DNA of 64,000 nucleotides from Prevotella sp. GTDB lineage: Bacteria > Bacteroidota > Bacteroidia > Bacteroidales > Dysgonomonadaceae. The translations under genes were made by a program, and so were the position numbers. The DNA lies in the NCBI GenBank assembly GCA_031285625.1, contig JAITVV010000073.1:50357-114356 (forward strand). Direction: 5' to 3'. Positions 1 through 64,000 of the stretch are shown here, in pieces. Position 1 is the stretch's first letter; each line of letters starts with the position of its first letter. The notes beneath the pieces were generated by a model, which worked only from the letters and a program-made list of their open reading frames with translations, ran no database searches and was not told where the DNA came from.

Positions 1-1
1 A

Positions 2-676
2 AAGCTATTGAGGAAAGAGCATAATATTCAAAAGATTAGAGAACAGTTACGGATAAAATCTATGCAAATAGCCGAGAATGAATCAATTATTAATCAAAAC
101 GAGCAACTTATCCGTTCTTTGAATTCTCAGGTTGGCGAAAATGAAGACATCAGACAGGAGTTAGATACCCTATTAGCTGAGAACGAGAAAATAAAAGAAA
201 AAAACGGGTTGTTGCAATCAGATATTCAGTCATTTACTAATTCCATTACAGAAAAGGACAAAGAGCTAAATTTCTTTGAAGAATTGTCTTTACAAAATGC
301 CAGATTGATGGAACGTGATCAATTTCTGACAATACAACTTATTAAAAGAACTCCAATACTGAATGGTCTGGATAAAAATCCGAAGTATATAGAAGAGATA
401 CAATGGCACGAAATAATTCATACTGTAGATCAGTTGTTTGATGGCTTTTCTGTCCGTCTTCATATTGATTACCCAACACTTACAGAGGAGGATATACGCT
501 ATTGCTGTTTATTCAAACTGCGATTATCCAACTCAGTTATCTCGTCTCTGATGGGAATTTCTCCTTCCTCGGTGACAAAGCGTAAACAACGTATAAAAGA
601 AAAGATAAATCAACATTTACCGGATGACTTAACTATGGAAAAACCATTAGAAGTTTATCTCTGGAATTACAATTGA
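2..676 (+). CDS. C-terminal part of a coiled-coil/HTH regulator (5' end outside window)
   Basis: The reading frame is open to the first base, so this is the tail of a longer gene; a TTG at 8 is only the first possible start inside the window. The visible 225 residues begin with about 100 residues rich in Glu, Asn, Gln and Lys with heptad spacing, which looks like a coiled coil. The last part contains a helix-turn-helix-like stretch (LSNSVISSLMGISPSSVTKRKQ). Bacteroidota have many regulators built as TPR repeats, a membrane helix, a coiled coil and a C-terminal LuxR-like HTH, and this tail fits that plan. The TPR and membrane parts, if they exist, lie upstream. Target genes are unknown; the receptor gene at 848 is the nearest downstream candidate. 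Confidence 0.6.
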   Translation, partial: KLLRKEHNIQKIREQLRIKSMQIAENESIINQNEQLIRSLNSQVGENEDIRQELDTLLAENEKIKEKNGLLQSDIQSFTNSITEKDKELNFFEELSLQNARLMERDQFLTIQLIKRTPILNGLDKNPKYIEEIQWHEIIHTVDQLFDGFSVRLHIDYPTLTEEDIRYCCLFKLRLSNSVISSLMGISPSSVTKRKQRIKEKINQHLPDDLTMEKPLEVYLWNYN

Positions 677-796
677 AATTAAATGTCCACATAAGAAGAA
701 GATAATAAATATAAACAATTAATAAACAAATATTTACAAAACAATATTGTCCACCTTTATCCATGTAAAAGAAACGCTTTGAGTGCTTGTATAGAC

Positions 797-804
797 TAAT
801 TTTG
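797..804 (+). promoter_or_regulatory. candidate -7 element (TAATTTTG)
   Basis: TAATTTTG matches the Bacteroidota -7 consensus TAnnTTTG and lies 43 bases before the receptor ATG at 848. A TTTG at 778-781 could be the -33 element, but the 15-base spacer is shorter than the usual 19-21, so the pairing is uncertain. Confidence 0.35.
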
Positions 805-847
805 CTAATACAGATAAGCAAATATTATTCAATAAAACTATATAAGC

Positions 848-3160
848 ATGAAACAGTTTGAAACTATTTTATTTTTCTTTCTTATTATCTCTATTTATAT
901 AAATGGACAGAATGATATCTCAGGAAGAATTACAGAACAAAAGGGAAATCAACCTTTAGAATTTGCTACTATTGTACTGAATACACAAGATTCAACATTC
1001 GTTACAGGAACTACCTGCGACCAGAATGGTAAGTTTAAATTAAAAAACATTCCTTCAGGAAATTATAGCATTGTAGCTACTTTCTTAGGGTACATACCCA
1101 AAAAGGTTATGATAAACAGTCTATCGGGCTCTATCGATTTAGGGGATATCTCCCTAAATGAAGCAACAAACCTGCTGAATGAAGTTGCCGTTACGGCTTC
1201 TGCTACGACAAATAAGGTAGACAGGCTGGTGGTATTTGTCACAGACCAACAAAAAGCTCATTCCAGCGATGGCATAAATCTTCTGGCAACGATGCAACTT
1301 CCCCGTCTGTCGGTCAATTCACTGATGGGTAGCCTCTCTTTACCCGGCGAAGGAAAACTTCAACTTTGTATTAATGGAATAAAAGTAGATGAGAATGATA
1401 TTAAAGCTTTGAAACCGGACGAAGTTATCCGTATCGAATATATTGATAATCCCGGCGTTCGGTATGGAGATTCAGATGTGGTAATTAATTATATTCTGAA
1501 ACGTGCTGTTACGGGCGGGATGGTTGGAATTAACCTGATGAATGCCGTAACCTCCCTATTCGGTAATGAGCAGGTAACCTTCAAGATGAACCATAAGAAA
1601 TCTGAATTTGGTTTTATCTATACTGGCAGATTCAGAGAGATGGATAAGGTCTGGAATGACAAAATAAGCCACTTTAAATTTCAGGATAAAGGAGAATTAA
1701 TACGCTTTGATGATGGAGTCCCTGGAAAGTGGAAAGAGAATGCACATCATTTTACTTTAAACTATAATTTTCTGGATGAAAAGAATTACTTCAATGCTAC
1801 ATTCAGACATGGTATAACAGATATGGACAAAATGACTTATACTAATCAGCATACATCACTAGATCCTTCGAGGATCACATCAGTACATCAGGGTGCCAAT
1901 ACCTTACAGCATCTTCCTTCAATAGATTTATATTATTCGCATTCGTTTGGCAATAAACAAACCTTAATTCTGAATGGAGTAGGTACCTATATTAATTCCG
2001 ATATCAATCAGATATATGAAGAAACAAAAGATGGAAATTTAATTACAGATATCATATCTGATGTAGAAGGAAAGAAATATTCGATAATAGGTGAAGGTAT
2101 TTATGAAAAAACATTCGAAAATAATAATCGCTTTACGGCAGGGATAAAACATACACAAGCATTTGCTAACAACAGATATGAAGGTACTGTAAACAGCTTA
2201 TCCAAGATGGATCAGAGTGAGAGCTATGCATATATTGAATATACAGGAAGAAAGAATAAACTTAGCTATATGGGAGGTGTCGGTGTATCACGTTCATGGA
2301 CAAAACAGCAAGGAGAGAAATCCCACACAGATTATATATTCAGGCCCAAGATAACTCTTCAATATAACTTTAAACCTGAACTGTTCTTAAGATTAAAGGG
2401 TGAAATATACAATACCACCCCTTCATTAGCTAACCTCAGTGCAGTTGATCAGTATATCGATACCTTACGTGTTACAAGAGGAAATCCAAATCTCAAAACA
2501 ACGATGAATTATCGTGCAGGACTAACATTCAGCTGGGAGAAAAGCTTGTTTGGAATATACTATGATGCCTCATACCTATACACTCCGGACGCTATTATAG
2601 AAGAAATATTCAGGGAGGGAGATTTTTTCATTAATACCTATGATAATCAGGAAAGCTGGCAAAAACTGAATAATGAATTAACTCTAAAACTAAAACCGGT
2701 AAAAAACATGCTTATGTTGTCTCTAACAGGTGGTGTAAATCGCTATTGGAGCCGGGGGAACAACTACAATCATAATCATACCAATTATTATTACCGTGCA
2801 TCAATAACATTTATGTATAAAAAATTTATGGCATACTTCTCTGCAAACAATGCTTACAATAACCTGTGGGGAGAGACCCTTTCAGGCGGAGAAACCGTCC
2901 AACAATCAGGTATAATGTATAATCATGGAAAATTCGCAATAGGAGCCGGAATAATGTCTCCTTTTTCCGGAAAATACAAGCGTGAAACCGAAAACTTTAA
3001 TATTTATTCACCATATAAGTCCAATGCTTATATAAATAATCTTTCCCGTATGATAATGATAACATTCTCATGGAATTTCGATTTCGGACGTAAGGCTAAA
3101 AGTGGAAACAAACGAATTAATAATTCGGATAGTGATACGGGTATTATGCATATGAATTAG
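848..3160 (+). CDS. outer-membrane beta-barrel receptor with CarboxypepD-regulatory-like N-domain
   Basis: The protein has 770 residues. It starts with a signal peptide ending near NGQ (residue 21). A carboxypeptidase-regulatory-like beta-sandwich follows (about residues 24-105, with ISGRITEQKG and SGNYSIVATFLGY). A plug-like segment comes next (about 110-220, LNEVAVTASATTNKVDRLVV), and the rest is a long series of aromatic-rich amphipathic strands. The C-terminus after the last strand (ITFSWNFDFGR) is a short polar tail. This plan matches the TonB-dependent-receptor-like beta-barrel proteins of Bacteroidota that lack a SusD partner. The sequence does not indicate a substrate; iron chelates, peptides or sugars are all possible. 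No SusD gene is adjacent. It stands alone between a regulator tail and a hairpin at 3168. Confidence 0.75.
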   Translation: MKQFETILFFFLIISIYINGQNDISGRITEQKGNQPLEFATIVLNTQDSTFVTGTTCDQNGKFKLKNIPSGNYSIVATFLGYIPKKVMINSLSGSIDLGDISLNEATNLLNEVAVTASATTNKVDRLVVFVTDQQKAHSSDGINLLATMQLPRLSVNSLMGSLSLPGEGKLQLCINGIKVDENDIKALKPDEVIRIEYIDNPGVRYGDSDVVINYILKRAVTGGMVGINLMNAVTSLFGNEQVTFKMNHKKSEFGFIYTGRFREMDKVWNDKISHFKFQDKGELIRFDDGVPGKWKENAHHFTLNYNFLDEKNYFNATFRHGITDMDKMTYTNQHTSLDPSRITSVHQGANTLQHLPSIDLYYSHSFGNKQTLILNGVGTYINSDINQIYEETKDGNLITDIISDVEGKKYSIIGEGIYEKTFENNNRFTAGIKHTQAFANNRYEGTVNSLSKMDQSESYAYIEYTGRKNKLSYMGGVGVSRSWTKQQGEKSHTDYIFRPKITLQYNFKPELFLRLKGEIYNTTPSLANLSAVDQYIDTLRVTRGNPNLKTTMNYRAGLTFSWEKSLFGIYYDASYLYTPDAIIEEIFREGDFFINTYDNQESWQKLNNELTLKLKPVKNMLMLSLTGGVNRYWSRGNNYNHNHTNYYYRASITFMYKKFMAYFSANNAYNNLWGETLSGGETVQQSGIMYNHGKFAIGAGIMSPFSGKYKRETENFNIYSPYKSNAYINNLSRMIMITFSWNFDFGRKAKSGNKRINNSDSDTGIMHMN

Positions 3161-3167
3161 AATATCG

Positions 3168-3229
3168 GGACAAGTCAGGGATACTAAACAAGTTTCATGC
3201 GATTATATTTGATTATTCCCTGACTGTCC
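3168..3229 (+). terminator. hairpin after the receptor gene, possible terminator
   Basis: GGACAAGTCAGGGA (3168-3181) pairs with TCCCTGACTGTCC (3217-3229) except for one bulged base, around a loop of 35 bases. It begins 7 bases after the receptor stop codon. The following sequence (TTGATTATATAAATC) is only moderately T-rich, so it may be a terminator or an mRNA 3'-end stabiliser. Confidence 0.4.
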
Positions 3230-3378
3230 TTGATTATATAAATCCTCCAGTTGCTTATGAGATACCCAGATTTTTTTCAAAACGAAACTCTTAAATAAAA
3301 AATACCCTGATCATATAGATTTGGGACATTTTTATAAATCAACCATTCGTATAGTTGCGAACTATAAATATTAATCAT

Positions 3379-3465
3379 ATGTCAAAGAAAGAACTTACAG
3401 CTGAGCAGGAGCAACTAGCGCGCTTCGCCAAAGCATTAGGGCATCCTATTCGTATAAAGTATTAG
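3379..3465 (+). pseudogene. truncated ArsR-family regulator remnant
   Basis: ATG at 3379 opens a 28-codon frame ending in TAG at 3465. It reads MSKKELTAEQEQLARFAKAL followed by GHPIRIKY. The segment FAKALGHPIRI is the classical opening of ArsR/SmtB winged-helix regulators, where full-length members continue with the recognition helix and reach about 100 residues. Here the frame stops a few residues after the homologous start and no remaining part is found in the window. The break lies next to the stop of the convergent phosphatase gene at 3471, which suggests that a deletion or replacement removed the rest. A TAGATTTG at 3316-3323 resembles a -7 element, so it may still be transcribed. It could be a functionless relic or a very small peptide gene; a relic is much more likely. 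Confidence 0.7.
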
Positions 3466-3470
3466 GATAA

Positions 3471-4526
3471 TTAATACAAATATTTTTGTTTCATTTTTTG
3501 TATATCAACATATAGAACCTTCGTTAGATAATTTTCTATTGAACCATGATCCTCTTTTATACGGTCTAAGCCAGCTTGTAAAAATTCAGTTTTCACTTCA
3601 AATAAAGACTTTAACGCAGGGCTTTCATCCTTACACTTAGCATATTTATCAGCCAGATAAATATTAGATAATAGATAATCGTTCAATATTGTTCTTTCAT
3701 CAACGCCCAGAGCTGATAAAATAAGAGCAGCGGCCATACCGGTCCTGTCTTTTCCGGCAGAACAATGAAACATTAAAGGCGTATCCGTATCATTTTGTAA
3801 TAATTGAAAGAGATTTCTATATTGCTGGACACAAGCAGAATCTGTAACCAAAAGTATATTCATTCCTATCATAAGAGTATCTGCTTGATTTGCTGTAAGC
3901 TTAGCCAGATCATCCAGAGAAGATGCTGCTGCCATCAGATTGCCGGGACTAATGGAATAAGAATAATTTGTTTTTACTGATGATGGATTTTTATCCGGAG
4001 CCTGGCTCATCTCTTCTTTAGATCTGAAATCAACTATAGATATTAAAGGTATGGAAGCGAGGTAATCAAGATCAGCTTCTGTAAGATTATGTAAATCATC
4101 AGAACGGAATATCTTTCCCCATTTTACATATTTGTTATCCGATGTCTTATAGCCACCTAAATCTCTAAAGTTATAACCGCCTGTCATAGGCAAATGCTGT
4201 TCGGATAGTATGGCAGTACCTCTTTGTGACACCAATTCGAAGTAACTCCTTACAGAATCGGATATATCTAAAGGGAAAGTACCGGGTTCAGAGCCTGAAG
4301 CAATTGGCCTTGAGAAATCAATGTTATCAACAGAGGAGCCTTCGTAAAGCGCCCACTCTCCTTTTATTTGAATTTGTAAAGAAGCAACCTTACTTGTCTT
4401 ATCTCTTATAATTTTAGCGTCTTTTGATATATCTTCTCCAGTATACCCCGCTTTTAAATTACTTTGTTTTCCACACGATACCAGAAATACAGTTGCTACA
4501 GTCATATATATAAATATTTTATTCAT
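3471..4526 (-). CDS. secreted tyrosine-protein phosphatase lipoprotein
   Basis: The protein has 351 residues. A lipoprotein signal peptide ends at Cys18 (FLVSC). About 100 residues of beta-rich sequence of unknown role follow. The catalytic domain runs from about residue 115 to the end. It contains NFRDLGGY, a general feature of the MptpB/SIW14-like tyrosine phosphatase group, and the P-loop HCSAGKDRTG with nucleophile Cys255 and Arg261 (CX5R). The Lys inside the P-loop is typical of phosphatases that also act on phosphoinositides or multiply phosphorylated substrates. Lipidation places it in the periplasm or at the outer membrane, so its substrate is extracytoplasmic and unknown. It is a single gene, tail to tail with the ArsR remnant. 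Confidence 0.85.
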   Translation of the reverse strand: MNKIFIYMTVATVFLVSCGKQSNLKAGYTGEDISKDAKIIRDKTSKVASLQIQIKGEWALYEGSSVDNIDFSRPIASGSEPGTFPLDISDSVRSYFELVSQRGTAILSEQHLPMTGGYNFRDLGGYKTSDNKYVKWGKIFRSDDLHNLTEADLDYLASIPLISIVDFRSKEEMSQAPDKNPSSVKTNYSYSISPGNLMAAASSLDDLAKLTANQADTLMIGMNILLVTDSACVQQYRNLFQLLQNDTDTPLMFHCSAGKDRTGMAAALILSALGVDERTILNDYLLSNIYLADKYAKCKDESPALKSLFEVKTEFLQAGLDRIKEDHGSIENYLTKVLYVDIQKMKQKYLY

Positions 4527-4745
4527 CTTATCTTCGGTCTAATAATCTTCGCAAGTTAGTTAAAAAATAAGTATCTGGGAATAAGAAAAAATTAATTAAA
4601 CATAAGAAATCCTTTTATCTATAAGAAACAAATAAAATAAGACACCTCTCATCCAATGTAATGGAATGTTAAAAATCCATTCGGAATTAAACCCCCAATC
4701 AATATTTCTATCTAAGAATTATAAAACGTTTAAAACATAGAGGTT

Positions 4746-5540
4746 ATGAAAAGATTATTATTATCATTAGCAATATTAGCATGTATATCCTTTACAGCAT
4801 CAATAAATGCGCAAGAAGGTAGAAGAGGAGGCAAGCGAGGCTTTACCCTACCCCAAGAGTTGAATTTGACTGCAGACCAACAACAGAAGGTAGAATCTGT
4901 AAATACCGATTTCAAAGCAAAGATGACTGAATTGAGAAGTAAATCAGATCTTTCAAGAGAAGACAGACGTTCTAAAATGAAAGAATTAAGAAAAGAGCAC
5001 CGTGACGCCATTAACAATATACTTACTCCCGAACAGCAAACTAAGCTAAAGGAGTTGCAAAGCCAAAGGGAAAAAGAAATGAGTATGCGTAATAAGAAAC
5101 ATGGCAAACAAATGAATAAACAAGGCAACTCTATGAAGGATCTTAACCTTACAGATAAACAAAAACAGGAAATAAAGACTATAAATGAAGACTATAGAGC
5201 TAAAACCAAAGAGCTTGCACAAAAACACCGAGAAACATTAAACAGCATCTATACTCCGGAACAACAGGCAAAATTGAAAGATATGCGGAAAGACAATACA
5301 AACCGTAGATTCGCCAATAATGAACGAAGAATAAAACTTGATGATGCCAGTGCTGCTAAATTGAAATCACTTAAAGAAAATTATGATAAAGAAAAAAAAG
5401 CTATTGAATTAAGTCGCATAGCTCCGGATGCACAAAAACAGAAGTTATCTGATTTGCGGGAGAACTTCAGAAAGGAAAAACACCAGATAATGAATGAAGC
5501 ACGCAAAACAAATAAAACAAAAGAAAATAAACCGGCTTAA
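4746..5540 (+). CDS. LTxxQ-repeat (Spy/CpxP-like) periplasmic protein
   Basis: The protein has 264 residues, with a signal peptide cleaved near INAQ (residue 23). The mature part is highly charged and helical. It holds two clear repeats of the Spy/CpxP type, each with a LNLT(A/D)xQxQ opening and a TPEQQxKLK closing: about residues 38-100 and 130-180. A third, degenerate copy follows (about 195-255). Spy and CpxP are periplasmic chaperones and stress sensors that cradle unfolded proteins; each normally has one such pair of motifs, so this is a longer, multi-unit version. No two-component system adjoins it. A perfect hairpin with a T-tract follows, so it is probably transcribed alone. Confidence 0.75.
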   Translation: MKRLLLSLAILACISFTASINAQEGRRGGKRGFTLPQELNLTADQQQKVESVNTDFKAKMTELRSKSDLSREDRRSKMKELRKEHRDAINNILTPEQQTKLKELQSQREKEMSMRNKKHGKQMNKQGNSMKDLNLTDKQKQEIKTINEDYRAKTKELAQKHRETLNSIYTPEQQAKLKDMRKDNTNRRFANNERRIKLDDASAAKLKSLKENYDKEKKAIELSRIAPDAQKQKLSDLRENFRKEKHQIMNEARKTNKTKENKPA

Positions 5541-5566
5541 CACGTCTACATAAATTTCGGTGAAGG

Positions 5567-5599
5567 ACTATCAAAATACTTTGATAGTCTTTCTTTTTT
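5567..5599 (+). terminator. rho-independent terminator
   Basis: GACTATCAA (5567-5575) pairs perfectly with TTGATAGTC (5581-5589) around a 5-base loop, and the T-rich run TTTCTTTTTT follows at once. It lies 26 bases after the stop of the LTxxQ gene. Confidence 0.85.
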
Positions 5600-5625
5600 A
5601 CAAGACCCGTTCCATCATTTTTTGC

Positions 5626-5633
5626 TACTTTTG
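5626..5633 (+). promoter_or_regulatory. -7 element (TACTTTTG) of the nuclease gene
   Basis: TACTTTTG matches TAnnTTTG exactly and lies 30 bases before the ATG at 5664. Because a start at the in-frame TTG at 5622 would place the start codon upstream of the -7 box, this element also supports 5664 as the true start. No convincing -33 box is seen. Confidence 0.5.
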
Positions 5634-5663
5634 TACTTTTCAACCAATTATTATAATCGTCAG

Positions 5664-8552
5664 ATGATTCCTTTCCTGCAGAATGTAGCCCAGGCATACT
5701 ATAAAGCTTACGGACAAAAGATAAGCCGCTATACCTTTGTATTCCCTAACCGCAGGGCGGGACTATTCTTCCAATATTATATATCACAAATAGCAGGGAA
5801 ACCTATTTTCTCGCCTGAGATATTAACGATAAGTGACCTTTTCCAAAATCTTAGTGTATATAAAAAGGCAGACAGGATAGAGATGCTTTTTATGTTATAT
5901 GATATCTATAAGCAGATAAGCGGGTCTGCCGAGACATTTGACGAATTCCTCTATTGGGGAGAAATGCTACTCAACGATTTTGACGATGTAGATAAATATA
6001 TAGTTGATGCGCAGCAGCTTTTTCGTAATATACATGACCTGAAAGAAATTGATGCAGGCTTTGATTATTTAAGTGAAAGTCAGATAGAAGCAATTCGTCG
6101 CTTCTGGTCTAACTTTCTGCCAGTAGGAGAAAACGATAAGAAGAAAGACTTTCTGGAAATGTGGGAAGTCCTTTTCCAGCTATATACACAACTACACAAA
6201 CAGTTACAAAAAAAAGGTCTGGCATATGAAGGTATGATCTTCCGTGATGTCATAGAAAGAGTTTCAAAAGATATAGACTATGATCTACCCTTTGAGAAAA
6301 TTGTCTTTATAGGACTAAACGGACATAGTAAATCTGAAGAAACACTCCTTCGCTATCTGCAAAAAAGAGGAATAGCTGATTTTTACTGGGACTATTCATC
6401 TCCATTAGTACGTGATCCCCAAAATAAAGCATCATTCTTTATGGATAGAAACAAGATGCTCTTCCCATCACAATTGACATTGCAGGCAGAGGAACTAAAT
6501 ATGGAACTTCCAATAGTAGAGGCAATTGGGATACCATCTGCTATAGGGCAGGCAAAATATGTACATACAATCATAAAATCATTACTAAAGGATAAACACA
6601 TCACTCCCGATAAGGCTATGAGTACGGCATTGGTCTTACCCGACGAAAATCTATTGTTACCGACATTATATTCTATCCCTGAAGAAATTAATAAGATCAA
6701 TATAACAATGGGATATAATTTAAATAATAGTTCCATCTCAGGATTGATGGAACATATATTTGAATTACAGCGAAGTATACGTAAATCTGAGAATTATTTC
6801 GGATTCTATTATAAACCTGTATTAGCTATACTCAACCACAGATATATAACTAATATAGCTCATGATGAAGCTAAGCAGTTAAGACAAGATATTCTTCAAT
6901 ATAATAAAGTCATAGTATCGGCTAATGATTTACAAACCCATCCCCTACTCTACCTTATATTCAAATCATTAACAGGCTGGACAGATATTCCTGATTATCT
7001 GAGAAAAATACTGTCAACTTTAAAAATCTCATTATCAGTAAAAGGAAGTGAAGATAAAGATAATGAGGATATAAATGCCCGATCGATAGATATAGAGGGG
7101 GAATTCATTGTGGAGTACTACAAGACTGTAAATAAAATGGATGAAGCATTAAAAAATGTTTCTCCCGAAATGTCTATAGAAACATATTTCAAGTTATTGA
7201 AAAAGCTCATAGTGGGGATAAGCGTTCCGTTTACAGGCGAACCCCTTTCGGGCCTGCAAATAATGGGGGTACTCGAAACCCGTGCTCTTGACTTCGACAA
7301 TCTGATTATCCTTTCTATGAATGAGGGAATATTCCCGCTAAAGAAGGCAGCCAGTTCGTTCATCCCTTATAATTTGCGTAAAGGCTTTGATCTCCCGACA
7401 TATGAACATCAGGATAGTATTTTTGCTTACCATTTCTACCGGATGATAAACCGTGCAAAACATATCTATCTACTCTATGACACACGTACTGAAGGCTTGC
7501 AAACAGGGGAGGTTAGTCGCTATTTCAGTCAGTTGAAACACCTGTATAACAATTCATTTGATATTCGGGAAAAACTGACTACATATAAAGTTTCAGCGAC
7601 GAAAAGTGTTGATATCTCGGTTAGGAAAACCCCACAGATAATGGAAAAGATGAATGTATTCCTGCAAGGTGGCGACAAGCGATTATCAGCCAGTGCAATC
7701 AATACATATCTGAATTGTCCCCTGCAATTCTATTTCTCAGTAGTAGAGAATATGGCTGAAGAAGATGAAATAGCGGAAACGGTAGAAGCCAGTATGTTCG
7801 GTACGATTTTCCACTCTATAATGGAATGGCTGTATGAACCCTTCAAAGGGAAAATGATAACAGCAGACTTGTTGCATAAGTTAAGAGCGGATGATAATCT
7901 TTTAACCGAAAAGATAGAACGGTCATTTGCCGAGAATTATTTTCAAAGTGAAAAGATCAGGAAGCTGACAGGACAAAACTTCCTGACAGGAGAAGTACTG
8001 CGTAAATATATAAAACAAGTATTAACCACGGATGCAAAGCTAACACCATTTATATACCTGGACTCCGAAGAGAGAATAAAAGTAGACTATCCACTCCCTT
8101 CCGGAAAAGTAGTATCACTTAAAGGTATTATTGACCGTGTGGACGAAGTAAAAGGACATACACGCATTATAGACTATAAGACAGGAAAAGGTATATTGCG
8201 GTACAGGGAGATGAAGGATTTGTTTGATAAAGAACTCAAAGACAGACCTAAAGCTGTTATGCAGGTATTTATGTACTCACACCTTTATCTGATAGAATAC
8301 CCCGATAATATACTTGAACCAGGCATATACTATCTGCGTAACCTATTCGATCCGAAATTTGAACCGGGAGTTATTCATAAATCAGGAAGAAGTGAATACC
8401 CAATAAAGGATTTCGCCGAATACAGAACCGAATTTAAAGAGAATTTCGATTCATGCCTTGAGGAAATATTCGACCCTAATGTACCTTTCTCCCAAACTCC
8501 AACAGGAGAAGCATGCAGATGGTGCATATTTACCAATATATGTAAGAAATAA
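5664..8552 (+). CDS. PD-(D/E)XK nuclease, AddB/RexB-like
   Basis: The protein has 962 residues from ATG 5664 (MIPFLQNVAQAYY). The N-terminal two thirds resemble the inactivated helicase part of AddB-type exonuclease subunits, including GIPSAIGQAKYV and MGYNLNNSSISGL. The C-terminal nuclease domain shows GIIDRVDE with Asp824, and IIDYKTGK with Asp837 and Lys839, which is the PD-(D/E)XK core. Four cysteines, C685 and C951-x2-C954-x5-C960, match the iron-sulfur staple known from AddB nucleases. It should act with an AddA/UvrD-like helicase in double-strand-break end resection; that partner is not in the window. A shared hairpin at the stop codon separates it from the convergent gene. Confidence 0.85.
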   Translation: MIPFLQNVAQAYYKAYGQKISRYTFVFPNRRAGLFFQYYISQIAGKPIFSPEILTISDLFQNLSVYKKADRIEMLFMLYDIYKQISGSAETFDEFLYWGEMLLNDFDDVDKYIVDAQQLFRNIHDLKEIDAGFDYLSESQIEAIRRFWSNFLPVGENDKKKDFLEMWEVLFQLYTQLHKQLQKKGLAYEGMIFRDVIERVSKDIDYDLPFEKIVFIGLNGHSKSEETLLRYLQKRGIADFYWDYSSPLVRDPQNKASFFMDRNKMLFPSQLTLQAEELNMELPIVEAIGIPSAIGQAKYVHTIIKSLLKDKHITPDKAMSTALVLPDENLLLPTLYSIPEEINKINITMGYNLNNSSISGLMEHIFELQRSIRKSENYFGFYYKPVLAILNHRYITNIAHDEAKQLRQDILQYNKVIVSANDLQTHPLLYLIFKSLTGWTDIPDYLRKILSTLKISLSVKGSEDKDNEDINARSIDIEGEFIVEYYKTVNKMDEALKNVSPEMSIETYFKLLKKLIVGISVPFTGEPLSGLQIMGVLETRALDFDNLIILSMNEGIFPLKKAASSFIPYNLRKGFDLPTYEHQDSIFAYHFYRMINRAKHIYLLYDTRTEGLQTGEVSRYFSQLKHLYNNSFDIREKLTTYKVSATKSVDISVRKTPQIMEKMNVFLQGGDKRLSASAINTYLNCPLQFYFSVVENMAEEDEIAETVEASMFGTIFHSIMEWLYEPFKGKMITADLLHKLRADDNLLTEKIERSFAENYFQSEKIRKLTGQNFLTGEVLRKYIKQVLTTDAKLTPFIYLDSEERIKVDYPLPSGKVVSLKGIIDRVDEVKGHTRIIDYKTGKGILRYREMKDLFDKELKDRPKAVMQVFMYSHLYLIEYPDNILEPGIYYLRNLFDPKFEPGVIHKSGRSEYPIKDFAEYRTEFKENFDSCLEEIFDPNVPFSQTPTGEACRWCIFTNICKK

Positions 8553-8576
8553 AAGCCATTGAAAATCAATGGCTTT
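8552..8576. terminator. bidirectional terminator between convergent genes
   Basis: AAAGCCATTGA (8552-8562) pairs perfectly with TCAATGGCTTT (8566-8576) around a 3-base loop. It lies between the nuclease stop at 8552 and the convergent stop at 8596. The A-run on one side and T-run on the other make it usable from both strands. Confidence 0.8.
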
Positions 8577-8595
8577 ATATACATTAACTATCAGG

Positions 8596-10572
8596 TTAAT
8601 AACCCGGATTTTGTTCTATATTAGGATTTGCACTTACATCATTCTGTGGTATAGGCAACAGGTTGTTGTAAGACTGAGCACCGTATTTACCCAACGTCTC
8701 AACCAATATATTCCATCGGTTCAGTAACATATAATCAAATCCTTCTTTACTCATTTCAGATTTCCATAAATTACGAATCGCCACTTTCAATGTTTCATAA
8801 TTCATAGGATCAGAGAATAAAGGCTCTTTATTACAAGTATATATTTGATCGATATATGTCATAGCTTCTGTTAATTTTCCGGTTTCAAGTGCTGACTCTG
8901 CTGCTGTCAGTAAAACTTCTCTGTAACGTATAGGATGCATATAGTCGCCTTTTATCTCAACATAGCCTACATTCTTTGTACTATAACCTCCCAATAACAC
9001 TTCTTTATTAGATGCTGATGCAAAAGGCTTATTATTAGCATCTAAGCCATATAAATTACTATCCATAATAGCTCTCGACAAAGTATATGCCTTTGCATAA
9101 TCTCTCTCATTAGCATAGTAACGGGCAAGCATAGCGTTTACCGCACCAGCATTGGATGTAGATAACTTAGAAGTTAAACTTTCCACATATGCCATAACCT
9201 CTGCTTTTGAATTACGTTTCATATCTAACTTTTCAGAGAGTTCCATATATCTGTCAATCAGGACAACACCTCCATAATAGTTAGTAAGTACAGAGTAGAT
9301 ATATGCAATCTCGGACCAGTTCTGACCAGAAACTTTATTCCATTCATCAAGAATATAGGAAGGATAGCCCGGAGTTTCAAGTCTTTTTACCAAATAGAAG
9401 AAGTTGTTAATATATTTATAAGCAGTTTCCCATACCTTATTATTTTCACTAAAATACAGAGCAGGATACGAAACTTGCGGTTTAACCAGTTTGTTATCTA
9501 CCAGATAATTATAAGTTACAAATGATATAAATGTTTCATTGAGAGAACCCCGTAATTGATTAAGCCTCTCCAATGATATAAAAATATCTTCTGGGGAAAC
9601 AACATTACTAACTGTCATAATGTAAACCTTTTCAGTTGCATCCTTTTCTGCCTTGAAATAATCAGAAGTTAACAAGTCATCATAGTTAATAATACCATCA
9701 CCGTTTATATCAGCATACTTTACTGAACCCGGTACAACAATATCTGTAGAAGTGCCTGTCCGGTATTGCGGATAGCCATCGATTTCAGCTTGTGAAGTAA
9801 ATATACCTGCAATAAGAAATCCTCCGGCAGAAGATGATTTTTTATCTCCTTTCTTCACATTATAATATAGCCCGTCAGCATAATTATGATTATAAAAAGC
9901 GACTCCCTTATTATCAGTCATCACACTATCTAACAAAGTATAATTATCTCCAGATTTATTATATAAATATACCTTAGCTTCGTTTGAAACTGTAGCTTCT
10001 GTATTATTTCCTGTTGACCACTTCTCATTACATTCCAGAATATTAAATACCATCTTATACTTCTTCTGAGGTATATCTTTTACATCAGGTACTATTTCCG
10101 AAACCACATAAATATAGCTGTCACCAGCCTTGGTCGGAGATGTGGATACTAAAGGAATGCCATTGATTAAGATTTGGTTATTATACTTTGTTACATACAA
10201 AATATCATCTGAAATACTTTTCAGAGTCAAAGTATCAGTTGTAAGGGAAGTAAGATCATTAGCACCTTTAACTATATGGCGTTTTAATACTTGGCTGGTA
10301 TAACCACCGGTAGAAGTATCTTTTGTTTTAGTCTGACTCTTTACGGCGAGGATAGTCAATTTGTCTTCCGCAATATTCAAATTTGGAGATACACTTTTCA
10401 GAGCATCTGTAAAATCTTTCACATCACTCATACTTTCCAAGGCTTTTACCACCTCTTCAATCTGTTGTTGTCCTGCCGACGTTTTTTTTCCATTATCGTC
10501 ATCATCACTACACGAGAATAAAGCAAGTAATAGGAATAGTGCTGCAATACTTAGTCTTAAGGTATTTACCAT
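8596..10572 (-). CDS. FAS1-SusD fusion lipoprotein
   Basis: The protein has 658 residues. The lipoprotein signal ends at Cys21 (LFSC) and is followed by SDDDD, an acidic patch like the surface-export signal of Bacteroidota lipoproteins. Residues 35-165 look like a fasciclin (FAS1) domain: LTILAVKS, LKRHIVKG, LKSISDDILYVT and YIYVVSEIVPD fall in the expected order. A middle part has an Ig-like stretch and a dockerin/EF-type loop (ADINGDGIINYDDL). The C-terminal 350 residues look like a SusD/RagB protein, ending in LLPIPQNDVSANPNIEQNPG, the family's closing motif. SusD proteins normally sit on a SusC transporter and bind glycan, but no susC is adjacent here. FAS1 domains mediate adhesion. I infer a surface adhesin or glycan binder. 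Confidence 0.7.
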   Translation of the reverse strand: MVNTLRLSIAALFLLLALFSCSDDDDNGKKTSAGQQQIEEVVKALESMSDVKDFTDALKSVSPNLNIAEDKLTILAVKSQTKTKDTSTGGYTSQVLKRHIVKGANDLTSLTTDTLTLKSISDDILYVTKYNNQILINGIPLVSTSPTKAGDSYIYVVSEIVPDVKDIPQKKYKMVFNILECNEKWSTGNNTEATVSNEAKVYLYNKSGDNYTLLDSVMTDNKGVAFYNHNYADGLYYNVKKGDKKSSSAGGFLIAGIFTSQAEIDGYPQYRTGTSTDIVVPGSVKYADINGDGIINYDDLLTSDYFKAEKDATEKVYIMTVSNVVSPEDIFISLERLNQLRGSLNETFISFVTYNYLVDNKLVKPQVSYPALYFSENNKVWETAYKYINNFFYLVKRLETPGYPSYILDEWNKVSGQNWSEIAYIYSVLTNYYGGVVLIDRYMELSEKLDMKRNSKAEVMAYVESLTSKLSTSNAGAVNAMLARYYANERDYAKAYTLSRAIMDSNLYGLDANNKPFASASNKEVLLGGYSTKNVGYVEIKGDYMHPIRYREVLLTAAESALETGKLTEAMTYIDQIYTCNKEPLFSDPMNYETLKVAIRNLWKSEMSKEGFDYMLLNRWNILVETLGKYGAQSYNNLLPIPQNDVSANPNIEQNPGY

Positions 10573-10657
10573 AGTTTGTTAGTTTATATTGGACATAAAT
10601 TAAGTTCGTAATAAAGATAGTCTTTTTATTTATATTGAATAATATTGACAAATAAAA

Positions 10658-11188
10658 TTACAGGTCATATGTAAAGTAATAAGCTTTTTGCTCATCCTCA
10701 TTATACCAGAAATGCTTTATATAACGTTTATCAGCACTTTTCCAGGTATATAACTGCAATGAATCTATTTTATCTTTCTGCCACCAATCAAATACATAAT
10801 TGAAAATAATACCATCACCAATTGGCTTAATAGTATCAACTACCATCTGATGCTTATCCAATATCCTCTTTACTGTCGATGTGTCACAATTGAACGAAAA
10901 CCTATAAGAGGCATCTATTCCTATTGCATCATCAAAACAATAGATATTATAGATATCAGGAGTTAGCTCTACTTTCAGGAACTCAGTGAACCTCTTCTTA
11001 TTCCATTTTGTATCAGGCGTGCCACTGTCGAATGTTGGCAAAAATTTATCCACCATCTCATCTTTTTTATCTGTCACTTTTTGTTCTGTATTGTCCACTA
11101 TCTTATTAATCTTATTGCAAGAATAAAAACATAAGAAAGTAACAATTGCAGCAACTAATAGGATTTTAATCAAACAGCTATTACACAT
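10658..11188 (-). CDS. small lipoprotein of unknown function
   Basis: The protein has 176 residues and I do not recognise the family. An N-terminal hydrophobic segment ends in FYSCNK (Cys24), a plausible lipobox. A short charged linker follows (about residues 30-50, DNTEQKVTDKKDEMVDK). The rest is a compact, aromatic-rich region with alternating charged and hydrophobic residues, which looks like a small beta-rich domain; it ends with KAYYFTYDL. It lies 85 bases downstream-side of the FAS1-SusD start, on the same strand, so the two could be cotranscribed, but the gap is large enough for separate promoters. Its own upstream region carries the GTGACA-repeat promoter motif described at 11213. Confidence 0.5.
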   Translation of the reverse strand: MCNSCLIKILLVAAIVTFLCFYSCNKINKIVDNTEQKVTDKKDEMVDKFLPTFDSGTPDTKWNKKRFTEFLKVELTPDIYNIYCFDDAIGIDASYRFSFNCDTSTVKRILDKHQMVVDTIKPIGDGIIFNYVFDWWQKDKIDSLQLYTWKSADKRYIKHFWYNEDEQKAYYFTYDL

Positions 11189-11212
11189 AATATTACAGCA
11201 TTATTATCATCA

Positions 11213-11229
11213 AAAAAGTGACAAAAGTA
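11213..11229 (-). promoter_or_regulatory. -7 element TACTTTTG inside a GTGACA/GTAACA repeat
   Basis: Read on the minus strand, TACTTTTG (11222-11229) matches the -7 consensus and lies 33 bases before the ATG at 11188. On the plus strand the same bases are part of GTGACAAAAGTAACA, a near-direct repeat of GTRACA that recurs before uxaA and kduD. No clear -33 box is seen. Confidence 0.45.
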
Positions 11230-11298
11230 ACACATTTTATACAGTTTTCGGTTGTAACCTTTTTCATATTAAAACGATTGTGTAATAAGATAAAATCG

Positions 11299-12639
11299 CT
11301 AGTGAATCTTTGTCTGCTTCTGGAATCTTATAAACATAAGTATAGCTGCACAACTAAGCCCTGATGGAAAAGTCATCCATACGCCCGGTACTCCCCAGCC
11401 AAGGATAAAGCCACAAATATATCCGATAGGGAGGGCTACAATAAAATATGAAATGAAAGCAATAATCATCATAGCCTTTACATCGGCAATCCCTCTCAAA
11501 GCATTTGCAAAAGCAATCTGCATACCATCTCCGAACTGATACAATAACATAGGGAAAACAAGCGTAACCACCACCAGGCTAACCTCTGCATTATCAGTAA
11601 ACCATCCACCCAGATAATTACGACACAAGAAAATAAAGGAAGAAGTAATAATTGCCATTACGATAATAATATGGGCACCGGCAAAAGCCGAATAGCGGAT
11701 ATTCTGTATATCATTTGTACCTTTATAATTACTTACTCTAACTGCTATAGCTGCACCCATACTGTAAAACATCATAAAGCTAACAGTAGAAATAGTAACC
11801 ATGATCTGATGAGCAGCAAGGGCTATGGTTCCCAACCACCCTATCATCACAGCACTCAGACTGAATGAAGCTGTTTCCATTCCCATCTGAAAAGCAATAG
11901 GCCAACCCAATTTATTAAGTTGTAAAAAATCCAATTTATTTAAAATCGAACGTCTGAACCCTGCCCTGTATTGATTATATCTCTTTGTAAAAAAGAAGAT
12001 AAATATAAAAGCGACAAGCATCATTATTCGTGAAAATAATGTACTGATACCCGCCCCAAGTAATCCTAACTCAGGTAAGCCCAATTTACCATTGATAAGT
12101 ATGTAGTTACCAATTATGTTCATTACATTTCCACTTAGTAATATCCACATAGCCACACGAGTATCCGTTATCCCATCGGCAAATTGTTTGAATCCATTAA
12201 ATACCATAATGAAAACAATGGATACCAGTAATGTAAGGTAATACGGTTTTATCAGAGGTATCAGCTCTTCCGGCTGACCAAGATTCCCTACATTAAGGTA
12301 CAAAATTGTCATAATAAGAGTTAACAATACAGCAACCAGAAGATTTGCCACCAGACTGTTTTTCAGTACACGTCCGGCAACAGTCAGTTCCTTATTACCA
12401 AACAGGCCTCCAACAATAGGAGTCAACCCATATGAAAAACCGGTACCGAATATAATCGCCAGATTAAATACATTATTTACGAATGAGGCAGCGGATAATT
12501 CTTCTGTGCTATGGTGCCCGATCATCAATGTATCGGCAAATCCCATGATGATTATTCCTATTTGCCCTATTACAATAGGAAGCCCCAGATAGAGTAGTGC
12601 TTTGTAGTGCGGTTTGTATGTATCAAAAAACTTCTTCAT
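11299..12639 (-). CDS. MATE-family multidrug/cation exporter
   Basis: The protein has 446 residues from the ATG at 12639 (MKKFFDTYKPHYKALLYLG). An in-frame ATG further upstream at 12678 would lie before the promoter and was not used. There are twelve predicted membrane segments in two six-helix halves, with a cytoplasmic link around residues 215-235. GLPIVIGQIG and ADTLMIGH in the first helices, and the matching GWPIAFQMGMETASFS in the second half, are typical of MATE exporters of the NorM/DinF group, which are driven by Na+ or H+ gradients and expel drugs or metabolites. The drug spectrum cannot be read from sequence. It is a single gene, divergent from the phosphate operon. Confidence 0.85.
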   Translation of the reverse strand: MKKFFDTYKPHYKALLYLGLPIVIGQIGIIIMGFADTLMIGHHSTEELSAASFVNNVFNLAIIFGTGFSYGLTPIVGGLFGNKELTVAGRVLKNSLVANLLVAVLLTLIMTILYLNVGNLGQPEELIPLIKPYYLTLLVSIVFIMVFNGFKQFADGITDTRVAMWILLSGNVMNIIGNYILINGKLGLPELGLLGAGISTLFSRIMMLVAFIFIFFFTKRYNQYRAGFRRSILNKLDFLQLNKLGWPIAFQMGMETASFSLSAVMIGWLGTIALAAHQIMVTISTVSFMMFYSMGAAIAVRVSNYKGTNDIQNIRYSAFAGAHIIIVMAIITSSFIFLCRNYLGGWFTDNAEVSLVVVTLVFPMLLYQFGDGMQIAFANALRGIADVKAMMIIAFISYFIVALPIGYICGFILGWGVPGVWMTFPSGLSCAAILMFIRFQKQTKIH

Positions 12640-12648
12640 TAGTGGGTG

Positions 12649-12678
12649 CAAAAGTACAAAATATTCTACACACCTCAA
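12649..12678 (-). promoter_or_regulatory. promoter of the MATE gene
   Basis: On the minus strand, TTG (12676-12678) and TACTTTTG (12649-12656) are separated by 19 bases, the usual Bacteroidota arrangement. Transcription would begin only a few bases before the ATG at 12639, giving a very short leader. Confidence 0.6.
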
Positions 12679-12856
12679 GCAAAGTCTTATTCTTAGTATG
12701 TTTTACAATCTTAACCGTTTCGTAACAAATCCTTAGTCCCTTTGTTGCAAATACTAAATAATATTGCATCAAAATTAAGGTCACAGACCTATTTATTAGA
12801 TTATAAGTTTGAGTAATATATCATTAAATACTTTCAGTACTTAAAATTAAAAAAGA

Positions 12857-13900
12857 ATGAAAAAAACATTATTATTTTCAGTTGCAGCATTAATAGTTAT
12901 GCTCAGCTCATGTGGAAAGAAAGAGGCATCCTTATCCGGAGCAGGAGCAACATTTCCTGCACCGTTCTATAATATAGTATTCAAAGAATATGCAAAATCA
13001 GGTAATGATGTCACATATGGGGCCATTGGTAGTGGTGGAGGAATTCGCAGTCTGAAAGATAAAACAGTGGACTTTGGAGCCACAGATGTTTTCCTTTCGG
13101 AGAACGAACTTCAGGAAATGGGTGCCGATATTGTACATATCCCAACAGCATTGGGCGGAGTTGTTCTTTCATATAATCTGAAAGACGTAAAAGACCTAAA
13201 ACTTACAGCAGATATAATCTCCGATATTTACAGGGGGAAAGTTACAAACTGGAACGATGCTAAATTAAAAGAGTTAAACCCCGCATTAAATCTACCAGAT
13301 AAAAAAATAATTCCTGTTTACCGTTCAGATGGTAGTGGAACAACATCCGTGTTCTCCGAATATATGTCGAAAGTAAACGAAGCATGGAAAGTAGAAATCG
13401 GAGAAGGAAAATCATTAAAATTCCCTGAAGGTATTGCTGCTAAAGGAAATCCTGGTGTAGCAGGTATTATCGCCGAAACAGAGGGAGCAATAGGATATAT
13501 AGGTTCTGAATACGCATTAGCGTTGAATATGTCTTCTGCTCTGCTCCAAAATAGTTCAGGTAATTTTGTCGCCGCTGATAGTAAAAGTATTTCAGCTTCT
13601 GCAAATGTAGATATACCTAATGATACACGTGTAGTAATTACCAACTCTTCAAATCCAGAAGCATATCCGATCAGTACATTTACATGGATTATCGCATACA
13701 AGGAGCAAAACTATAACAACAGAACAGAAGCTCAGGCTCAGGCATTAACTGCACTATTCAGCTACATCATCAGTGATGCAGGACAAGAAATTGCAACCAA
13801 AACACATTATGCCCCCCTACCTCCTGTTGCTGTAGAAAAGACAAAAGCAATAATACAATCTATGACATATAACGGTCAACAAATACCGGCTAACCAGTAA
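12857..13900 (+). CDS. pstS: phosphate ABC transporter substrate-binding lipoprotein PstS
   Basis: The protein has 347 residues. It carries a lipoprotein signal ending at Cys19 (MLSSC); the residues after it (GKKE) do not form an acidic surface-export patch, so a periplasmic location facing the inner membrane is expected. GAGATFPAPFYN near the mature N-terminus and YRSDGSGTTSVF in the middle are the phosphate-contacting loops of PstS. It captures phosphate and delivers it to PstC/PstA. It is the first gene of the operon; pstC starts 35 bases later. The 217-base gap to the divergent MATE start should hold the phosphate-regulated promoter, but I could not define a Pho operator there. Confidence 0.95.
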   Translation: MKKTLLFSVAALIVMLSSCGKKEASLSGAGATFPAPFYNIVFKEYAKSGNDVTYGAIGSGGGIRSLKDKTVDFGATDVFLSENELQEMGADIVHIPTALGGVVLSYNLKDVKDLKLTADIISDIYRGKVTNWNDAKLKELNPALNLPDKKIIPVYRSDGSGTTSVFSEYMSKVNEAWKVEIGEGKSLKFPEGIAAKGNPGVAGIIAETEGAIGYIGSEYALALNMSSALLQNSSGNFVAADSKSISASANVDIPNDTRVVITNSSNPEAYPISTFTWIIAYKEQNYNNRTEAQAQALTALFSYIISDAGQEIATKTHYAPLPPVAVEKTKAIIQSMTYNGQQIPANQ

Positions 13901-13935
13901 TAAAGGCTACCCCTAACGGCTAAAAGCTCGTAAAA

Positions 13936-14784
13936 ATGAAAGATAAAATATTTAAGGCCATATTATTCTTTGCATCATGCCTCATTATATTGCTCACAGC
14001 AGGTATAATATATGGATTGGTAAGCAAAAGTTTTGGAGCTTTCTCTGAATTTGGATTCTTTGGCTTTATCACTTCTTCAGAATGGGATTCCCGTAACGAT
14101 GTATACGGGGCCCTGCCTTTTATAGCAGGTACCATGTTAACATCCATACTTGCGTTATTATTCTGTATTCCGTTTTCACTTTCAGTGGCTTTATTTAATG
14201 GCGAATACTTCCGTAACAAGAAGCTGTCGACTATTGTTAGCTCGGTTGTAGATCTGCTTGCAGGAATACCATCTATCGTATATGGATTGTGGGGATTTTA
14301 TACCCTACGTCCTTTACTTATAGATATGGGTGTGAATGACCAGGGATTTGGAGTACTGCTATCAGCTATTGTTTTAGCGATTATGATTATACCTTATGCT
14401 TCATCCCTTAGCGCCGAGTTTATAGCGATGGTACCCAACGAGCTGAAAGAAGGAGCTTATAGTCTGGGTGCTACCCACCTCGAAGTAATTACATCTGTAA
14501 ACTTACCGGTAGCGGGTTCGGGAATATTTGCATCCTATGTACTGGCCTTTGGACGGGCACTGGGAGAAACAATGGCTGTAACCATGCTGATAGGAAATAC
14601 GATCAATATTCCGGCTGCACTATCTGATACGGGAAATTCGATGGCAAGTATTATCGCTAATCAATTTGGTGAAGCCAGCGGATTGAAATTGAGTTCACTC
14701 ATGGCAATAGGATTATTACTATTCCTTATCACAGCCTGTATCAATTTTGTAGCTAAGTATATAATGAAAATGGTAAACAAATGA
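13936..14784 (+). CDS. pstC: phosphate ABC transporter permease PstC
   Basis: The protein has 282 residues with six predicted membrane segments. The cytoplasmic EAA-type loop reads ELKEGAYSLGATHLEV, and AFGRALGETMAVTMLIGN is the PstC signature before the last helices. DLLAGIPSIVYGLWGF is the conserved mid-protein segment. It forms the heterodimeric channel with PstA. It is slightly shorter than many PstC proteins because the first periplasmic loop is compact. Its stop overlaps the pstA start by four bases (ATGA), indicating coupled translation. Confidence 0.95.
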   Translation: MKDKIFKAILFFASCLIILLTAGIIYGLVSKSFGAFSEFGFFGFITSSEWDSRNDVYGALPFIAGTMLTSILALLFCIPFSLSVALFNGEYFRNKKLSTIVSSVVDLLAGIPSIVYGLWGFYTLRPLLIDMGVNDQGFGVLLSAIVLAIMIIPYASSLSAEFIAMVPNELKEGAYSLGATHLEVITSVNLPVAGSGIFASYVLAFGRALGETMAVTMLIGNTINIPAALSDTGNSMASIIANQFGEASGLKLSSLMAIGLLLFLITACINFVAKYIMKMVNK

Positions 14785-15659
14785 GAAAAGGATATACAGC
14801 AACAGCAAAATTCAGACTGGCAAAAAGCAGAATATTCTTCTTTGGTGTATGTGCACTCTCTGGCCTTACAATGATTCCGCTGTTTCTCATATTGTGGGAG
14901 CTGATAAAGAAAGGATATAAGCAATTTAATTTAAGTCTGTTTACAGAAGTAGCACCAACATCGATGGAAGCCATGCTGGCACGTATCAGCGACAGCCCCA
15001 TACCCGGAGGTATACTGAATGGTATAACGGGAACACTCCTCATACTAGCTATTGCAATCGTTATTGCAATCCCTATAGGAATAATGACCGGAGTATACCT
15101 GGCAGAAAATCAAAAGAAAAAAATGGCTAATCTGGTAAGAAGCCTGAGTGATCTGTTACAGGGAATTCCATCCATCGTTATCGGTGTTGTAGTATATATA
15201 TGGGTAGTTGTTCCCATGTCCGGTTATTCGGCTCTGGCTGGTAGCGTAGCATTAGCTATAATGATGTTGCCAATGATAATACGATCTACCGAGGAGAGCA
15301 TGAAAATGTTACCCACCTCTTTGAAAGAAGCAGGTTTGGCTCTGGGAGGATCATATACAAGTGTTATACTAAGGATTCTGTTGCCATCAGCCTTTAGCGG
15401 ACTGTTTACAGGATCGTTACTTGCCGTATCGCGTGTGATGGGAGAAACTGCACCTCTACTGGTTACAGCACTGGGAGCAGCAACCGTAAACTGGGATGTA
15501 ACAAACCCTACTAGTGCAATTTCCCTGCTGATCTGGGAATTCTACAATGATCCTAATCTCGCAGATTTAGTATGGTCCTCGTCCCTGCTACTTTTGCTCT
15601 TTGTTTTAGGTATTAATCTTTTTGCAAAAAGTATAGCTAAAAAATGGAAAATACAGTAA
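14781..15659 (+). CDS. pstA: phosphate ABC transporter permease PstA
   Basis: The protein has 292 residues with six membrane segments. It shows the family segments [35 protein letters not shown], the EAA loop [13 protein letters not shown], and [17 protein letters not shown]. It pairs with PstC to form the phosphate channel. The start overlaps the pstC stop, and its 3' end overlaps pstB by 16 bases, so the three genes are read as a tightly coupled unit. Confidence 0.95.
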
Positions 15660-16426
15660 ATTTGAATGAACAACATATCCTGGAACTGAAAGATGTATCA
15701 GTATCCTATACCCCGGGTAAGAACGCAGTAAACATGGTAAATGCAATTATCAAACCGAATACTGTCACTGCAGTTATGGGTCCATCCGGTTGTGGAAAAA
15801 GTACACTGCTGCGTGCAATAAACCGCATGCACGAACTTTATCCGGATATTGTTACCACCGGAGAAATACTCCTTAAGGGACAAAATATATTCGATATGAA
15901 TCCGATGAAGGTTCGCCGTTTGGCAGGAATGGTATTTCAACGTCCGAATCCATTTCCTACGATGAGTATCTATGACAATGTAATTGCAGGATATAAGCTC
16001 AACAATCTAAAATTGAATAAGACGGAGAAAGACGAAATAGTAGAAAACAGTTTACGCAGTGTAGCTCTTTGGGATGAAGTAAAAGACTCTATGACAAAAA
16101 AAGGGACATTCCTTTCGGGAGGCCAACAACAACGCCTTTGTATAGCCCGTGCCTTAGCCCTTAAACCGGAACTACTGTTAATGGATGAACCAACCTCTGC
16201 CCTCGATCCGATTTCGACAAGTAGAGTGGAAGAATTAATTTTCGAACTCAAAAAACAGTATACTATAGTAATTGTTACACATAATATGTCTCAGGCAGCC
16301 CGTTTATCAGATAACTCTATGTTTATGTATCTGGGAGAATTGGTTGAATACGGAACAACAAAACAAATGTTTACCAAGCCTAAAGATAAACGTACAGAAG
16401 ATTATCTGACAGGGGTATTTAGCTAA
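15644..16426 (+). CDS. pstB: phosphate ABC transporter ATPase PstB
   Basis: The protein has 260 residues, the usual length for PstB. The Walker A motif is GPSGCGKST (residues 46-54). FQRPNPFP is the Q-loop typical of Pst[18 protein letters not shown] is the ABC signature, and [12 protein letters not shown] is Walker B. The switch His lies in [14 protein letters not shown]. It hydrolyses ATP to drive phosphate import through PstC/PstA. The gene begins inside the end of pstA. The following 85-base gap to phoU carries an AT-rich inverted repeat. Confidence 0.97.
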
Positions 16427-16432
16427 TGTGCC

Positions 16433-16504
16433 AATTCGAAAATTAGCAAATTTTAAGATGATAAAAACAATTTGCTAATATGCTAATTCACTAATTTTCA
16501 AATT
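16433..16504. repeat. AT-rich inverted repeat between pstB and phoU
   Basis: ATTAGCAAATT (16442-16452) pairs with AATTTGCTAAT (16479-16489). Flanking GAAAATTA (16438-16445) can alternatively pair with TAATTTTC (16492-16499). Units of the form ATTAGCAAATTAG are common dispersed intergenic repeats in Bacteroidota genomes, so this is probably one copy. It could also moderate read-through from pstB into phoU. Confidence 0.5.
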
Positions 16505-16511
16505 AAAGAAT

Positions 16512-17192
16512 ATGACATCAAATATAAAAAATAAGCAATTAGAACTTCTTCTTCACGATTTCGAGCATCTTTCAAAAACCGCTATGGTACAGATGCAGAT
16601 TGCAACAAAGCTTCTGCAGGATAATACAATAGAAGACCTTTACACAGAAGCTGAATCGAATGAGATCATTATGGACAGGCTGGAAATAAAAATACGTGAA
16701 GAGGTTGTGTTTACCATCTTTCAGTTTAACCCGATAGCTGCCGACCTGAGAAAGATAATAACATATCAGGATGTAACCACCAACCTGGAGCGAATAGGAG
16801 ATATACTTCTCAATATTATCCACTTCCTCAGAGAAACAGATCGTAGCCTCCCTGAATTTGAAGGTATCAACAAAAAGATAACCAAAATGATAGGATATGC
16901 AGCAGAGATGCTACGCAACGCTATTTTCTCATTCTCTAATGAAGACAGCCATATGGCCTATCAGGTGATAAAAGATGATGATAAAGTAGACGAGTTATTT
17001 CATGAAATTTCATCATCTTTACAGGATGTTTTTATAAACAGACCACTAAGAAAAGATGAAGTGCAGAGTATTATAAATATAAATGCCATATCATACAATC
17101 TCGAACGGATTGGAGACAGCTCTACGAATATTGCCGAGGCCGCTATTTATTTAACTGAAGGAAAAGATATCAGACATGGAAACAAACAATAA
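16512..17192 (+). CDS. phoU: phosphate-signalling regulator PhoU
   Basis: The protein has 226 residues, the normal PhoU length, all helical. Two PhoU repeats are present, each with an acidic metal-binding patch around the motif NLERIGD (TNLERIGDILLNI in the first half and YNLERIGDSSTNIAE in the second). PhoU links the Pst transporter to the PhoR kinase and restrains both phosphate uptake and the Pho response when phosphate is plentiful. The 3' end overlaps the following response-regulator gene by 17 bases, joining the transporter and the signalling genes in one operon. Confidence 0.95.
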   Translation: MTSNIKNKQLELLLHDFEHLSKTAMVQMQIATKLLQDNTIEDLYTEAESNEIIMDRLEIKIREEVVFTIFQFNPIAADLRKIITYQDVTTNLERIGDILLNIIHFLRETDRSLPEFEGINKKITKMIGYAAEMLRNAIFSFSNEDSHMAYQVIKDDDKVDELFHEISSSLQDVFINRPLRKDEVQSIININAISYNLERIGDSSTNIAEAAIYLTEGKDIRHGNKQ

Positions 17193-17877
17193 AGACATTG
17201 ACATATTGATAGTTGACGATGAACCGGATATTCGCGAAATTTTACAGTTTAATCTGCAGAACGAAGGTTATAATATAGATCTTGCCGAATCATCGGAACA
17301 AGCAGCCAAACTATTATCGCCTAAACATCAGCTGATATTACTGGATGTAATGATGGGAGGTATATCAGGTTTTAAGTTTGCAGACCAACTGAGAAAAGAC
17401 GGTAACACTATTCCAATCATCTTTTTAACAGCAAAAGATACAGAAAATGACATGTTAACAGGCTTCTCGATAGGAGGTGACGACTATATTTCAAAACCTT
17501 TCTCTATAAAAGAAGTTGTAGCACGTGTAAGGAGCGTATTGAAAAGAGCAGGAGGACAAAAGAATAATGTGCAAAAGAATTCACTCGTAGTAAATGACCT
17601 TGTTATTGATTTTGATACAAAAACCGTAACCGTAGAAAACAAAGCTGTAGAATTAACAAAAACCGAATTCAATATACTGGTTCTGCTGGTCCAGAATGCC
17701 GGGCGGATATTCTCACGTGCTGATATTTTAGATAAGGCATGGAAAGATGATGGCATTGTGCTGGAAAGAACTGTAGATGTACACATTGCCCGTTTGAGAA
17801 AAAAAATAGGTATCTATGGTGATTATATTATCAATCGTACCGGATATGGATATACATTCAATTTACAAAACAAATAA
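17176..17877 (+). CDS. phoB: OmpR/PhoB-type response regulator of the phosphate operon
   Basis: The protein has 233 residues. The receiver domain (residues about 8-122) has the acidic pair Asp14/Asp15, phosphoacceptor Asp57 (LILLDVMM), the switch Thr in FLTAKD and Lys in ISKPF. The C-terminal winged helix (about 137-232) has ELTKTEFNILVLL and TVDVHIARLRKKIG, typical of OmpR/PhoB DNA-binding domains. With the kinase that follows it should sense phosphate starvation and control pst and other Pho genes. The symbol rests on context; many close relatives are named phoP in Bacteroidota. Confidence 0.85.
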   Translation: METNNKDIDILIVDDEPDIREILQFNLQNEGYNIDLAESSEQAAKLLSPKHQLILLDVMMGGISGFKFADQLRKDGNTIPIIFLTAKDTENDMLTGFSIGGDDYISKPFSIKEVVARVRSVLKRAGGQKNNVQKNSLVVNDLVIDFDTKTVTVENKAVELTKTEFNILVLLVQNAGRIFSRADILDKAWKDDGIVLERTVDVHIARLRKKIGIYGDYIINRTGYGYTFNLQNK

Positions 17878-17900
17878 CATTCAAATACCAAAATATAATT

Positions 17901-19628
17901 ATGAAACTAACCTATAAACAACGCATATTTTTCTACTTCTTTATCATATTTGCTCTGTTTGCAGTGTGCATAATTATATTTGAGCAAAGGGAAGAAAAAG
18001 CACAACGCACACAGGCATTGGAAGACCGCCTCGACAGTTATGCCGATATGATTCATTTATATATGGATCAATATCAATTAACTGACAGCAATATAGTAGA
18101 AATACAAACATTAGCCAAAGCAATGCCTCTGGATATACGTATTACTATTATTGATGAATCGGGAAAAGTAACCTTTGACAAAGACATTGAGAATTTCAAT
18201 TCTCTGGAAAACCATATGGACCGTCCCGAAATTCGAAATGCATCTTATCTGGGGAAAGGTTCCAACATCCGTATGTCAGCTTCTACCCATCATGAGTATT
18301 TATATTACGCCAAACAATACAAAGGATATTATGTGCGTGTTGCTCTGCCATATACAATTGAAACAAAGAGCATGTTAAAAGCAGATAATCTGTTTATCTA
18401 TATTGTGCTTGGTATGTTTATTATCGTCTTACTTTTATTAAACTATGTTGCCGGAAGGTTTGGTGGCTCGATATCACAACTTAAAAATCTGGCAGTAAAG
18501 ATAAAAGAGGATAAGCCCCTGCCGGAAAAAATTGCATTTCCGGATGATGAGTTAGGCGAAATAGGTAACCAGTTAGTATCTATGCTGAAACAAAAAGAAA
18601 GGAGTAAACGCGAAATAGAGTTGGAGCGCGAGAAACTGATACAGCACTTTCATTATTCGCAAGAAGGTATATGTATATTCGACCGTGACATAAGGAAGGT
18701 ATATGCCAATACAAATTTCTTCCAATACTTTAATTTCATTGTTGAGCAGCCTGTATTTAATTTGGAGGCCATAATTAAGGAACAAGTTTTTGATCCGGCT
18801 ATTGAATTCATAAACAAACGAAAAGAAGGAGATAACTACCATACCTACCAGATAAAAAAGAATGGAAAAACATTCTCTATACAGACAATTGTATTTGAAG
18901 ATGATAGCTTTGAAATCACAATTAAGGATATAAGTAAGACGGAGAAAACGCGCCAATTAAAACAGGAGATGACCAATAATATAGCACATGAGCTACGTAC
19001 ACCTGTTACCAGCCTGAGGGGATATCTGGAAACATTGGATACGCAAACTCTTCCAGCAGATAAGCAGACACAATTTATTCACCGTGCCTATCAGCAAACA
19101 ATCAGGTTGTCTAATCTTATTGAGGATGTGAGCCTGATAAGCAAGATGGAAGAGGCTCCAACTCAGTTTGCAATGGAGAAAGTAAATATGTCTCAATTAA
19201 TTAACGATGTACGAATAGATCTTACGGACAAATTAAAAGAGAACGATATACAGTTACTTGTATCAATAAAAGATGATCTGGTAATAAATGGTAACTATAC
19301 CCTACTCTACTCTATATTCCGCAACCTGATGGATAACTCAATCGGCTATGCCGGACAACATATATTTATAGATATAAATAACTATATGGAGGATCAGGAA
19401 TATATCTACTTCTCATACTTCGATACGGGAAAAGGAGTTGATGAACAATACCTGCCCCGCTTATTCGAACGTTTCTACCGCGTCAATGAAGGTCGAACAC
19501 GTGACACCGGAGGATCAGGGCTTGGGCTATCCATTGTTAGAAACGCAGTGCTTTTTCACAAAGGAGAGATACAAGTAAGGAATCACTCAGGAGGTGGACT
19601 GGAATTCTTCTTTACATTGAAGAAATAA
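17901..19628 (+). CDS. phoR: PhoR-type sensor histidine kinase
   Basis: The protein has 575 residues. Two membrane segments (about residues 10-28 and 163-183) enclose a periplasmic domain of about 130 residues. A HAMP-like linker and a PAS-like domain (about 245-345, with SQEGICIFDRDIRKVYANT) follow. The HisKA domain carries NIAHELRTPVTSLRGYLETL with His363, and the ATPase domain has NLMDNSI (N box), DTGKGVDEQYLPRLFERFYR (G1/F boxes) and GGSGLGLSI (G2). It lies 23 bases after its regulator. The PAS domain and the link with phoU match PhoR kinases, which are controlled by the Pst-PhoU complex rather than by free phosphate. Confidence 0.9.
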   Translation: MKLTYKQRIFFYFFIIFALFAVCIIIFEQREEKAQRTQALEDRLDSYADMIHLYMDQYQLTDSNIVEIQTLAKAMPLDIRITIIDESGKVTFDKDIENFNSLENHMDRPEIRNASYLGKGSNIRMSASTHHEYLYYAKQYKGYYVRVALPYTIETKSMLKADNLFIYIVLGMFIIVLLLLNYVAGRFGGSISQLKNLAVKIKEDKPLPEKIAFPDDELGEIGNQLVSMLKQKERSKREIELEREKLIQHFHYSQEGICIFDRDIRKVYANTNFFQYFNFIVEQPVFNLEAIIKEQVFDPAIEFINKRKEGDNYHTYQIKKNGKTFSIQTIVFEDDSFEITIKDISKTEKTRQLKQEMTNNIAHELRTPVTSLRGYLETLDTQTLPADKQTQFIHRAYQQTIRLSNLIEDVSLISKMEEAPTQFAMEKVNMSQLINDVRIDLTDKLKENDIQLLVSIKDDLVINGNYTLLYSIFRNLMDNSIGYAGQHIFIDINNYMEDQEYIYFSYFDTGKGVDEQYLPRLFERFYRVNEGRTRDTGGSGLGLSIVRNAVLFHKGEIQVRNHSGGGLEFFFTLKK

Positions 19629-19651
19629 TTATATCATCCCTTATAATATAA

Positions 19652-19683
19652 TAGTCCAAATTGATTAAATTTGGGCTATTTTT
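19652..19683 (+). terminator. rho-independent terminator after the pst-pho operon
   Basis: TAGTCCAAATT (19652-19662) pairs with AATTTGGGCTA (19668-19678) with one G-U pair, loop GATTA, followed by TTTTT. It ends just before the next gene at 19696. Confidence 0.75.
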
Positions 19684-19695
19684 AAATTTAAGCAT

Positions 19696-20493
19696 ATGAT
19701 AAACCTAGAACAACTTACTTCAAAAGTTTGTGAGATAGCTATTGAAGGAGGAAAATACCTGGCCAGCGAAAGAAAGACATTTCAGAAAGATAAAGTCATA
19801 GAGAAAGGGTCTCACGACTATGTTTCGTATGTAGATAAAGAAACCGAAAAGCTTCTTGTAAAAAAGTTATCCGAACTATTACCGGAAGCCACTTTCATCA
19901 CAGAAGAGAAGACAGTTAAATTTGAAGAAAAAGACTATTGCTGGATTATAGATCCTCTGGATGGAACAACAAACTATATTAATGACAATACTCCGTATTG
20001 CGTAAGTATAGCATTAAGCCATAAATCAGAGTTACTGATTGGTGTTATATACGAAGTATGTAGAGATGAATGTTTCTATGCATGGAAAGACGGTAAAGCC
20101 TATCTGAATGGAACACAGATTCATGTATCAGATAAAGGCTCATTGAATCAATCATTTGTAGAGTTAGGACTACCATATAATGCAAAAGCATATAAACCTG
20201 TAATAAATCACTTAATGGATGAGCTGTATGGAAGAGCTTCTTGCATCCGTATCAACGGATCGGCAGCAAGCGACCTGTGCTATGTCGCAGCAGGCAGGTT
20301 TGACCTCTATATAGAAGCGTATATCAATATCTGGGACTTTGCTGCAGGAGCATTAATTGTACAGGAAGCAGGAGGAAATATAACTAATTTTTCAGGAGAA
20401 GATTTCATGAAAGGGCATCATATTGTGGCTTCGAATACTTTAGTACATAATGAGGCAGTAAAATTATTAACTCCCTTTCTTGGTAGTTTATAA
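19696..20493 (+). CDS. inositol monophosphatase family protein (SuhB-like)
   Basis: The protein has 265 residues, the usual length. Metal-binding motifs are all present: ITEEKT (Glu), IIDPLDGTTNY (Asp86 and Asp89) and NIWDFAAGALIVQEAGG near the C-terminus. These define Mg2+-dependent, Li+-sensitive phosphatases that act on myo-inositol-1-phosphate and similar sugar phosphates or nucleotides. Members of the family also include CysQ and fructose-1,6-bisphosphatase types, so the substrate is open. The gene follows the phosphate operon after a terminator, and its own terminator follows, so it is probably an independent unit. Confidence 0.85.
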   Translation: MINLEQLTSKVCEIAIEGGKYLASERKTFQKDKVIEKGSHDYVSYVDKETEKLLVKKLSELLPEATFITEEKTVKFEEKDYCWIIDPLDGTTNYINDNTPYCVSIALSHKSELLIGVIYEVCRDECFYAWKDGKAYLNGTQIHVSDKGSLNQSFVELGLPYNAKAYKPVINHLMDELYGRASCIRINGSAASDLCYVAAGRFDLYIEAYINIWDFAAGALIVQEAGGNITNFSGEDFMKGHHIVASNTLVHNEAVKLLTPFLGSL

Positions 20494-20512
20494 GTAGTTA
20501 TCAGACAAAAAG

Positions 20513-20549
20513 AAAACCGCCTATAATTTAAAAGATCATAGACGGTTTT
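20513..20549. terminator. hairpin between convergent genes, probable bidirectional terminator
   Basis: AAAACCGCCTAT (20513-20524) pairs with ATAGACGGTTTT (20538-20549) with one mismatch and a 13-base loop. A-run and T-run flanks suit both directions: the phosphatase gene from the left and uxaA from the right. Confidence 0.65.
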
Positions 20550-20662
20550 GCAGTTACTATTCATATAAACCCATAAAACCTATTAACCATAGTAGTATAT
20601 TGAAATATTGAAACTTTGTCATAAAGACAAGCTATCAAATCAATTAGCTAACAAACAGCATA

Positions 20663-22150
20663 TTACAGAGTCACCCCTGTTTTAAAGATAGCAATCTCTT
20701 TAAATCCTGTTTCTTCGTGTTTCAGTTGTTTACCATCACAAACTTCGACTGTGAAGTTTATAAAGTCAGCCAGAACGGTTTCCATACTTTTTCCTTCAAG
20801 TAAGGCTCCGGCATTAAAATCAATCCAGTTTTTCTTGAAGTTATATAACTTGGAATTGGTCGAAATCTTCATTGTAGGGACAAACGATCCGAACGGAGTT
20901 CCACGGCCGGTGGTAAACAATACAATCTGGCAACCGGACATAGCCAAAGCAGAGGCAGCAACAAGGTCATTGCCCGGAGCATTCAATAAGTTCAGACCAT
21001 GCTTAGTGACAGGCTGAGAGTAATCCAATACATCTACAACTTCCGAATTCCCTCCTTTTTGTGTACACCCCAAAGATTTATCTTCAAGTGTTGTGATTCC
21101 CCCCGCTTTATTTCCCGGTGAAGGATTTTCATATATCGGCTGGTCAAACTTGCGGAAATAATGCTTAAAGTTATTGATAAGCAACACTGTGTCATCAAAT
21201 ACTTTTTCGGTCTCTGCTCGGTTCATCAATATGGTCTCTGCACCAAACATTTCAGGTACTTCCGTTAGTATGCTTGTTCCCCCCTGTGCTATAAGCCAGT
21301 CAGAGAACTGCCCTACAAGAGGATTTGCTGTAATTCCTGAGAATCCGTCGCTACCGCCACATTTTAGTCCGACTTTAAGTTTCGATAATGGAAGAGGTTC
21401 ACGTTTATCATTACGCATATTTTCTACAAGTTCCTTCATCATCTGAAATCCTGTTTCCACCTCATCTTCAACCTCCTGGGATATCAGGAACTTTACACGT
21501 TTCTCGTCCCATTCACCCATAACCTTCTTGAAGTCGGATTGCTGATTGTTTTCACAACCTAAGCTTAGAACTAGTACGCCTCCGGCATTCGGATGTTTAG
21601 CCAATGCTGCCAGCGCTTTCTGTGTATTTACATGATCATCTCCAAGTTGGGAGCAGCCATAGTTATGTGTATAAACCCTTATATCATCTATATGCGATAC
21701 ATCAAGCTCAGCCTTTATACGATTGATGATAGCTTGTGCCTGCCCGTTTACACAACCTACGGTAGGAACAATCCACAATTCGTTGCGGATTCCCATCTCA
21801 CCGTTGTAGCGGAGGTAACCATTTATTTTAAGGTTACTTTTTGCAATATCCAGTTTCGGATGAACGGGAATGTAGGTATATTGCAGGTCATCATGCAAAT
21901 TAGTTTTCACATTATGTGTATGCACATGTTCGCCGGTATGTATGTCAACCGTAGCATGCCCGATAGGATAGCCATATTTGATCACGTCATCATCCTCTTT
22001 TATCTCCTTGATGGCAAACTTATGTCCTGTGGGAATAGGATTCTGTATAGTAACCGATACCCCGTCAATATTCAGTGCCTCTCCTTCATTAAGGTCTGCT
22101 ATGGCTACACATACATTATCCGTAGATGCTATTTTTAGATATTTATTCAT
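20663..22150 (-). CDS. uxaA: altronate dehydratase (UxaA)
   Basis: The protein has 495 residues. An N-terminal SAF domain (about residues 8-95, with GHKFAIKEI and GYPIGHATVDI) precedes the large catalytic domain with GYLRYNGEMGIRN, VGCVNGQAQ, THNYGCSQLGDDH, LKCGGSDGFSGITANP and GCQIVLFTTGRGTPFGS. Conserved cysteines in these segments are expected to bind the iron cofactor. It removes water from D-altronate to give 2-keto-3-deoxygluconate (KDG), the point where the galacturonate and unsaturated-uronate branches meet. Its upstream region carries a GTGACA-repeat promoter motif. uxaB lies 134 bases upstream on the same strand. Confidence 0.93.
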   Translation of the reverse strand: MNKYLKIASTDNVCVAIADLNEGEALNIDGVSVTIQNPIPTGHKFAIKEIKEDDDVIKYGYPIGHATVDIHTGEHVHTHNVKTNLHDDLQYTYIPVHPKLDIAKSNLKINGYLRYNGEMGIRNELWIVPTVGCVNGQAQAIINRIKAELDVSHIDDIRVYTHNYGCSQLGDDHVNTQKALAALAKHPNAGGVLVLSLGCENNQQSDFKKVMGEWDEKRVKFLISQEVEDEVETGFQMMKELVENMRNDKREPLPLSKLKVGLKCGGSDGFSGITANPLVGQFSDWLIAQGGTSILTEVPEMFGAETILMNRAETEKVFDDTVLLINNFKHYFRKFDQPIYENPSPGNKAGGITTLEDKSLGCTQKGGNSEVVDVLDYSQPVTKHGLNLLNAPGNDLVAASALAMSGCQIVLFTTGRGTPFGSFVPTMKISTNSKLYNFKKNWIDFNAGALLEGKSMETVLADFINFTVEVCDGKQLKHEETGFKEIAIFKTGVTL

Positions 22151-22185
22151 TTTTATATTGACTTGTTATTTAACTCGTTATTCTA

Positions 22186-22231
22186 AAAAGGTGACAAAAG
22201 TAACAGGTTTTGCTCGTTTTTTGTTTGTTAC
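22186..22231 (-). promoter_or_regulatory. uxaA promoter with GTRACA repeats
   Basis: On the minus strand TACTTTTG (22195-22202) matches the -7 consensus, 44 bases before the uxaA ATG. On the plus strand it is embedded in GTGACAAAAGTAACA (22191-22205), and an inverted TGTTAC lies at 22226-22231, so GTAACA and TGTTAC flank the expected -33 region. The direct repeat is shared with the regions at 11213 and 51014. Confidence 0.5.
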
Positions 22232-22284
22232 CTTTATGTAACTTTCCAGCCCAATTAATCTGATATATATAATAGATAATTTTT

Positions 22285-23730
22285 TTAGCTTATTATATCC
22301 CTGAGTGCGCTCATCATGCCTTTATCCAGAATTGATTCCACATCTTTTGTCACTTCTTCTATAAAGTGAGGTACTTCTGTAAAATTCTCCTTCCACATTT
22401 CTTTATTATTGACAATACCTGTTACCCATGCCTTGATATTGTTGCGGTCATAGGTATTTTGGATAAAATCAATAAATTCCGGTGTATCGTTCGGGATAAA
22501 ATTCTTAGCTGCCGCCGATTGCCCTGAGTACAGCACAAGCATAGCAGCGAACGAAAACGTTGTCAGATAAGCATTCTTGCCTAGTTTCTTGCAATTATCA
22601 TATACCGTAGGATAATCACGCGTTTCCCATTTAGAGACAGAGTTTAGCGAGATATCTTTCAGGTAATGTTTCAGATACGGGTTGTAGAAGCGTTCCAGTA
22701 TCTTGGCTGCAAATGCTTTCAGTTCGGCCGGATCTTCATCGATACATGGCAAAACTTCATCGGCAACCATTTTGTTGATATACTTTTCTACTTCAGGTGA
22801 ATTAAATGCATCCATAACTGTTTCGCAACCCAGTTGCAAAGCTACAGGAACCATTGCTGTATGCGACCCGTTCAATATACGTACTTTCTTGGCGCGGAAC
22901 GCTTTTATATCATCCATAAACAAGACGTTCAATCCGGCTTTATCCAATGGAAATTTTTCTTTGATGATGCTGTCTCCGCCAATTGCCCATACATGGAAGT
23001 ATTCACCTTTTACAACCAGATTATCGTCGAATCCGATCTCTTCTTTTATTTCGTTGATGTTTTCGCGTGGAAATCCGGGTACAATGCGGTCTACCAATGT
23101 ATCATAGAAATGGCAAGCCGTATTTACCCAGTTTATAAAACCTTCTTCCAGCTGATTTTGTTTTGCGTGTTTTAATACATATTCGCGAAGTGTAGAACCA
23201 TTATCCTCAATTAATTCACAGCATATGATAAGAAGACCTTTATTTTGATCACCATTGAATTTTTTATATCGTTTATGAAGTAATGCCGTCATCTTTGCAG
23301 GAAAAGATTTAGGAGGCTCTGCATTCAGATCGTCCCCTTCTTCGTAGCGTATCCCGGCTTCCGTAGTATTGGATATTATCATTTCCAGCTCTTCACTTAA
23401 GAAAAGTTTCTCATACTCGGCATATTCACAATACGGATTCATTATATCCATTATACTTTTTACCAAAGCTATCTCTTTTACGGGCTTTTTATCTTTTATT
23501 CCCTCCAGATAGACATGGTACATACAATCCTGAGCTTTGAATATATTAGCTATTTCCTGCCCCTGAGCTATGGGTTGTACAGCAATAATTCCGTGGTTCA
23601 TCACACCTGCATTATTTGCTTTATCTATCATCCAGTCTACAAAGCAGCGAAGAAAATTGCCTTCGCCGAATTGAAGTATCTTTACAGGTAAATCTTGCTT
23701 CTCTACTGTCGTTCTATTAAGTTGTTTCAT
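22285..23730 (-). CDS. uxaB: tagaturonate reductase (UxaB)
   Basis: The protein has 481 residues of the mannitol-dehydrogenase superfamily. ILQFGEGNFLRCFVDWMID at the start is the NAD-binding opening of UxaB, and KKVRILNGSHTAMVPVA is the conserved catalytic-region motif containing the key Lys/Asn/His. It reduces D-tagaturonate to D-altronate with NADH, feeding uxaA just downstream. Its start is 8 bases from the stop of the DUF4861 gene upstream on the same strand, so that gene and uxaB are probably one transcript. UxaC, which makes tagaturonate from galacturonate, is encoded far away at 46378 in the plus-strand part of the locus. Confidence 0.93.
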   Translation of the reverse strand: MKQLNRTTVEKQDLPVKILQFGEGNFLRCFVDWMIDKANNAGVMNHGIIAVQPIAQGQEIANIFKAQDCMYHVYLEGIKDKKPVKEIALVKSIMDIMNPYCEYAEYEKLFLSEELEMIISNTTEAGIRYEEGDDLNAEPPKSFPAKMTALLHKRYKKFNGDQNKGLLIICCELIEDNGSTLREYVLKHAKQNQLEEGFINWVNTACHFYDTLVDRIVPGFPRENINEIKEEIGFDDNLVVKGEYFHVWAIGGDSIIKEKFPLDKAGLNVLFMDDIKAFRAKKVRILNGSHTAMVPVALQLGCETVMDAFNSPEVEKYINKMVADEVLPCIDEDPAELKAFAAKILERFYNPYLKHYLKDISLNSVSKWETRDYPTVYDNCKKLGKNAYLTTFSFAAMLVLYSGQSAAAKNFIPNDTPEFIDFIQNTYDRNNIKAWVTGIVNNKEMWKENFTEVPHFIEEVTKDVESILDKGMMSALRDIIS

Positions 23731-23738
23731 GGCATGTA

Positions 23739-24965
23739 TTATTTAGTTGTAAGTATATTATATGTTACCAGACTATTCAGTCTATTTAGTACCTCATCTA
23801 TGCAACGTTGCAAGTCTTCTTTTGTTCTGACCGGTTCTTTATCCAGTTCCCATGTCGGCATAAAATAGTATTCTACATATCCGTTCTGCGGAGTAAATAC
23901 CATAATATGGTTAAGTGTATCCTCTGTAATTTCTTTTATCTGGGCTGTGGGCGCAAACACCACAAGTCCCTGCATATCATTATTCAGGCTTTGCTGTCCA
24001 AATGTGGCAATATATGACCATTTACTGTTTTTATCATTGCTCACCAGTAATTCGGCTTTTTTACTCTTTATAATCCCTGTAGTAATATTATCAATCTCTT
24101 TATCTATCAGCAATTCCATATGTGATGCCCTGCTACCTGCATCTATTGATATCAGGGAGCTCAAATCACATTTCGTTCCATTAGCATCCCATCCATAATA
24201 AATAGTCTTCACCTGGGAACGTATTTTACCATCTGCCGGAATATAGCAGACTATACTATCTTTTTTCTCCACCCGTACTGCTTTTTCTCCATTCCATACA
24301 GCGATTGATCCCACTCCTAATGCCTTACCGACTTTCAGGTTATCCATTCCCCAATCAGACATATGATGATATTTTTCAAAATCATCTATGCCAACAGCAG
24401 GCAGAATAATATCAGAAGTTTTTTTACCGAATACATCGATTGCATTCCGGTTATCCAGATAAAAACGAAATGCTACTTTATCGTTTTCCCAACCGGGCCC
24501 TTCATATTTTATATAATATGAATGATCACGAAAATCACCGGGTAATGTTATATAATTTGGTTTAGCCCATGAAAAAAGACTATCCTGTTTGCTATTATAA
24601 TATGGTCTGTTAATCTTATGGGATAATTCGGCATATGTCCGTTTAGGATAATCAGGTACCAACCCTTTTTGCAATTGTATAACTAATTCCTCGTTGGCTT
24701 GCATCTTCTCAATGGGGATTATTGCTTTTACAGTCCCTTTTATATCTGTTATGACTTCAACAGGAACACTCCTGTTGTTTATTAGGGCAATATAATTTCC
24801 TAAAGATAATTTAAGATCCTTTACCGGAATTTCCAATGTGTAATCCAAAACTGCCTGATTCGAATTATTTTTCACAGAAATAGTTTGTGCTGACAGGGTT
24901 ACCTGTATCAGTAAAACCGAACAGAGAAAAAACAAAACTCTATAGACTAAAGAAAAATTACTCAT
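23739..24965 (-). CDS. DUF4861 family secreted protein (first copy)
   Basis: The protein has 408 residues from the ATG at 24965 (MSNFSLVYRVLFFLC), which gives a proper signal peptide ending near TLSAQ; a longer frame starting at 25016 would bury it. The mature protein looks beta-rich. WENDKVAFRFYL, GKALGVGSIAVWNGEK and SIDAGSRASHMELLIDKEI match segments of the second copy at 48699 and mark the DUF4861 family. Function is unknown. The position directly before uxaB, with a second member in the uxaC-kduI-kdgK operon, ties it to uronate use. The signal peptide suggests action outside the cytoplasm, perhaps on the oligosaccharide before uptake. Confidence 0.7.
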   Translation of the reverse strand: MSNFSLVYRVLFFLCSVLLIQVTLSAQTISVKNNSNQAVLDYTLEIPVKDLKLSLGNYIALINNRSVPVEVITDIKGTVKAIIPIEKMQANEELVIQLQKGLVPDYPKRTYAELSHKINRPYYNSKQDSLFSWAKPNYITLPGDFRDHSYYIKYEGPGWENDKVAFRFYLDNRNAIDVFGKKTSDIILPAVGIDDFEKYHHMSDWGMDNLKVGKALGVGSIAVWNGEKAVRVEKKDSIVCYIPADGKIRSQVKTIYYGWDANGTKCDLSSLISIDAGSRASHMELLIDKEIDNITTGIIKSKKAELLVSNDKNSKWSYIATFGQQSLNNDMQGLVVFAPTAQIKEITEDTLNHIMVFTPQNGYVEYYFMPTWELDKEPVRTKEDLQRCIDEVLNRLNSLVTYNILTTK

Positions 24966-25053
24966 GGCTTTAAGGTTATGGTAAATCGCGTTGCCAGAGA
25001 AACAGATATCCGGCATCCGTTAGCAAATATAACAGATGCCATTAATAAATAGA

Positions 25054-25092
25054 GGGGTGAATTTGACTTAAACAATTTCACCCCGTATTTTT
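25054..25092 (+). terminator. hairpin with T-tract on the plus strand
   Basis: GGGGTGAATT (25054-25063) pairs with AATTTCACCCC (25074-25084) with one bulge, and TATTTTTTT follows on the plus strand. The neighbouring genes are all on the minus strand, where the run after the hairpin is only weakly T-rich. It may serve the unknown gene ending at 25153 less efficiently, or stop antisense transcription. Confidence 0.45.
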
Positions 25093-25152
25093 TTGAAACA
25101 ACAAGTTCTAAACAAATTATTCAATATTTATTACTCACTATAACACAACACT

Positions 25153-25749
25153 TTATGTACACCAATAACAATTTTCATTGTCTTCAATATGTGTGTATTG
25201 TACAGTAATATTCTTATCTTTTATCCTTTCATATAATTCTGGATAATAATATCTCGTTTTTTCTAAATTTTCGGCAGATCGCTTCTTTTTCACAGTTGTA
25301 TTATCCCAATCAATCATCTTATAATAATATATTTTTTCTGCTTCTTCTATATTGGAAAATACTTTAGGAATAATAGAATGTCTTTGCTTTTGTGTTATAA
25401 TAGGAAGAGTTTTTGGTATTTTACCATTGAACTCAGAGAAAAACTTGAAAGGAGAAAATTTATTATTTGGATCACTATTTTTCAGTTCTAAAATATCGCA
25501 TAATTTATAATATGTGGGAGTATCTAATATATAGTTTACCAAATAACCATTTACAACATCTATCCAAAGTTGAAAGTTTGATTTTAGCAATAGAAATCCA
25601 AGATTATAAGGAACTGTACCTATATCGAAAAATACATCAAATTCAACACTATTCTTTTTAAACTTAAAAATTGTATAAGTTTCATTTTTTCGTCTAAGTT
25701 GAATATCTAATTCTCTTAAAGCATCTATTTTTATTGTTCTGTTATCCAT
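25153..25749 (-). CDS. unknown protein, possibly DUF6037 family
   Basis: The protein has 198 residues from the ATG at 25749 (MDNRTIKIDAL), chosen because a TATTTTAG box lies just upstream and overlaps the alternative start at 25764. No signal peptide or membrane segment is seen, so it should be cytoplasmic. It is rich in aromatic and charged residues. The segment FSPFKFFSEFNGKIPK and the C-terminal ENCYWC remind me of the DUF6037 family, but I am not certain. Base composition is even more AT-rich than the neighbours. It interrupts the pectin locus between uxaB and the hybrid regulator and has no visible link to pectin, so it may be an insertion. Confidence 0.55.
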   Translation of the reverse strand: MDNRTIKIDALRELDIQLRRKNETYTIFKFKKNSVEFDVFFDIGTVPYNLGFLLLKSNFQLWIDVVNGYLVNYILDTPTYYKLCDILELKNSDPNNKFSPFKFFSEFNGKIPKTLPIITQKQRHSIIPKVFSNIEEAEKIYYYKMIDWDNTTVKKKRSAENLEKTRYYYPELYERIKDKNITVQYTHIEDNENCYWCT

Positions 25750-25800
25750 TGTACTAAAATACAAATTAATTAAATAAATATCTGATAATTAGCAGTAAAT

Positions 25801-25852
25801 ATTTCTCTTATATATTTCTCTTATATATTTCTCTTATATATTTCTCTTATAT
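25801..25852. repeat. four perfect tandem copies of a 13-base unit
   Basis: ATTTCTCTTATAT is repeated four times without a mismatch from 25801 to 25852, with a degenerate fragment after it. It lies between the stop of the hybrid regulator (25884) and the start of the unknown gene (25749), 52 bases upstream of that start. Perfect repeats imply recent expansion or slippage. Confidence 0.9.
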
Positions 25853-25883
25853 ACTTCTATTCAAAACTAAAAGTGATAATTAC

Positions 25884-28800
25884 TTATAATTCTTTTGATT
25901 TATTCTTATATTCACTAGGAGTCATTCCCACAATACTTTTAAAGATTTGTGTAAAGTATTTTGTATCTGATATACCTATCATATACGAAACCTCTTTTAC
26001 CGTATACTGCTGAGTTTTCAGAAGCGCGGCAGCATATTTTATTTTTACATCCCTGATGAACTCAATAGGAGAAAACCCTGTAAGACTTTTTAGTTTTTTA
26101 AAGAATACCGTCCGGCTCATTGCCGTTGCAGCGGCAAGGTCATCCACAACAAAATCACTGTTATCGATATTATTCTCTATCTCTTCTTTGATCTTTTTAA
26201 TGAATAATTCATCCTGAGGCGTTATCCTTAATCCCGGTTCCGCATCCTTCTCTATTTGAACAGGCTTAGCCCCAACAGGCTTTTGAACAGCTCCATATGT
26301 ATCATATAGTCTTTTTCGCTGGCGGATTATATTATCAATCCTTGCTTTCAGATATTTTACACTAAACGGCTTTGTTATATAATCATCAGCACCATATTCC
26401 AGGCTATCCAATCTGCTTTCCATATCCGTTTTTGCAGTAAGCAGTATAAAAGGTATATGACTGGTATCAGAGTTAGACCTTATCTTCTGCAACAACCCTA
26501 CACCATCCAGTTCCGGCATCATAATATCGCTCAGAATAAAATCGGGAATAGCTTTTACAGCCACTTCATATCCCTGTTTACCATTCTCGGCATCCAATAC
26601 ATTATAATGGGGGCTCAATATGGTTACTATAAACCGCCTCAGGTCGGAATCATCTTCAACAACCAGAATTGTTTCCTGATCTCTATTATCATCCGTTGAT
26701 TTTATGGTTTCGGATTCACTTACTTCTTCGATAGTCTCAATCGATTCCTTACTACCCTCTTCCTTTACAGTATCGGTATATACAAATATTATATTCTCAT
26801 CTTCTTTAAAATGATCGATCCCCATAGGAAATAAGACAGTAAATACTGAACCTTCATTTACTTCGCTATCTACAGCTATCTTCGCATGATGTTTATCTGC
26901 AACTTCCTTTACAATGGACAAACCAATCCCTGTACTGGGTTTACTTTTATCTTTATTAAAGGATGCAAACCGGGTAAAGAGCTTACTTAATATTTCCTTA
27001 CTCATGCCCCTACCCTCATCTTTCACTTCGATGGCAACGGTACGGTCTTTACTATTTTTATTTACACTGACCTCTATTGTTTTCTCCACAGAAGTATATT
27101 TGAAAGCATTCGATAAAAGATTAAATACCAGTTTTTCTACACTATCCCTGTCAATCCATATTTTCTCACCATCCGTTCTGTCATTAAATTTCAAATTGAT
27201 ATTTTGAAATTCTGCTATTTTTGAGAAATTATTACATATTTCCGACACATACTCTCCTATCTGTGTTTCCTGGATATTTAGTTTTTGCTTTTGGATTTTC
27301 CTAAAATCAAGTATTTGATTTACCATACGTTGCATACGGCTTGCGTTTTTCAGCACCAATTGTAGTTGCGACTTAATATCCCCCGGAGTATGCTCATTAT
27401 CAATAATATTCTCCACCGGAGAGACAATCATTGTCAGAGGAGTGCGTATCTCATGAGAAATATCAGTAAAAAACCGGGTTTTCATCTCTGTTTGTTCATG
27501 CTCTAATTTCACCTTATCTCTTAACCGATAGAAAACAAAAAGAGTACGCAAAATGATATACAGAATAGCCCCAACAATTATAAAATACAATAAATAAGAC
27601 CAGCCTGTTTGCCAGAAAGAAGGAGTAATTTCTATTGTCAGAGTATGTTCATTATCCATCCATATACCATCACTATTAGTCGATTTTACACGGAATGTAT
27701 ATTTTCCGGGCGATAGATTGGTATAATTGGCAATCCGTTGTTTCTTTGTGATAATCCAGTCTTCTTCAAACCCTTCTAACTTATAAGCATAGGTAATCCG
27801 CTTTGGTTCGATATAATCGAGGGCCACAAATTCTATATTAATAAAATTCTGTTTGTGATTCAGCTTAATATAATTCTGATCGTCAATATTTTCTTTTAGC
27901 GGAGAATCCCCACCTATAGGTACATCTTTATTAGCTATCTGGAATTTTGTCAGTGCAAGATAAGGTTTAAACAAGTTCTTGTCATACCTTCCTATACTTT
28001 CCGGATCTATTGATAGCACACCTTTAGAATATCCTATATAAACAATTCCTGATTGTGTGGTACATCGGGCACCTTCAGAAAAATTTTGCCGATCTATCAG
28101 CCTGTTTATCTCACTATAGGTTTCAAAAGATTTTGTTTCAGGATCAAACTTGGTGACATTCCCTTCTGTTGTGATCCATAGTTTTCCATCCTTATCTTCT
28201 ACTATGGTGAGAACTACATCTAACGGCAACCCGTCTTTTATAGTATAAGATATAAATTTAGTAGGGAAGCCCATGTTATCCACCGCTTCTATCTTATTCA
28301 CTCCACCCCCGAAAGTAGCAATATAAGTTTCTCCTTTCTTTGTAGTGCATATATCATATACATCATTTTCGCTAAGGCTCTCATTATCTTCCGGAATGCG
28401 TGTATAGAACTTATAATCAATATCGTTTACCGAAGTAAAATTCGGAGAAAACATTATCAGACCTAATGTAGTACCCACACAGATATTGCCAAATTTATCT
28501 GAAAGGATTGTCCTTATCTGTGACCCATATTGGGCCGGATAATTTTTAAGATTGTTACGATAATTAATAAACCGCTCTTCTTTTTCGTCCAATAGATTAA
28601 GGCCTCCACCATATGTACCTACCCATATCCGTTTTTTGTTATCTTCGAATATAGCATATACACTATTATTACTAAGACTATACAGGTTATCAGGTGAATG
28701 CCTGTAATGTTTAATACTATATGAATTTCCGGAAGGAGTTAGCTTATATACTCCCTCTCCTTTGGTTCCTAGCCAGATATTTTTGTTACTGTCTTCAATT

Positions 28801-30311
28801 ATGCAATAAGTAATACCTTCCAGAGGATTACCAAATTCGATACGTCCATTTGAACACAAGTAACCTTTTTGTGTAAGAGATTGATCATAAACAAAGATTT
28901 TACCTCCCTTTGTTGACACCCAGAGATTCCTGTTACTGTCTTCGAAAATACTGCGTATATCATTATTAATTGTGGAATGGATATTGGGATCTACAGTTAT
29001 TGATTTATAAACATCATTACTAAAAATAACCTTGTCAAGTCCATGCGACCGGGTACTCATCCAGAGATTTCCCTGCCTGTCGGAAAAAGCCGTATGCATC
29101 ATATTCGAGAAACGCCAATCGGGAGAAGACGGCTCATTAAAAAACGGCACTAATGCATCTTTCTCTGTATTATACCAGGCAAATCCACCACCGCGCAGAT
29201 GTACCCACAAACGGTTATCCTTATCCTCGAAAATGAAAAAGTTAGAAGGGAACACATTAGATACTGCACTTTCGGTTTTTAATTCAAAGTGTCTGAATAT
29301 CTTAGTCACCGGACTAAATTTTGCTACACCTGCGTAATCCGTCTCAAACCATACATTTTTTGATTTATCTATATAGCAGGAAAGAATGCTATTAGTCCGC
29401 ATACCGGATGTATTAGACATATCATACTTCACAAAACTTTTCAATGATTGATCATAAGTATAAAAGCCATTGTCGCGTGTTGCTATCAATAGCTGATTAT
29501 TATCAATATTACCTATATATCTAATCTCTGATTTTGAATCGACCTGTAGTAATTCCGAATCACCATTTTTCTTATTATAAATCCATATCCTGCCATTACT
29601 TGATCCGAACCAGATTTTATCATCGAGTTCCATCACTGAATAAAAATCCTGAGCAGAGTTTATTTCTACATATGATTTTTCAGTAAAAAAGCTATTTATC
29701 TTCCCATCAGAAGATATCAGGTATAATCCGTTATTTGTTAACAGCCATGAATTTAACTCTCTATCCTCATATACGGCATGTATGGTATTTGCATTGATCC
29801 TGTTATTTTCTTTATTATATATCTCAATATTAAATGTAGAATCAGTTACACAGACACACCCCATATTGTCAGACAAAAGCCATACTTTACCTGAAGGAGC
29901 AGTAACTATTTTCGAAGCTATAAAAGTAAGATTCTCATGCCCCTTTACAGAGCGTATTCCCATAAACTCTTCCTTTTGGGGGTCAAATCGGTGCGGCTCC
30001 CTGTCATAGGGTAATGTCCAGATATAGCCATACTTATCTTCACTTATAAAGTCTATACGGTTACTCCGCATATGATATTTATCCCCCTGCTGTATCTTAT
30101 ATGTATAGAAGTTATATCCATCGAAGCGGCAAAGGCCATTCCATGTAGAAAACCACATAAATCCTTTCCGGTCTTGTACAATACTCATTATAGTATGCTG
30201 GGGCAATCCATCTTCAGGACCATAATGTTCAAAAAAGCATTTTTGCTGACAAAATGTAGGTAATCCAGCAATGCCAAGTATAAAAACAAGAATGGTTAGT
30301 TTCAATTTCAT
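25884..30311 (-). CDS. hybrid two-component sensor/regulator (HTCS) of the pectin locus
   Basis: The protein has 1475 residues. A signal peptide (about 1-21) precedes two-component-regulator propeller repeats (about 25-780, with repeated DxxGxxWxxT blocks) and a Y_Y_Y domain (about 800-890, YKLEGFEEDWI). One membrane helix spans about 904-928. In the cytoplasm follow HisKA with His953 (SHEIRTPLTMI), an ATPase domain (KGMSK-type G boxes, TGIGLSIVKEVA), a receiver with phosphoacceptor Asp1262 (LSDIMMPELDG), and an AraC-type DNA-binding domain (about 1375-1475). Such proteins bind an oligosaccharide in the periplasm and activate the adjacent polysaccharide locus. It is divergent from susC across 251 bases, so it very probably senses a pectin fragment. 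Confidence 0.92.
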   Translation of the reverse strand: MKLKLTILVFILGIAGLPTFCQQKCFFEHYGPEDGLPQHTIMSIVQDRKGFMWFSTWNGLCRFDGYNFYTYKIQQGDKYHMRSNRIDFISEDKYGYIWTLPYDREPHRFDPQKEEFMGIRSVKGHENLTFIASKIVTAPSGKVWLLSDNMGCVCVTDSTFNIEIYNKENNRINANTIHAVYEDRELNSWLLTNNGLYLISSDGKINSFFTEKSYVEINSAQDFYSVMELDDKIWFGSSNGRIWIYNKKNGDSELLQVDSKSEIRYIGNIDNNQLLIATRDNGFYTYDQSLKSFVKYDMSNTSGMRTNSILSCYIDKSKNVWFETDYAGVAKFSPVTKIFRHFELKTESAVSNVFPSNFFIFEDKDNRLWVHLRGGGFAWYNTEKDALVPFFNEPSSPDWRFSNMMHTAFSDRQGNLWMSTRSHGLDKVIFSNDVYKSITVDPNIHSTINNDIRSIFEDSNRNLWVSTKGGKIFVYDQSLTQKGYLCSNGRIEFGNPLEGITYCIIEDSNKNIWLGTKGEGVYKLTPSGNSYSIKHYRHSPDNLYSLSNNSVYAIFEDNKKRIWVGTYGGGLNLLDEKEERFINYRNNLKNYPAQYGSQIRTILSDKFGNICVGTTLGLIMFSPNFTSVNDIDYKFYTRIPEDNESLSENDVYDICTTKKGETYIATFGGGVNKIEAVDNMGFPTKFISYTIKDGLPLDVVLTIVEDKDGKLWITTEGNVTKFDPETKSFETYSEINRLIDRQNFSEGARCTTQSGIVYIGYSKGVLSIDPESIGRYDKNLFKPYLALTKFQIANKDVPIGGDSPLKENIDDQNYIKLNHKQNFINIEFVALDYIEPKRITYAYKLEGFEEDWIITKKQRIANYTNLSPGKYTFRVKSTNSDGIWMDNEHTLTIEITPSFWQTGWSYLLYFIIVGAILYIILRTLFVFYRLRDKVKLEHEQTEMKTRFFTDISHEIRTPLTMIVSPVENIIDNEHTPGDIKSQLQLVLKNASRMQRMVNQILDFRKIQKQKLNIQETQIGEYVSEICNNFSKIAEFQNINLKFNDRTDGEKIWIDRDSVEKLVFNLLSNAFKYTSVEKTIEVSVNKNSKDRTVAIEVKDEGRGMSKEILSKLFTRFASFNKDKSKPSTGIGLSIVKEVADKHHAKIAVDSEVNEGSVFTVLFPMGIDHFKEDENIIFVYTDTVKEEGSKESIETIEEVSESETIKSTDDNRDQETILVVEDDSDLRRFIVTILSPHYNVLDAENGKQGYEVAVKAIPDFILSDIMMPELDGVGLLQKIRSNSDTSHIPFILLTAKTDMESRLDSLEYGADDYITKPFSVKYLKARIDNIIRQRKRLYDTYGAVQKPVGAKPVQIEKDAEPGLRITPQDELFIKKIKEEIENNIDNSDFVVDDLAAATAMSRTVFFKKLKSLTGFSPIEFIRDVKIKYAAALLKTQQYTVKEVSYMIGISDTKYFTQIFKSIVGMTPSEYKNKSKEL

Positions 30312-30488
30312 AGCAGATCAGGTTTGATACAAATATAATTAGTTTTGAGGAAAATATCGTATAAAGTCAATTTGTCCCCCTCAAAAAAAATATTTTAACC
30401 CCCATTATTTCAGAAAATCGTACATAAATTGCACCCGAAATCTATTAACCGTGAAAATATAAGCCTTCTTATAATACCAATATTTATA

Positions 30489-30513
30489 GAATAAGGAATA
30501 AGGAATAAGGAAT
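30489..30513. repeat. short heptad direct repeats before susC
   Basis: GAATAAG occurs three times in tandem (30489-30509) followed by GAATA. It lies about 50 bases before the susC ATG at 30563, probably in the untranslated leader. The rest of the 251-base gap is AT-rich; I found no certain promoter box in it. Confidence 0.7.
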
Positions 30514-30562
30514 ACTGAATTCACAAACACATTAAAAAAAATTAATATTTAAATCTACAACC

Positions 30563-33500
30563 ATGCAAAAGACAATCAAAAAATTTTTGTCCTTGATTTG
30601 TATCTCGTTGTTTCTCTTATGTGGGCAAAATGTATACGCTCAACAGAAAGAAATAAAGGGCACAGTGACCGACTCCCAAGGAGAACCCCTGATTGGCGTT
30701 ACTATCGCTGTAAAGGGTACAACCAAAGCCACCATGACAGATATGGATGGTACTTATACACTTTCGGTAGGAAACGATGCAAAAACATTAATTGCAACTT
30801 TCGTAGGAATGAGACCAAATGAAAAGGCTATAGCAGGAACTGTTATAGATTTCACAATGGAAGATCTTAGTTCCGAATTAGAAGAAGTTGTAGTTATCGG
30901 TTATGGAACAGTAAAAAGGAAAGACCTGACAGGATCGGTTTCTTCTGTTAATGCTGATGCAATTGCTGCAGTACCAGTAGCTAACGTTACAGAAGCTATT
31001 ACCGGTAAACTGGCCGGGGTACAGATTACAACCACAGAAGGTTCACCTGATGCTGAAATGAAAGTACGTGTACGTGGTGGAGGTTCCATTACAGGAGATA
31101 ATACTCCATTATTTATAGTTGACGGTTTTCCGGTGCAATCAATTAGTGATATAGCACCTTCAGATATAGAATCGATAGATGTATTGAAAGATGCGTCTTC
31201 TACGGCAATTTATGGTTCCCGTGGTGCAAATGGTGTAGTCCTTGTTACTACAAAATCGGGTAAAGAAGGTAAGATAAGCGTAAACTACAATGCTTACTAT
31301 AGCTGGAAAAAAATAGCCAAAACATTGGATGTTCTTTCTCCAAAGGATTACGCATCCTGGCAATATGAACTGGCAATGTTAAATGATGATATCAAATCGT
31401 ATACAGATTTCTTCGGAAATTATCAGGATATAGACTTGTATGATAATGTTCGGTCCAACGACTGGCAAGACCTCACATTCGGGCGTACAGGACATACATT
31501 CAATCACAACCTGAGTATTACAGGCGGAAATGACAAGATACGCTATGCATTTAGTTATTCACATATGAATGACAAAGCGATTATGGTTGGCTCAAGTTTT
31601 AAACGTGATAATTTCAGTTTGAAGCTTAATACAAATCCGGCAAAGAATGTTTCTGTCGACCTGTCTGTCCGTTATTCCGACACTGATATTAATGGTGGCG
31701 GTGCTAATGATGTAGATAGCAATTATGATTCTGACAAACGTTTAAAATATTCTGTAATTTATACTCCGTTCCCATTAGCTAACCTTACATCGGAAGCAGG
31801 TAGCTCTGATGACGATCTTGGAAACCTTTTCCATCCGTTGACAGCAATATCCGACAATGACCGTAAACAAACGCGCAAAACATTAAATATGTCAGGAAGC
31901 GTAGGTTGGGAAGTTTTTGATAATTTCCGCCTTAGAGCCGAAATGGGCTTGGATGACTACAGGAATAATGATAATCGCTATTGGGGATTGACTACTTATT
32001 ATATCAAAAATGTTCCATCTTCGACAAACCAGGGACATCCGGCAATCCAGTTAAAAAATACCTCACGCCAAACATTCCGTAGTACAAATACTGTAAATTA
32101 TGACTTTAAAAAACTGTTAGGAAACGACCATCACCTTAATTTAATGGGAGGTCATGAGTATGTTATTACGAAAGAAAATATCCAGACAAATGTTGTACAT
32201 GGATTTCCAAAAACATTTACTGCCGAAGAAGCATGGAAATACTCAACAGAAGGTAAAGCAAACTCTATAGATAATCATTATAATCCGGATAACAGACTAT
32301 TATCTTATTTTGGCCGTATAAATTATGACTACCAAAGCAGATATCTATTTAGTGCTACTTTCCGTGCCGATGGTTCTTCTAAATTTGGAGACGGAAATAA
32401 ATGGGGATATTTCCCATCCGCAGCTCTTGCATGGCGTATTTCTTCCGAATCTTTTATGGCAGGAACAAAGAGTTGGTTAGATGACCTCAAACTACGCTTA
32501 AGCTATGGTACTGCCGGTAATAATAACATTCCTTCAGGACAGATAACACAAATGTACGAATCAAAAACTACCGAATGGATAAACGGATTTGGTAACTATT
32601 GGGCTCCATCAAAATATATGGCTAACCCAGACCTGAAATGGGAAACTACAGTTACCCGTAATCTTGGTCTAGACTTTACATTCCTTGGTGGCAGGTTAAG
32701 CGGTACAGTCGAAGGATACATCAATACTACAAAAGATTTGCTTATCGAATTCCCGGTACCCGGATCGGGCTATGACTACCAATACAGAAACATGGGTAAA
32801 ACTCAAAACACAGGTTTTGAGGCTTCTCTTAACTGGGTAGCAATTGATAAGAAAGATTATGGATTAAGCTTAAGTGCAAATATAGGGTTTAATAAAAATA
32901 AGATTAAATCGCTTGGAACAATGGAAGACTTCGGAGCATCTACATCGTGGGCATCTACCGAAATCGGATATGATTACTGGATTGCTACCGGAGGGTCTGT
33001 AGGACAGATATATGGATACCGTTCAGATGGCAGATATGAAGTAAGTGACTTTACAGGCTACAATGAATCAACTAAAAAATGGGAAGTAGATAAATCTGTG
33101 GCACCGGACGCATCAGGAGCAATAGGTACAGTACGCCCGGGTTCTATGAAAATAAAGGATCTGAATGGAGACGGTATTATTGATGCAAACGACAAAGAAG
33201 TGATAGGTGATGCTAATCCAACTCACACAGGAGGATTTACAATATCAGGAAGATTATATGGATTCGATCTATCTGCCAACTTTAACTGGAGTGTGGGTAA
33301 TGATGTTTACAATGCTAACAAGGTTGAATTTACTGAAACCGGTAAATATTCATACCGAAACCTGACTACAGATATGGCAAGTGGAAACCGTTGGACAAAT
33401 CTTCGTGCTGACGGTACAATCTCTAACAATGCAGATGAACTTATAGCAATGAATGCCAATACTTCTATGTGGTCACCATGGACATCCAAAATGGTATTTA

Positions 33501-33766
33501 CCGATTGGGCAGTAGAGGACGGATCTTTCCTTCGACTGAATACATTAACCATAGGTTATACTTTACCTAAATCTTTGACGACTAAAGCGAAAATACAGAA
33601 TGCCCGCTTTTATGTTACAGGTTATAACCTGTTCTGTATAACCGGTTATTCTGGCTATGATCCTGAGGTTTCAACTATGCGCAGAACGAACCTTACACCG
33701 GGCGTAGATTATTCGGCATATCCAAAAAGCCGTCAGTTTGTTGTAGGTGTTAACTTAAATTTCTAA
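30563..33766 (+). CDS. SusC-like TonB-dependent outer-membrane transporter
   Basis: The protein has 1067 residues. The signal peptide ends near VYAQ (residue 27). A CarboxypepD-regulatory-like domain follows (about 30-110, GTVTDSQGEPLIGVTIAVKG), then the TonB-box-like EEVVVIGYGT and the plug domain (about 120-235, with SSTAIYGSRGANGVVLVTTK). The rest is a barrel of about 22 strands ending in FVVGVNLNF with the terminal Phe required for barrel assembly. It imports oligosaccharides across the outer membrane together with the SusD encoded 18 bases downstream. Its place next to the hybrid regulator and pectinases indicates a galacturonan or rhamnogalacturonan oligomer as cargo. Confidence 0.93.
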   Translation: MQKTIKKFLSLICISLFLLCGQNVYAQQKEIKGTVTDSQGEPLIGVTIAVKGTTKATMTDMDGTYTLSVGNDAKTLIATFVGMRPNEKAIAGTVIDFTMEDLSSELEEVVVIGYGTVKRKDLTGSVSSVNADAIAAVPVANVTEAITGKLAGVQITTTEGSPDAEMKVRVRGGGSITGDNTPLFIVDGFPVQSISDIAPSDIESIDVLKDASSTAIYGSRGANGVVLVTTKSGKEGKISVNYNAYYSWKKIAKTLDVLSPKDYASWQYELAMLNDDIKSYTDFFGNYQDIDLYDNVRSNDWQDLTFGRTGHTFNHNLSITGGNDKIRYAFSYSHMNDKAIMVGSSFKRDNFSLKLNTNPAKNVSVDLSVRYSDTDINGGGANDVDSNYDSDKRLKYSVIYTPFPLANLTSEAGSSDDDLGNLFHPLTAISDNDRKQTRKTLNMSGSVGWEVFDNFRLRAEMGLDDYRNNDNRYWGLTTYYIKNVPSSTNQGHPAIQLKNTSRQTFRSTNTVNYDFKKLLGNDHHLNLMGGHEYVITKENIQTNVVHGFPKTFTAEEAWKYSTEGKANSIDNHYNPDNRLLSYFGRINYDYQSRYLFSATFRADGSSKFGDGNKWGYFPSAALAWRISSESFMAGTKSWLDDLKLRLSYGTAGNNNIPSGQITQMYESKTTEWINGFGNYWAPSKYMANPDLKWETTVTRNLGLDFTFLGGRLSGTVEGYINTTKDLLIEFPVPGSGYDYQYRNMGKTQNTGFEASLNWVAIDKKDYGLSLSANIGFNKNKIKSLGTMEDFGASTSWASTEIGYDYWIATGGSVGQIYGYRSDGRYEVSDFTGYNESTKKWEVDKSVAPDASGAIGTVRPGSMKIKDLNGDGIIDANDKEVIGDANPTHTGGFTISGRLYGFDLSANFNWSVGNDVYNANKVEFTETGKYSYRNLTTDMASGNRWTNLRADGTISNNADELIAMNANTSMWSPWTSKMVFTDWAVEDGSFLRLNTLTIGYTLPKSLTTKAKIQNARFYVTGYNLFCITGYSGYDPEVSTMRRTNLTPGVDYSAYPKSRQFVVGVNLNF

Positions 33767-33784
33767 ATATAAAACTGGAAAACA

Positions 33785-35563
33785 ATGAAAAAATTTATAT
33801 ATAAATCAATCTTGGCTTTGTCTCTGGCTGGTATAATAACAGCTTGTGACCTCGAAACAGATCCAAAATCTTCGGCAGAACCTGAATCCGTTTTTAAAAT
33901 ATACGGACTTGCCGAAAAGGCTGTAATGGCAATACACCAATCTTTTGGTGAACAAAATTCTTACAGAGGCAGATTCCTTCCATATTATGGGATTAATTCG
34001 GATGTGGAATGGATTAATAATATGGATGCAGCTAAAATAACTACTGATGCTAAATATCAGTTGGCTACTTACGCTCCTACTTCTACAAATACCGAAATGA
34101 ATACGGATAATAACGCATGGGCAAAATTCTATGAAGGCATTGAACGTGCAAATATGGCTATAGTTGGACTACGCACTCATGGTAATGTGGAAACAGATGC
34201 TGATATGGCTCATCTTTTAGGAGAAGCGTTGACTTTAAGAGCCGTTATTTATCTCGACTTAGTAAAAGCGTGGGGAGATGTACCAGCACGATTCGAACCG
34301 GTTACGCCTCAAACAATTTATACACCAAGATCTGACCGTGACGTGATATATAAACAAATTCTTGCAGATCTTAAAGAAGCTGAAGCTTTGGTAGCATGGC
34401 CAAACAGGTCTACTCAGACCATGACTGTAGAACGTGTAAATAAAGCTTTTGTAAAAGCCCTCAGAGCACGTATTGCATTATATGCCGGAGGATACAGCCA
34501 GCGTAAGGACGGTGTGCGCCTGAGTACAGATCCTGAGTTAAGCAGGGCCGAAATGTATAAGATAGCCAAAGAAGAATGCCTTGACATTATAAATAATGGT
34601 TCAAACAAATTGGGTTCTTTCGAACAAAATTTCAGACGGCTTTGTGAAGACCTTGTAGAAGCCGGAGAAGAATCAATCTGGGAAATTCCTTTCGCAGACG
34701 GACGCGGACGTGTACTTTACACATTCGGTGTACAACATCAGGCAGCAGACCAATATACAGGACAAGCAAAAGGTGGTGTAAACGGGCCGTTACCTTATCT
34801 TTTCTATGATTATGATTTGGAAGATGTACGTCGCGATATTACATGTGTTCCTTATGAATGGTCAAAAGAAAGTATAAGCAGGCAACAACTTCGTTCTCTT
34901 AAAACATGGTGTTTTGGTAAACTTCGTTACGAATGGATGAAACGTAAAGTAACTTCAACAAATGACGATGGTGTAAACTGGCAGTATATGCGTTTAGCCG
35001 ATGTATATCTGATGGCTGCTGAAGCTATCAATGAACTGGAAGGACCAAACAATGCCGCACAATATATGAAACCAATCTTAGATCGCGCTCTTCCTGCTGC
35101 TAAAGCAGATGCATATATGTCAAAAGCAACGGCAAGCAAGGATGCATTCTTTAATGCGATTGTAGAACAACGTGCATTCGAATTTGCCGGAGAATCTCTA
35201 CGTAGGGCTGACCTTATCCGTTGGAATCTATTAAAGACCAAACTGGATGAAGCTAAAGCAAAGATGACGCAATTGGCAAGACGCGAAGGAGCTTACAAAA
35301 ACCTTCCTGAAAAGCTATATTATAAGACAGATGTTGATAACGAAACATTGCTTATCTATGGTCTTAATCATGGCGAAACTGACGAACAAGGGCAAAAACT
35401 GATAGATGAAGAAGGATACCTGAGTGATACATGGATCAATACTGATAAGCTTACTGATGCACTTATCAACGCGCTGTATCAGAAAGATCCGAACCAAAAC
35501 CAATACTGGCCTATCTGGCAAACCTTTATCGACAGTAGTAACGGCACATTAACAAATGATTAA
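33785..35563 (+). CDS. SusD-like surface glycan-binding lipoprotein
   Basis: The protein has 592 residues. The lipoprotein signal ends at Cys21 (GIITAC). The mature part is mostly helical with TPR-like pairs, including LLGEALTLRAVIYLDLVKAWGDVP, the typical SusD helix. RLADVYLMAAEAINEL and VEQRAFEFAGESLRRADLIRW belong to the C-terminal SusD domain. It forms the lid on the SusC transporter and binds the incoming pectin oligomer. It starts 18 bases after susC and is followed 26 bases later by a beta-helix lipoprotein. Confidence 0.92.
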   Translation: MKKFIYKSILALSLAGIITACDLETDPKSSAEPESVFKIYGLAEKAVMAIHQSFGEQNSYRGRFLPYYGINSDVEWINNMDAAKITTDAKYQLATYAPTSTNTEMNTDNNAWAKFYEGIERANMAIVGLRTHGNVETDADMAHLLGEALTLRAVIYLDLVKAWGDVPARFEPVTPQTIYTPRSDRDVIYKQILADLKEAEALVAWPNRSTQTMTVERVNKAFVKALRARIALYAGGYSQRKDGVRLSTDPELSRAEMYKIAKEECLDIINNGSNKLGSFEQNFRRLCEDLVEAGEESIWEIPFADGRGRVLYTFGVQHQAADQYTGQAKGGVNGPLPYLFYDYDLEDVRRDITCVPYEWSKESISRQQLRSLKTWCFGKLRYEWMKRKVTSTNDDGVNWQYMRLADVYLMAAEAINELEGPNNAAQYMKPILDRALPAAKADAYMSKATASKDAFFNAIVEQRAFEFAGESLRRADLIRWNLLKTKLDEAKAKMTQLARREGAYKNLPEKLYYKTDVDNETLLIYGLNHGETDEQGQKLIDEEGYLSDTWINTDKLTDALINALYQKDPNQNQYWPIWQTFIDSSNGTLTND

Positions 35564-35589
35564 TTACCACTATTTATAAAAAACGAATC

Positions 35590-37164
35590 ATGAATAAATT
35601 GAAAAATATATTATATATACTGGGATTATCCATAGCAATGATTTTCACTGGTTGCTCTGATCCTGATGATGAAGTACTAAGCATCGATTACGACCGTTTA
35701 TTTTCGCCTACAGAACTTAAACTCCAGATAGCCAATCGTACAAATGTATTAGTATTATGGAATTCGGTAAAAAAAGCTGAAAGTTACACTATTGAAGTAT
35801 TTGATAATGGTGACCTTAACTTTGAAGGAACTCCGGTTATGACTTTAGATGGAATTGCAAAAAATGGAACACTTTCTGATCCTTACATAATTCAGGGATT
35901 GGAAGGTGAAACTGATTACTCTATCCGGATAAAAGCTATTAGCGCCTCAGTCTCAGACTCAAAATGGTCGAGTGAGAAAATTACAACTGCTACCGAACAA
36001 ATACTGGAAGCGGTTGCAGATGCAGACCGTAAAGCAACTGAAGTAACTCTTCGCTGGCCTGCCGGTATAACAGCTACACAAATGGTATTAACAGCTTTAG
36101 ACAAGAGTGGTAATCCTGTAGGAGATAATATTATCCATACTATCACTGCACAAGAGATAACCAACGGTGCGGTTACTATAAAAGGCTTGAAAGGCTATAC
36201 CTCATATACAGCTAAATTGATGAATGGAACAAAAACCAGAGGAACTGCAACATTCAAAACACGTATAGAAGGTGCAACTGAAGTAAGTGCGGAAGAGAAC
36301 CTTATCGAATTACTAGATGCCGCCAAAGATGGTGATAAATTCGCTTTATTCCCTGGAGAATATGATTTGGGTGAATATACTTTCACTAAATCTGTTTCAA
36401 TAATAGGTCTTGAATCATCAGACCGTCCGGTTCTTACAGGAAAATTCACTTGTAGCACTTCAGTCAATTCACTAGAATTCAGCTCACTGATCATTAAAGG
36501 GAAGGGAGAATTAGAAGATGCAAGTTTCTTCGATCTGGGAACTTCAGCTTCATTAAATTCATTAACAATATCTGACTGTGAAATAAGTAATTATAAGAAC
36601 CAGTTAATATCCAGCAGCGGTTCTGGTGTAATGGGCGACTTGGTCATATCAAATTGCATTATCCACGATATCGAAGGTAGCGGTGGCGATGGTATCGATT
36701 TCCGAGGAGGTACATTAGGCTCATTGAAAGTAGAAAATACTACATTCTACAATGCCTTCCGTACATTCCTGCGTATGCAGGCCAAAGCCGGTCCTATCTC
36801 ATTTACCAATTGTACATTCTATAAAGTGTCGAATTATGACAATGGTAATAATCACGGTCTGTTCAGAATTTCTAACGGAGATACATTCCAAGTTAAAAAT
36901 TGCTTATTCGTTGAAACCGGAAATGCAACAACCACGGTGGCTACAGCTGGTAACTTCTGTCGTCAGGCATCTAATATGAAGGCTACAGCTTCTTATGCAT
37001 CCAACATATATTACAGTTGTTATCAACTATGGGCAGGTCTGTATACCAATCCAACCGAATGTGCTGCAAATGAGGCAGACCCTCAATTCAAAGATCCGGC
37101 TAAAGGAGATTTTACAGTGCAAAATATCGTTGTAAATGCAGGTGACCCTCGTTGGTTAGAATAA
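35590..37164 (+). CDS. surface lipoprotein with FN3-like and beta-helix domains (DUF4957/DUF5123 type)
   Basis: The protein has 524 residues. The lipoprotein signal ends at Cys22 (IFTGC) and is followed by SDPDDE, an acidic patch like a surface-export signal. Residues about 40-215 contain two fibronectin-III-like segments (RTNVLVLWNSVKKAESYTIE and KATEVTLRWPAG). The C-terminal half looks like a short parallel beta-helix with repeated NCxF/NCTFY turns. This matches proteins annotated with DUF4957 and DUF5123, often found third after SusC/SusD in pectin loci. I infer a surface pectin-binding role; lyase activity cannot be excluded because the fold is shared with pectate lyases. A strong terminator follows. 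Confidence 0.75.
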   Translation: MNKLKNILYILGLSIAMIFTGCSDPDDEVLSIDYDRLFSPTELKLQIANRTNVLVLWNSVKKAESYTIEVFDNGDLNFEGTPVMTLDGIAKNGTLSDPYIIQGLEGETDYSIRIKAISASVSDSKWSSEKITTATEQILEAVADADRKATEVTLRWPAGITATQMVLTALDKSGNPVGDNIIHTITAQEITNGAVTIKGLKGYTSYTAKLMNGTKTRGTATFKTRIEGATEVSAEENLIELLDAAKDGDKFALFPGEYDLGEYTFTKSVSIIGLESSDRPVLTGKFTCSTSVNSLEFSSLIIKGKGELEDASFFDLGTSASLNSLTISDCEISNYKNQLISSSGSGVMGDLVISNCIIHDIEGSGGDGIDFRGGTLGSLKVENTTFYNAFRTFLRMQAKAGPISFTNCTFYKVSNYDNGNNHGLFRISNGDTFQVKNCLFVETGNATTTVATAGNFCRQASNMKATASYASNIYYSCYQLWAGLYTNPTECAANEADPQFKDPAKGDFTVQNIVVNAGDPRWLE

Positions 37165-37173
37165 ATATAAATC

Positions 37174-37208
37174 ACTGTTACAGGATTGTTTAATCCTGTA
37201 ACAGTTTT
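37174..37208 (+). terminator. strong rho-independent terminator after the SusCD block
   Basis: ACTGTTACAGGATT (37174-37187) pairs perfectly with AATCCTGTAACAGT (37192-37205) around a 4-base loop, followed by TTT. It separates the surface-binding genes from the enzyme genes. Confidence 0.9.
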
Positions 37209-37298
37209 GAAAACAGAAAAACTTCTTGATAACTATTTCTGGGTATTTCATTACTCAGTAAGGTATTCTGCAATGAAGCCTTTAAAAATTAAGACTCA

Positions 37299-38930
37299 AT
37301 GAAAAGAAACAAAATAATTCAGTTTTTTATAGTATCGCTTCTTGTGTGCTTCGCACAATTTAGCTATGCTCAAAAAAATGAATACAAATACGAATGCCTG
37401 TATAAAGATTTACCTTTTCAGATGCCTCACATTCAACGCCCTGTTTTTCCGGGCAATCAAATTTCAATAGCTGACTACGGAGGAATATCTGATGGAATAA
37501 CCCTAAACACAGAAGCTTTTGAAAAAGCGATGAATGCTCTATCTGTAAAAGGCGGAGGGACACTCATTGTGCCAAGTGGTGTCTGGTATACCGGACCGAT
37601 TGTCTTCAAATCAAATATCAACCTACATCTCGAAAAAGGAGCATTGATACTATTCTCTGCCAATTTCGATTTATACCCATTGGTTAACACTGTATTCGAA
37701 GGTTTGGATACACGCCGTTGCCAGTCTCCTATATCAGGACGTAATCTGGAAAATATAGCTATTACGGGAGAAGGTTCGATAAATGGCTCCGGTCATGCCT
37801 GGCGTCCGCTAAAAAAAGCGAAAGTTACAGAAGCCCATTGGAAAAATGTACTAAAATCCGGAGGAGTAGTCAAAGATGGTAATTACTGGTTTCCTTCGGC
37901 GGGCTCACTCCAAGGTCTTGAAATAAGTGATATGAATGTTCCCCGCAAAAACTTAACAGAAGCTCAATGGCTGGAAATTAAAGATTTTCTCCGCCCGGTC
38001 ATGGTAAGTTTTATCGAATGTAAAAATGTATTGTTGGAAGGCGTACTGTTCGAAAATTCCCCTAGCTGGAATATTCACCCGTTAATGTGTGAAAATGTAA
38101 TAATAGACAATATATATGTCCGTAACCCTGGCTATGCCCAGAATGGCGATGGCGTCGACCTGGAGTCATGCCTTAACTCAATCATTGTAAACAGTATATT
38201 CGATGTAGGTGACGATGCTATCTGCATAAAATCGGGAAAAGATGAAGACGGACGCCGCAGAAACCGTTCCACAGTAAATGTCCTGATAGATAACTGCAAA
38301 GTATTTCAGGGACATGGGGGATTTGTTGTTGGTAGCGAAATGTCAGGAGGTGTGAAAAATATATCTGTTTCCAACTGCCAGTTTCTGGGAACAGACGTCG
38401 GCTTACGCTTCAAAAGCCGCAGAGGACGCGGTGGTGTCGTAGAAAATATTTATATTAGGGATATCAATATGTTTGATATTGCTACCGAATCATTCCTGTT
38501 CGACTTGTATTACGGAGGCAAATCAGCATCCGAATCCCTCGAAGATGGAGATGAAACGCCTGTGGATACAATTGTTCCGGCAGTGGACGAAACTACGCCT
38601 GCTTTCAGGAATATATATGTAAAAAATCTGACTTCGCGGAATGCGCGCAGGGCTATGTTCTTTAATGGACTACCTGAGATGAATATTTCGAATATAAATG
38701 TGGAAAATGTGGTTATTACATCTGAAATTGGAGCTGAACTGGCTGAGTCGAAAGGAATCAATTTCAAGAATGTAAAAATAATACCAAAAGAGGGTCCCGC
38801 TCTTATGTTGAAAAATATAGAAGACTTTACTCTTACCGGTTTCGAATACCCTTCTTCATTAAAGGAAGTGGTGAAAATAAGCGGTAAGAATAAAAATATT
38901 AATTTACCGAAGGATTTAGTTCAAAAATAA
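37299..38930 (+). CDS. GH28 polygalacturonase
   Basis: The protein has 543 residues with a signal peptide ending near SYAQ (residue 25). Right-handed beta-helix turns fill the body. The GH28 active site is complete: NGDGVD with Asp287, GDDA with Asp305/Asp306, GHGG with His339 and RFKS shortly after. The start segment ([23 protein letters not shown]) is typical of bacterial exo-type polygalacturonases. It cleaves alpha-1,4-galacturonan, releasing galacturonate or short oligomers, in the periplasm or at the surface. It is the first gene after the terminator at 37174, so it should have its own promoter. An exo mode is inferred. Confidence 0.92.
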
Positions 38931-38935
38931 CAAGT

Positions 38936-38948
38936 AGGTCTGCGACCT
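38936..38948. repeat. short hairpin AGGTC-TGC-GACCT between GH28 and GH105 genes
   Basis: A 5-base stem with a 3-base loop in the 41-base gap. It is preceded by CAAGT and has the same style (GTAGG followed by a small hairpin) as the larger twin hairpins at 40148, so it may be a degenerate member of the same REP-like family. Confidence 0.35.
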
Positions 38949-38971
38949 CAATAAGAATAAAGGTTAGGTTT

Positions 38972-40138
38972 ATGAAGGTAAAATTACTGGTAATATTATG
39001 GTCCTTGTCATCTGCCCTGTTGGCAGGTGATGGGGCAAAATATTATATTCAAATGACTGACTCCGAAATAAAGCGTAATCCTGAAGGATGGATGCTTGAT
39101 TTCTCAAAAGCTCCGAAATGGAACTATTGTCACGGACTGGAGGTGCAAGCCTTTTTTCAGGTATGGCAAAAAACTTTCAATCAGAAGTATTATGACTATG
39201 TATATGGTTTTGCCGACCTGATGGTAGAACAGGATGGACAAATAAAAACCTATAAACCGCTGGAATATAATATTGACCGTGTAAATTCGGGGAAGTTTTT
39301 ATTTCCGATATATGCCCTTACCAAACAGGAACGCTTCAAGAAAGCGCTAGACCTGATACGGGAGCAAATGCGCACGCATCCCCGGACAAAGGATGGTAGT
39401 TTTTGGCACAAGAAAATTTATCCTCATCAAGTATGGCTTGATGGTTTGTATATGGCTGGTCCTTATCTTGCCGAATATGCAAAAACATTCAACGAACCTG
39501 AACTATACGATGATGTAGCTGTACAAATACTGGATGTATACAAGTACATGTACGACCCAAAGACTGGCTTATACTATCATGGTTGGGACGAAAGCCGTCA
39601 GCAACGTTGGGCTGACCCTGTAACCGGGCTGTCGCCTAATTTCTGGTCGAGAAGTATAGGCTGGTATATGATGGCTATGGTCGATGTTCTCGATTTTTTA
39701 CCGGAAGAGCATACAAAACGCGGAGAAATAATCTGCTTATTTAAGAATCTATGCTCTGCTATAGAAAAATACAGAGACACTGATACAGGCATGTGGTATC
39801 AAGTAACCGACCAGATGGGACGTGAAGGAAACTATATAGAATCCAGTGCTTCTGCTATGTTTATCTATTCATGGGTGAAGGGTAGCCAGAAGGGTTATCT
39901 GGATGAAAGCTATCTCGAAAAAGGGGAAAAAGCTTATGACCAGTTTATTAAACGTTTTATAAAAAACAATGAAGATGGTACTATCTCCCTGACAGACGGT
40001 TGTGCTGTAGCAGGACTTGGAGGTGAAAAAAATTATCGCGATGGAAGTTATGAATATTATATAAATGAACCTGTGCGCGATAACGACCCTAAGTCTGTCG
40101 GGCCATTTATTATGGTGAGTGCCATGCTGGACAGGTAA
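38972..40138 (+). CDS. GH105 unsaturated galacturonyl/rhamnogalacturonyl hydrolase
   Basis: The protein has 388 residues with a signal peptide (about 1-18). The body is an (alpha/alpha)6 barrel. Catalytic Asp157 lies in HQVWLDGLYMAGPYL, corresponding to the general acid/base of YteR/YesR-type enzymes. Further family segments are WGWSRSIGWYMMA-like (FWSRSIGWYMMAMVDVLDFL), IESSASAMFIYSW and GTISLTDGCAVAGLGG. These hydrolases add water across the 4,5-double bond of unsaturated uronate at oligomer ends left by pectate lyases, releasing the linear keto-uronate used by KduI. The context, next to GH28 and PL1 genes, fits unsaturated homogalacturonan or rhamnogalacturonan products. Confidence 0.9.
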   Translation: MKVKLLVILWSLSSALLAGDGAKYYIQMTDSEIKRNPEGWMLDFSKAPKWNYCHGLEVQAFFQVWQKTFNQKYYDYVYGFADLMVEQDGQIKTYKPLEYNIDRVNSGKFLFPIYALTKQERFKKALDLIREQMRTHPRTKDGSFWHKKIYPHQVWLDGLYMAGPYLAEYAKTFNEPELYDDVAVQILDVYKYMYDPKTGLYYHGWDESRQQRWADPVTGLSPNFWSRSIGWYMMAMVDVLDFLPEEHTKRGEIICLFKNLCSAIEKYRDTDTGMWYQVTDQMGREGNYIESSASAMFIYSWVKGSQKGYLDESYLEKGEKAYDQFIKRFIKNNEDGTISLTDGCAVAGLGGEKNYRDGSYEYYINEPVRDNDPKSVGPFIMVSAMLDR

Positions 40139-40147
40139 CATTCGAGC

Positions 40148-40213
40148 GTAGGGGCGTATTGCATACGCCCGAAGACAAAATCACATAAGCGGGTGTATGC
40201 AATACACCCCTAC
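40148..40213. repeat. twin REP-like hairpins in inverted orientation
   Basis: Hairpin 1 is GGGCGTAT-TGC-ATACGCCC (40152-40170) and hairpin 2 is GGGTGTAT-GCA-ATACACCC (40191-40209); both stems are perfect 8-base pairs. Each is flanked by GTAG or CTAC, and the two 23-base arms are inverted copies of each other with two differences. Both differences keep the inner stem paired. This resembles the paired REP/BIME elements dispersed in bacterial genomes. Confidence 0.8.
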
Positions 40214-40227
40214 AAGTAAACTAAATC

Positions 40228-41613
40228 ATGAAAAAACTATTATTATTTTTTTTAGCAATATTCTATGTTCTACTTGCTTTTCCGCAAACACCCGCTTTCC
40301 CGGGTGCTGAGGGTGGAGGAATGTACACAACCGGAGGACGTGGAGGAAAGGTGTATTATGTAAATACACTGGAAGATACAATGATGGGTAATAAAAAGGC
40401 ACAGGAAGGAACACTTCGCTGGTGCCTGAAACAAAAAGGTGCAAAAACAATCCTTTTCAAAGTAGCGGGAATTATTCATCTGAAATCAAAACTTATAGTA
40501 TCAGACAGCACAACAATTGCCGGACAAAGCGCACCGGGGGATGGTATCTGTATTGCAAATTATTCCGTAAGGATAGAAGGCGATAATATAATTATCCGCT
40601 ATATACGTTTCCGTATGGGAGATTTATGCGGAGTAGAAGATGATGCTCTGTATGGCTACCGCAACAGGGATATTATTATAGACCACTGTTCTATGAGTTG
40701 GAGCACTGATGAATGCGCTTCATTCTACGACAATGAGAATTTCACAATGCAATGGTGTATTATTTCAGAAAGCCTGAGAGCTTCAGTTCACAAAAAGGGA
40801 ACACATGGCTATGGTGCTATCTGGGGTGGAAAGAAAGCCTCTTATCACCATAATCTGCTGGCACATCACGACAGCCGCAATCCCCGTATGTGTGGTAGCC
40901 GTTACAGCAACCAGCCGGAGTTGGAGTTAGTTGATTTCAGAAATAATGTAATATATAATTGGGGAAGTAACAGTGGTTATGCAGGAGAAGGAGGCAGATA
41001 CAATTTCGTCAACAATTATTATAAACCATCAGCAACATCGTCTAACCGTGGCCGGATATTTTCACCGAATGCGGATGAGGGAGCAAACAAACAAGCCGAA
41101 GGTGTATGGGGTACTTTTTATCTGAGTGGCAACTATATGTTTGACAATGACGAAGTAACAAAGAATAATCTTTTAGGATTACAGCCGAACCCCAAATCCA
41201 AAGATATACAGGATATAATATCTCCCGTTCCGTTTGATATTCCGTTTGTAACAACAGATGATGCGGGGTCAGCATTTCAAAAAGTATTGAAATACGCAGG
41301 AGCAAGCTACAAAAGAGATAAAACAGATGAACGCATAGTAAACGAAGTTGAAAATGGTCTGACACCAGTCAGAGCATCACATAATGCAGGAACAAAACCC
41401 GGTATGATAGATTCACAGAAAGATGTAGGTGGATGGGAAACATATTCCTATGCCCCTGAGTCTGTTCCTGTAGATTCAAATATAGATGGTATCCCGGACG
41501 GCTGGCTCGAAAAACATTATCCGACAAAAACGGCAAATGATTTAAATGAAGAAGGCTATACTTATCTTGAAGTATATTTGAATAGTCTGATAAATATCGC
41601 TGAGGATGTCTAA
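40228..41613 (+). CDS. pectate lyase, PL1-like
   Basis: The protein has 461 residues with a signal peptide ending near AFPQ (residue 20). PAFPGAEGGGMYTTGGRGG is the typical mature start of Bacteroidota PL1 lyases. GTLRWCL, IIIRYIRFRMGD, DALYGYRNRDIIIDHCSMSW and SLRASVHKKGTHGYGAIWGG follow the beta-helix turns, and HHDSRNPRMCGSR contains the expected basic catalytic region. The last 60 residues resemble a linker (DSNIDGIPDGWLEKHYP), a common C-terminal module in this group. It cleaves polygalacturonate by beta-elimination, giving unsaturated oligomers for GH105. The gene follows the twin hairpins at 40148. Confidence 0.88.
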   Translation: MKKLLLFFLAIFYVLLAFPQTPAFPGAEGGGMYTTGGRGGKVYYVNTLEDTMMGNKKAQEGTLRWCLKQKGAKTILFKVAGIIHLKSKLIVSDSTTIAGQSAPGDGICIANYSVRIEGDNIIIRYIRFRMGDLCGVEDDALYGYRNRDIIIDHCSMSWSTDECASFYDNENFTMQWCIISESLRASVHKKGTHGYGAIWGGKKASYHHNLLAHHDSRNPRMCGSRYSNQPELELVDFRNNVIYNWGSNSGYAGEGGRYNFVNNYYKPSATSSNRGRIFSPNADEGANKQAEGVWGTFYLSGNYMFDNDEVTKNNLLGLQPNPKSKDIQDIISPVPFDIPFVTTDDAGSAFQKVLKYAGASYKRDKTDERIVNEVENGLTPVRASHNAGTKPGMIDSQKDVGGWETYSYAPESVPVDSNIDGIPDGWLEKHYPTKTANDLNEEGYTYLEVYLNSLINIAEDV

Positions 41614-41644
41614 AACGATATTGTACTAGAAAGTGTAATTCTCT

Positions 41645-41715
41645 TTGTCATTCTGAATGCAATGAAGAATCCCAACCCTCCTGACACGAGATGTTTCACT
41701 CCGTTCAACAGGACA
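41645..41715. repeat. imperfect inverted repeat, dispersed-repeat type
   Basis: TGTCATTCTGAATGCAATGA (from 41646) and the strand-reversed TGTCCTGTTGAACGGAGTGA (ending at 41715) agree at about two thirds of positions. GTCATTCTGAAYG...GTGAAGAATC elements are common dispersed intergenic repeats in Bacteroidota. It fills the 130-base gap before the pectinesterase gene and may be a decayed copy. Confidence 0.55.
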
Positions 41716-41743
41716 AAAAACAATAATTACTATTAATTTTTAT

Positions 41744-42694
41744 ATGAAACATATTGCTATTATTTGCATCTTTTTTTTCTCTCTGAGCGCCATCGCTCAG
41801 GAAAAAACTGAAATTATTGTAGACCGCAACGGCACAGGTGATTTCAGAAATATACAGGAAGCAATAAACTCGGTACGTACTGCCGACCCAAGGGGCCGGA
41901 TTACCATCCGCATCAAAAACGGAATATATAAAGAAAAGCTAATCTTGCCCCCTCATGTGACAAATATTCATTTTATAGGAGAAAACAGGGATAAAACCGT
42001 TATCAATCACGACGACCATGCCAATATCAACAAGATGGGTACCTTCAAGACCTATACTTTTCTGTTGAGTGGTAACGATATTACATTAGAGAATCTCACC
42101 ATAGAAAATTCTTCCGAGCCACTTGGGCAAGCTGTAGCCCTACATATCGAAGGCGACAGGGTAATACTTCGCAACTGCCGTTTACTCGGACATCAGGATA
42201 CACTGTATGCAGGCAGGGACGGAGCTCGTCAGTATTTCGAAAATTGTTATATTGAGGGAACTACCGACTTTATCTTTGGGCCGTCAACTGCATGGTTCGA
42301 AGGGTGTACAATCCATTGCAAAAAGAATTCATATATTACGGCAGCTAATACTCCACAGAATATAAAATACGGTTATATTTTTAATGACTGTAATATAACA
42401 CTGGCAAAGGATGTTAATACCATGTACCTTGGCCGTCCGTGGCGCGCTTATGCCATGACCCTTTTTATGAACTGCACTTTACCCAAAGGTATAAAACCCG
42501 AAGGTTGGCATAACTGGAACAGTGAGGCGAACGAAAAAACCGCCCGCTATATGGAGTACAACAATAAAGGCGAAGGCTCCAATACAAACAACAGAGTAAA
42601 ATGGGCAAAATTATTAACAGAATCGGAGGTCAAAGAATATACTGTACAAAACGTATTAAGCGGCTGTGACAACTGGAATCCTCAAAAAAAATGA
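41744..42694 (+). CDS. CE8 pectin methylesterase
   Basis: The protein has 316 residues with a signal peptide ending near AIAQ (residue 19). The beta-helix carries the full CE8 signature: LLGHQDTLYAG with Asp152, EGTTDFIFG with Asp175 and YLGRPWRAYA with the catalytic Arg. Two Gln/Asn-stabilising positions of the family are also present (GQAVALHIEGDR). It removes methyl groups from homogalacturonan, which PL1 and GH28 need before they can cut. The gene overlaps the following CE12 gene by four bases (ATGA), so methyl and acetyl removal are co-translated. Confidence 0.93.
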   Translation: MKHIAIICIFFFSLSAIAQEKTEIIVDRNGTGDFRNIQEAINSVRTADPRGRITIRIKNGIYKEKLILPPHVTNIHFIGENRDKTVINHDDHANINKMGTFKTYTFLLSGNDITLENLTIENSSEPLGQAVALHIEGDRVILRNCRLLGHQDTLYAGRDGARQYFENCYIEGTTDFIFGPSTAWFEGCTIHCKKNSYITAANTPQNIKYGYIFNDCNITLAKDVNTMYLGRPWRAYAMTLFMNCTLPKGIKPEGWHNWNSEANEKTARYMEYNNKGEGSNTNNRVKWAKLLTESEVKEYTVQNVLSGCDNWNPQKK

Positions 42695-43476
42695 TTATGA
42701 CAAACAAGAGAAATATAATATTTGCTTTGCTGATTATAAGCACATCATTATTTGCACAGAAACGTATCTTTATGATGGGTGATTCCACAATGGCAGATAA
42801 GCTCATATTCAAGGTTGTGAAAGATAGTATATCGGGCGACTCTATTTTTGAGCCTTTCCCCGAAAAAGGCTGGGGACAGCTTCTCCCCGCTTTTTTGACA
42901 GAAAATGTACAGGTAAAGAACTTTGCAAAAAATGGCAGAAGTTCACGCACATTTATAGAAGAAGGTTTGTGGCAACAAGTGATCGATAGCTTACAAAAGG
43001 ATGATTTCCTTATTATCCAGTTCGGACATAATGATGCTTCGAAAGAAAAGGTAGACCGTTATACAACTCCCGAAGAATATGTCCGGAATTTTACAATGTT
43101 TGTACAAAAAGCAAAAGAAAAAGGAGCTAATCCCATTATCTGTACTTCTGTAGCAAGACGCAGATTCGACCAAAGTGGTATATTTCAGGACTCTCATGGC
43201 GAATACCTCGATTTAGCACGGAATGTAGCTAAAGCTGAGAAAATCCCGATGATAGATATGTACGAAAAAAGTAAGGAACTGATTATAAAGATGGGGGATG
43301 AAAAATCCAAATCCTTATTCCTACACCTAAAACCCGGAGAAAACATGAATTTTCCGGAAGGTAAAATAGACAATACACACTTTAACGAAAGAGGAGCGCT
43401 TCTTATGGCATCCCTCTTTCTGGAAGGGCTAAAAGAACAAAATATAACAACATTAACAGAAGAAATTAAAAAGTGA
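42691..43476 (+). CDS. CE12 rhamnogalacturonan/pectin acetylesterase (SGNH hydrolase)
   Basis: The protein has 261 residues, with a signal peptide ending near FAQ (residue 23). MMGDSTMAD holds nucleophile Ser32 (block I of SGNH enzymes). QFGHNDASKE gives block III, and DNTHFNERGA near the C-terminus gives the Asp-His pair of block V. CE12 enzymes of this kind remove acetyl groups from rhamnogalacturonan or acetylated galacturonan. ATG 42691 overlaps the CE8 stop; ATG 42697 is an equally possible start. The 3' end overlaps the next gene by four bases (GTGA). Confidence 0.9.
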   Translation: MIMTNKRNIIFALLIISTSLFAQKRIFMMGDSTMADKLIFKVVKDSISGDSIFEPFPEKGWGQLLPAFLTENVQVKNFAKNGRSSRTFIEEGLWQQVIDSLQKDDFLIIQFGHNDASKEKVDRYTTPEEYVRNFTMFVQKAKEKGANPIICTSVARRRFDQSGIFQDSHGEYLDLARNVAKAEKIPMIDMYEKSKELIIKMGDEKSKSLFLHLKPGENMNFPEGKIDNTHFNERGALLMASLFLEGLKEQNITTLTEEIKK

Positions 43477-45104
43477 AACTATTCATAAAAATAGCATTAA
43501 TTATATTTCTTTGCTTTGCTTCCTATAGCATTAATGCACAGAGTTATATATCCAAAGTCTGGGTTTCCGACCTCGGCAACGGCACATATAAGAATCCTAT
43601 ACTTTATGCGGATTATTCCGACCCGGATGTATGCAGAGTTGGGCATGATTATTATATGACTGCATCCAGCTTCAATTGCATTCCGGGATTACCTGTTCTG
43701 CATTCTAAAGATATGGTAAACTGGACAATTATAGGTCATGCTATAAGTAGAATGCCTGAATATGCTTCATTCGGAGAAGGTGTAAATCACGGAGGAGGTG
43801 TCTGGGCGCCTTCTATACGTCATCATAATGGAGAATTCTATATTTACTATGGTGACCCTGACTTGGGTATATTTATGACCAAAAGCCAAAATCCCGCAGG
43901 CAGATGGGAACCTCTTACTTTGGTAAAAGAAGGAAAAGGATTGATAGACCCATGTCCTTTATTTGATGATGACGGAAAAGTCTATCTGGCACATGCTTAT
44001 GCTGGCAGCCGTGCAGGGATAAAGAGTTTATTGGCAGTTACACGCCTGACTCCTGATGGAAAAAAAACGATTGGGGAATCAAAGGTTATTTACGACGGAC
44101 ACGATATTGACCCCACAATAGAAGGCCCTAAATTCTACAAAAGAAATGGCTACTATTATATATTCGCTCCTGCCGGAGGTGTCGCTACAGGCTGGCAACT
44201 GGCAATGCGCTCAAAAGATATTTTCGGCCCATACGAACGAAAAGTAGTTATGGAACAGGGTAATACACCAATCAATGGCCCTCATCAGGGTGCATGGGTG
44301 GATACTACAACTGGTGAAGACTGGTTCTTTCATTTTCAAGATGTGGGAGCAATGGGACGTCTAGTACATTTGCAGCCTATGATTTGGAAAAACGACTGGC
44401 CGGTCATTGGTGAAGACAAAGACAATAAGGGTTGTGGTAATCCTGTATCGACATACAAAAAGCCAAATGCAGGAAACATTTATCCTATTACAACACCTGT
44501 GGAAAGTGACGAATTTTCGACAAACAACTTAAGTCTGCAATGGCAATGGCATGCCAATCCTCAATCGTGGTGGTATTTTGCCAATCAGGAAAAAGGATGT
44601 CTAAGCCTGTATTCTATACCTGTTGCGGATGATTATAAAAACTTGTGGAGTGTTCCGAACCTACTATTACAGAAAATTCCTGCACCGGAATTCATTGCAA
44701 CCATAAAGTTGACATTCAAGCCTGATACACGCTACTATGGAGAGCGCACAGGGTTAGTTGTGATGGGTATTGATTACGGACTCTTATCCTTCGAAAGTTC
44801 GGAAAATGGATATATCCTATCCCAGAATGAATGTATCGATGCAGAGAAAGGAGCAAAAGAGACAGTAAATGAATCGGTGATACTAAAAGAACCGGCTGTC
44901 TACCTGAGAGTAAAGATGTCACCGGATACATCATGTGTATTCAGCTATAGTACTGATGACAAAAATTATAAAAAACTAGGTAAAAGCTTTAAAGCCAGAG
45001 AAGGTAAATGGATTGGAGCTAAAATAGGAACATTTTGTATACGTCCCATCCAAAAGAATGATGGCGGGCGTGTTGATATAGATTGGTTCAGGGTTACTGA
45101 ATAA
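43473..45104 (+). CDS. GH43 family glycosidase (beta-xylosidase/arabinofuranosidase type)
   Basis: The protein has 543 residues. The start is GTG at 43473, overlapping the CE12 stop, with a signal peptide ending near NAQ (residue 23). The five-bladed propeller has the three GH43 acids: Asp50 (DYSDPDV), Asp159 (GLIDPCP) and Glu217 (PTIEGPKFY). The last 200 residues form a concanavalin-like beta-sandwich (NLSLQWQWHANP, GLVVMGIDYG, GAKIGTFCIRP) common in two-domain GH43 enzymes. In this locus it probably trims arabinose or xylose side chains of pectin. The exact sugar cannot be deduced from sequence. Confidence 0.88.
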   Translation: MKLFIKIALIIFLCFASYSINAQSYISKVWVSDLGNGTYKNPILYADYSDPDVCRVGHDYYMTASSFNCIPGLPVLHSKDMVNWTIIGHAISRMPEYASFGEGVNHGGGVWAPSIRHHNGEFYIYYGDPDLGIFMTKSQNPAGRWEPLTLVKEGKGLIDPCPLFDDDGKVYLAHAYAGSRAGIKSLLAVTRLTPDGKKTIGESKVIYDGHDIDPTIEGPKFYKRNGYYYIFAPAGGVATGWQLAMRSKDIFGPYERKVVMEQGNTPINGPHQGAWVDTTTGEDWFFHFQDVGAMGRLVHLQPMIWKNDWPVIGEDKDNKGCGNPVSTYKKPNAGNIYPITTPVESDEFSTNNLSLQWQWHANPQSWWYFANQEKGCLSLYSIPVADDYKNLWSVPNLLLQKIPAPEFIATIKLTFKPDTRYYGERTGLVVMGIDYGLLSFESSENGYILSQNECIDAEKGAKETVNESVILKEPAVYLRVKMSPDTSCVFSYSTDDKNYKKLGKSFKAREGKWIGAKIGTFCIRPIQKNDGGRVDIDWFRVTE

Positions 45105-45138
45105 TTATTTTAGATTGTTTTTAGATTGATTTAGAGTA

Positions 45139-45170
45139 AGGAGGTAAGTTCTACTTTATACTTGCCTCCT
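45139..45170 (+). terminator. hairpin after the GH43 gene, possible terminator
   Basis: AGGAGGTAAGT (45139-45149) pairs with ACTTGCCTCCT (45160-45170) with one G-U pair and a 10-base loop. CTCTTCTC follows, which is pyrimidine-rich but not a clean T-run. The esterase gene starts 22 bases later. Confidence 0.5.
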
Positions 45171-45192
45171 CTCTTCTCAAAAATTAAAAAAG

Positions 45193-46179
45193 ATGAAATT
45201 GTATCTGATTATATTATCTTTCCTTTACTGTTGCATCGCAGATGCACAGTTGATCGATGGTACTCCTCGTGATACAACTTTTACTGTACATAGTGCTTAT
45301 ATCAAAGAGCAGAAAAAGCGCCCTTATATCGAAATTGTAAAACCGCGACTACCAAAGAATGTAAAAGCGACTGAAAATATACACTATTCTAATCCTATAC
45401 CAAACCGTCACCTTAACCTCAATATATACAGACCTGATGATGAATGTAAATATCCTGCCCTACTGATGGTACATGGAGGCGGATGGAGTTCAGGTAATTT
45501 ATCCATGCAGATTCCGATGGCACAACAAATTGCTTCCAAAGGATATGTAACAATTCCTGTCGAATATCGTTTATCACCCGAAGCCTTATACCCTGCTGCC
45601 ATTTATGATTTGAAAACAGCTATACGCTGGATTCGGGCAAATGCTGATGAATATGGAATAGACACAGCTAAAATTGCAATATCCGGTTGTTCATCAGGAG
45701 GACATTTAGCTATGTTTATTGGCATGACAAATTTCCGACCGGAGTTTGAAGTAAAAAATGAATATGCAGAATATCAGAGCAATGTACATGCAGTGATTAA
45801 CATAGATGGTATCTCCGATTTCTCTACCGACGAACTGACCGCTGCACAGGAATCATTAAGCAAGAATAAGATTCCGGCATCCATAAAATGGTTGGGTGCA
45901 ACATATGAAGAAAATAAAGACAAATGGGAAGATGCATCACCTGTTAATCATATAACAAGTAATTCCGCCCCTGTATGTTTTATTAATAGTTCAATACCTC
46001 GTTTCCATGCAGGGCGTGATGAAGCCATAAAGAATTTATCACTATATAATATCTATACTGAGGTTCATACATTGGATGATACACCTCACCCATTCTGGCT
46101 ATTTTCGCCATGGTTTGATACCACCGTAAACTACATGGTAAGTTTTATGGATAAGGCATTGAAAATGAAAACAATATAA
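45193..46179 (+). CDS. alpha/beta-hydrolase esterase of the pectin locus
   Basis: The protein has 328 residues with a signal peptide (about 1-18, CCIADAQ). HGGGWSSG forms the oxyanion hole, GCSSGGHLA carries the nucleophile Ser, and HTLDDTPHPFWLF supplies the catalytic His. This pattern is typical of the BD-FAE/hormone-sensitive-lipase-like esterases that remove acetyl or feruloyl groups from plant polysaccharides. Its place after CE8, CE12 and GH43 suggests action on pectin side chains, where ferulate on arabinan or acetyl on galacturonan are candidates. It is the last enzyme gene before the operator-controlled uxaC operon. Confidence 0.8.
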   Translation: MKLYLIILSFLYCCIADAQLIDGTPRDTTFTVHSAYIKEQKKRPYIEIVKPRLPKNVKATENIHYSNPIPNRHLNLNIYRPDDECKYPALLMVHGGGWSSGNLSMQIPMAQQIASKGYVTIPVEYRLSPEALYPAAIYDLKTAIRWIRANADEYGIDTAKIAISGCSSGGHLAMFIGMTNFRPEFEVKNEYAEYQSNVHAVINIDGISDFSTDELTAAQESLSKNKIPASIKWLGATYEENKDKWEDASPVNHITSNSAPVCFINSSIPRFHAGRDEAIKNLSLYNIYTEVHTLDDTPHPFWLFSPWFDTTVNYMVSFMDKALKMKTI

Positions 46180-46263
46180 TTATGAATGTTTTAAAACATT
46201 TTTTCAATCACAAAAGCAAAACAAATAGTTGATATACAACAAACTAGCGAAACAATAAAAAAT

Positions 46264-46281
46264 TATGTGTGCGCACACATA
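46264..46281. promoter_or_regulatory. operator 1 of the uxaC operon (18-base palindrome)
   Basis: TATGTGTGCGCACACATA is a perfect palindrome with a CG centre, the style of LacI-family operators. It ends at the -33 element of the promoter at 46281. Confidence 0.7.
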
Positions 46282-46311
46282 TTGTTTTAATATAAGAAAT
46301 AAGTATATTTG
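46281..46311 (+). promoter_or_regulatory. promoter of the uxaC operon
   Basis: ATTG (46281-46284) and TATATTTG (46304-46311) are separated by 19 bases, a full match to the Bacteroidota layout. It is bracketed by palindromic operators on both sides. Transcription would start near 46318, about 60 bases before uxaC. Confidence 0.7.
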
Positions 46312-46320
46312 TATATTAGT

Positions 46321-46334
46321 TGTGTGCGCACACA
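46321..46334. promoter_or_regulatory. operator 2 of the uxaC operon (14-base palindrome)
   Basis: TGTGTGCGCACACA repeats the core of operator 1 exactly. It lies ten bases after the -7 box, at the expected transcription start, a position from which a bound repressor would block initiation. Confidence 0.7.
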
Positions 46335-46377
46335 CAATTTACAATTAGAATGAAATAAACATATAATATATACAATC

Positions 46378-47784
46378 ATGAAACACTTTCTAGACGATAA
46401 TTTTGTACTGCAAAACGAAACAGCTAAACAACTATATCATGAGCATGCCAAGTCGTTACCAATCATAGATTACCATTGTCACCTTGATCCCAAGATGATT
46501 GCAGAAGATCATCAATTCGATAACCTGGGTGAAATATGGCTGGGAGGCGATCATTATAAATGGCGTGCTATGCGTACAAATGGTGTCGATGAAAGATTCT
46601 GTACAGGAAAAGATACCAGCGATTGGGAGAAATTTGAAAAATGGGCGGAGACCGTCCCTTATACGATGCGCAATCCACTTTATCACTGGACACATCTGGA
46701 ATTAAAAACAGCCTTTGGTGTAACCAAACTACTAAAACCAGAAACAGCACGTGAAATATTTGATGAATGTACAGCAAAACTTCGCACACCGGAGTTTTCA
46801 GCACGGGGATTGATGAAGCGTTACAATGTTGAAACAGTTTGTACAACAGACGACCCTATAGATACGCTTGAATACCATCTTTCGCTCAAGAAAGAAGGCT
46901 TTGAGATAAAAGTCCTTCCAACATGGCGTCCTGACAAGGCAATGGCCGTTGAAATTCCGGATGTATTCAGAGCATATGTAGAAAAATTATCAGAAGTATC
47001 CAATGTTCCTATCAGCAACTATGCAGACCTGATTGCAGCACTTCGCAAGCGCCATGATTTCTTTGCCAGTGTGGGTTGTAAATTATCAGACCATGGTATT
47101 GAAGAATTCTATGCAGAAGATTATACACAGAATGAGATAGATGCTATTTTCAATAAAGTATACGGTGGAAAAGAGTTGACACAAGAAGAAATCATAAAAT
47201 TCAAGTCAGCGATGTTAGTCGAAGGTGCCATCATGGACTGGGAAAAGGGTTGGACACAACAATTCCATTATGGGGCCATCCGTAATAATAATACACGCCT
47301 GTTTAAACAATTAGGGCCTGATACAGGTTTTGATTCTATAGGAGATTTTACTGTTGCAAAAGCAATGTCTAAATTTCTGAACAGATTAGACACTGATAAT
47401 AAATTAGCAAAAACAATAATATATAATCTCAATCCGAGAGATAATGATTTACTGGCAACCATGATAGGTAATTTCCAGGATGGTTCTGTTGCTGGAAAGA
47501 TCCAGTTCGGTTCGGGCTGGTGGTTCCTCGACCAAAAAACCGGTATGGAAGCTCAGATAAATTCGTTATCAAATCTTGGATTATTAAGTCGTTTTGTAGG
47601 TATGTTGACAGACTCGCGTAGTTTCTTATCCTACCCACGCCACGAATATTTCCGTCGCATATTATGTAATCTGATAGGTACAGATGTTGAACAAGGATTA
47701 CTTCCTTCATCGGAACTTCCTTTCCTTGGTAAATTGGTGGAAAATGTATCCTATTATAATGCGAAGGAGTTTTTTAAATTCTAA
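46378..47784 (+). CDS. uxaC: glucuronate/galacturonate isomerase (UxaC)
   Basis: The protein has 468 residues, the usual UxaC length. It starts with HFLDDNFVLQNETAKQLYHE and the metal-site-like DYHCHLDP (His33, His35) of the amidohydrolase-related fold. VCTTDDPIDTLEYH, KVLPTWRPDKAM, GSGWWFLDQKTGMEAQ and LTDSRSFLSYPRHEYFRR are all UxaC segments. It converts D-galacturonate to D-tagaturonate (and glucuronate to fructuronate). Substrate comes from GH28 and the transporter, product goes to UxaB. It is the first gene of the operator-controlled operon; kduI follows after 25 bases. Confidence 0.95.
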   Translation: MKHFLDDNFVLQNETAKQLYHEHAKSLPIIDYHCHLDPKMIAEDHQFDNLGEIWLGGDHYKWRAMRTNGVDERFCTGKDTSDWEKFEKWAETVPYTMRNPLYHWTHLELKTAFGVTKLLKPETAREIFDECTAKLRTPEFSARGLMKRYNVETVCTTDDPIDTLEYHLSLKKEGFEIKVLPTWRPDKAMAVEIPDVFRAYVEKLSEVSNVPISNYADLIAALRKRHDFFASVGCKLSDHGIEEFYAEDYTQNEIDAIFNKVYGGKELTQEEIIKFKSAMLVEGAIMDWEKGWTQQFHYGAIRNNNTRLFKQLGPDTGFDSIGDFTVAKAMSKFLNRLDTDNKLAKTIIYNLNPRDNDLLATMIGNFQDGSVAGKIQFGSGWWFLDQKTGMEAQINSLSNLGLLSRFVGMLTDSRSFLSYPRHEYFRRILCNLIGTDVEQGLLPSSELPFLGKLVENVSYYNAKEFFKF

Positions 47785-47809
47785 AGATCAATATTTTAAA
47801 ATAAAAACA

Positions 47810-48652
47810 ATGAAAACAATTATTGAAGAACGTTGGGGTACACATCCCGATGACGTAAAGAAGTATGACACGTCCCAATTACGAAAAGAATTCCTTGTGA
47901 AAAGGCTTTTCGAACCAGACTGCGTACTAATGACTTATACACACAACGACCGCCTTATAATAGGTGGAGCATTACCTGTAAAAGAATCATTAAAGTTAGA
48001 AACAGTAGACCTTATCCGCTCTGAATATTTCTGTGAAAGAAGAGAGTTAGGCATCATCTGTATCGAAGGCGAAGGTGTTGTCACCGTAGATGGTAAAGAC
48101 TATAACATGGGCTTCAAAGATGCTATTTATGTAGGGCGCGGAAGCAAAGAAGTTGTTTTCAAAAGCAATAGCGCTTTCAATCCGGCTAAATATTATTTCG
48201 CATCATCGCCTGCTCATAAAGAATACCCGACAGCACAAATTACGGCTGAGATGCGCCGTACCCGTGACCTGGGAGCTCCGGCAACATCTAATGAACGCTT
48301 ACTCAATCAACTTATCCTAAGCGAGATAGTACCTTGCTGTCAGCTACAGATGGGTATGACCGAGCTAAAAGAAGGCAGCGTATGGAATACAATGCCTCCA
48401 CATACACATTCCCGACGCATGGAAGCATATTTCTATTTTAAAGTACCTGCAGGGCAAGCCGTATGTCACTTTATGGGACAACCACAGGAAACACGCCATA
48501 TTTTTATGGGAAATGAACAAGCTGTAATCTCTCCGTCATGGTCGATTCATTCTGCTGCCGGAACAAGCAATTATACCTTTATATGGGCAATGTGTGGAGA
48601 AAACCTTGATTATGATGATATGGACACTTTTACTGCAGACAAATTACGTTAA
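47810..48652 (+). CDS. kduI: 5-keto-4-deoxyuronate isomerase (KduI)
   Basis: The protein has 280 residues from the ATG at 47810 (MKTIIEERWGTHPDD); the frame is open further upstream into uxaC, but the longer version would overlap that gene by 101 bases and has no family match. YFCERRELGIICIEGEG and VGRGSKEVVF mark the N-terminal half, and MPPHTHSRRMEAYFYF holds the zinc-binding His/His/Glu set of the cupin fold. It converts 5-keto-4-deoxyuronate, formed spontaneously from unsaturated uronate, to 2,5-diketo-3-deoxygluconate for KduD. Confidence 0.96.
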   Translation: MKTIIEERWGTHPDDVKKYDTSQLRKEFLVKRLFEPDCVLMTYTHNDRLIIGGALPVKESLKLETVDLIRSEYFCERRELGIICIEGEGVVTVDGKDYNMGFKDAIYVGRGSKEVVFKSNSAFNPAKYYFASSPAHKEYPTAQITAEMRRTRDLGAPATSNERLLNQLILSEIVPCCQLQMGMTELKEGSVWNTMPPHTHSRRMEAYFYFKVPAGQAVCHFMGQPQETRHIFMGNEQAVISPSWSIHSAAGTSNYTFIWAMCGENLDYDDMDTFTADKLR

Positions 48653-48698
48653 GCAGTAACATTATCTCAGAACATATTTATAATCAAACCAGAAAGAA

Positions 48699-49853
48699 AT
48701 GAAAAAGATATTTTACTTAATTATAGCAACTGTTTTCATGCTTTCGTGTTCGACTAAAGAGGCAAAGGTAACTATAGAGAATACCAGCAACTTTGATCGT
48801 TTAACAGAACTTGTGGAAATACCTATAGACAGTATTAAAGACAAAAAATCTGTTACAGATAGTTTAGTCTACCATGTTCAAACTGAAGACGGAGTAATAA
48901 TTCCATCACAAGTAACCTATGACAGGAAGATTATATTCCAACCTCAGTTGAAAGCCAACGAAACTAAATCTTTTATTATCACAACAGGCGATCCTCAGGA
49001 TTTCGAAGCAAAAACATACGGACGTTTCATTACTGAACGTAAAGATGATTTTGCATGGGAAAATGACCGTGTTGCATTCCGTATCTATGGGCCTGCATTA
49101 ATTGAAATAGATGGTCCCAGCAACGGCATTGATATATGGTATAAACGTACCAACGACCTTATTATAGACAAATGGTACAAGGACGATCTGGCCGGTGTTG
49201 CATCATACCATGACGATCATGGCGAAGGCCTCGATGATTACAAAGTTGGCCGTACTCTGGGTGCAGGTGCAATGGCTCCATATGTAAACAACAAATTGTG
49301 GCTGAATGAAAATTTTATATCAGAAGAGCTATTAGATAATGGCCCTTTGCGTACAACATTTAAGCTTACTTACAAAGATATGGATGTAGATGGTAAGACT
49401 GTTGCCGAAAACCGTACGATCTCTTTAGATGCAGGTTCTCAATTTTCAAAAATAGTTCAGGCTTATACTATCAAAGAGCCTATGACTGTTGCTGCAGGAA
49501 TTGTAAAAAGGGAAACAGGGGATTCCATTATCGCTTCTGTAGATAAAGGATATATCGTTTATGCAGAACCAAAAACTGATAAGGTATCTGGTATTTATTT
49601 AGGGCTTGTTTTTCCACAAGGTATTAATGAAAGTAAAACAGATACCTATGATGTTCTAAATGCAAAATCAAACAAAAAAGATACATACTCTCATGTACTC
49701 GCTATTGCGACCCAACAACCAAATATTCCGGTAACTTATTATGCAGGTTATGGCTGGTCTCAATTTGGATTTCCTACTGTTGCAGATTTCGAGAAATATA
49801 TTCAAAACTTTTCAGAAGAACTTAAACAACCATTAATAATAAAATATAAATAA
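48699..49853 (+). CDS. DUF4861 lipoprotein (second copy)
   Basis: The protein has 384 residues. The lipoprotein signal ends at Cys17 (FMLSC), followed by STKEAK, which lacks the acidic surface-export patch, so a periplasmic site is expected. WENDRVAFRIYGPA, DDYKVGRTLGAGAMAPY, SLDAGSQFSKIVQAY and YYAGYGWSQFGFPT agree with DUF4861 and with the first copy at 23739, though overall similarity is low. No catalytic signature is known to me. It lies 46 bases after kduI and 32 before kdgK, inside the operon for unsaturated-uronate use. I infer a periplasmic step on a uronate oligomer, possibly an undescribed hydrolase or binding protein. Confidence 0.72.
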   Translation: MKKIFYLIIATVFMLSCSTKEAKVTIENTSNFDRLTELVEIPIDSIKDKKSVTDSLVYHVQTEDGVIIPSQVTYDRKIIFQPQLKANETKSFIITTGDPQDFEAKTYGRFITERKDDFAWENDRVAFRIYGPALIEIDGPSNGIDIWYKRTNDLIIDKWYKDDLAGVASYHDDHGEGLDDYKVGRTLGAGAMAPYVNNKLWLNENFISEELLDNGPLRTTFKLTYKDMDVDGKTVAENRTISLDAGSQFSKIVQAYTIKEPMTVAAGIVKRETGDSIIASVDKGYIVYAEPKTDKVSGIYLGLVFPQGINESKTDTYDVLNAKSNKKDTYSHVLAIATQQPNIPVTYYAGYGWSQFGFPTVADFEKYIQNFSEELKQPLIIKYK

Positions 49854-49885
49854 CAAATACTAATTATTATACAAAGACTAAAACT

Positions 49886-50923
49886 ATGAAAAAAGTTGTC
49901 ACATTCGGGGAAATTATGCTACGCCTTGCAACTCCCGGATATCAGAGATTTATACAGTCAACCAACCTTAATGCCACATTTGGAGGAGGTGAAGCCAACG
50001 TTGCAGTTTCACTATCCAACTATGGTATTCCTACGGATTTTGTAACCCGGTTACCTAAAAATGATATAGCCGAGTGGTGTATCTCTGATTTGAGAAAATA
50101 CAATGTAGGAGTGAATAATATTCTCAGAGGAGGAGATCGTGTAGGTATCTATTTCCTTGAAACCGGAGCTGTAGCACGTGCCTCAAAGGTAGTATATGAC
50201 AGGGCAAACTCATCTATTGCCGATATAAAACCCGGAATGATCGACTGGAAAGAAGTCTTTAAAGATGCACAATGGTTTCATTGGACAGGAATCACTCCCG
50301 CTCTGTCCCAAGGTGCAGCAGATGCATGTCTGGAAGCTATAAAGGTTGCCAATGAAATGGGGGTAACAGTTTCGACTGACCTTAATTATCGTAAAAACCT
50401 ATGGAAATATGGCAAGACAGCTTCCGAGGTGATGCCGGCACTTGTTGAAGGGTGTGACATTATTTTAGGAAACGAAGAAGATGCGGAGAAGGTATTTGGC
50501 ATAAAACCCGAGGGCTTTGATGTAGCTCATACCGGAGGAGAAGTGAATGCCGCAGAATTTGAGTCGGTATGTACCCAAATGATGAAACGTTTTCCTCGTG
50601 CCAGTAAAGTAATAGTTACTCTTCGCGGTTCGATCAATGCAAACCATAACACATGGGGAGGATGTTTGTACTCGGATAAGCTTTATCAAAGTAAACGATA
50701 TGACATTACCCATATTGTAGACCGTGTAGGAGGAGGAGATTCGTTTATGGGAGGACTTATTTACGGACTTATCTCCTACCCTAGCGATGACCGGAAAGCA
50801 CTGGAGTTTGCTGTTGCGGCTTCTTGCCTGAAACACACTATATACGGGGATTTCAACCTTGTAACAGTTGCAGAAGTTGAAAACCTAATGAAGGGAGATG
50901 GATCAGGACGTGTTTCCAGATAA
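49886..50923 (+). CDS. kdgK: 2-keto-3-deoxygluconate kinase (KdgK)
   Basis: The protein has 345 residues of the PfkB/ribokinase fold. TFGEIMLRLATPGYQRFIQS is the typical KdgK start, TFGGGEANVAVSLSNYG is the substrate-binding glycine-rich segment, and DRVGGGDSFMGGLIYGL is the PfkB C-terminal motif with catalytic Asp285. It phosphorylates KDG to KDPG with ATP, joining the galacturonate branch (UxaA) and the lyase branch (KduD) at the same metabolite. The product is cut by KdgA encoded further downstream. The 219 bases that follow before kduD contain a separate promoter region. Confidence 0.95.
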   Translation: MKKVVTFGEIMLRLATPGYQRFIQSTNLNATFGGGEANVAVSLSNYGIPTDFVTRLPKNDIAEWCISDLRKYNVGVNNILRGGDRVGIYFLETGAVARASKVVYDRANSSIADIKPGMIDWKEVFKDAQWFHWTGITPALSQGAADACLEAIKVANEMGVTVSTDLNYRKNLWKYGKTASEVMPALVEGCDIILGNEEDAEKVFGIKPEGFDVAHTGGEVNAAEFESVCTQMMKRFPRASKVIVTLRGSINANHNTWGGCLYSDKLYQSKRYDITHIVDRVGGGDSFMGGLIYGLISYPSDDRKALEFAVAASCLKHTIYGDFNLVTVAEVENLMKGDGSGRVSR

Positions 50924-51013
50924 ATAGCTGTAATCCTGTTTCAGTAATTTTATCTATATAATAAAGATAAACAGTATTTTATAGAAGAAAAAGTAACACT
51001 ATAAAAACACCTG

Positions 51014-51040
51014 AAAAGTGTCACCTTTGTCACTTTTTAA
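51014..51040 (+). promoter_or_regulatory. kduD upstream GTGACA-repeat motif
   Basis: On the plus strand TGTCACCTTTGTCACTTTTT lies 103 bases before kduD. Its complement contains GTGACAAAGGTGACA, the same repeated motif as upstream of uxaA and at 11213. CACCTTTG is a one-sided match to the -7 box. AAAAGTG (51014-51020) and CACTTTT (51031-51037) also form inverted arms. Confidence 0.45.
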
Positions 51041-51142
51041 CAGAATAGCTACTGATTATTAATAATATAGATCATTCATAAGATGTTACTTTTATCGGTT
51101 ATATCTAAAATATTGATTCAGATTTTAAGAATAGAATAAAAA

Positions 51143-51928
51143 ATGATAAAAAATCAATTTTCGTTAGAAGGAAAAGTAGCCCTAATCACAGGAGGAACCT
51201 ATGGTATTGGTATGGCAATGGCTAAAGCTTTAGGAAGAGCAGGAGCCAAAATCGTATTCAATGCCAGAAGTAAAGACCAGATAGAAAAGGCTATTGAAGA
51301 CTATAAAGCAGATGGATTTGAAGTATACGGTTATCAATGTGATGTAACTGTAGAAGCACAGGTACAGGAAATGGTTGCTGATATATCGAAAAAAATAGGT
51401 GATGTAGATATTTTAGTAAATAATGCAGGAATCATTAAACGTATACCTGCACTGGAGATGTCTGTAGAAGAATTCAGCCAGGTAATAGACATAGACCTCA
51501 TAGGTCCCTTTATTGTATCTAAGGCTGTAGCTCCCGGAATGATAAAAAAAGGCTCCGGAAAAATCATCAATATCTGTTCTATGATGAGTGAACTGGGACG
51601 TGAAACAGTATCGGCCTATGCAGCAGCCAAAGGAGGACTGAAGATGCTTACCAAGAATCTGGCATGCGAATGGGCTGAACATAATATACAAGTAAATGGG
51701 ATAGGCCCCGGATATATTGCAACCCCTCAAACTGCCCCTTTACGTACGGCTGGACATCCGTTTAATGATTTCATTATATCCAAGACTCCGGCTGCTCGCT
51801 GGGGGACACCCGAAGATCTGGAAGGTCCGGTTGTATTCCTGGCTTCGCAGGCATCTGATTTTATTAACGGACACATATTATATGTAGACGGAGGTATACT
51901 TGCATATATTGGTAAACAACCAAAATAA
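51143..51928 (+). CDS. kduD: 2-deoxy-D-gluconate 3-dehydrogenase / 2,5-diketo-3-deoxygluconate reductase (KduD)
   Basis: The protein has 261 residues, a classical short-chain dehydrogenase. GGTYGIG (residues 17-23) is the NAD-binding turn, NNAGIIKR the NNAG motif, and the catalytic residues are Ser in NICSMMSE, Tyr159 and Lys163 (SAYAAAKGG). GTPEDLEGPVVFLAS and FINGHILYVDGG close the fold. KduD reduces 2,5-diketo-3-deoxygluconate from KduI to KDG. It starts a second short unit of the locus with kdgA and the transporter, and its 5' region carries a motif shared with uxaA. Confidence 0.92.
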   Translation: MIKNQFSLEGKVALITGGTYGIGMAMAKALGRAGAKIVFNARSKDQIEKAIEDYKADGFEVYGYQCDVTVEAQVQEMVADISKKIGDVDILVNNAGIIKRIPALEMSVEEFSQVIDIDLIGPFIVSKAVAPGMIKKGSGKIINICSMMSELGRETVSAYAAAKGGLKMLTKNLACEWAEHNIQVNGIGPGYIATPQTAPLRTAGHPFNDFIISKTPAARWGTPEDLEGPVVFLASQASDFINGHILYVDGGILAYIGKQPK

Positions 51929-51948
51929 TTTATAATTAATACTTAACA

Positions 51949-52009
51949 GCAAGTAGGTATGAAAACTAAAACCATTGTTTTTATTGATCTAAAAAACATA
52001 CCTGCTTGC
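51949..52009 (+). other. long-loop hairpin between kduD and kdgA
   Basis: GCAAGTAGGTATG (51949-51961) pairs with CATACCTGCTTGC (51997-52009), 13 base pairs with one G-U, around a 35-base A/T-rich loop. It has no T-tract after it, so it is not a simple terminator. It fills most of the 104-base gap and could be an mRNA-processing or dosage element, or a dispersed repeat. Confidence 0.55.
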
Positions 52010-52032
52010 CTGTTTGTAAAACTAACAGTTAG

Positions 52033-52707
52033 ATGGCACGATTTTCAAGAATAAAAGCCTGTCAGGTAATGGCAGAAACAGGAATGGTACCTGTATTTTA
52101 CCACAACGACCTGGAAACATCTAAACAAGTAATCAAGGCTTGTTATCAGGGAGGTGTAAGAGCATTTGAATTTACCAACAGGGGTGATTTTGCACATGAA
52201 ATATTTGGAGAACTGAATAAATGGGCAGCAAAAGAATGCCCGGATATGATATTGGGTATCGGATCGGTAGTAGATGCCGGTACTGCATCTTTGTTTTTAC
52301 AGCTTGGGGCCAATTTCGTTGTAGGTCCCCTATTAAATCCCGACATCTTCAAAGTGTGTAACCGTAGGCAAGTAGCGTATATTCCCGGTTGCGGATCTGT
52401 ATCCGAAATCGGTTACGCACAAGAGTTGGGTGCCGAGGTGGTGAAAGTATTTCCGGCAGGAAATGTCGGAGGCCCGTCATTTGTGAAGAATGTAAAAGCA
52501 CCGATGCCATGGTCGAGTATTATGGTAACAGGAGGTGTAGAACCTACCGAAGAAAATCTTACAAAATGGATTGATGCAGGTGTTACCTGTGTGGGTATGG
52601 GTTCAAACTTATTTCCCAAAGATGTGATTGCTGCAAAAGACTGGGGTAAGATAACACTAATGTGCAAAGATGCACTTGCAATAATAGCAAAAGCGAAAAC
52701 TAAATAA
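52033..52707 (+). CDS. kdgA: KDPG/KHG aldolase (KdgA)
   Basis: The protein has 224 residues of the class I 2-keto-3-deoxy-phosphogluconate aldolase family. Glu46 in RAFEFTNRG and the Schiff-base Lys138 in [13 protein letters not shown] are present, and [17 protein letters not shown] forms the phosphate-binding loop. It cleaves KDPG to pyruvate and glyceraldehyde-3-phosphate, completing the pectin route. It also resembles the KHG aldolase activity of Eda. The stop lies six bases before the transporter start, so the two are cotranscribed. Confidence 0.94.
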
Positions 52708-52713
52708 AAATCT

Positions 52714-54303
52714 ATGAATAATACCGGAAAAACCAAAATGACAAATTACAGATGGACAATCTGTGCCATGCTGTTCTTTGCCACTACGATCAATTATCTG
52801 GATAGGCAGGTACTATCCCTTACATGGAAAGATTTTATCTCACCAGAGTTTCATTGGACAAATGACCATTATGGAACTATAACTGCGCTCTTCTCTATAT
52901 TTTATGCTGTCAGCATGCTCTTTGCCGGAAAATTTGTAGACTGGATGGATACTAAAAAAGGATTTCTCTGGGCTATTGGTATCTGGTCTTTTGGAGCTAT
53001 CATCCATGCCTTCTGTGGTATTGCCACGTCAGGTATCGTTGCCGGAGAATGGTTTGTCGGATTCGAAGGAGCCCGTGAAGCCATAGCAATGGTGAGTAAT
53101 GTAGGGAAGGTAGCGAGTGTCAGTGTTGTGCTCTTCATATTTGCCCGCTTGATACTGGCTATAGGAGAAGCCGGGAACTTTCCTGCAGCAATTAAGGCTA
53201 CTGCAGAATACTTCCCCAAAAAGGACAGAGCCTTTGCTACCAGTATATTTAATGCAGGAGCAACAGTCGGAGCACTTGCTGCTCCGGTTACAATTCCTGT
53301 TATTGCAAAATTCTGGGGTTGGGAAATGTCATTCATTATCATTGGTGCGCTTGGATTTGTATGGATGGGATTCTGGGTTTTCATATATAAGAAACCGGAA
53401 GTACACCCGAAAGTAAATAGTGCAGAATTAGCTTATATACAATCAGATCAAAGTTCTACCAACCCTGAAGAAGAAAAAGTAGAGGCAGTACAAGCAAAAA
53501 GTAACAAAATATCTTTTAAGGATGCATTCAGGTATAAACAAACCTGGGCTTTTGCCATTGGTAAATTTATGACAGACGGCGTATGGTGGTTCTTTTTGTT
53601 TTGGGCTCCGGCATATCTAAGTTCCGTATATGGAATTAAATCATCCGACCCTCAAGGACAATTAGCTATTTTTGTTCTTTATGCAATCACACTACTCTCA
53701 ATTATTGGAGGATGGCTTCCATCTTACTTTGTAGAAAAGAAAGGAATGAATCCGTATGCAGGCCGTATGAAAGCCATGCTAATATTTGCATTCTTCCCGC
53801 TATTGGCATTACTGGCTCAACCTTTGGGCGGTTATTCATATTGGATTCCTGTTATTATAATCGGTATTGCAGGAGCAGCACATCAGGCATGGTCTGCAAA
53901 TATATTCTCCACTATAGGTGACATGTTCCCTAAGAAAGCAATTGCCACTATCACAGGTATCGGAGGAATGGCAGGTGGTTTTGGTTCCTTCCTTATAAAC
54001 AAAGGTTCGGGAGCGCTATTCGATTTTACTCAAAAGAATTGGAGTACAGTCAATGGAGAAGCTTTTCTCGATAAATACCCTCAGTTTTTGAATACTGAAA
54101 CAGCTACAGCCTTTCTGAAAGAACAGAAGGTCAGTAATCTTGAAGAATTCCTAAAAATGTTATCAGCTTCGGGTGATACTGTAGTAGATGGCATCAATTC
54201 CGGTTATATGATTATATTCTCTATCTGTGCTGTGGCATACCTGATAGGATGGGTTATAATGAAAGCATTAGTACCTAAATATAAGCCGATTACAGATCTA
54301 TAA
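52714..54303 (+). CDS. hexuronate transporter, ExuT-like MFS
   Basis: The protein has 529 residues with about twelve membrane segments. LFFATTINYLDRQVLSLTWK is the opening of the anion:cation symporter group of MFS proteins that includes ExuT. LARLILAIGEAGNFPAAIKA (as FARLILAIGEAGNFPAAIKA) and GIAGAAHQAWSANIFSTIGD are further group signatures. An inserted segment after helix 3 and a loop of about 45 residues between helices 6 and 7 make it longer than E. coli ExuT. It should import galacturonate or related uronates from the periplasm. ATG 52714 is used; ATG 52738 (MTNYRW) is an alternative. A strong terminator follows. Confidence 0.88.
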   Translation: MNNTGKTKMTNYRWTICAMLFFATTINYLDRQVLSLTWKDFISPEFHWTNDHYGTITALFSIFYAVSMLFAGKFVDWMDTKKGFLWAIGIWSFGAIIHAFCGIATSGIVAGEWFVGFEGAREAIAMVSNVGKVASVSVVLFIFARLILAIGEAGNFPAAIKATAEYFPKKDRAFATSIFNAGATVGALAAPVTIPVIAKFWGWEMSFIIIGALGFVWMGFWVFIYKKPEVHPKVNSAELAYIQSDQSSTNPEEEKVEAVQAKSNKISFKDAFRYKQTWAFAIGKFMTDGVWWFFLFWAPAYLSSVYGIKSSDPQGQLAIFVLYAITLLSIIGGWLPSYFVEKKGMNPYAGRMKAMLIFAFFPLLALLAQPLGGYSYWIPVIIIGIAGAAHQAWSANIFSTIGDMFPKKAIATITGIGGMAGGFGSFLINKGSGALFDFTQKNWSTVNGEAFLDKYPQFLNTETATAFLKEQKVSNLEEFLKMLSASGDTVVDGINSGYMIIFSICAVAYLIGWVIMKALVPKYKPITDL

Positions 54304-54338
54304 GATTCCATGTTTTTATATATTAGTTCAACAAAGAG

Positions 54339-54373
54339 TATCCGAAGACTTAATATAGTCTTCGGATATTTTT
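54339..54373 (+). terminator. rho-independent terminator ending the pectin locus
   Basis: TATCCGAAGACT (54339-54350) pairs perfectly with AGTCTTCGGATA (54357-54368) around TAATAT, followed by TTTTTAT. It closes the kduD-kdgA-transporter unit. Confidence 0.9.
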
Positions 54374-54467
54374 ATATTCAGATACAAAAACAGACATCTT
54401 TTATATCATAATATTGTTATATATTTATCTAATAGTATCTACAAATAAATTAAAGAACAATACAAAG

Positions 54468-54896
54468 ATGATAAGAATAGAGGAAATAACAGAATACACA
54501 TCGGAAAATTATGAAGCTATACAGAGGTTCACTAAGGTATTTCAACAAGAAGTGAATCATCTGACACCGGAATATTTTAAAGAGATAATAATTTCAACAA
54601 ACAGTCATTTATTCATCTTATCCGAAAATGAAAACATTGCAGGAATGCTTACTATCGGCATATATAAATCACCAACCGGATCAAAGGCCTGGATTGAAGA
54701 TGTAGTAATAGATGAAATCCATCGAGGAAAGGGTTTTGGAAAATTGATCATGCAACATGCTGTAGAATTTGTAAAGTTATCACAGATAGATCTTCTTATG
54801 TTAACGTCCAATCCGGCACGTATTGCAGCAAATAAGCTTTATCAGTCATTGGGATTTGATCAGAAGAATACGAACGTATATAAGATGACCTTTTAG
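54468..54896 (+). CDS. GNAT-family N-acetyltransferase
   Basis: The protein has 142 residues from ATG 54468 (MIRIEEITEYTSENYE); the frame runs 18 codons further upstream without a sensible protein start. WIEDVVIDEIHRGKGFGKLI is the acetyl-CoA-binding motif A with the R/GxGxG turn (HRGKGFG), and LLMLTSNPARIAANKLYQSLGF is motif B with the usual terminal LGF. It transfers an acetyl group to an amine; the substrate is unknown. It has its own terminator and no functional link with the neighbours. Confidence 0.85.
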   Translation: MIRIEEITEYTSENYEAIQRFTKVFQQEVNHLTPEYFKEIIISTNSHLFILSENENIAGMLTIGIYKSPTGSKAWIEDVVIDEIHRGKGFGKLIMQHAVEFVKLSQIDLLMLTSNPARIAANKLYQSLGFDQKNTNVYKMTF

Positions 54897-54903
54897 TATA
54901 TAA

Positions 54904-54936
54904 AAAATCCCGCATATTTCTACCGGGATTTTCTAT
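54904..54936. terminator. bidirectional terminator between convergent genes
   Basis: AAAATCCCG (54904-54912) pairs perfectly with CGGGATTTT (54924-54932) around an 11-base loop. A-run and T-run on the two sides suit both the acetyltransferase and the VWA gene. Confidence 0.8.
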
Positions 54937-54950
54937 AAGCTTCTTAAAAG

Positions 54951-56111
54951 TTAGATACCTTCATATTTATGTTCGAATTTTTTCAGATCCATACCTTTCA
55001 GAGCTCCCTCTACTAATTCAGGGAGTCGATCAGGAGTACAGGCGAAACATGCTATGCCTAATTTACTTATTTCTTTTGCCAGATTAGGATCATAGTCGGG
55101 TTTTCCCCTATCTGACAGAGCTAACAATGTTATCACTTTAACACCATCAGCATGCATTTCAGACAGACGCCTTAATAGTCCTGCACGTACCCCTCCTTCA
55201 TAGAGATCAGAGATAAGGATAAACATCGTCTTGCGAGGATTCTGAATCAGGCTCTGGCAATATGTTACAGATTTGTTGATATCTGTTCCTCCTCCCAGCT
55301 GAACCCCGAAAAGCATGTCTACCGGATCGTTCTTACATAATTCAGTCAGATCAGTTATTTCTGTATCGAAAGCTACTACATGCGTATCCAATGCAGGCAT
55401 ACTGGCAAATATAGATCCCATAACAGAAGAATAGACTATTGAGTCACACATAGATCCACTCTGGTCTATATCCAGAATCACAGTCCACGATTTTTGTTTC
55501 TGGCTCCGTTCGAAGAAATAGAATTTTTCAGGGATAAGTCTTTTCTTTTCAGTATCATAATTCTTCAGGTTGCGATTGATAGTACGCTTCCAGTCTGTTG
55601 CTGAGAAATTACTGATAGGTGAATGTGCTTTTTTATTCAGAGCACCGGTTACAGCCTTACGCAGATCCTGTTCCATCCGTTTCATTATTTCATCTACCAC
55701 CTCTTTCACCAACTGGCGTGCAGTTTCCTTCGATTTTTCAGGTATCTGTCCCTTCAATGCCATCAAGGTACCTACCATAGAGATATCTGGTTGTACATTC
55801 TTCAATGTTTCTGGCTCCAGAAGAAGCTTTGTCAAGCCCTTTCGCTCAATGGCATCAGCCTGTATTACACTTACCACATCCTGAGGAAAGAATGTACGCA
55901 CATCAGTAAGCCATTTAGCCAGATTAGGAGCGGATGGTCCCAGGCCAGCACCCTTTCTTCCTCCTCCTTTTCCTGAGCTATCACTATCATAAATAGCAGC
56001 CAGAGCGGCATCCATTATACTTTCTTTCTCACTTAACCCTACATTGCCAAATGCCTTGGAATCTCCTCCAAGGATCAACCTCCACCGGGTCATATTTTGA
56101 TTATCTGTCAT
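54951..56111 (-). CDS. VWA-domain protein of the MoxR/DUF5682 module
   Basis: The protein has 386 residues without signal peptide or membrane segment. The N-terminal half (about 1-205) is helical and contains LILGGDSKAF and a Gly-rich stretch. The VWA domain occupies about 210-385 and has an intact metal site: DQSGS (Asp216, Ser218, Ser220), the Thr in GGGTDINKSV and the Asp in LISDLYEGG. VWA proteins of this kind work with MoxR AAA+ ATPases as adaptors that present or assemble target proteins. It is the last gene of the minus-strand arm, 14 bases after the DUF5682 stop. The target is unknown. Confidence 0.85.
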   Translation of the reverse strand: MTDNQNMTRWRLILGGDSKAFGNVGLSEKESIMDAALAAIYDSDSSGKGGGRKGAGLGPSAPNLAKWLTDVRTFFPQDVVSVIQADAIERKGLTKLLLEPETLKNVQPDISMVGTLMALKGQIPEKSKETARQLVKEVVDEIMKRMEQDLRKAVTGALNKKAHSPISNFSATDWKRTINRNLKNYDTEKKRLIPEKFYFFERSQKQKSWTVILDIDQSGSMCDSIVYSSVMGSIFASMPALDTHVVAFDTEITDLTELCKNDPVDMLFGVQLGGGTDINKSVTYCQSLIQNPRKTMFILISDLYEGGVRAGLLRRLSEMHADGVKVITLLALSDRGKPDYDPNLAKEISKLGIACFACTPDRLPELVEGALKGMDLKKFEHKYEGI

Positions 56112-56125
56112 TGTTTATCATTTTA

Positions 56126-58420
56126 TCAGAAATCGAATTCAAAGTCATTTAGTTCATCCAGTTTCTCGGTTTCCTGCTCTGTCAACTCAGCTTGCAATAT
56201 CTCGGCTGTAGCTTCTGCACCTGTACCCCATATATCGCCCAAGAGTTCGGCAATACTATTTTTCTGATTGGGTTCAAAGTCTCCAAAAGCTCTACGCAGA
56301 AATACCACTGAACGGAAAAACTCATCTTCATCCAATGCCTGTACATAGCTATCCAGTTCGCGCCACAGCGTAACACGGGATAATAACGCATAGCGGTTAC
56401 GACCCGAAAGACCTTCAAACCATCCGGCTCCTATATCTGCAGGAATACCAGGAGATAATCGCCGCGAAACTTCTTTTGCACAGTCATCTTCATCAGCCAA
56501 ATTATGCTCCAATAGCAGAGAAAATGCGACACCGGATAATTTCGGATTAAGATCGTCTCTCCATGCCAGTTTTTGCAACTCCTGTTGCCATATATTTACA
56601 TCTACCTGATCGTATTGCTCTTGTGAGATAAGGTCCATAACATTGATAGCTTTTGCTATCTCTGATGAGGATTTCTCGTCACAGGATGAAGCATCCGTTA
56701 ATAAAAGAGAAGCTCTTAAGAACAACTGTTGCATAATAGGTATGAGTGGTTCCAGATTGAACTGACGTATGCTTCCATACTGTATAAGGTATGAAAGTTC
56801 CTGAGCAGCATAAGCCACTTCCCTGAAATTATTTGAATCTACAAGGAGACTTTGTAATGTAGATACAGCATTGTCAAAAAGCTTAGACAAATTACACTCA
56901 CATGCCTGACGGATAATTTTGGCAGCCTGTGATATATCTGTACAATTCTCCAATTGTTCTTTTAGTTCAAAAGCCGCCGCAGTTTCTAAAGTTTCACCTT
57001 TTAAGTTGGCCTCTACAATTTCAATCTCTGTTTCGGGTGTCCAACGCAAGATCCATTTCTCAGCCCATGAAGCAGAATCTTGGGATACTGAAAGCTTTTG
57101 GGCGAATTTTATTTTTAAGACTTCCAGGCGATGCAGAAAAGTAGAGCGATTCAGGTCAATAAAGGCGGCCTCTTTCGTTTTTACCTTTATATTCTCCCTC
57201 AAATCGAGACTTAAATCCTGTGCTACTGCAGATTTATATTGAGTCAGTTTTAAGCGCTTCAGTTCCTGATTCATATCTTCCTGTACAGGAGTCTGACTTA
57301 CGCCTTCCGGCAAGCTTCCTATTGCAGTACCTATATCTACCATATTGATAGCTTCAGCAACAGGAGATAGTTCTCCTCCACCAAAACAAGTAATAACGGC
57401 ATCATGTAGATCTTTGAGTACAGGCAGAGAGCCATTCCTCAAAGAAGTGAGCGAGTTAGCAAGCCTGACGGCTTCTATTACACTGGCAGATGATGCATTG
57501 TTTCCCTTTTGCCTGAGCTCTCCGGCTATCATCGAAAGATATATGGATGGCAAGCTGGTCAAAGCATTATCCTGAAGGCACTTCCACATCAATTCAAAAT
57601 AGAACGGAGCCTTATTGCCTGCACCATAACCTGTACGGCTACTTAACCGATGATAAGAATACGGCATCAAAGTCATCCTTGAATCTGCACGGGGTATATT
57701 CTTCAAGTCCTCATCAGACATTGGAGGTAATTCGCTCAATATCCCCTTTACATGGTATGCTCCGACTATAACAACAATATCTTCAGGTTTGAATCCTTCA
57801 TTAATAGCCCGTTGTATTTCCCGGCGCATATAAGCTTCGCGTATCAGATTGTAAGAATAATCATAAGGCACAGCCTCATATTCTTTGTCTACAACCATAT
57901 CGCGCATTTCACCGGTTTGCAAACTCAAACCTTCACGAAAAGTATCTTTCTGCAGATTATGTTCAAAGTTGCGCTCCCAATAGCTTTCGTAATCTTCCTC
58001 TCCATAATAAGATGCCAGCTTATCATAAAGTCCGTTATGAAAAGTATAGAATTCTTTCTGCTCCTCATCCGGCAATTCACGAGAGCGTTCTTGACGTATC
58101 TTTAAGAAAATATTACAAGGTAGATCTATGAAACGAACTTCTGCTTTTTTCTTTACACCCCAACATACTGCCTGATATTCGGGCGAATAGCTGGCAAAGG
58201 GATATAATATTGTTTCTATTGGTAATTCGGTAGTGTATGCAAGAAATGCAACAGGAGGTTTCACTTTCTTATTTGCCAATTCAAGTAGTATTTCTGTTCC
58301 ATCCGATGGTCCTTCAATAAGAATACATTTAGGCTTTTTCTCTTCTAAATATTGTATCAAATGATAGGATGCCCCCGGTGAAAGATGCCTGACTCCGAAT
58401 ATGTTTAAATCTTTATTCAT
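56126..58420 (-). CDS. DUF5682-family protein with TraB/TIKI-like GX2H motifs
   Basis: The protein has 764 residues, cytoplasmic by lack of signals. The N-terminal 280 residues look like an alpha/beta domain. GVRH (residues 9-12) lies at its first strand and GAYH (220-223) in VVIVGAYHVKG; a Glu-containing strand ILIEGPSDG lies between. Two GX2H motifs plus an acidic residue are the hallmark of the TraB/TIKI/GumN group, some of which are metal-dependent proteases. The remaining 480 residues are long helices with repeated Leu/Ala faces, suggesting a solenoid. DUF5682 genes regularly accompany MoxR and VWA genes, to my recollection. The enzymatic idea is inference from motifs only. Confidence 0.75.
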   Translation of the reverse strand: MNKDLNIFGVRHLSPGASYHLIQYLEEKKPKCILIEGPSDGTEILLELANKKVKPPVAFLAYTTELPIETILYPFASYSPEYQAVCWGVKKKAEVRFIDLPCNIFLKIRQERSRELPDEEQKEFYTFHNGLYDKLASYYGEEDYESYWERNFEHNLQKDTFREGLSLQTGEMRDMVVDKEYEAVPYDYSYNLIREAYMRREIQRAINEGFKPEDIVVIVGAYHVKGILSELPPMSDEDLKNIPRADSRMTLMPYSYHRLSSRTGYGAGNKAPFYFELMWKCLQDNALTSLPSIYLSMIAGELRQKGNNASSASVIEAVRLANSLTSLRNGSLPVLKDLHDAVITCFGGGELSPVAEAINMVDIGTAIGSLPEGVSQTPVQEDMNQELKRLKLTQYKSAVAQDLSLDLRENIKVKTKEAAFIDLNRSTFLHRLEVLKIKFAQKLSVSQDSASWAEKWILRWTPETEIEIVEANLKGETLETAAAFELKEQLENCTDISQAAKIIRQACECNLSKLFDNAVSTLQSLLVDSNNFREVAYAAQELSYLIQYGSIRQFNLEPLIPIMQQLFLRASLLLTDASSCDEKSSSEIAKAINVMDLISQEQYDQVDVNIWQQELQKLAWRDDLNPKLSGVAFSLLLEHNLADEDDCAKEVSRRLSPGIPADIGAGWFEGLSGRNRYALLSRVTLWRELDSYVQALDEDEFFRSVVFLRRAFGDFEPNQKNSIAELLGDIWGTGAEATAEILQAELTEQETEKLDELNDFEFDF

Positions 58421-58467
58421 ATTGATGTGCTAAGTGTTAGAATTAATTGATATCGGTACATTTAGAA

Positions 58468-59568
58468 TCAACCATTCATTTCACTGCAACTATTATAAAG
58501 ACCTCTCCAGTCGGCACCACGCTTTTTCATTACATTTTCCAGGTATTCTTTCCATACCATTTTATCTTTATCTTCATCCTTTACAACAGCACCTTGAAGC
58601 CCTGCTGCCAAATCATTATCTGTGATGTTTCCATTGCCAAAACTAGCGGCTAACGCCATACTATTTGTGATCAAAGAAATAGCTTCGGCAGTAGATATTA
58701 CTCCACTTGGTGATTTTAGTTTCTGTTTTTCGTCTAGAGTAATACCTTGTCTTAATTCGCGGAACACAGTAACGATTTTTTCTACAATCTCACGGTTTGG
58801 CAAGGTAGCTTTCAATCTGTAATTACCCGCTATTTCAGCAACACGTTTATTAACGATATTTACCTCTGTTTCCAAATTGGCTGGAGAAGGCAGCACAATA
58901 ATATTAAAACGACGTTTAAGTGCCGATGACATATCATTTACACCCCTGTCACGTGTATTTGCTGTTGCTATAATTGCAAAACCACGTTGGGCTGGTAGTT
59001 CTTTAGATAACTCAGGAATAGCAATCGTTTTTTCTGACATGATAGAAATTAAAGCGTCTTGTACCTCTGACGCACAACGTGAAATTTCTTCAAAGCGGGC
59101 AATACTACCACCTTCCATAGACCGCATTATAGGGCTTTTTATCAGAGCAGCGTCAGATGGCCCATTTGCAAGCAACATGGCATAGTTCCAGGAATAGCGA
59201 ATATGTTCTTCACTCGTTCCGGCAGTACCTTGTACCACTTTGCCTGAATCTCCACAAATAGCTGCAGATAGATTCTCAGAAAGCCATGATTTTGCAGTTC
59301 CCGGCTCGCCGATTAGTAATAATGATCTGTCAGTAAGTAATGTGGCAATAGCGATTTCTACAAGACGATCATGGCCGATATATTTAGGAGTAATATCAAC
59401 GCTTCCAGCTTTACCACCAACAATAAATTTTAATACAGCTTTAGGAGACAAATGCCAGCCTACAGGTTTTTCTTCATTTTTATCTTCATCTTTCAGTGCA
59501 TCTAATTCGTGTGCATAAAGTAATTCGGCTGGTAACCTCAAAACATCTTTTTTGTCATCTTTTGCCAT
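58468..59568 (-). CDS. MoxR-type AAA+ ATPase
   Basis: The protein has 366 residues. Walker A is GEPGTAKS (residues 87-94). The Walker B region reads ARFEEISR (157-164), where the usual Asp of the DE pair is Glu160 and the catalytic Glu161 is kept. Sensor 1 is in AIIATANTRDRGVND, and the arginine-finger region is ALKRRFN. A C-terminal lid domain follows (about 270-355). MoxR proteins act as chaperone-like motors, usually with a VWA partner; here that is the product at 54951. It is the first gene of the minus-strand arm; DUF5682 starts 47 bases downstream. Confidence 0.9.
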   Translation of the reverse strand: MAKDDKKDVLRLPAELLYAHELDALKDEDKNEEKPVGWHLSPKAVLKFIVGGKAGSVDITPKYIGHDRLVEIAIATLLTDRSLLLIGEPGTAKSWLSENLSAAICGDSGKVVQGTAGTSEEHIRYSWNYAMLLANGPSDAALIKSPIMRSMEGGSIARFEEISRCASEVQDALISIMSEKTIAIPELSKELPAQRGFAIIATANTRDRGVNDMSSALKRRFNIIVLPSPANLETEVNIVNKRVAEIAGNYRLKATLPNREIVEKIVTVFRELRQGITLDEKQKLKSPSGVISTAEAISLITNSMALAASFGNGNITDNDLAAGLQGAVVKDEDKDKMVWKEYLENVMKKRGADWRGLYNSCSEMNG

Positions 59569-59612
59569 TTGGTGTAAAGTTTTATAGTTTATAATTTGCT
59601 TATGTTTAATTA

Positions 59613-59706
59613 TTGTACCTCAGCAGATTGTACAATCTTATATATTCCTTATAGTTTTGTACAAAAATTGTCATGCCAAATATATGAATAATGATCGTCT
59701 AAACCA
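59613..59706. promoter_or_regulatory. shared control region of the divergent MoxR and SWIM arms
   Basis: AGATTGTACAATCT (59625-59638) and TTTTGTACAAAA (59655-59666) are perfect palindromes with the same core TTGTACAA, 29 bases apart; a half-site TTGTAC lies at 59613-59618. A plus-strand promoter is predicted from ATTG (59627-59630) and TAGTTTTG (59652-59659, spacer 21). A minus-strand promoter is predicted from TTG (59704-59706 read on the complement) and TATATTTG (59677-59684, spacer 19). The two promoters face each other and would start transcription within a few bases of one another. Confidence 0.55.
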
Positions 59707-59774
59707 ACGGTAGATATTACAACAAACAGAAATATTTTATATATATTCGCAAATATCTTTAACAAAACAAGTTT

Positions 59775-61208
59775 ATGAATATCACTACAAAACTAATTGA
59801 GGAGCTGGCTCCCAATGCGGCAGCGGCAAAAAATGGCCGGGATCTTGTCAGCAAAAACAAATTCTCAAATCTCAAAAAATCAGAAGACGATACTGTTATA
59901 TGGGGAGAATGTGCCGGCAGTGGCAAGAATCCATATATGTGTTCTGTTGATTTTATTGATGAGAATAATCCCATAAGCAGGTGTAATTGCCCCAGCAGGC
60001 AGTTTCCATGTAAACATGGATTAGGATTAATGTACGCTTATGAAAAAGGGTTAACATTCAACTCTTCCGATATTCCTGAGGATATTTTATCAAAACGAGA
60101 AAAAATAGAAAAGAAACAGGAAAAAAAGACTCAAGAGAAGGAAACAATAAAGGAGAAAGCAGAAAAGCCAAAAAAAATAAATAAGGCAGCTGTTATAAAA
60201 AAAGCAGAGGCCCAACTTACCGGAATAGATCTGGCAGAAAAACTATTAAGGAATATTATTCAGATGGGGTTATCTTCTGTAGATGCACAATCCAGAAGAA
60301 CTTTTTCTACACAAATAAAAGAACTGGGTAATTACTATATCAATGGAATACAAACAGCATTTAATAATCTGATGCTGGAACTCGATGATGTGGAGAATGA
60401 CAAATATACCAGAGTCATAGATCAGATAAATTTTATTTCAGCACTACTAAAAAAGAGTAAAGATTATTTAAACTCACGTAAAGAAAATCCGGAAGCTGCT
60501 CCAGAACTAAATTCTGCGATTGAAGAACAAATTGGCTATGTATGGAAGCTTGTTGAATTGATGGAGAATGGACTTTGGGAAGAAAATGCTGAGATAATTC
60601 AATTGTCATTCAATAATTATGACGATCCTGCCCGCAAAGAGTATATCGATCAGGGATACTGGATAAACCTGAAAACAGGAAAAATATATTCAACTAAGAA
60701 TTATCGTCCTTACAGGGCTGCAAAATATATAAAAGAAGATAATAGTATATTTGACGTATTACAAACACCCGAACTATTTATTTATCCGGGAGACCTTAAT
60801 CCCCGCGCACGTTGGGATTCGGCAGGAAGACGTGACGTTACACAAAATGATATCACAACTATTATTAATTATGCCTCATCCAACTATGCAGATTTAGTAA
60901 AAACAATAAAGGGAAGTATAAAGAATCCATTGATGGATAAGAACCCTGTAGCATTAATAAAACTACATAAATCCTACGTTAATGGAGAACACCTTGTGGT
61001 TGAAGATGAGCAAGGCAATGTCTTGACTGTAATGGATATGCCTTATGAGGAAATGAAAGTAGAACATTTCCTTAAATCGGTTATACCCTCCGAACCGAAA
61101 GGCTATGCACTGCTGGTGAAAATAAACAATGATGTTGAGTCTGGCTTATTTTCGGTACAGCCACTTTCATTAATTACCCCGGAAAAGATAATCCGTTTGC
61201 TTTATTAA
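59775..61208 (+). CDS. SWIM zinc-finger protein
   Basis: The protein has 477 residues. The SWIM motif is complete: Cys70, Cys72, Cys79 and His81 in CNCPSRQFPCKH. A lysine/glutamate-rich linker (about 105-145) connects to a mostly helical body of unknown family (about 150-300), and the C-terminal 170 residues form a mixed domain containing FIYPGDLNPRARWDSAGRRDV. SWIM zinc fingers bind nucleic acid or protein. It is divergent from the MoxR gene and is followed after 19 bases by a helical-repeat gene. Such SWIM genes are, as I recall, regular neighbours of MoxR-DUF5682-VWA genes also in actinobacteria. Confidence 0.8.
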   Translation: MNITTKLIEELAPNAAAAKNGRDLVSKNKFSNLKKSEDDTVIWGECAGSGKNPYMCSVDFIDENNPISRCNCPSRQFPCKHGLGLMYAYEKGLTFNSSDIPEDILSKREKIEKKQEKKTQEKETIKEKAEKPKKINKAAVIKKAEAQLTGIDLAEKLLRNIIQMGLSSVDAQSRRTFSTQIKELGNYYINGIQTAFNNLMLELDDVENDKYTRVIDQINFISALLKKSKDYLNSRKENPEAAPELNSAIEEQIGYVWKLVELMENGLWEENAEIIQLSFNNYDDPARKEYIDQGYWINLKTGKIYSTKNYRPYRAAKYIKEDNSIFDVLQTPELFIYPGDLNPRARWDSAGRRDVTQNDITTIINYASSNYADLVKTIKGSIKNPLMDKNPVALIKLHKSYVNGEHLVVEDEQGNVLTVMDMPYEEMKVEHFLKSVIPSEPKGYALLVKINNDVESGLFSVQPLSLITPEKIIRLLY

Positions 61209-61227
61209 TCCCCTAAAATGACACATT

Positions 61228-63060
61228 ATGAGAATACAACCATTATATGATCTGCAACAAGAAGTAAACCGCCTCTTTATTGCAGGCAGTAAATTTGCAA
61301 AAAACGACCCCCGACTACTAAAGTTGATACCTATATTTGAAAAGCTAGGAGAAAAGGCTCCGGTATTTAAAAAACTAGCAAGAGATATACAGGACTTAAC
61401 CAAGGCCGATGCTTTAGAATCATCAGAAAAGCTAACAGCTATCAGTACCCTACTCTACTCTGTACTTTACACGCAGGGAGAAATGACCGAAACTGATGTG
61501 AAGAAAAAAGATCAAACACCACATTTTGATATAAATGATATTACAACACTATATTCATATTTGGAGGTGAAGCCGGCAATTAAAGCCTTATCGGAAAGTA
61601 ATCAGGGAAGAATGGAAGTAGTTGAAGACGCCCGAAAAAGAGGAATATTTAAAGATTTCAGGACATATGCTTATCTGGATTTGGCTTTAGGCGATAAATA
61701 CTCAGAACTAGCCGAACTTGCATACACGATTATAAAAGAGGACGCAGGAAAAACAATCATTCCAATCCTGGTTGAGAATTTCAGCTATGAAGGACGCAAA
61801 GAAGATTCCCGAAGATTACTATTACTTCATCACTTTGGCTATGAAGGAGTACCTTTTATGATAAAAAAAATAATGGAAGAGTCTGCAGTTAATCTACAAG
61901 CTGCTGCTATCACTATTTTAAGTGAAGATCTAAAAAATGAAGATTGGATTATAGAACTCACCGGAGATAAAAATAAGGTTGTTCGTGAAGCCGCATATAT
62001 GGGCTTAGCAAAACTGAATACAGAAAAAAGCCAGGATAAATTAAAAGAGTTGTACATAAAGAACCGGACTAAAAACAAAACTAACTTCGAACTACTCGTA
62101 TATGCTCTCCAATCAACTGACATGAGCTTCTTCTTCAATGAGGTATTTCAGCAAGTACGTGAAAGCTTCAACGAACTGTTAGCCATCAACAAAGATGCGG
62201 ATAATAAAAACTTTGTGGCTGCAATGGAGAATTTCCAGTCAAACATTTCGGTATTAAATTATAAAGACAAACCGGAAGTATATGATTTCCTTTCGGAAGT
62301 GCTTCTAAGCGATAATTACAATAAACTGATAAAGGATAAGAAAAATCTGCTGGCTGGTTATGCAAACAACGTATCTCAAACTATAATATCCGTATTACGT
62401 ACACTGGATAATAAAAAGACATTGGCTTTCTATAAAAAGATAGCGGATAAAATGCCTGATACAGAATGGAAGATACCATTCTATAAGAGGTACTTATATG
62501 ATAGTGTTACTGCTAAATCGAAAGATATCTACGACACATTCATAAATGCATATAATAAGAACTATATTGATATTAATGACCTTATCAAAGCATATAGCAG
62601 TAGTTACTCATATTATGCTAATGTTTCGCAGATAGATGATATCAAGGTAATTGATAAACGTTGGATCGACAGATTATATGAGCATATAGAAAAAGCTAAG
62701 AGTATGAAATATGACGAAATGAGAATGCTCGATATCATAGATGCTTATGAACCTGTGCCATGCGATAAGTTGAATAAGCTATTAAAAAAGGCAAGTACTA
62801 AAGTTGAAGTATATACCTCTGTAGATATCTTCAATAAAATGATGGCCAGAGATATCCCTGATAAATTCGATGCAATATATTCTGTTGTTAAGAATTATAC
62901 AAAAGGCTCTAATTCATACTATTTCTCAAGGTTAGCCGAAGCTGATTTCTGGGAAAAATTTCCAAAAGAATATATACCGAAGTTTAAAGACTTACATGCT
63001 AAAACGAAGCTTGGGTTATTTGAAACAATTGTAGATAAAATCCAACTAGGAAACGGATAA
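61228..63060 (+). CDS. large helical-repeat protein of the SWIM arm
   Basis: The protein has 610 residues and no signal peptide. It is all helical by composition. The part around residues 185-300 has HEAT-like pairs (DSRRLLLLHHFGYEGVPFMI, NKVVREAAYMGLAKLN). The rest is a longer solenoid without a motif I recognise; in actinobacterial versions of this neighbourhood a DUF5691 protein holds the same place, but I cannot assert homology. It starts 19 bases after the SWIM gene and ends before a hairpin. I infer a scaffold that binds the SWIM protein or its target. Confidence 0.65.
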   Translation: MRIQPLYDLQQEVNRLFIAGSKFAKNDPRLLKLIPIFEKLGEKAPVFKKLARDIQDLTKADALESSEKLTAISTLLYSVLYTQGEMTETDVKKKDQTPHFDINDITTLYSYLEVKPAIKALSESNQGRMEVVEDARKRGIFKDFRTYAYLDLALGDKYSELAELAYTIIKEDAGKTIIPILVENFSYEGRKEDSRRLLLLHHFGYEGVPFMIKKIMEESAVNLQAAAITILSEDLKNEDWIIELTGDKNKVVREAAYMGLAKLNTEKSQDKLKELYIKNRTKNKTNFELLVYALQSTDMSFFFNEVFQQVRESFNELLAINKDADNKNFVAAMENFQSNISVLNYKDKPEVYDFLSEVLLSDNYNKLIKDKKNLLAGYANNVSQTIISVLRTLDNKKTLAFYKKIADKMPDTEWKIPFYKRYLYDSVTAKSKDIYDTFINAYNKNYIDINDLIKAYSSSYSYYANVSQIDDIKVIDKRWIDRLYEHIEKAKSMKYDEMRMLDIIDAYEPVPCDKLNKLLKKASTKVEVYTSVDIFNKMMARDIPDKFDAIYSVVKNYTKGSNSYYFSRLAEADFWEKFPKEYIPKFKDLHAKTKLGLFETIVDKIQLGNG

Positions 63061-63067
63061 GAATAAG

Positions 63068-63087
63068 GGGGCAGATAGTTCTGCCCC
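63068..63087. terminator. hairpin between convergent genes
   Basis: GGGGCAGA (63068-63075) pairs perfectly with TCTGCCCC (63080-63087) around a TAGT loop, followed by TCATTTATT. It separates the solenoid gene from the maturase gene. Confidence 0.7.
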
Positions 63088-63094
63088 TCATTTA

Positions 63095-64000
63095 TTATAT
63101 AACTCCCATCCTTATTGCATCCATAACATTTGCAGGAGGACGCTTATTTTCAAATTCTTTCTTCATAAAATCCATATAAACAGCTACATGATCAAAAAAT
63201 TGATAATAGCCTTTGCATAAGTAGTTTAGTCCGGGCTCACCTGTTGGAGTCTTGCTAAACCTGTTCTTCGGACATTCTCCATTGCAAGCAAACAGATATT
63301 TACATTCCTTGCATTGAGTTGGTAAAGAATCATACTTATCTTGTCCAAATTTTTGCTGTTCCTTACTATAGAGCATCTCAACCAGTGACTTAGAATGTAT
63401 ATTCCCTAATTTATACTGAGGAAATACGAAGTGATCACAAGAATACACATCCCCGTTAAACTCCATTACTCCCGCATGTCCACAGGTTCGCGCCATCGAG
63501 CATATGCCTGGTTGCCCTCCTGCCCAATTTGCTAATATCGCATCAAAGAGCTGGATATAGTATTGTCCGACATCGTTTCGTACCCATTCGTCAAAGATCG
63601 TACACAGGAAATTACCCCATTGTTCGGGAGTTACCGAAAACTCAGCCATTTCCAGATCTCCACCTTCTTCCACAGCTGCCAGATGCCTGCCATCTGTATG
63701 ATTATAAATACGTTCCACAATTGGAGTAAACTGTATATAACGGCAACCTATTTCTTTAAAGAAGTGATAAAAATCTAAAGGATAATCTGCATTAAAATCA
63801 TTGACTACAGCAAGGGCATTCCATTCTACCTGATGCTTATTCAATAACTGAATACCTTTCATTACATTTACAAAAGAAGGCCGTCCCTGTTTGTTACGCC
63901 TGTATTCGTCATGAAACTCCTGCGGTCCGTCAATAGAAACTCCGACCAGCCAGTTATTATCCTTGAAAAATTTACACCAGTCATCTGTCAATAAAGTACC
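63095..64000 (-). CDS. anaerobic sulfatase-maturating enzyme, C-terminal part (5' end outside window)
   Basis: The frame is open to the window end, so the N-terminal part with the CX3CX2C radical-SAM motif is missing. The 302 visible residues contain VSIDGPQEFHDEYRRN, a conserved step of the barrel, and a SPASM domain with CSMARTCGHAG, YSCDHFVFP, CKECKYLFACNGECPKNRF and a last Cys in LCKGYYQF; these cysteines bind the two auxiliary iron-sulfur clusters. The enzyme converts Cys or Ser of sulfatases to formylglycine. It implies that sulfatases exist in this genome, which would fit use of sulfated host or algal glycans. No sulfatase gene lies in the window. Confidence 0.9.
   Translation of the reverse strand, partial: GTLLTDDWCKFFKDNNWLVGVSIDGPQEFHDEYRRNKQGRPSFVNVMKGIQLLNKHQVEWNALAVVNDFNADYPLDFYHFFKEIGCRYIQFTPIVERIYNHTDGRHLAAVEEGGDLEMAEFSVTPEQWGNFLCTIFDEWVRNDVGQYYIQLFDAILANWAGGQPGICSMARTCGHAGVMEFNGDVYSCDHFVFPQYKLGNIHSKSLVEMLYSKEQQKFGQDKYDSLPTQCKECKYLFACNGECPKNRFSKTPTGEPGLNYLCKGYYQFFDHVAVYMDFMKKEFENKRPPANVMDAIRMGVI

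Follow-up and report, generated by a model that had tools for sequence, protein, structure and literature searches.

The window, the stretch of 64,000 nucleotides from Prevotella sp. analysed here, carries a five-gene module that, judged by sequence comparison, is a version of the E. coli yehL-yehM-yehP-yehQ set. It encodes a MoxR-type AAA+ ATPase, a DUF5682 protein, a VWA protein, a SWIM zinc-finger protein and a helical scaffold (Table 1). The parts of the module co-occur across genomes in two phyla even when their genes are unlinked, and a hydrolase of the TraB/Tiki kind is the probable identity of its DUF5682 protein.

The five open reading frames, the divergent orientation of the two arms and every gap between the genes (14, 47, 206 and 19 bp, in order) given by the first-pass annotation were re-derived from the sequence and from Pfam. 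The VWA protein of the window reached 159 bits with Pfam VWA_CoxE, and none of the five window proteins matched any NCBIfam model above the cut-off. The genome to which the window belongs comprises 4.84 Mb in 96 contigs. A perfect 14-bp palindrome within the intergenic region (positions 59625-59638) is a possible operator. Its 10-bp core was found in 6 of 169 loci, two of which are the window locus and three a single other genome (L005, L027, L050); because five of the six come from two sources, there is no conservation pattern for the palindrome. The stem-loop downstream of the plus-strand arm was detected on both strands, and the region contains eight such sites in total versus 5.2 in shuffled sequences. 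No empty site was identified: the compared loci yielded none of the genes that flank the module in the window, and in 13 loci of the genus a search up to about 1.5 kb from the sulfatase-maturase gene met none of the MFS, GNAT and aldolase genes of the window.

Table 1. Features of the five-gene module, in window positions
Feature	Position	Strand	Description or basis
VWA gene	54951-56111	-	386 aa, CoxE-type VWA, YehP-like
DUF5682 gene	56126-58420	-	764 aa, YehM-like; Pfam DUF5682 491 bits
TraB/Tiki-like N-terminal domain of DUF5682 (predicted), residues 1-275	57596-58420	-	hhalign, motif conservation
DUF5682 N-terminal domain motifs			G9-x-x-H12, E36, R194-E195, G220-x-x-H223
MoxR-type AAA+ ATPase gene	58468-59568	-	366 aa, YehL-like; Pfam AAA_5 123 bits
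Intergenic region common to both arms	59569-59774	.	206 bp
SWIM zinc-finger protein gene	59775-61208	+	477 aa; Pfam SWIM 21.9 bits (cut-off 19.6)
SWIM finger C70-x-C72 ... C79-x-H81	about 59982-60017	+	Pfam SWIM
HEAT-type helical scaffold gene	61228-63060	+	610 aa; Pfam HEAT_2 32.6 bits
Terminator-like stem-loop 3' of the plus-strand arm	63067-63088	.	stem-loop scan

In E. coli K-12, yehL (MoxR), yehM (DUF5682), yehP (VWA) and yehQ (SWIM) lie in a single run. Pairwise comparison of the window proteins with their E. coli counterparts gave 40% identity for MoxR and YehL (E 2e-73), 34% for VWA and YehP (E 3e-68) and 24% for DUF5682 and YehM (E 1e-30). YehQ and the SWIM protein of the window both contain the Pfam SWIM finger; hhalign gave values of 14.3% for the finger itself and 19.4% for the sequence beyond it, neither of them significant. 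The E. coli genes follow the order MoxR-DUF5682-VWA-SWIM, with yehI (DUF4132) upstream in place of a HEAT or DUF5691 scaffold; no DUF4132 partner was found in the window, whose HEAT protein gave an hhalign value of 0.1%. The window also combines a MoxR AAA+ gene with a VWA gene and a DUF5682 gene, the combination that marks a YehL-type MoxR module, and YehL appears as one of seven named MoxR subfamilies in the accessible part of the relevant survey (PMC3893208). The first-pass annotation had overlooked the E. coli set. Its statement that the set has no assigned function stood: in the literature searched, no function is assigned to yehLMPQ, the YehL subfamily or the module, and DUF5682 is not mentioned.

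In E. coli the yehLMPQ set is a near-core part of the chromosome. DNA matches, a measure distinct from per-gene intactness, were obtained in 5301 of 5426 genomes, at least 80% of the query was matched in 5162 genomes, and 2 of 5322 places were on plasmids. Outside E. coli the distribution was patchy: in the family draw the set occurred in 6 of the 13 genomes belonging to the genus and in none of the other 48. At least two of five yeh genes are named in a published list of genes that certain Shigella sonnei lineages have lost, according to the accessible part of that account.

The divergent arrangement around a common intergenic region, proposed as a shared control region, holds for the window and was not seen in the relatives read. 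Nine of these, from Bacteroidota, a Clostridiales bin and Fusobacterium, carry a single collinear SWIM-HEAT-MoxR-DUF5682-VWA operon (L003, L005, L007, L009, L013, L014, L015, L029 and L048), in some cases with an extra gene in between and with a short HEAT frame in L009 and L015. The same line with two additional genes was present in a Spirochaetota locus (L143), and L004 has four of the genes collinear with VWA elsewhere in the genome. No locus read other than the window has a SWIM-HEAT arm that points away from MoxR, and one Prevotellaceae genome carries the two arms on separate contigs. Operons of Rhizobium, Deinococcus and Methylosinus likewise place the five roles in one line, annotated as SWIM-DUF5691-MoxR-DUF5682-VWA in the first two; in Methylosinus the VWA gene is unannotated, with a partial match of 76 bits. 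They differ from the window in their scaffold, DUF5691 giving an hhalign value of 2.9% against the window HEAT protein while occupying its position in these operons and in other Bacteroidota. A Hymenobacter protein of 1009 aa contains DUF5691 fused to a SWIM region (15.7 bits, under the cut-off, yet aligned). A second layout, MoxR-DUF5682-DUF4132-VWA-SWIM, is found in Sinorhizobium and Agrobacterium vitis, and in Iodobacter, as in E. coli, DUF4132 lies upstream of the set. The scaffold thus varies between HEAT, DUF5691 and DUF4132, and profile comparison detected no homology among the three or with the C-terminal part of DUF5682. The greedy ORF caller missed genes in a number of GC-rich loci (e.g. 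L031, L033, L037, L039 and L142), so that L031 and L039 are absent from the 34-row DUF5682 conservation count given below; the co-occurrence counts come from search tools and are independent of the ORF caller.

The Bacteroidota draw (n=247) was searched for DUF5682, SWIM and DUF5691. DUF5682 was present in seven genomes, and the SWIM profile matched the same seven and none of the 240 others (E 1e-10). This profile had ten rows, and four of the seven genomes contributed a row; G037, G162 and G178, all of one family, did not. DUF5691 was found in six of the seven (G162 fell below the cut-off), was not found in the window genome, and gave a weak match under the cut-off in one further Bacteroidota genome (G014). 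Linkage was loose in the three genomes that contributed no row: the five components of G037 are in five places, G178 has DUF5682 and VWA 1.5 kb apart and the remaining three elsewhere, and in G162 the weak DUF5691 match lies with MoxR and DUF5682, VWA and SWIM being elsewhere. In three Capnocytophaga genomes all five genes are retained, spread over four places (DUF5682 at 70-71%, VWA at 83%, MoxR at 84-85%, and SWIM-HEAT with SWIM at 63-64%). Furthermore, VWA was recovered in all eight genomes whose DUF5682 locus lacked VWA, had it apart or was short, and MoxR in all six genomes searched. The window SWIM protein used alone matched 8 of 12 genomes or records, missing G037 and G162 (both found later by the profile), G334 and a 14-kb record.

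The Spirochaetota draw (n=198) was searched for DUF5682 and VWA. DUF5682 exceeded the cut-off in 31 genomes, with a 32nd match (G491) under it, and the VWA profile, 11 rows of which one was taken from this draw, matched exactly those 31 genomes and no others (E 1e-15). The two genes were adjacent in 4 of the 31; another 12 genomes had them on the same contig at distances of 9 kb to 2.7 Mb, and the other 15 had them on separate contigs. In 16 of the 20 loci read, no recognised partner stood beside DUF5682. No genome among the 247 Bacteroidota carried the SWIM protein without DUF5682, and none among the 198 Spirochaetota carried VWA without DUF5682. The chance of identical sets would be 1e-13 for Bacteroidota and 1e-36 for Spirochaetota only if the genomes were independent; since relatives cluster, the co-occurrence represents few independent events. 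The module is more than a chance assembly: the same genes are found as a set in several phyla, and genomes share its parts. Co-occurrence of the unlinked genes, seen in two phyla, provides good evidence that the parts depend on each other. These counts bear out the proposal that the five genes behave as one set, and the relatives in several phyla, with the Spirochaetota counts, carry the co-occurrence beyond Bacteroidota. Independent occurrence of the arms in most genomes, named beforehand as the observation that would speak against the module, was looked for with SWIM and DUF5682, with DUF5682 and VWA, and with DUF5691, and was not seen.

The first-pass annotation had also suggested a role in conflict with invaders, and an anti-phage or other conflict system appears very unlikely to us. 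Ternary systems of MoxR and vWA have been described as conflict systems in the accessible part of one study (PMC7159879), and several features of the distribution would suit such a role: the patchiness in the Bacteroidota draw and in the genus, the location of some copies on plasmids, the type I restriction genes adjoining the Iodobacter copy, the VapC-type pair and immunity protein adjoining the Methylosinus copy, and, in one Capnocytophaga, McrBC next to a VWA gene that stands alone. The vWA-MoxR-VMAP systems share a MoxR and vWA core with the window, whose bpMoxR match scored 27.5 bits (cut-off 27), but Pfam revealed no VMAP, beta-propeller or effector domain in the five window proteins. 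No PADLOC system fitted the module, the two weak ATPase matches being limited to MoxR (mad8, 17 bits, E 0.0008; PDC-M37B, 12.5 bits). A two-pattern scan of viral contigs returned no relative, and a search of a phage collection matched one contig, unverified. We rank the conflict reading low because no PADLOC system matches and the set is near-core in E. coli. Moreover, in two phyla the genes are retained together without being linked, which sets them apart from a mobile island, and the other annotated neighbourhoods (E. coli, Rhizobium, Deinococcus) are free of defence-like genes. The genes next to scattered members of the module in Capnocytophaga and Spirochaetota were varied and revealed no recurrent theme. 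Although a few neighbours are defence-like, the near-core state in E. coli, the patchy presence elsewhere and the lack of a PADLOC fit speak more for an optional cellular function than for a defence island.

The earlier suggestion that DUF5682 might be a hydrolase gained support from profile comparison. Residues 1-275 matched a joint profile of PrgY-type TraB proteins at 95.9% over 230 columns (hhalign; E 5.9e-9 for one comparison), while eight unrelated profiles reached at most 0.5%. Against the single PrgY protein, a pheromone-shutdown membrane protein, the value was 90.5% over 201 columns with a score of 51.0; the best of 237 unrelated proteins scored 27.8 (5.3%) and the best of 60 shuffles 24.2 (2.9%). 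Five single plasmid TraB proteins gave 34 to 95%. Significance was not reached with the GumN-type TraB proteins of relatives of the window (1.3-2.3%), with YbaP (2.6%) or with a mixed TraB alignment (19.7%), so that GumN and YbaP were rejected as the nearest TraB branch; GumN against the PrgY profile was also low (2.2%). Given the match to PrgY and the mismatch to GumN and YbaP, the N-terminal domain belongs by sequence with PrgY-type TraB, its fold and activity being predictions. Pfam TraB matched, under its cut-off, 4 of 14 close relatives and 1 of 10 in a partly overlapping wider set, and a PDB sequence search with the domain returned six matches, the top two being TraB family proteins (E 0.19). 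The sole PDB match of the whole DUF5682 protein, a chain named CAP REPEAT (E 0.0031), was judged to be due to chance.

The TraB/Tiki pattern consists of a GxxH motif, a Glu, a helix with R and E, and a second GxxH. DUF5682 shares with TraB/PrgY and Tiki the two GxxH motifs, the Glu after the first and the R/E helix before the second, and differs from TraB/PrgY in having about 490 further residues. R11, H12, E36, D99, W148, E153, R173, R194, E195, M198, G220 and H223 were invariant in all 34 DUF5682 proteins aligned, and G9 was kept in 33. The TIKI site is described as 2His/2Glu in the accessible text of one report (PMC6254334); DUF5682 lacks the second Glu at the E-x-H position, with V or I there in the 34 rows and T in PrgY. 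The PrgY-type profile match, the two GxxH motifs and the retained Glu therefore make DUF5682 a predicted, and probable, TraB/Tiki-like hydrolase.

The motifs of the remaining proteins were also well conserved. In MoxR, with Walker A at 87-94, E160-E161 and R219-R220, the residues G87, P89-K93, E160, E161, R219 and R220 were kept in 27 of 28 sequences, and E88 and S94 in under 90%. The columns of the VWA MIDAS residues D216, S218, S220, T276 and D302 were kept in 23-24 of 24 sequences. The SWIM protein of the window contains the CxCx(n)CxH motif, and its finger residues C70, C72, C79 and H81 did not vary in an alignment of 10 relatives; a search of the PDB with the SWIM profile gave five matches at E 0.13 or worse, nothing of use. 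NorQ/NorD, RavA/ViaA and CbbQ/CbbO resemble the module in pairing a MoxR AAA+ protein with a VWA partner that has a MIDAS site, and differ from it in having described clients. To our knowledge, none of them has a DUF5682, SWIM or solenoid partner. The accessible part of a study on NorQD (PMC13036017) describes a VWA finger seated in the MoxR pore, an arrangement presumed to be general, and puts forward a model in which ATP drives the client open so that metal can be inserted.

On the analogy with NorQD, and because no genome in the two draws had SWIM or VWA without DUF5682, the simplest reading is that MoxR-VWA may act on DUF5682 itself. We tentatively propose, with a little less than even confidence, that MoxR-VWA remodels or activates a DUF5682 hydrolase and that the five proteins work as one ATP-driven YehL-type machine. 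MoxR would form the AAA+ ring, and the VWA protein would plug its finger into the pore and grip a partner through its MIDAS metal site. ATP-driven twisting would then open or load the active site of DUF5682, perhaps with metal, and so switch the hydrolase on. The solenoid (HEAT, DUF5691 or DUF4132) may serve as a scaffold that can be exchanged, while recruitment of the substrate or the site of action may fall to the SWIM finger.

A chaperone for an outside client, in which the module would assemble or metallate an unlinked enzyme complex like RavA-ViaA or NorQD and DUF5682 would be a non-catalytic adaptor, seems doubtful to us. It would agree with the CoxE type of the window VWA protein and with the clients named for MoxR proteins in the accessible text of PMC3893208, which are NOR, CO dehydrogenase and Nuo, but annotated loci inspected by eye and a scan of neighbours disclosed no recurring client gene beside the module, and the invariance of the TraB-type His and Glu residues in 34 of 34 DUF5682 proteins suggests catalysis. 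An ATP-dependent protease, in which MoxR-VWA would unfold substrates supplied by SWIM and the scaffold and deliver them to a DUF5682 peptidase, is in our view unlikely. The strict co-occurrence of VWA with the predicted hydrolase and the peptidases among TIKI-type enzymes (PMC6254334, accessible text) would fit it; however, MoxR rings with a VWA finger are described, in the accessible sources, as remodellers and not as threading unfoldases, and the peptidase activity is itself a prediction.

What was known before is the parts list; the literature searched holds no earlier account of the unlinked co-occurrence, of a TraB-like domain in DUF5682 or of the exchangeable scaffold. If the proposed reading of DUF5682 is true, MoxR machines would gain a hydrolase partner. 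An improbable but broader extension is that the module represents an ATP-powered hydrolase of a new class, probably proteolytic, with a MoxR-VWA motor for a TraB/Tiki-type enzyme, a swappable scaffold and SWIM targeting; such a class would have been overlooked because its catalytic domain is labelled as a DUF and its genes are often scattered, and it would span several phyla and nearly every E. coli. Should DUF5682 prove to be a TraB/Tiki hydrolase coupled to a MoxR-VWA motor, what this near-core operon does in E. coli would become directly testable.

Transposase-like ORFs sharing 45–74% mutual identity across all five copies were identified within the operons of relatives (loci L003, with two copies, L004, L005 and L048), occupying the MoxR/DUF5682 gap in four relatives and the position before VWA in one. 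These ORFs resemble REP-associated transposases, and the gaps of the module operon look like repeated landing sites for elements of this type.

Coordinates of features at loci of other genomes
Feature	Position	Remark
Transposase-like ORF	L003:5128-5733	Pfam Y1_Tnp over cut-off (sole one of five)
Transposase-like ORF	L003:9194-9754	Pfam Y1_Tnp weak
Transposase-like ORF	L004:7480-8004	Pfam Y1_Tnp weak
Transposase-like ORF	L005:7262-7831	
Transposase-like ORF	L048:10242-10805	
RHS-repeat-match protein, Capnocytophaga	L010:7100-8008	
RHS-repeat-match protein, Capnocytophaga	L011:2402-3256	
RHS-repeat-match protein, Capnocytophaga	L012:7157-8008	
yehF, yehH, yehI, E. coli	L002:2475-9912	upstream of yehL

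In Capnocytophaga, the RHS-repeat-match protein (283–302 aa) overlaps the DUF5682 start by 8 bp, the HEAT scaffold gene next to SWIM is tandemly duplicated in two of the three genomes (L094 and L095), and a McrBC-type gene adjoins the lone VWA gene in one (L080:9729-11072). MoxR-DUF5682-VWA also occurs on MT835988.1, a 14.2-kb record from human faeces that bears the label Bacteriophage sp. (unverified) and is probably a bacterial contig.

The divergent control region contains a perfect 14-bp palindrome (window 59625-59638), a possible operator; comparison with the relatives' loci revealed no pattern there.

Finally, E. coli yehF, yehH and yehI were formerly named molR, a molybdate-metabolism locus. 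This naming, together with the CoxE-type VWA, hints at a metal link.
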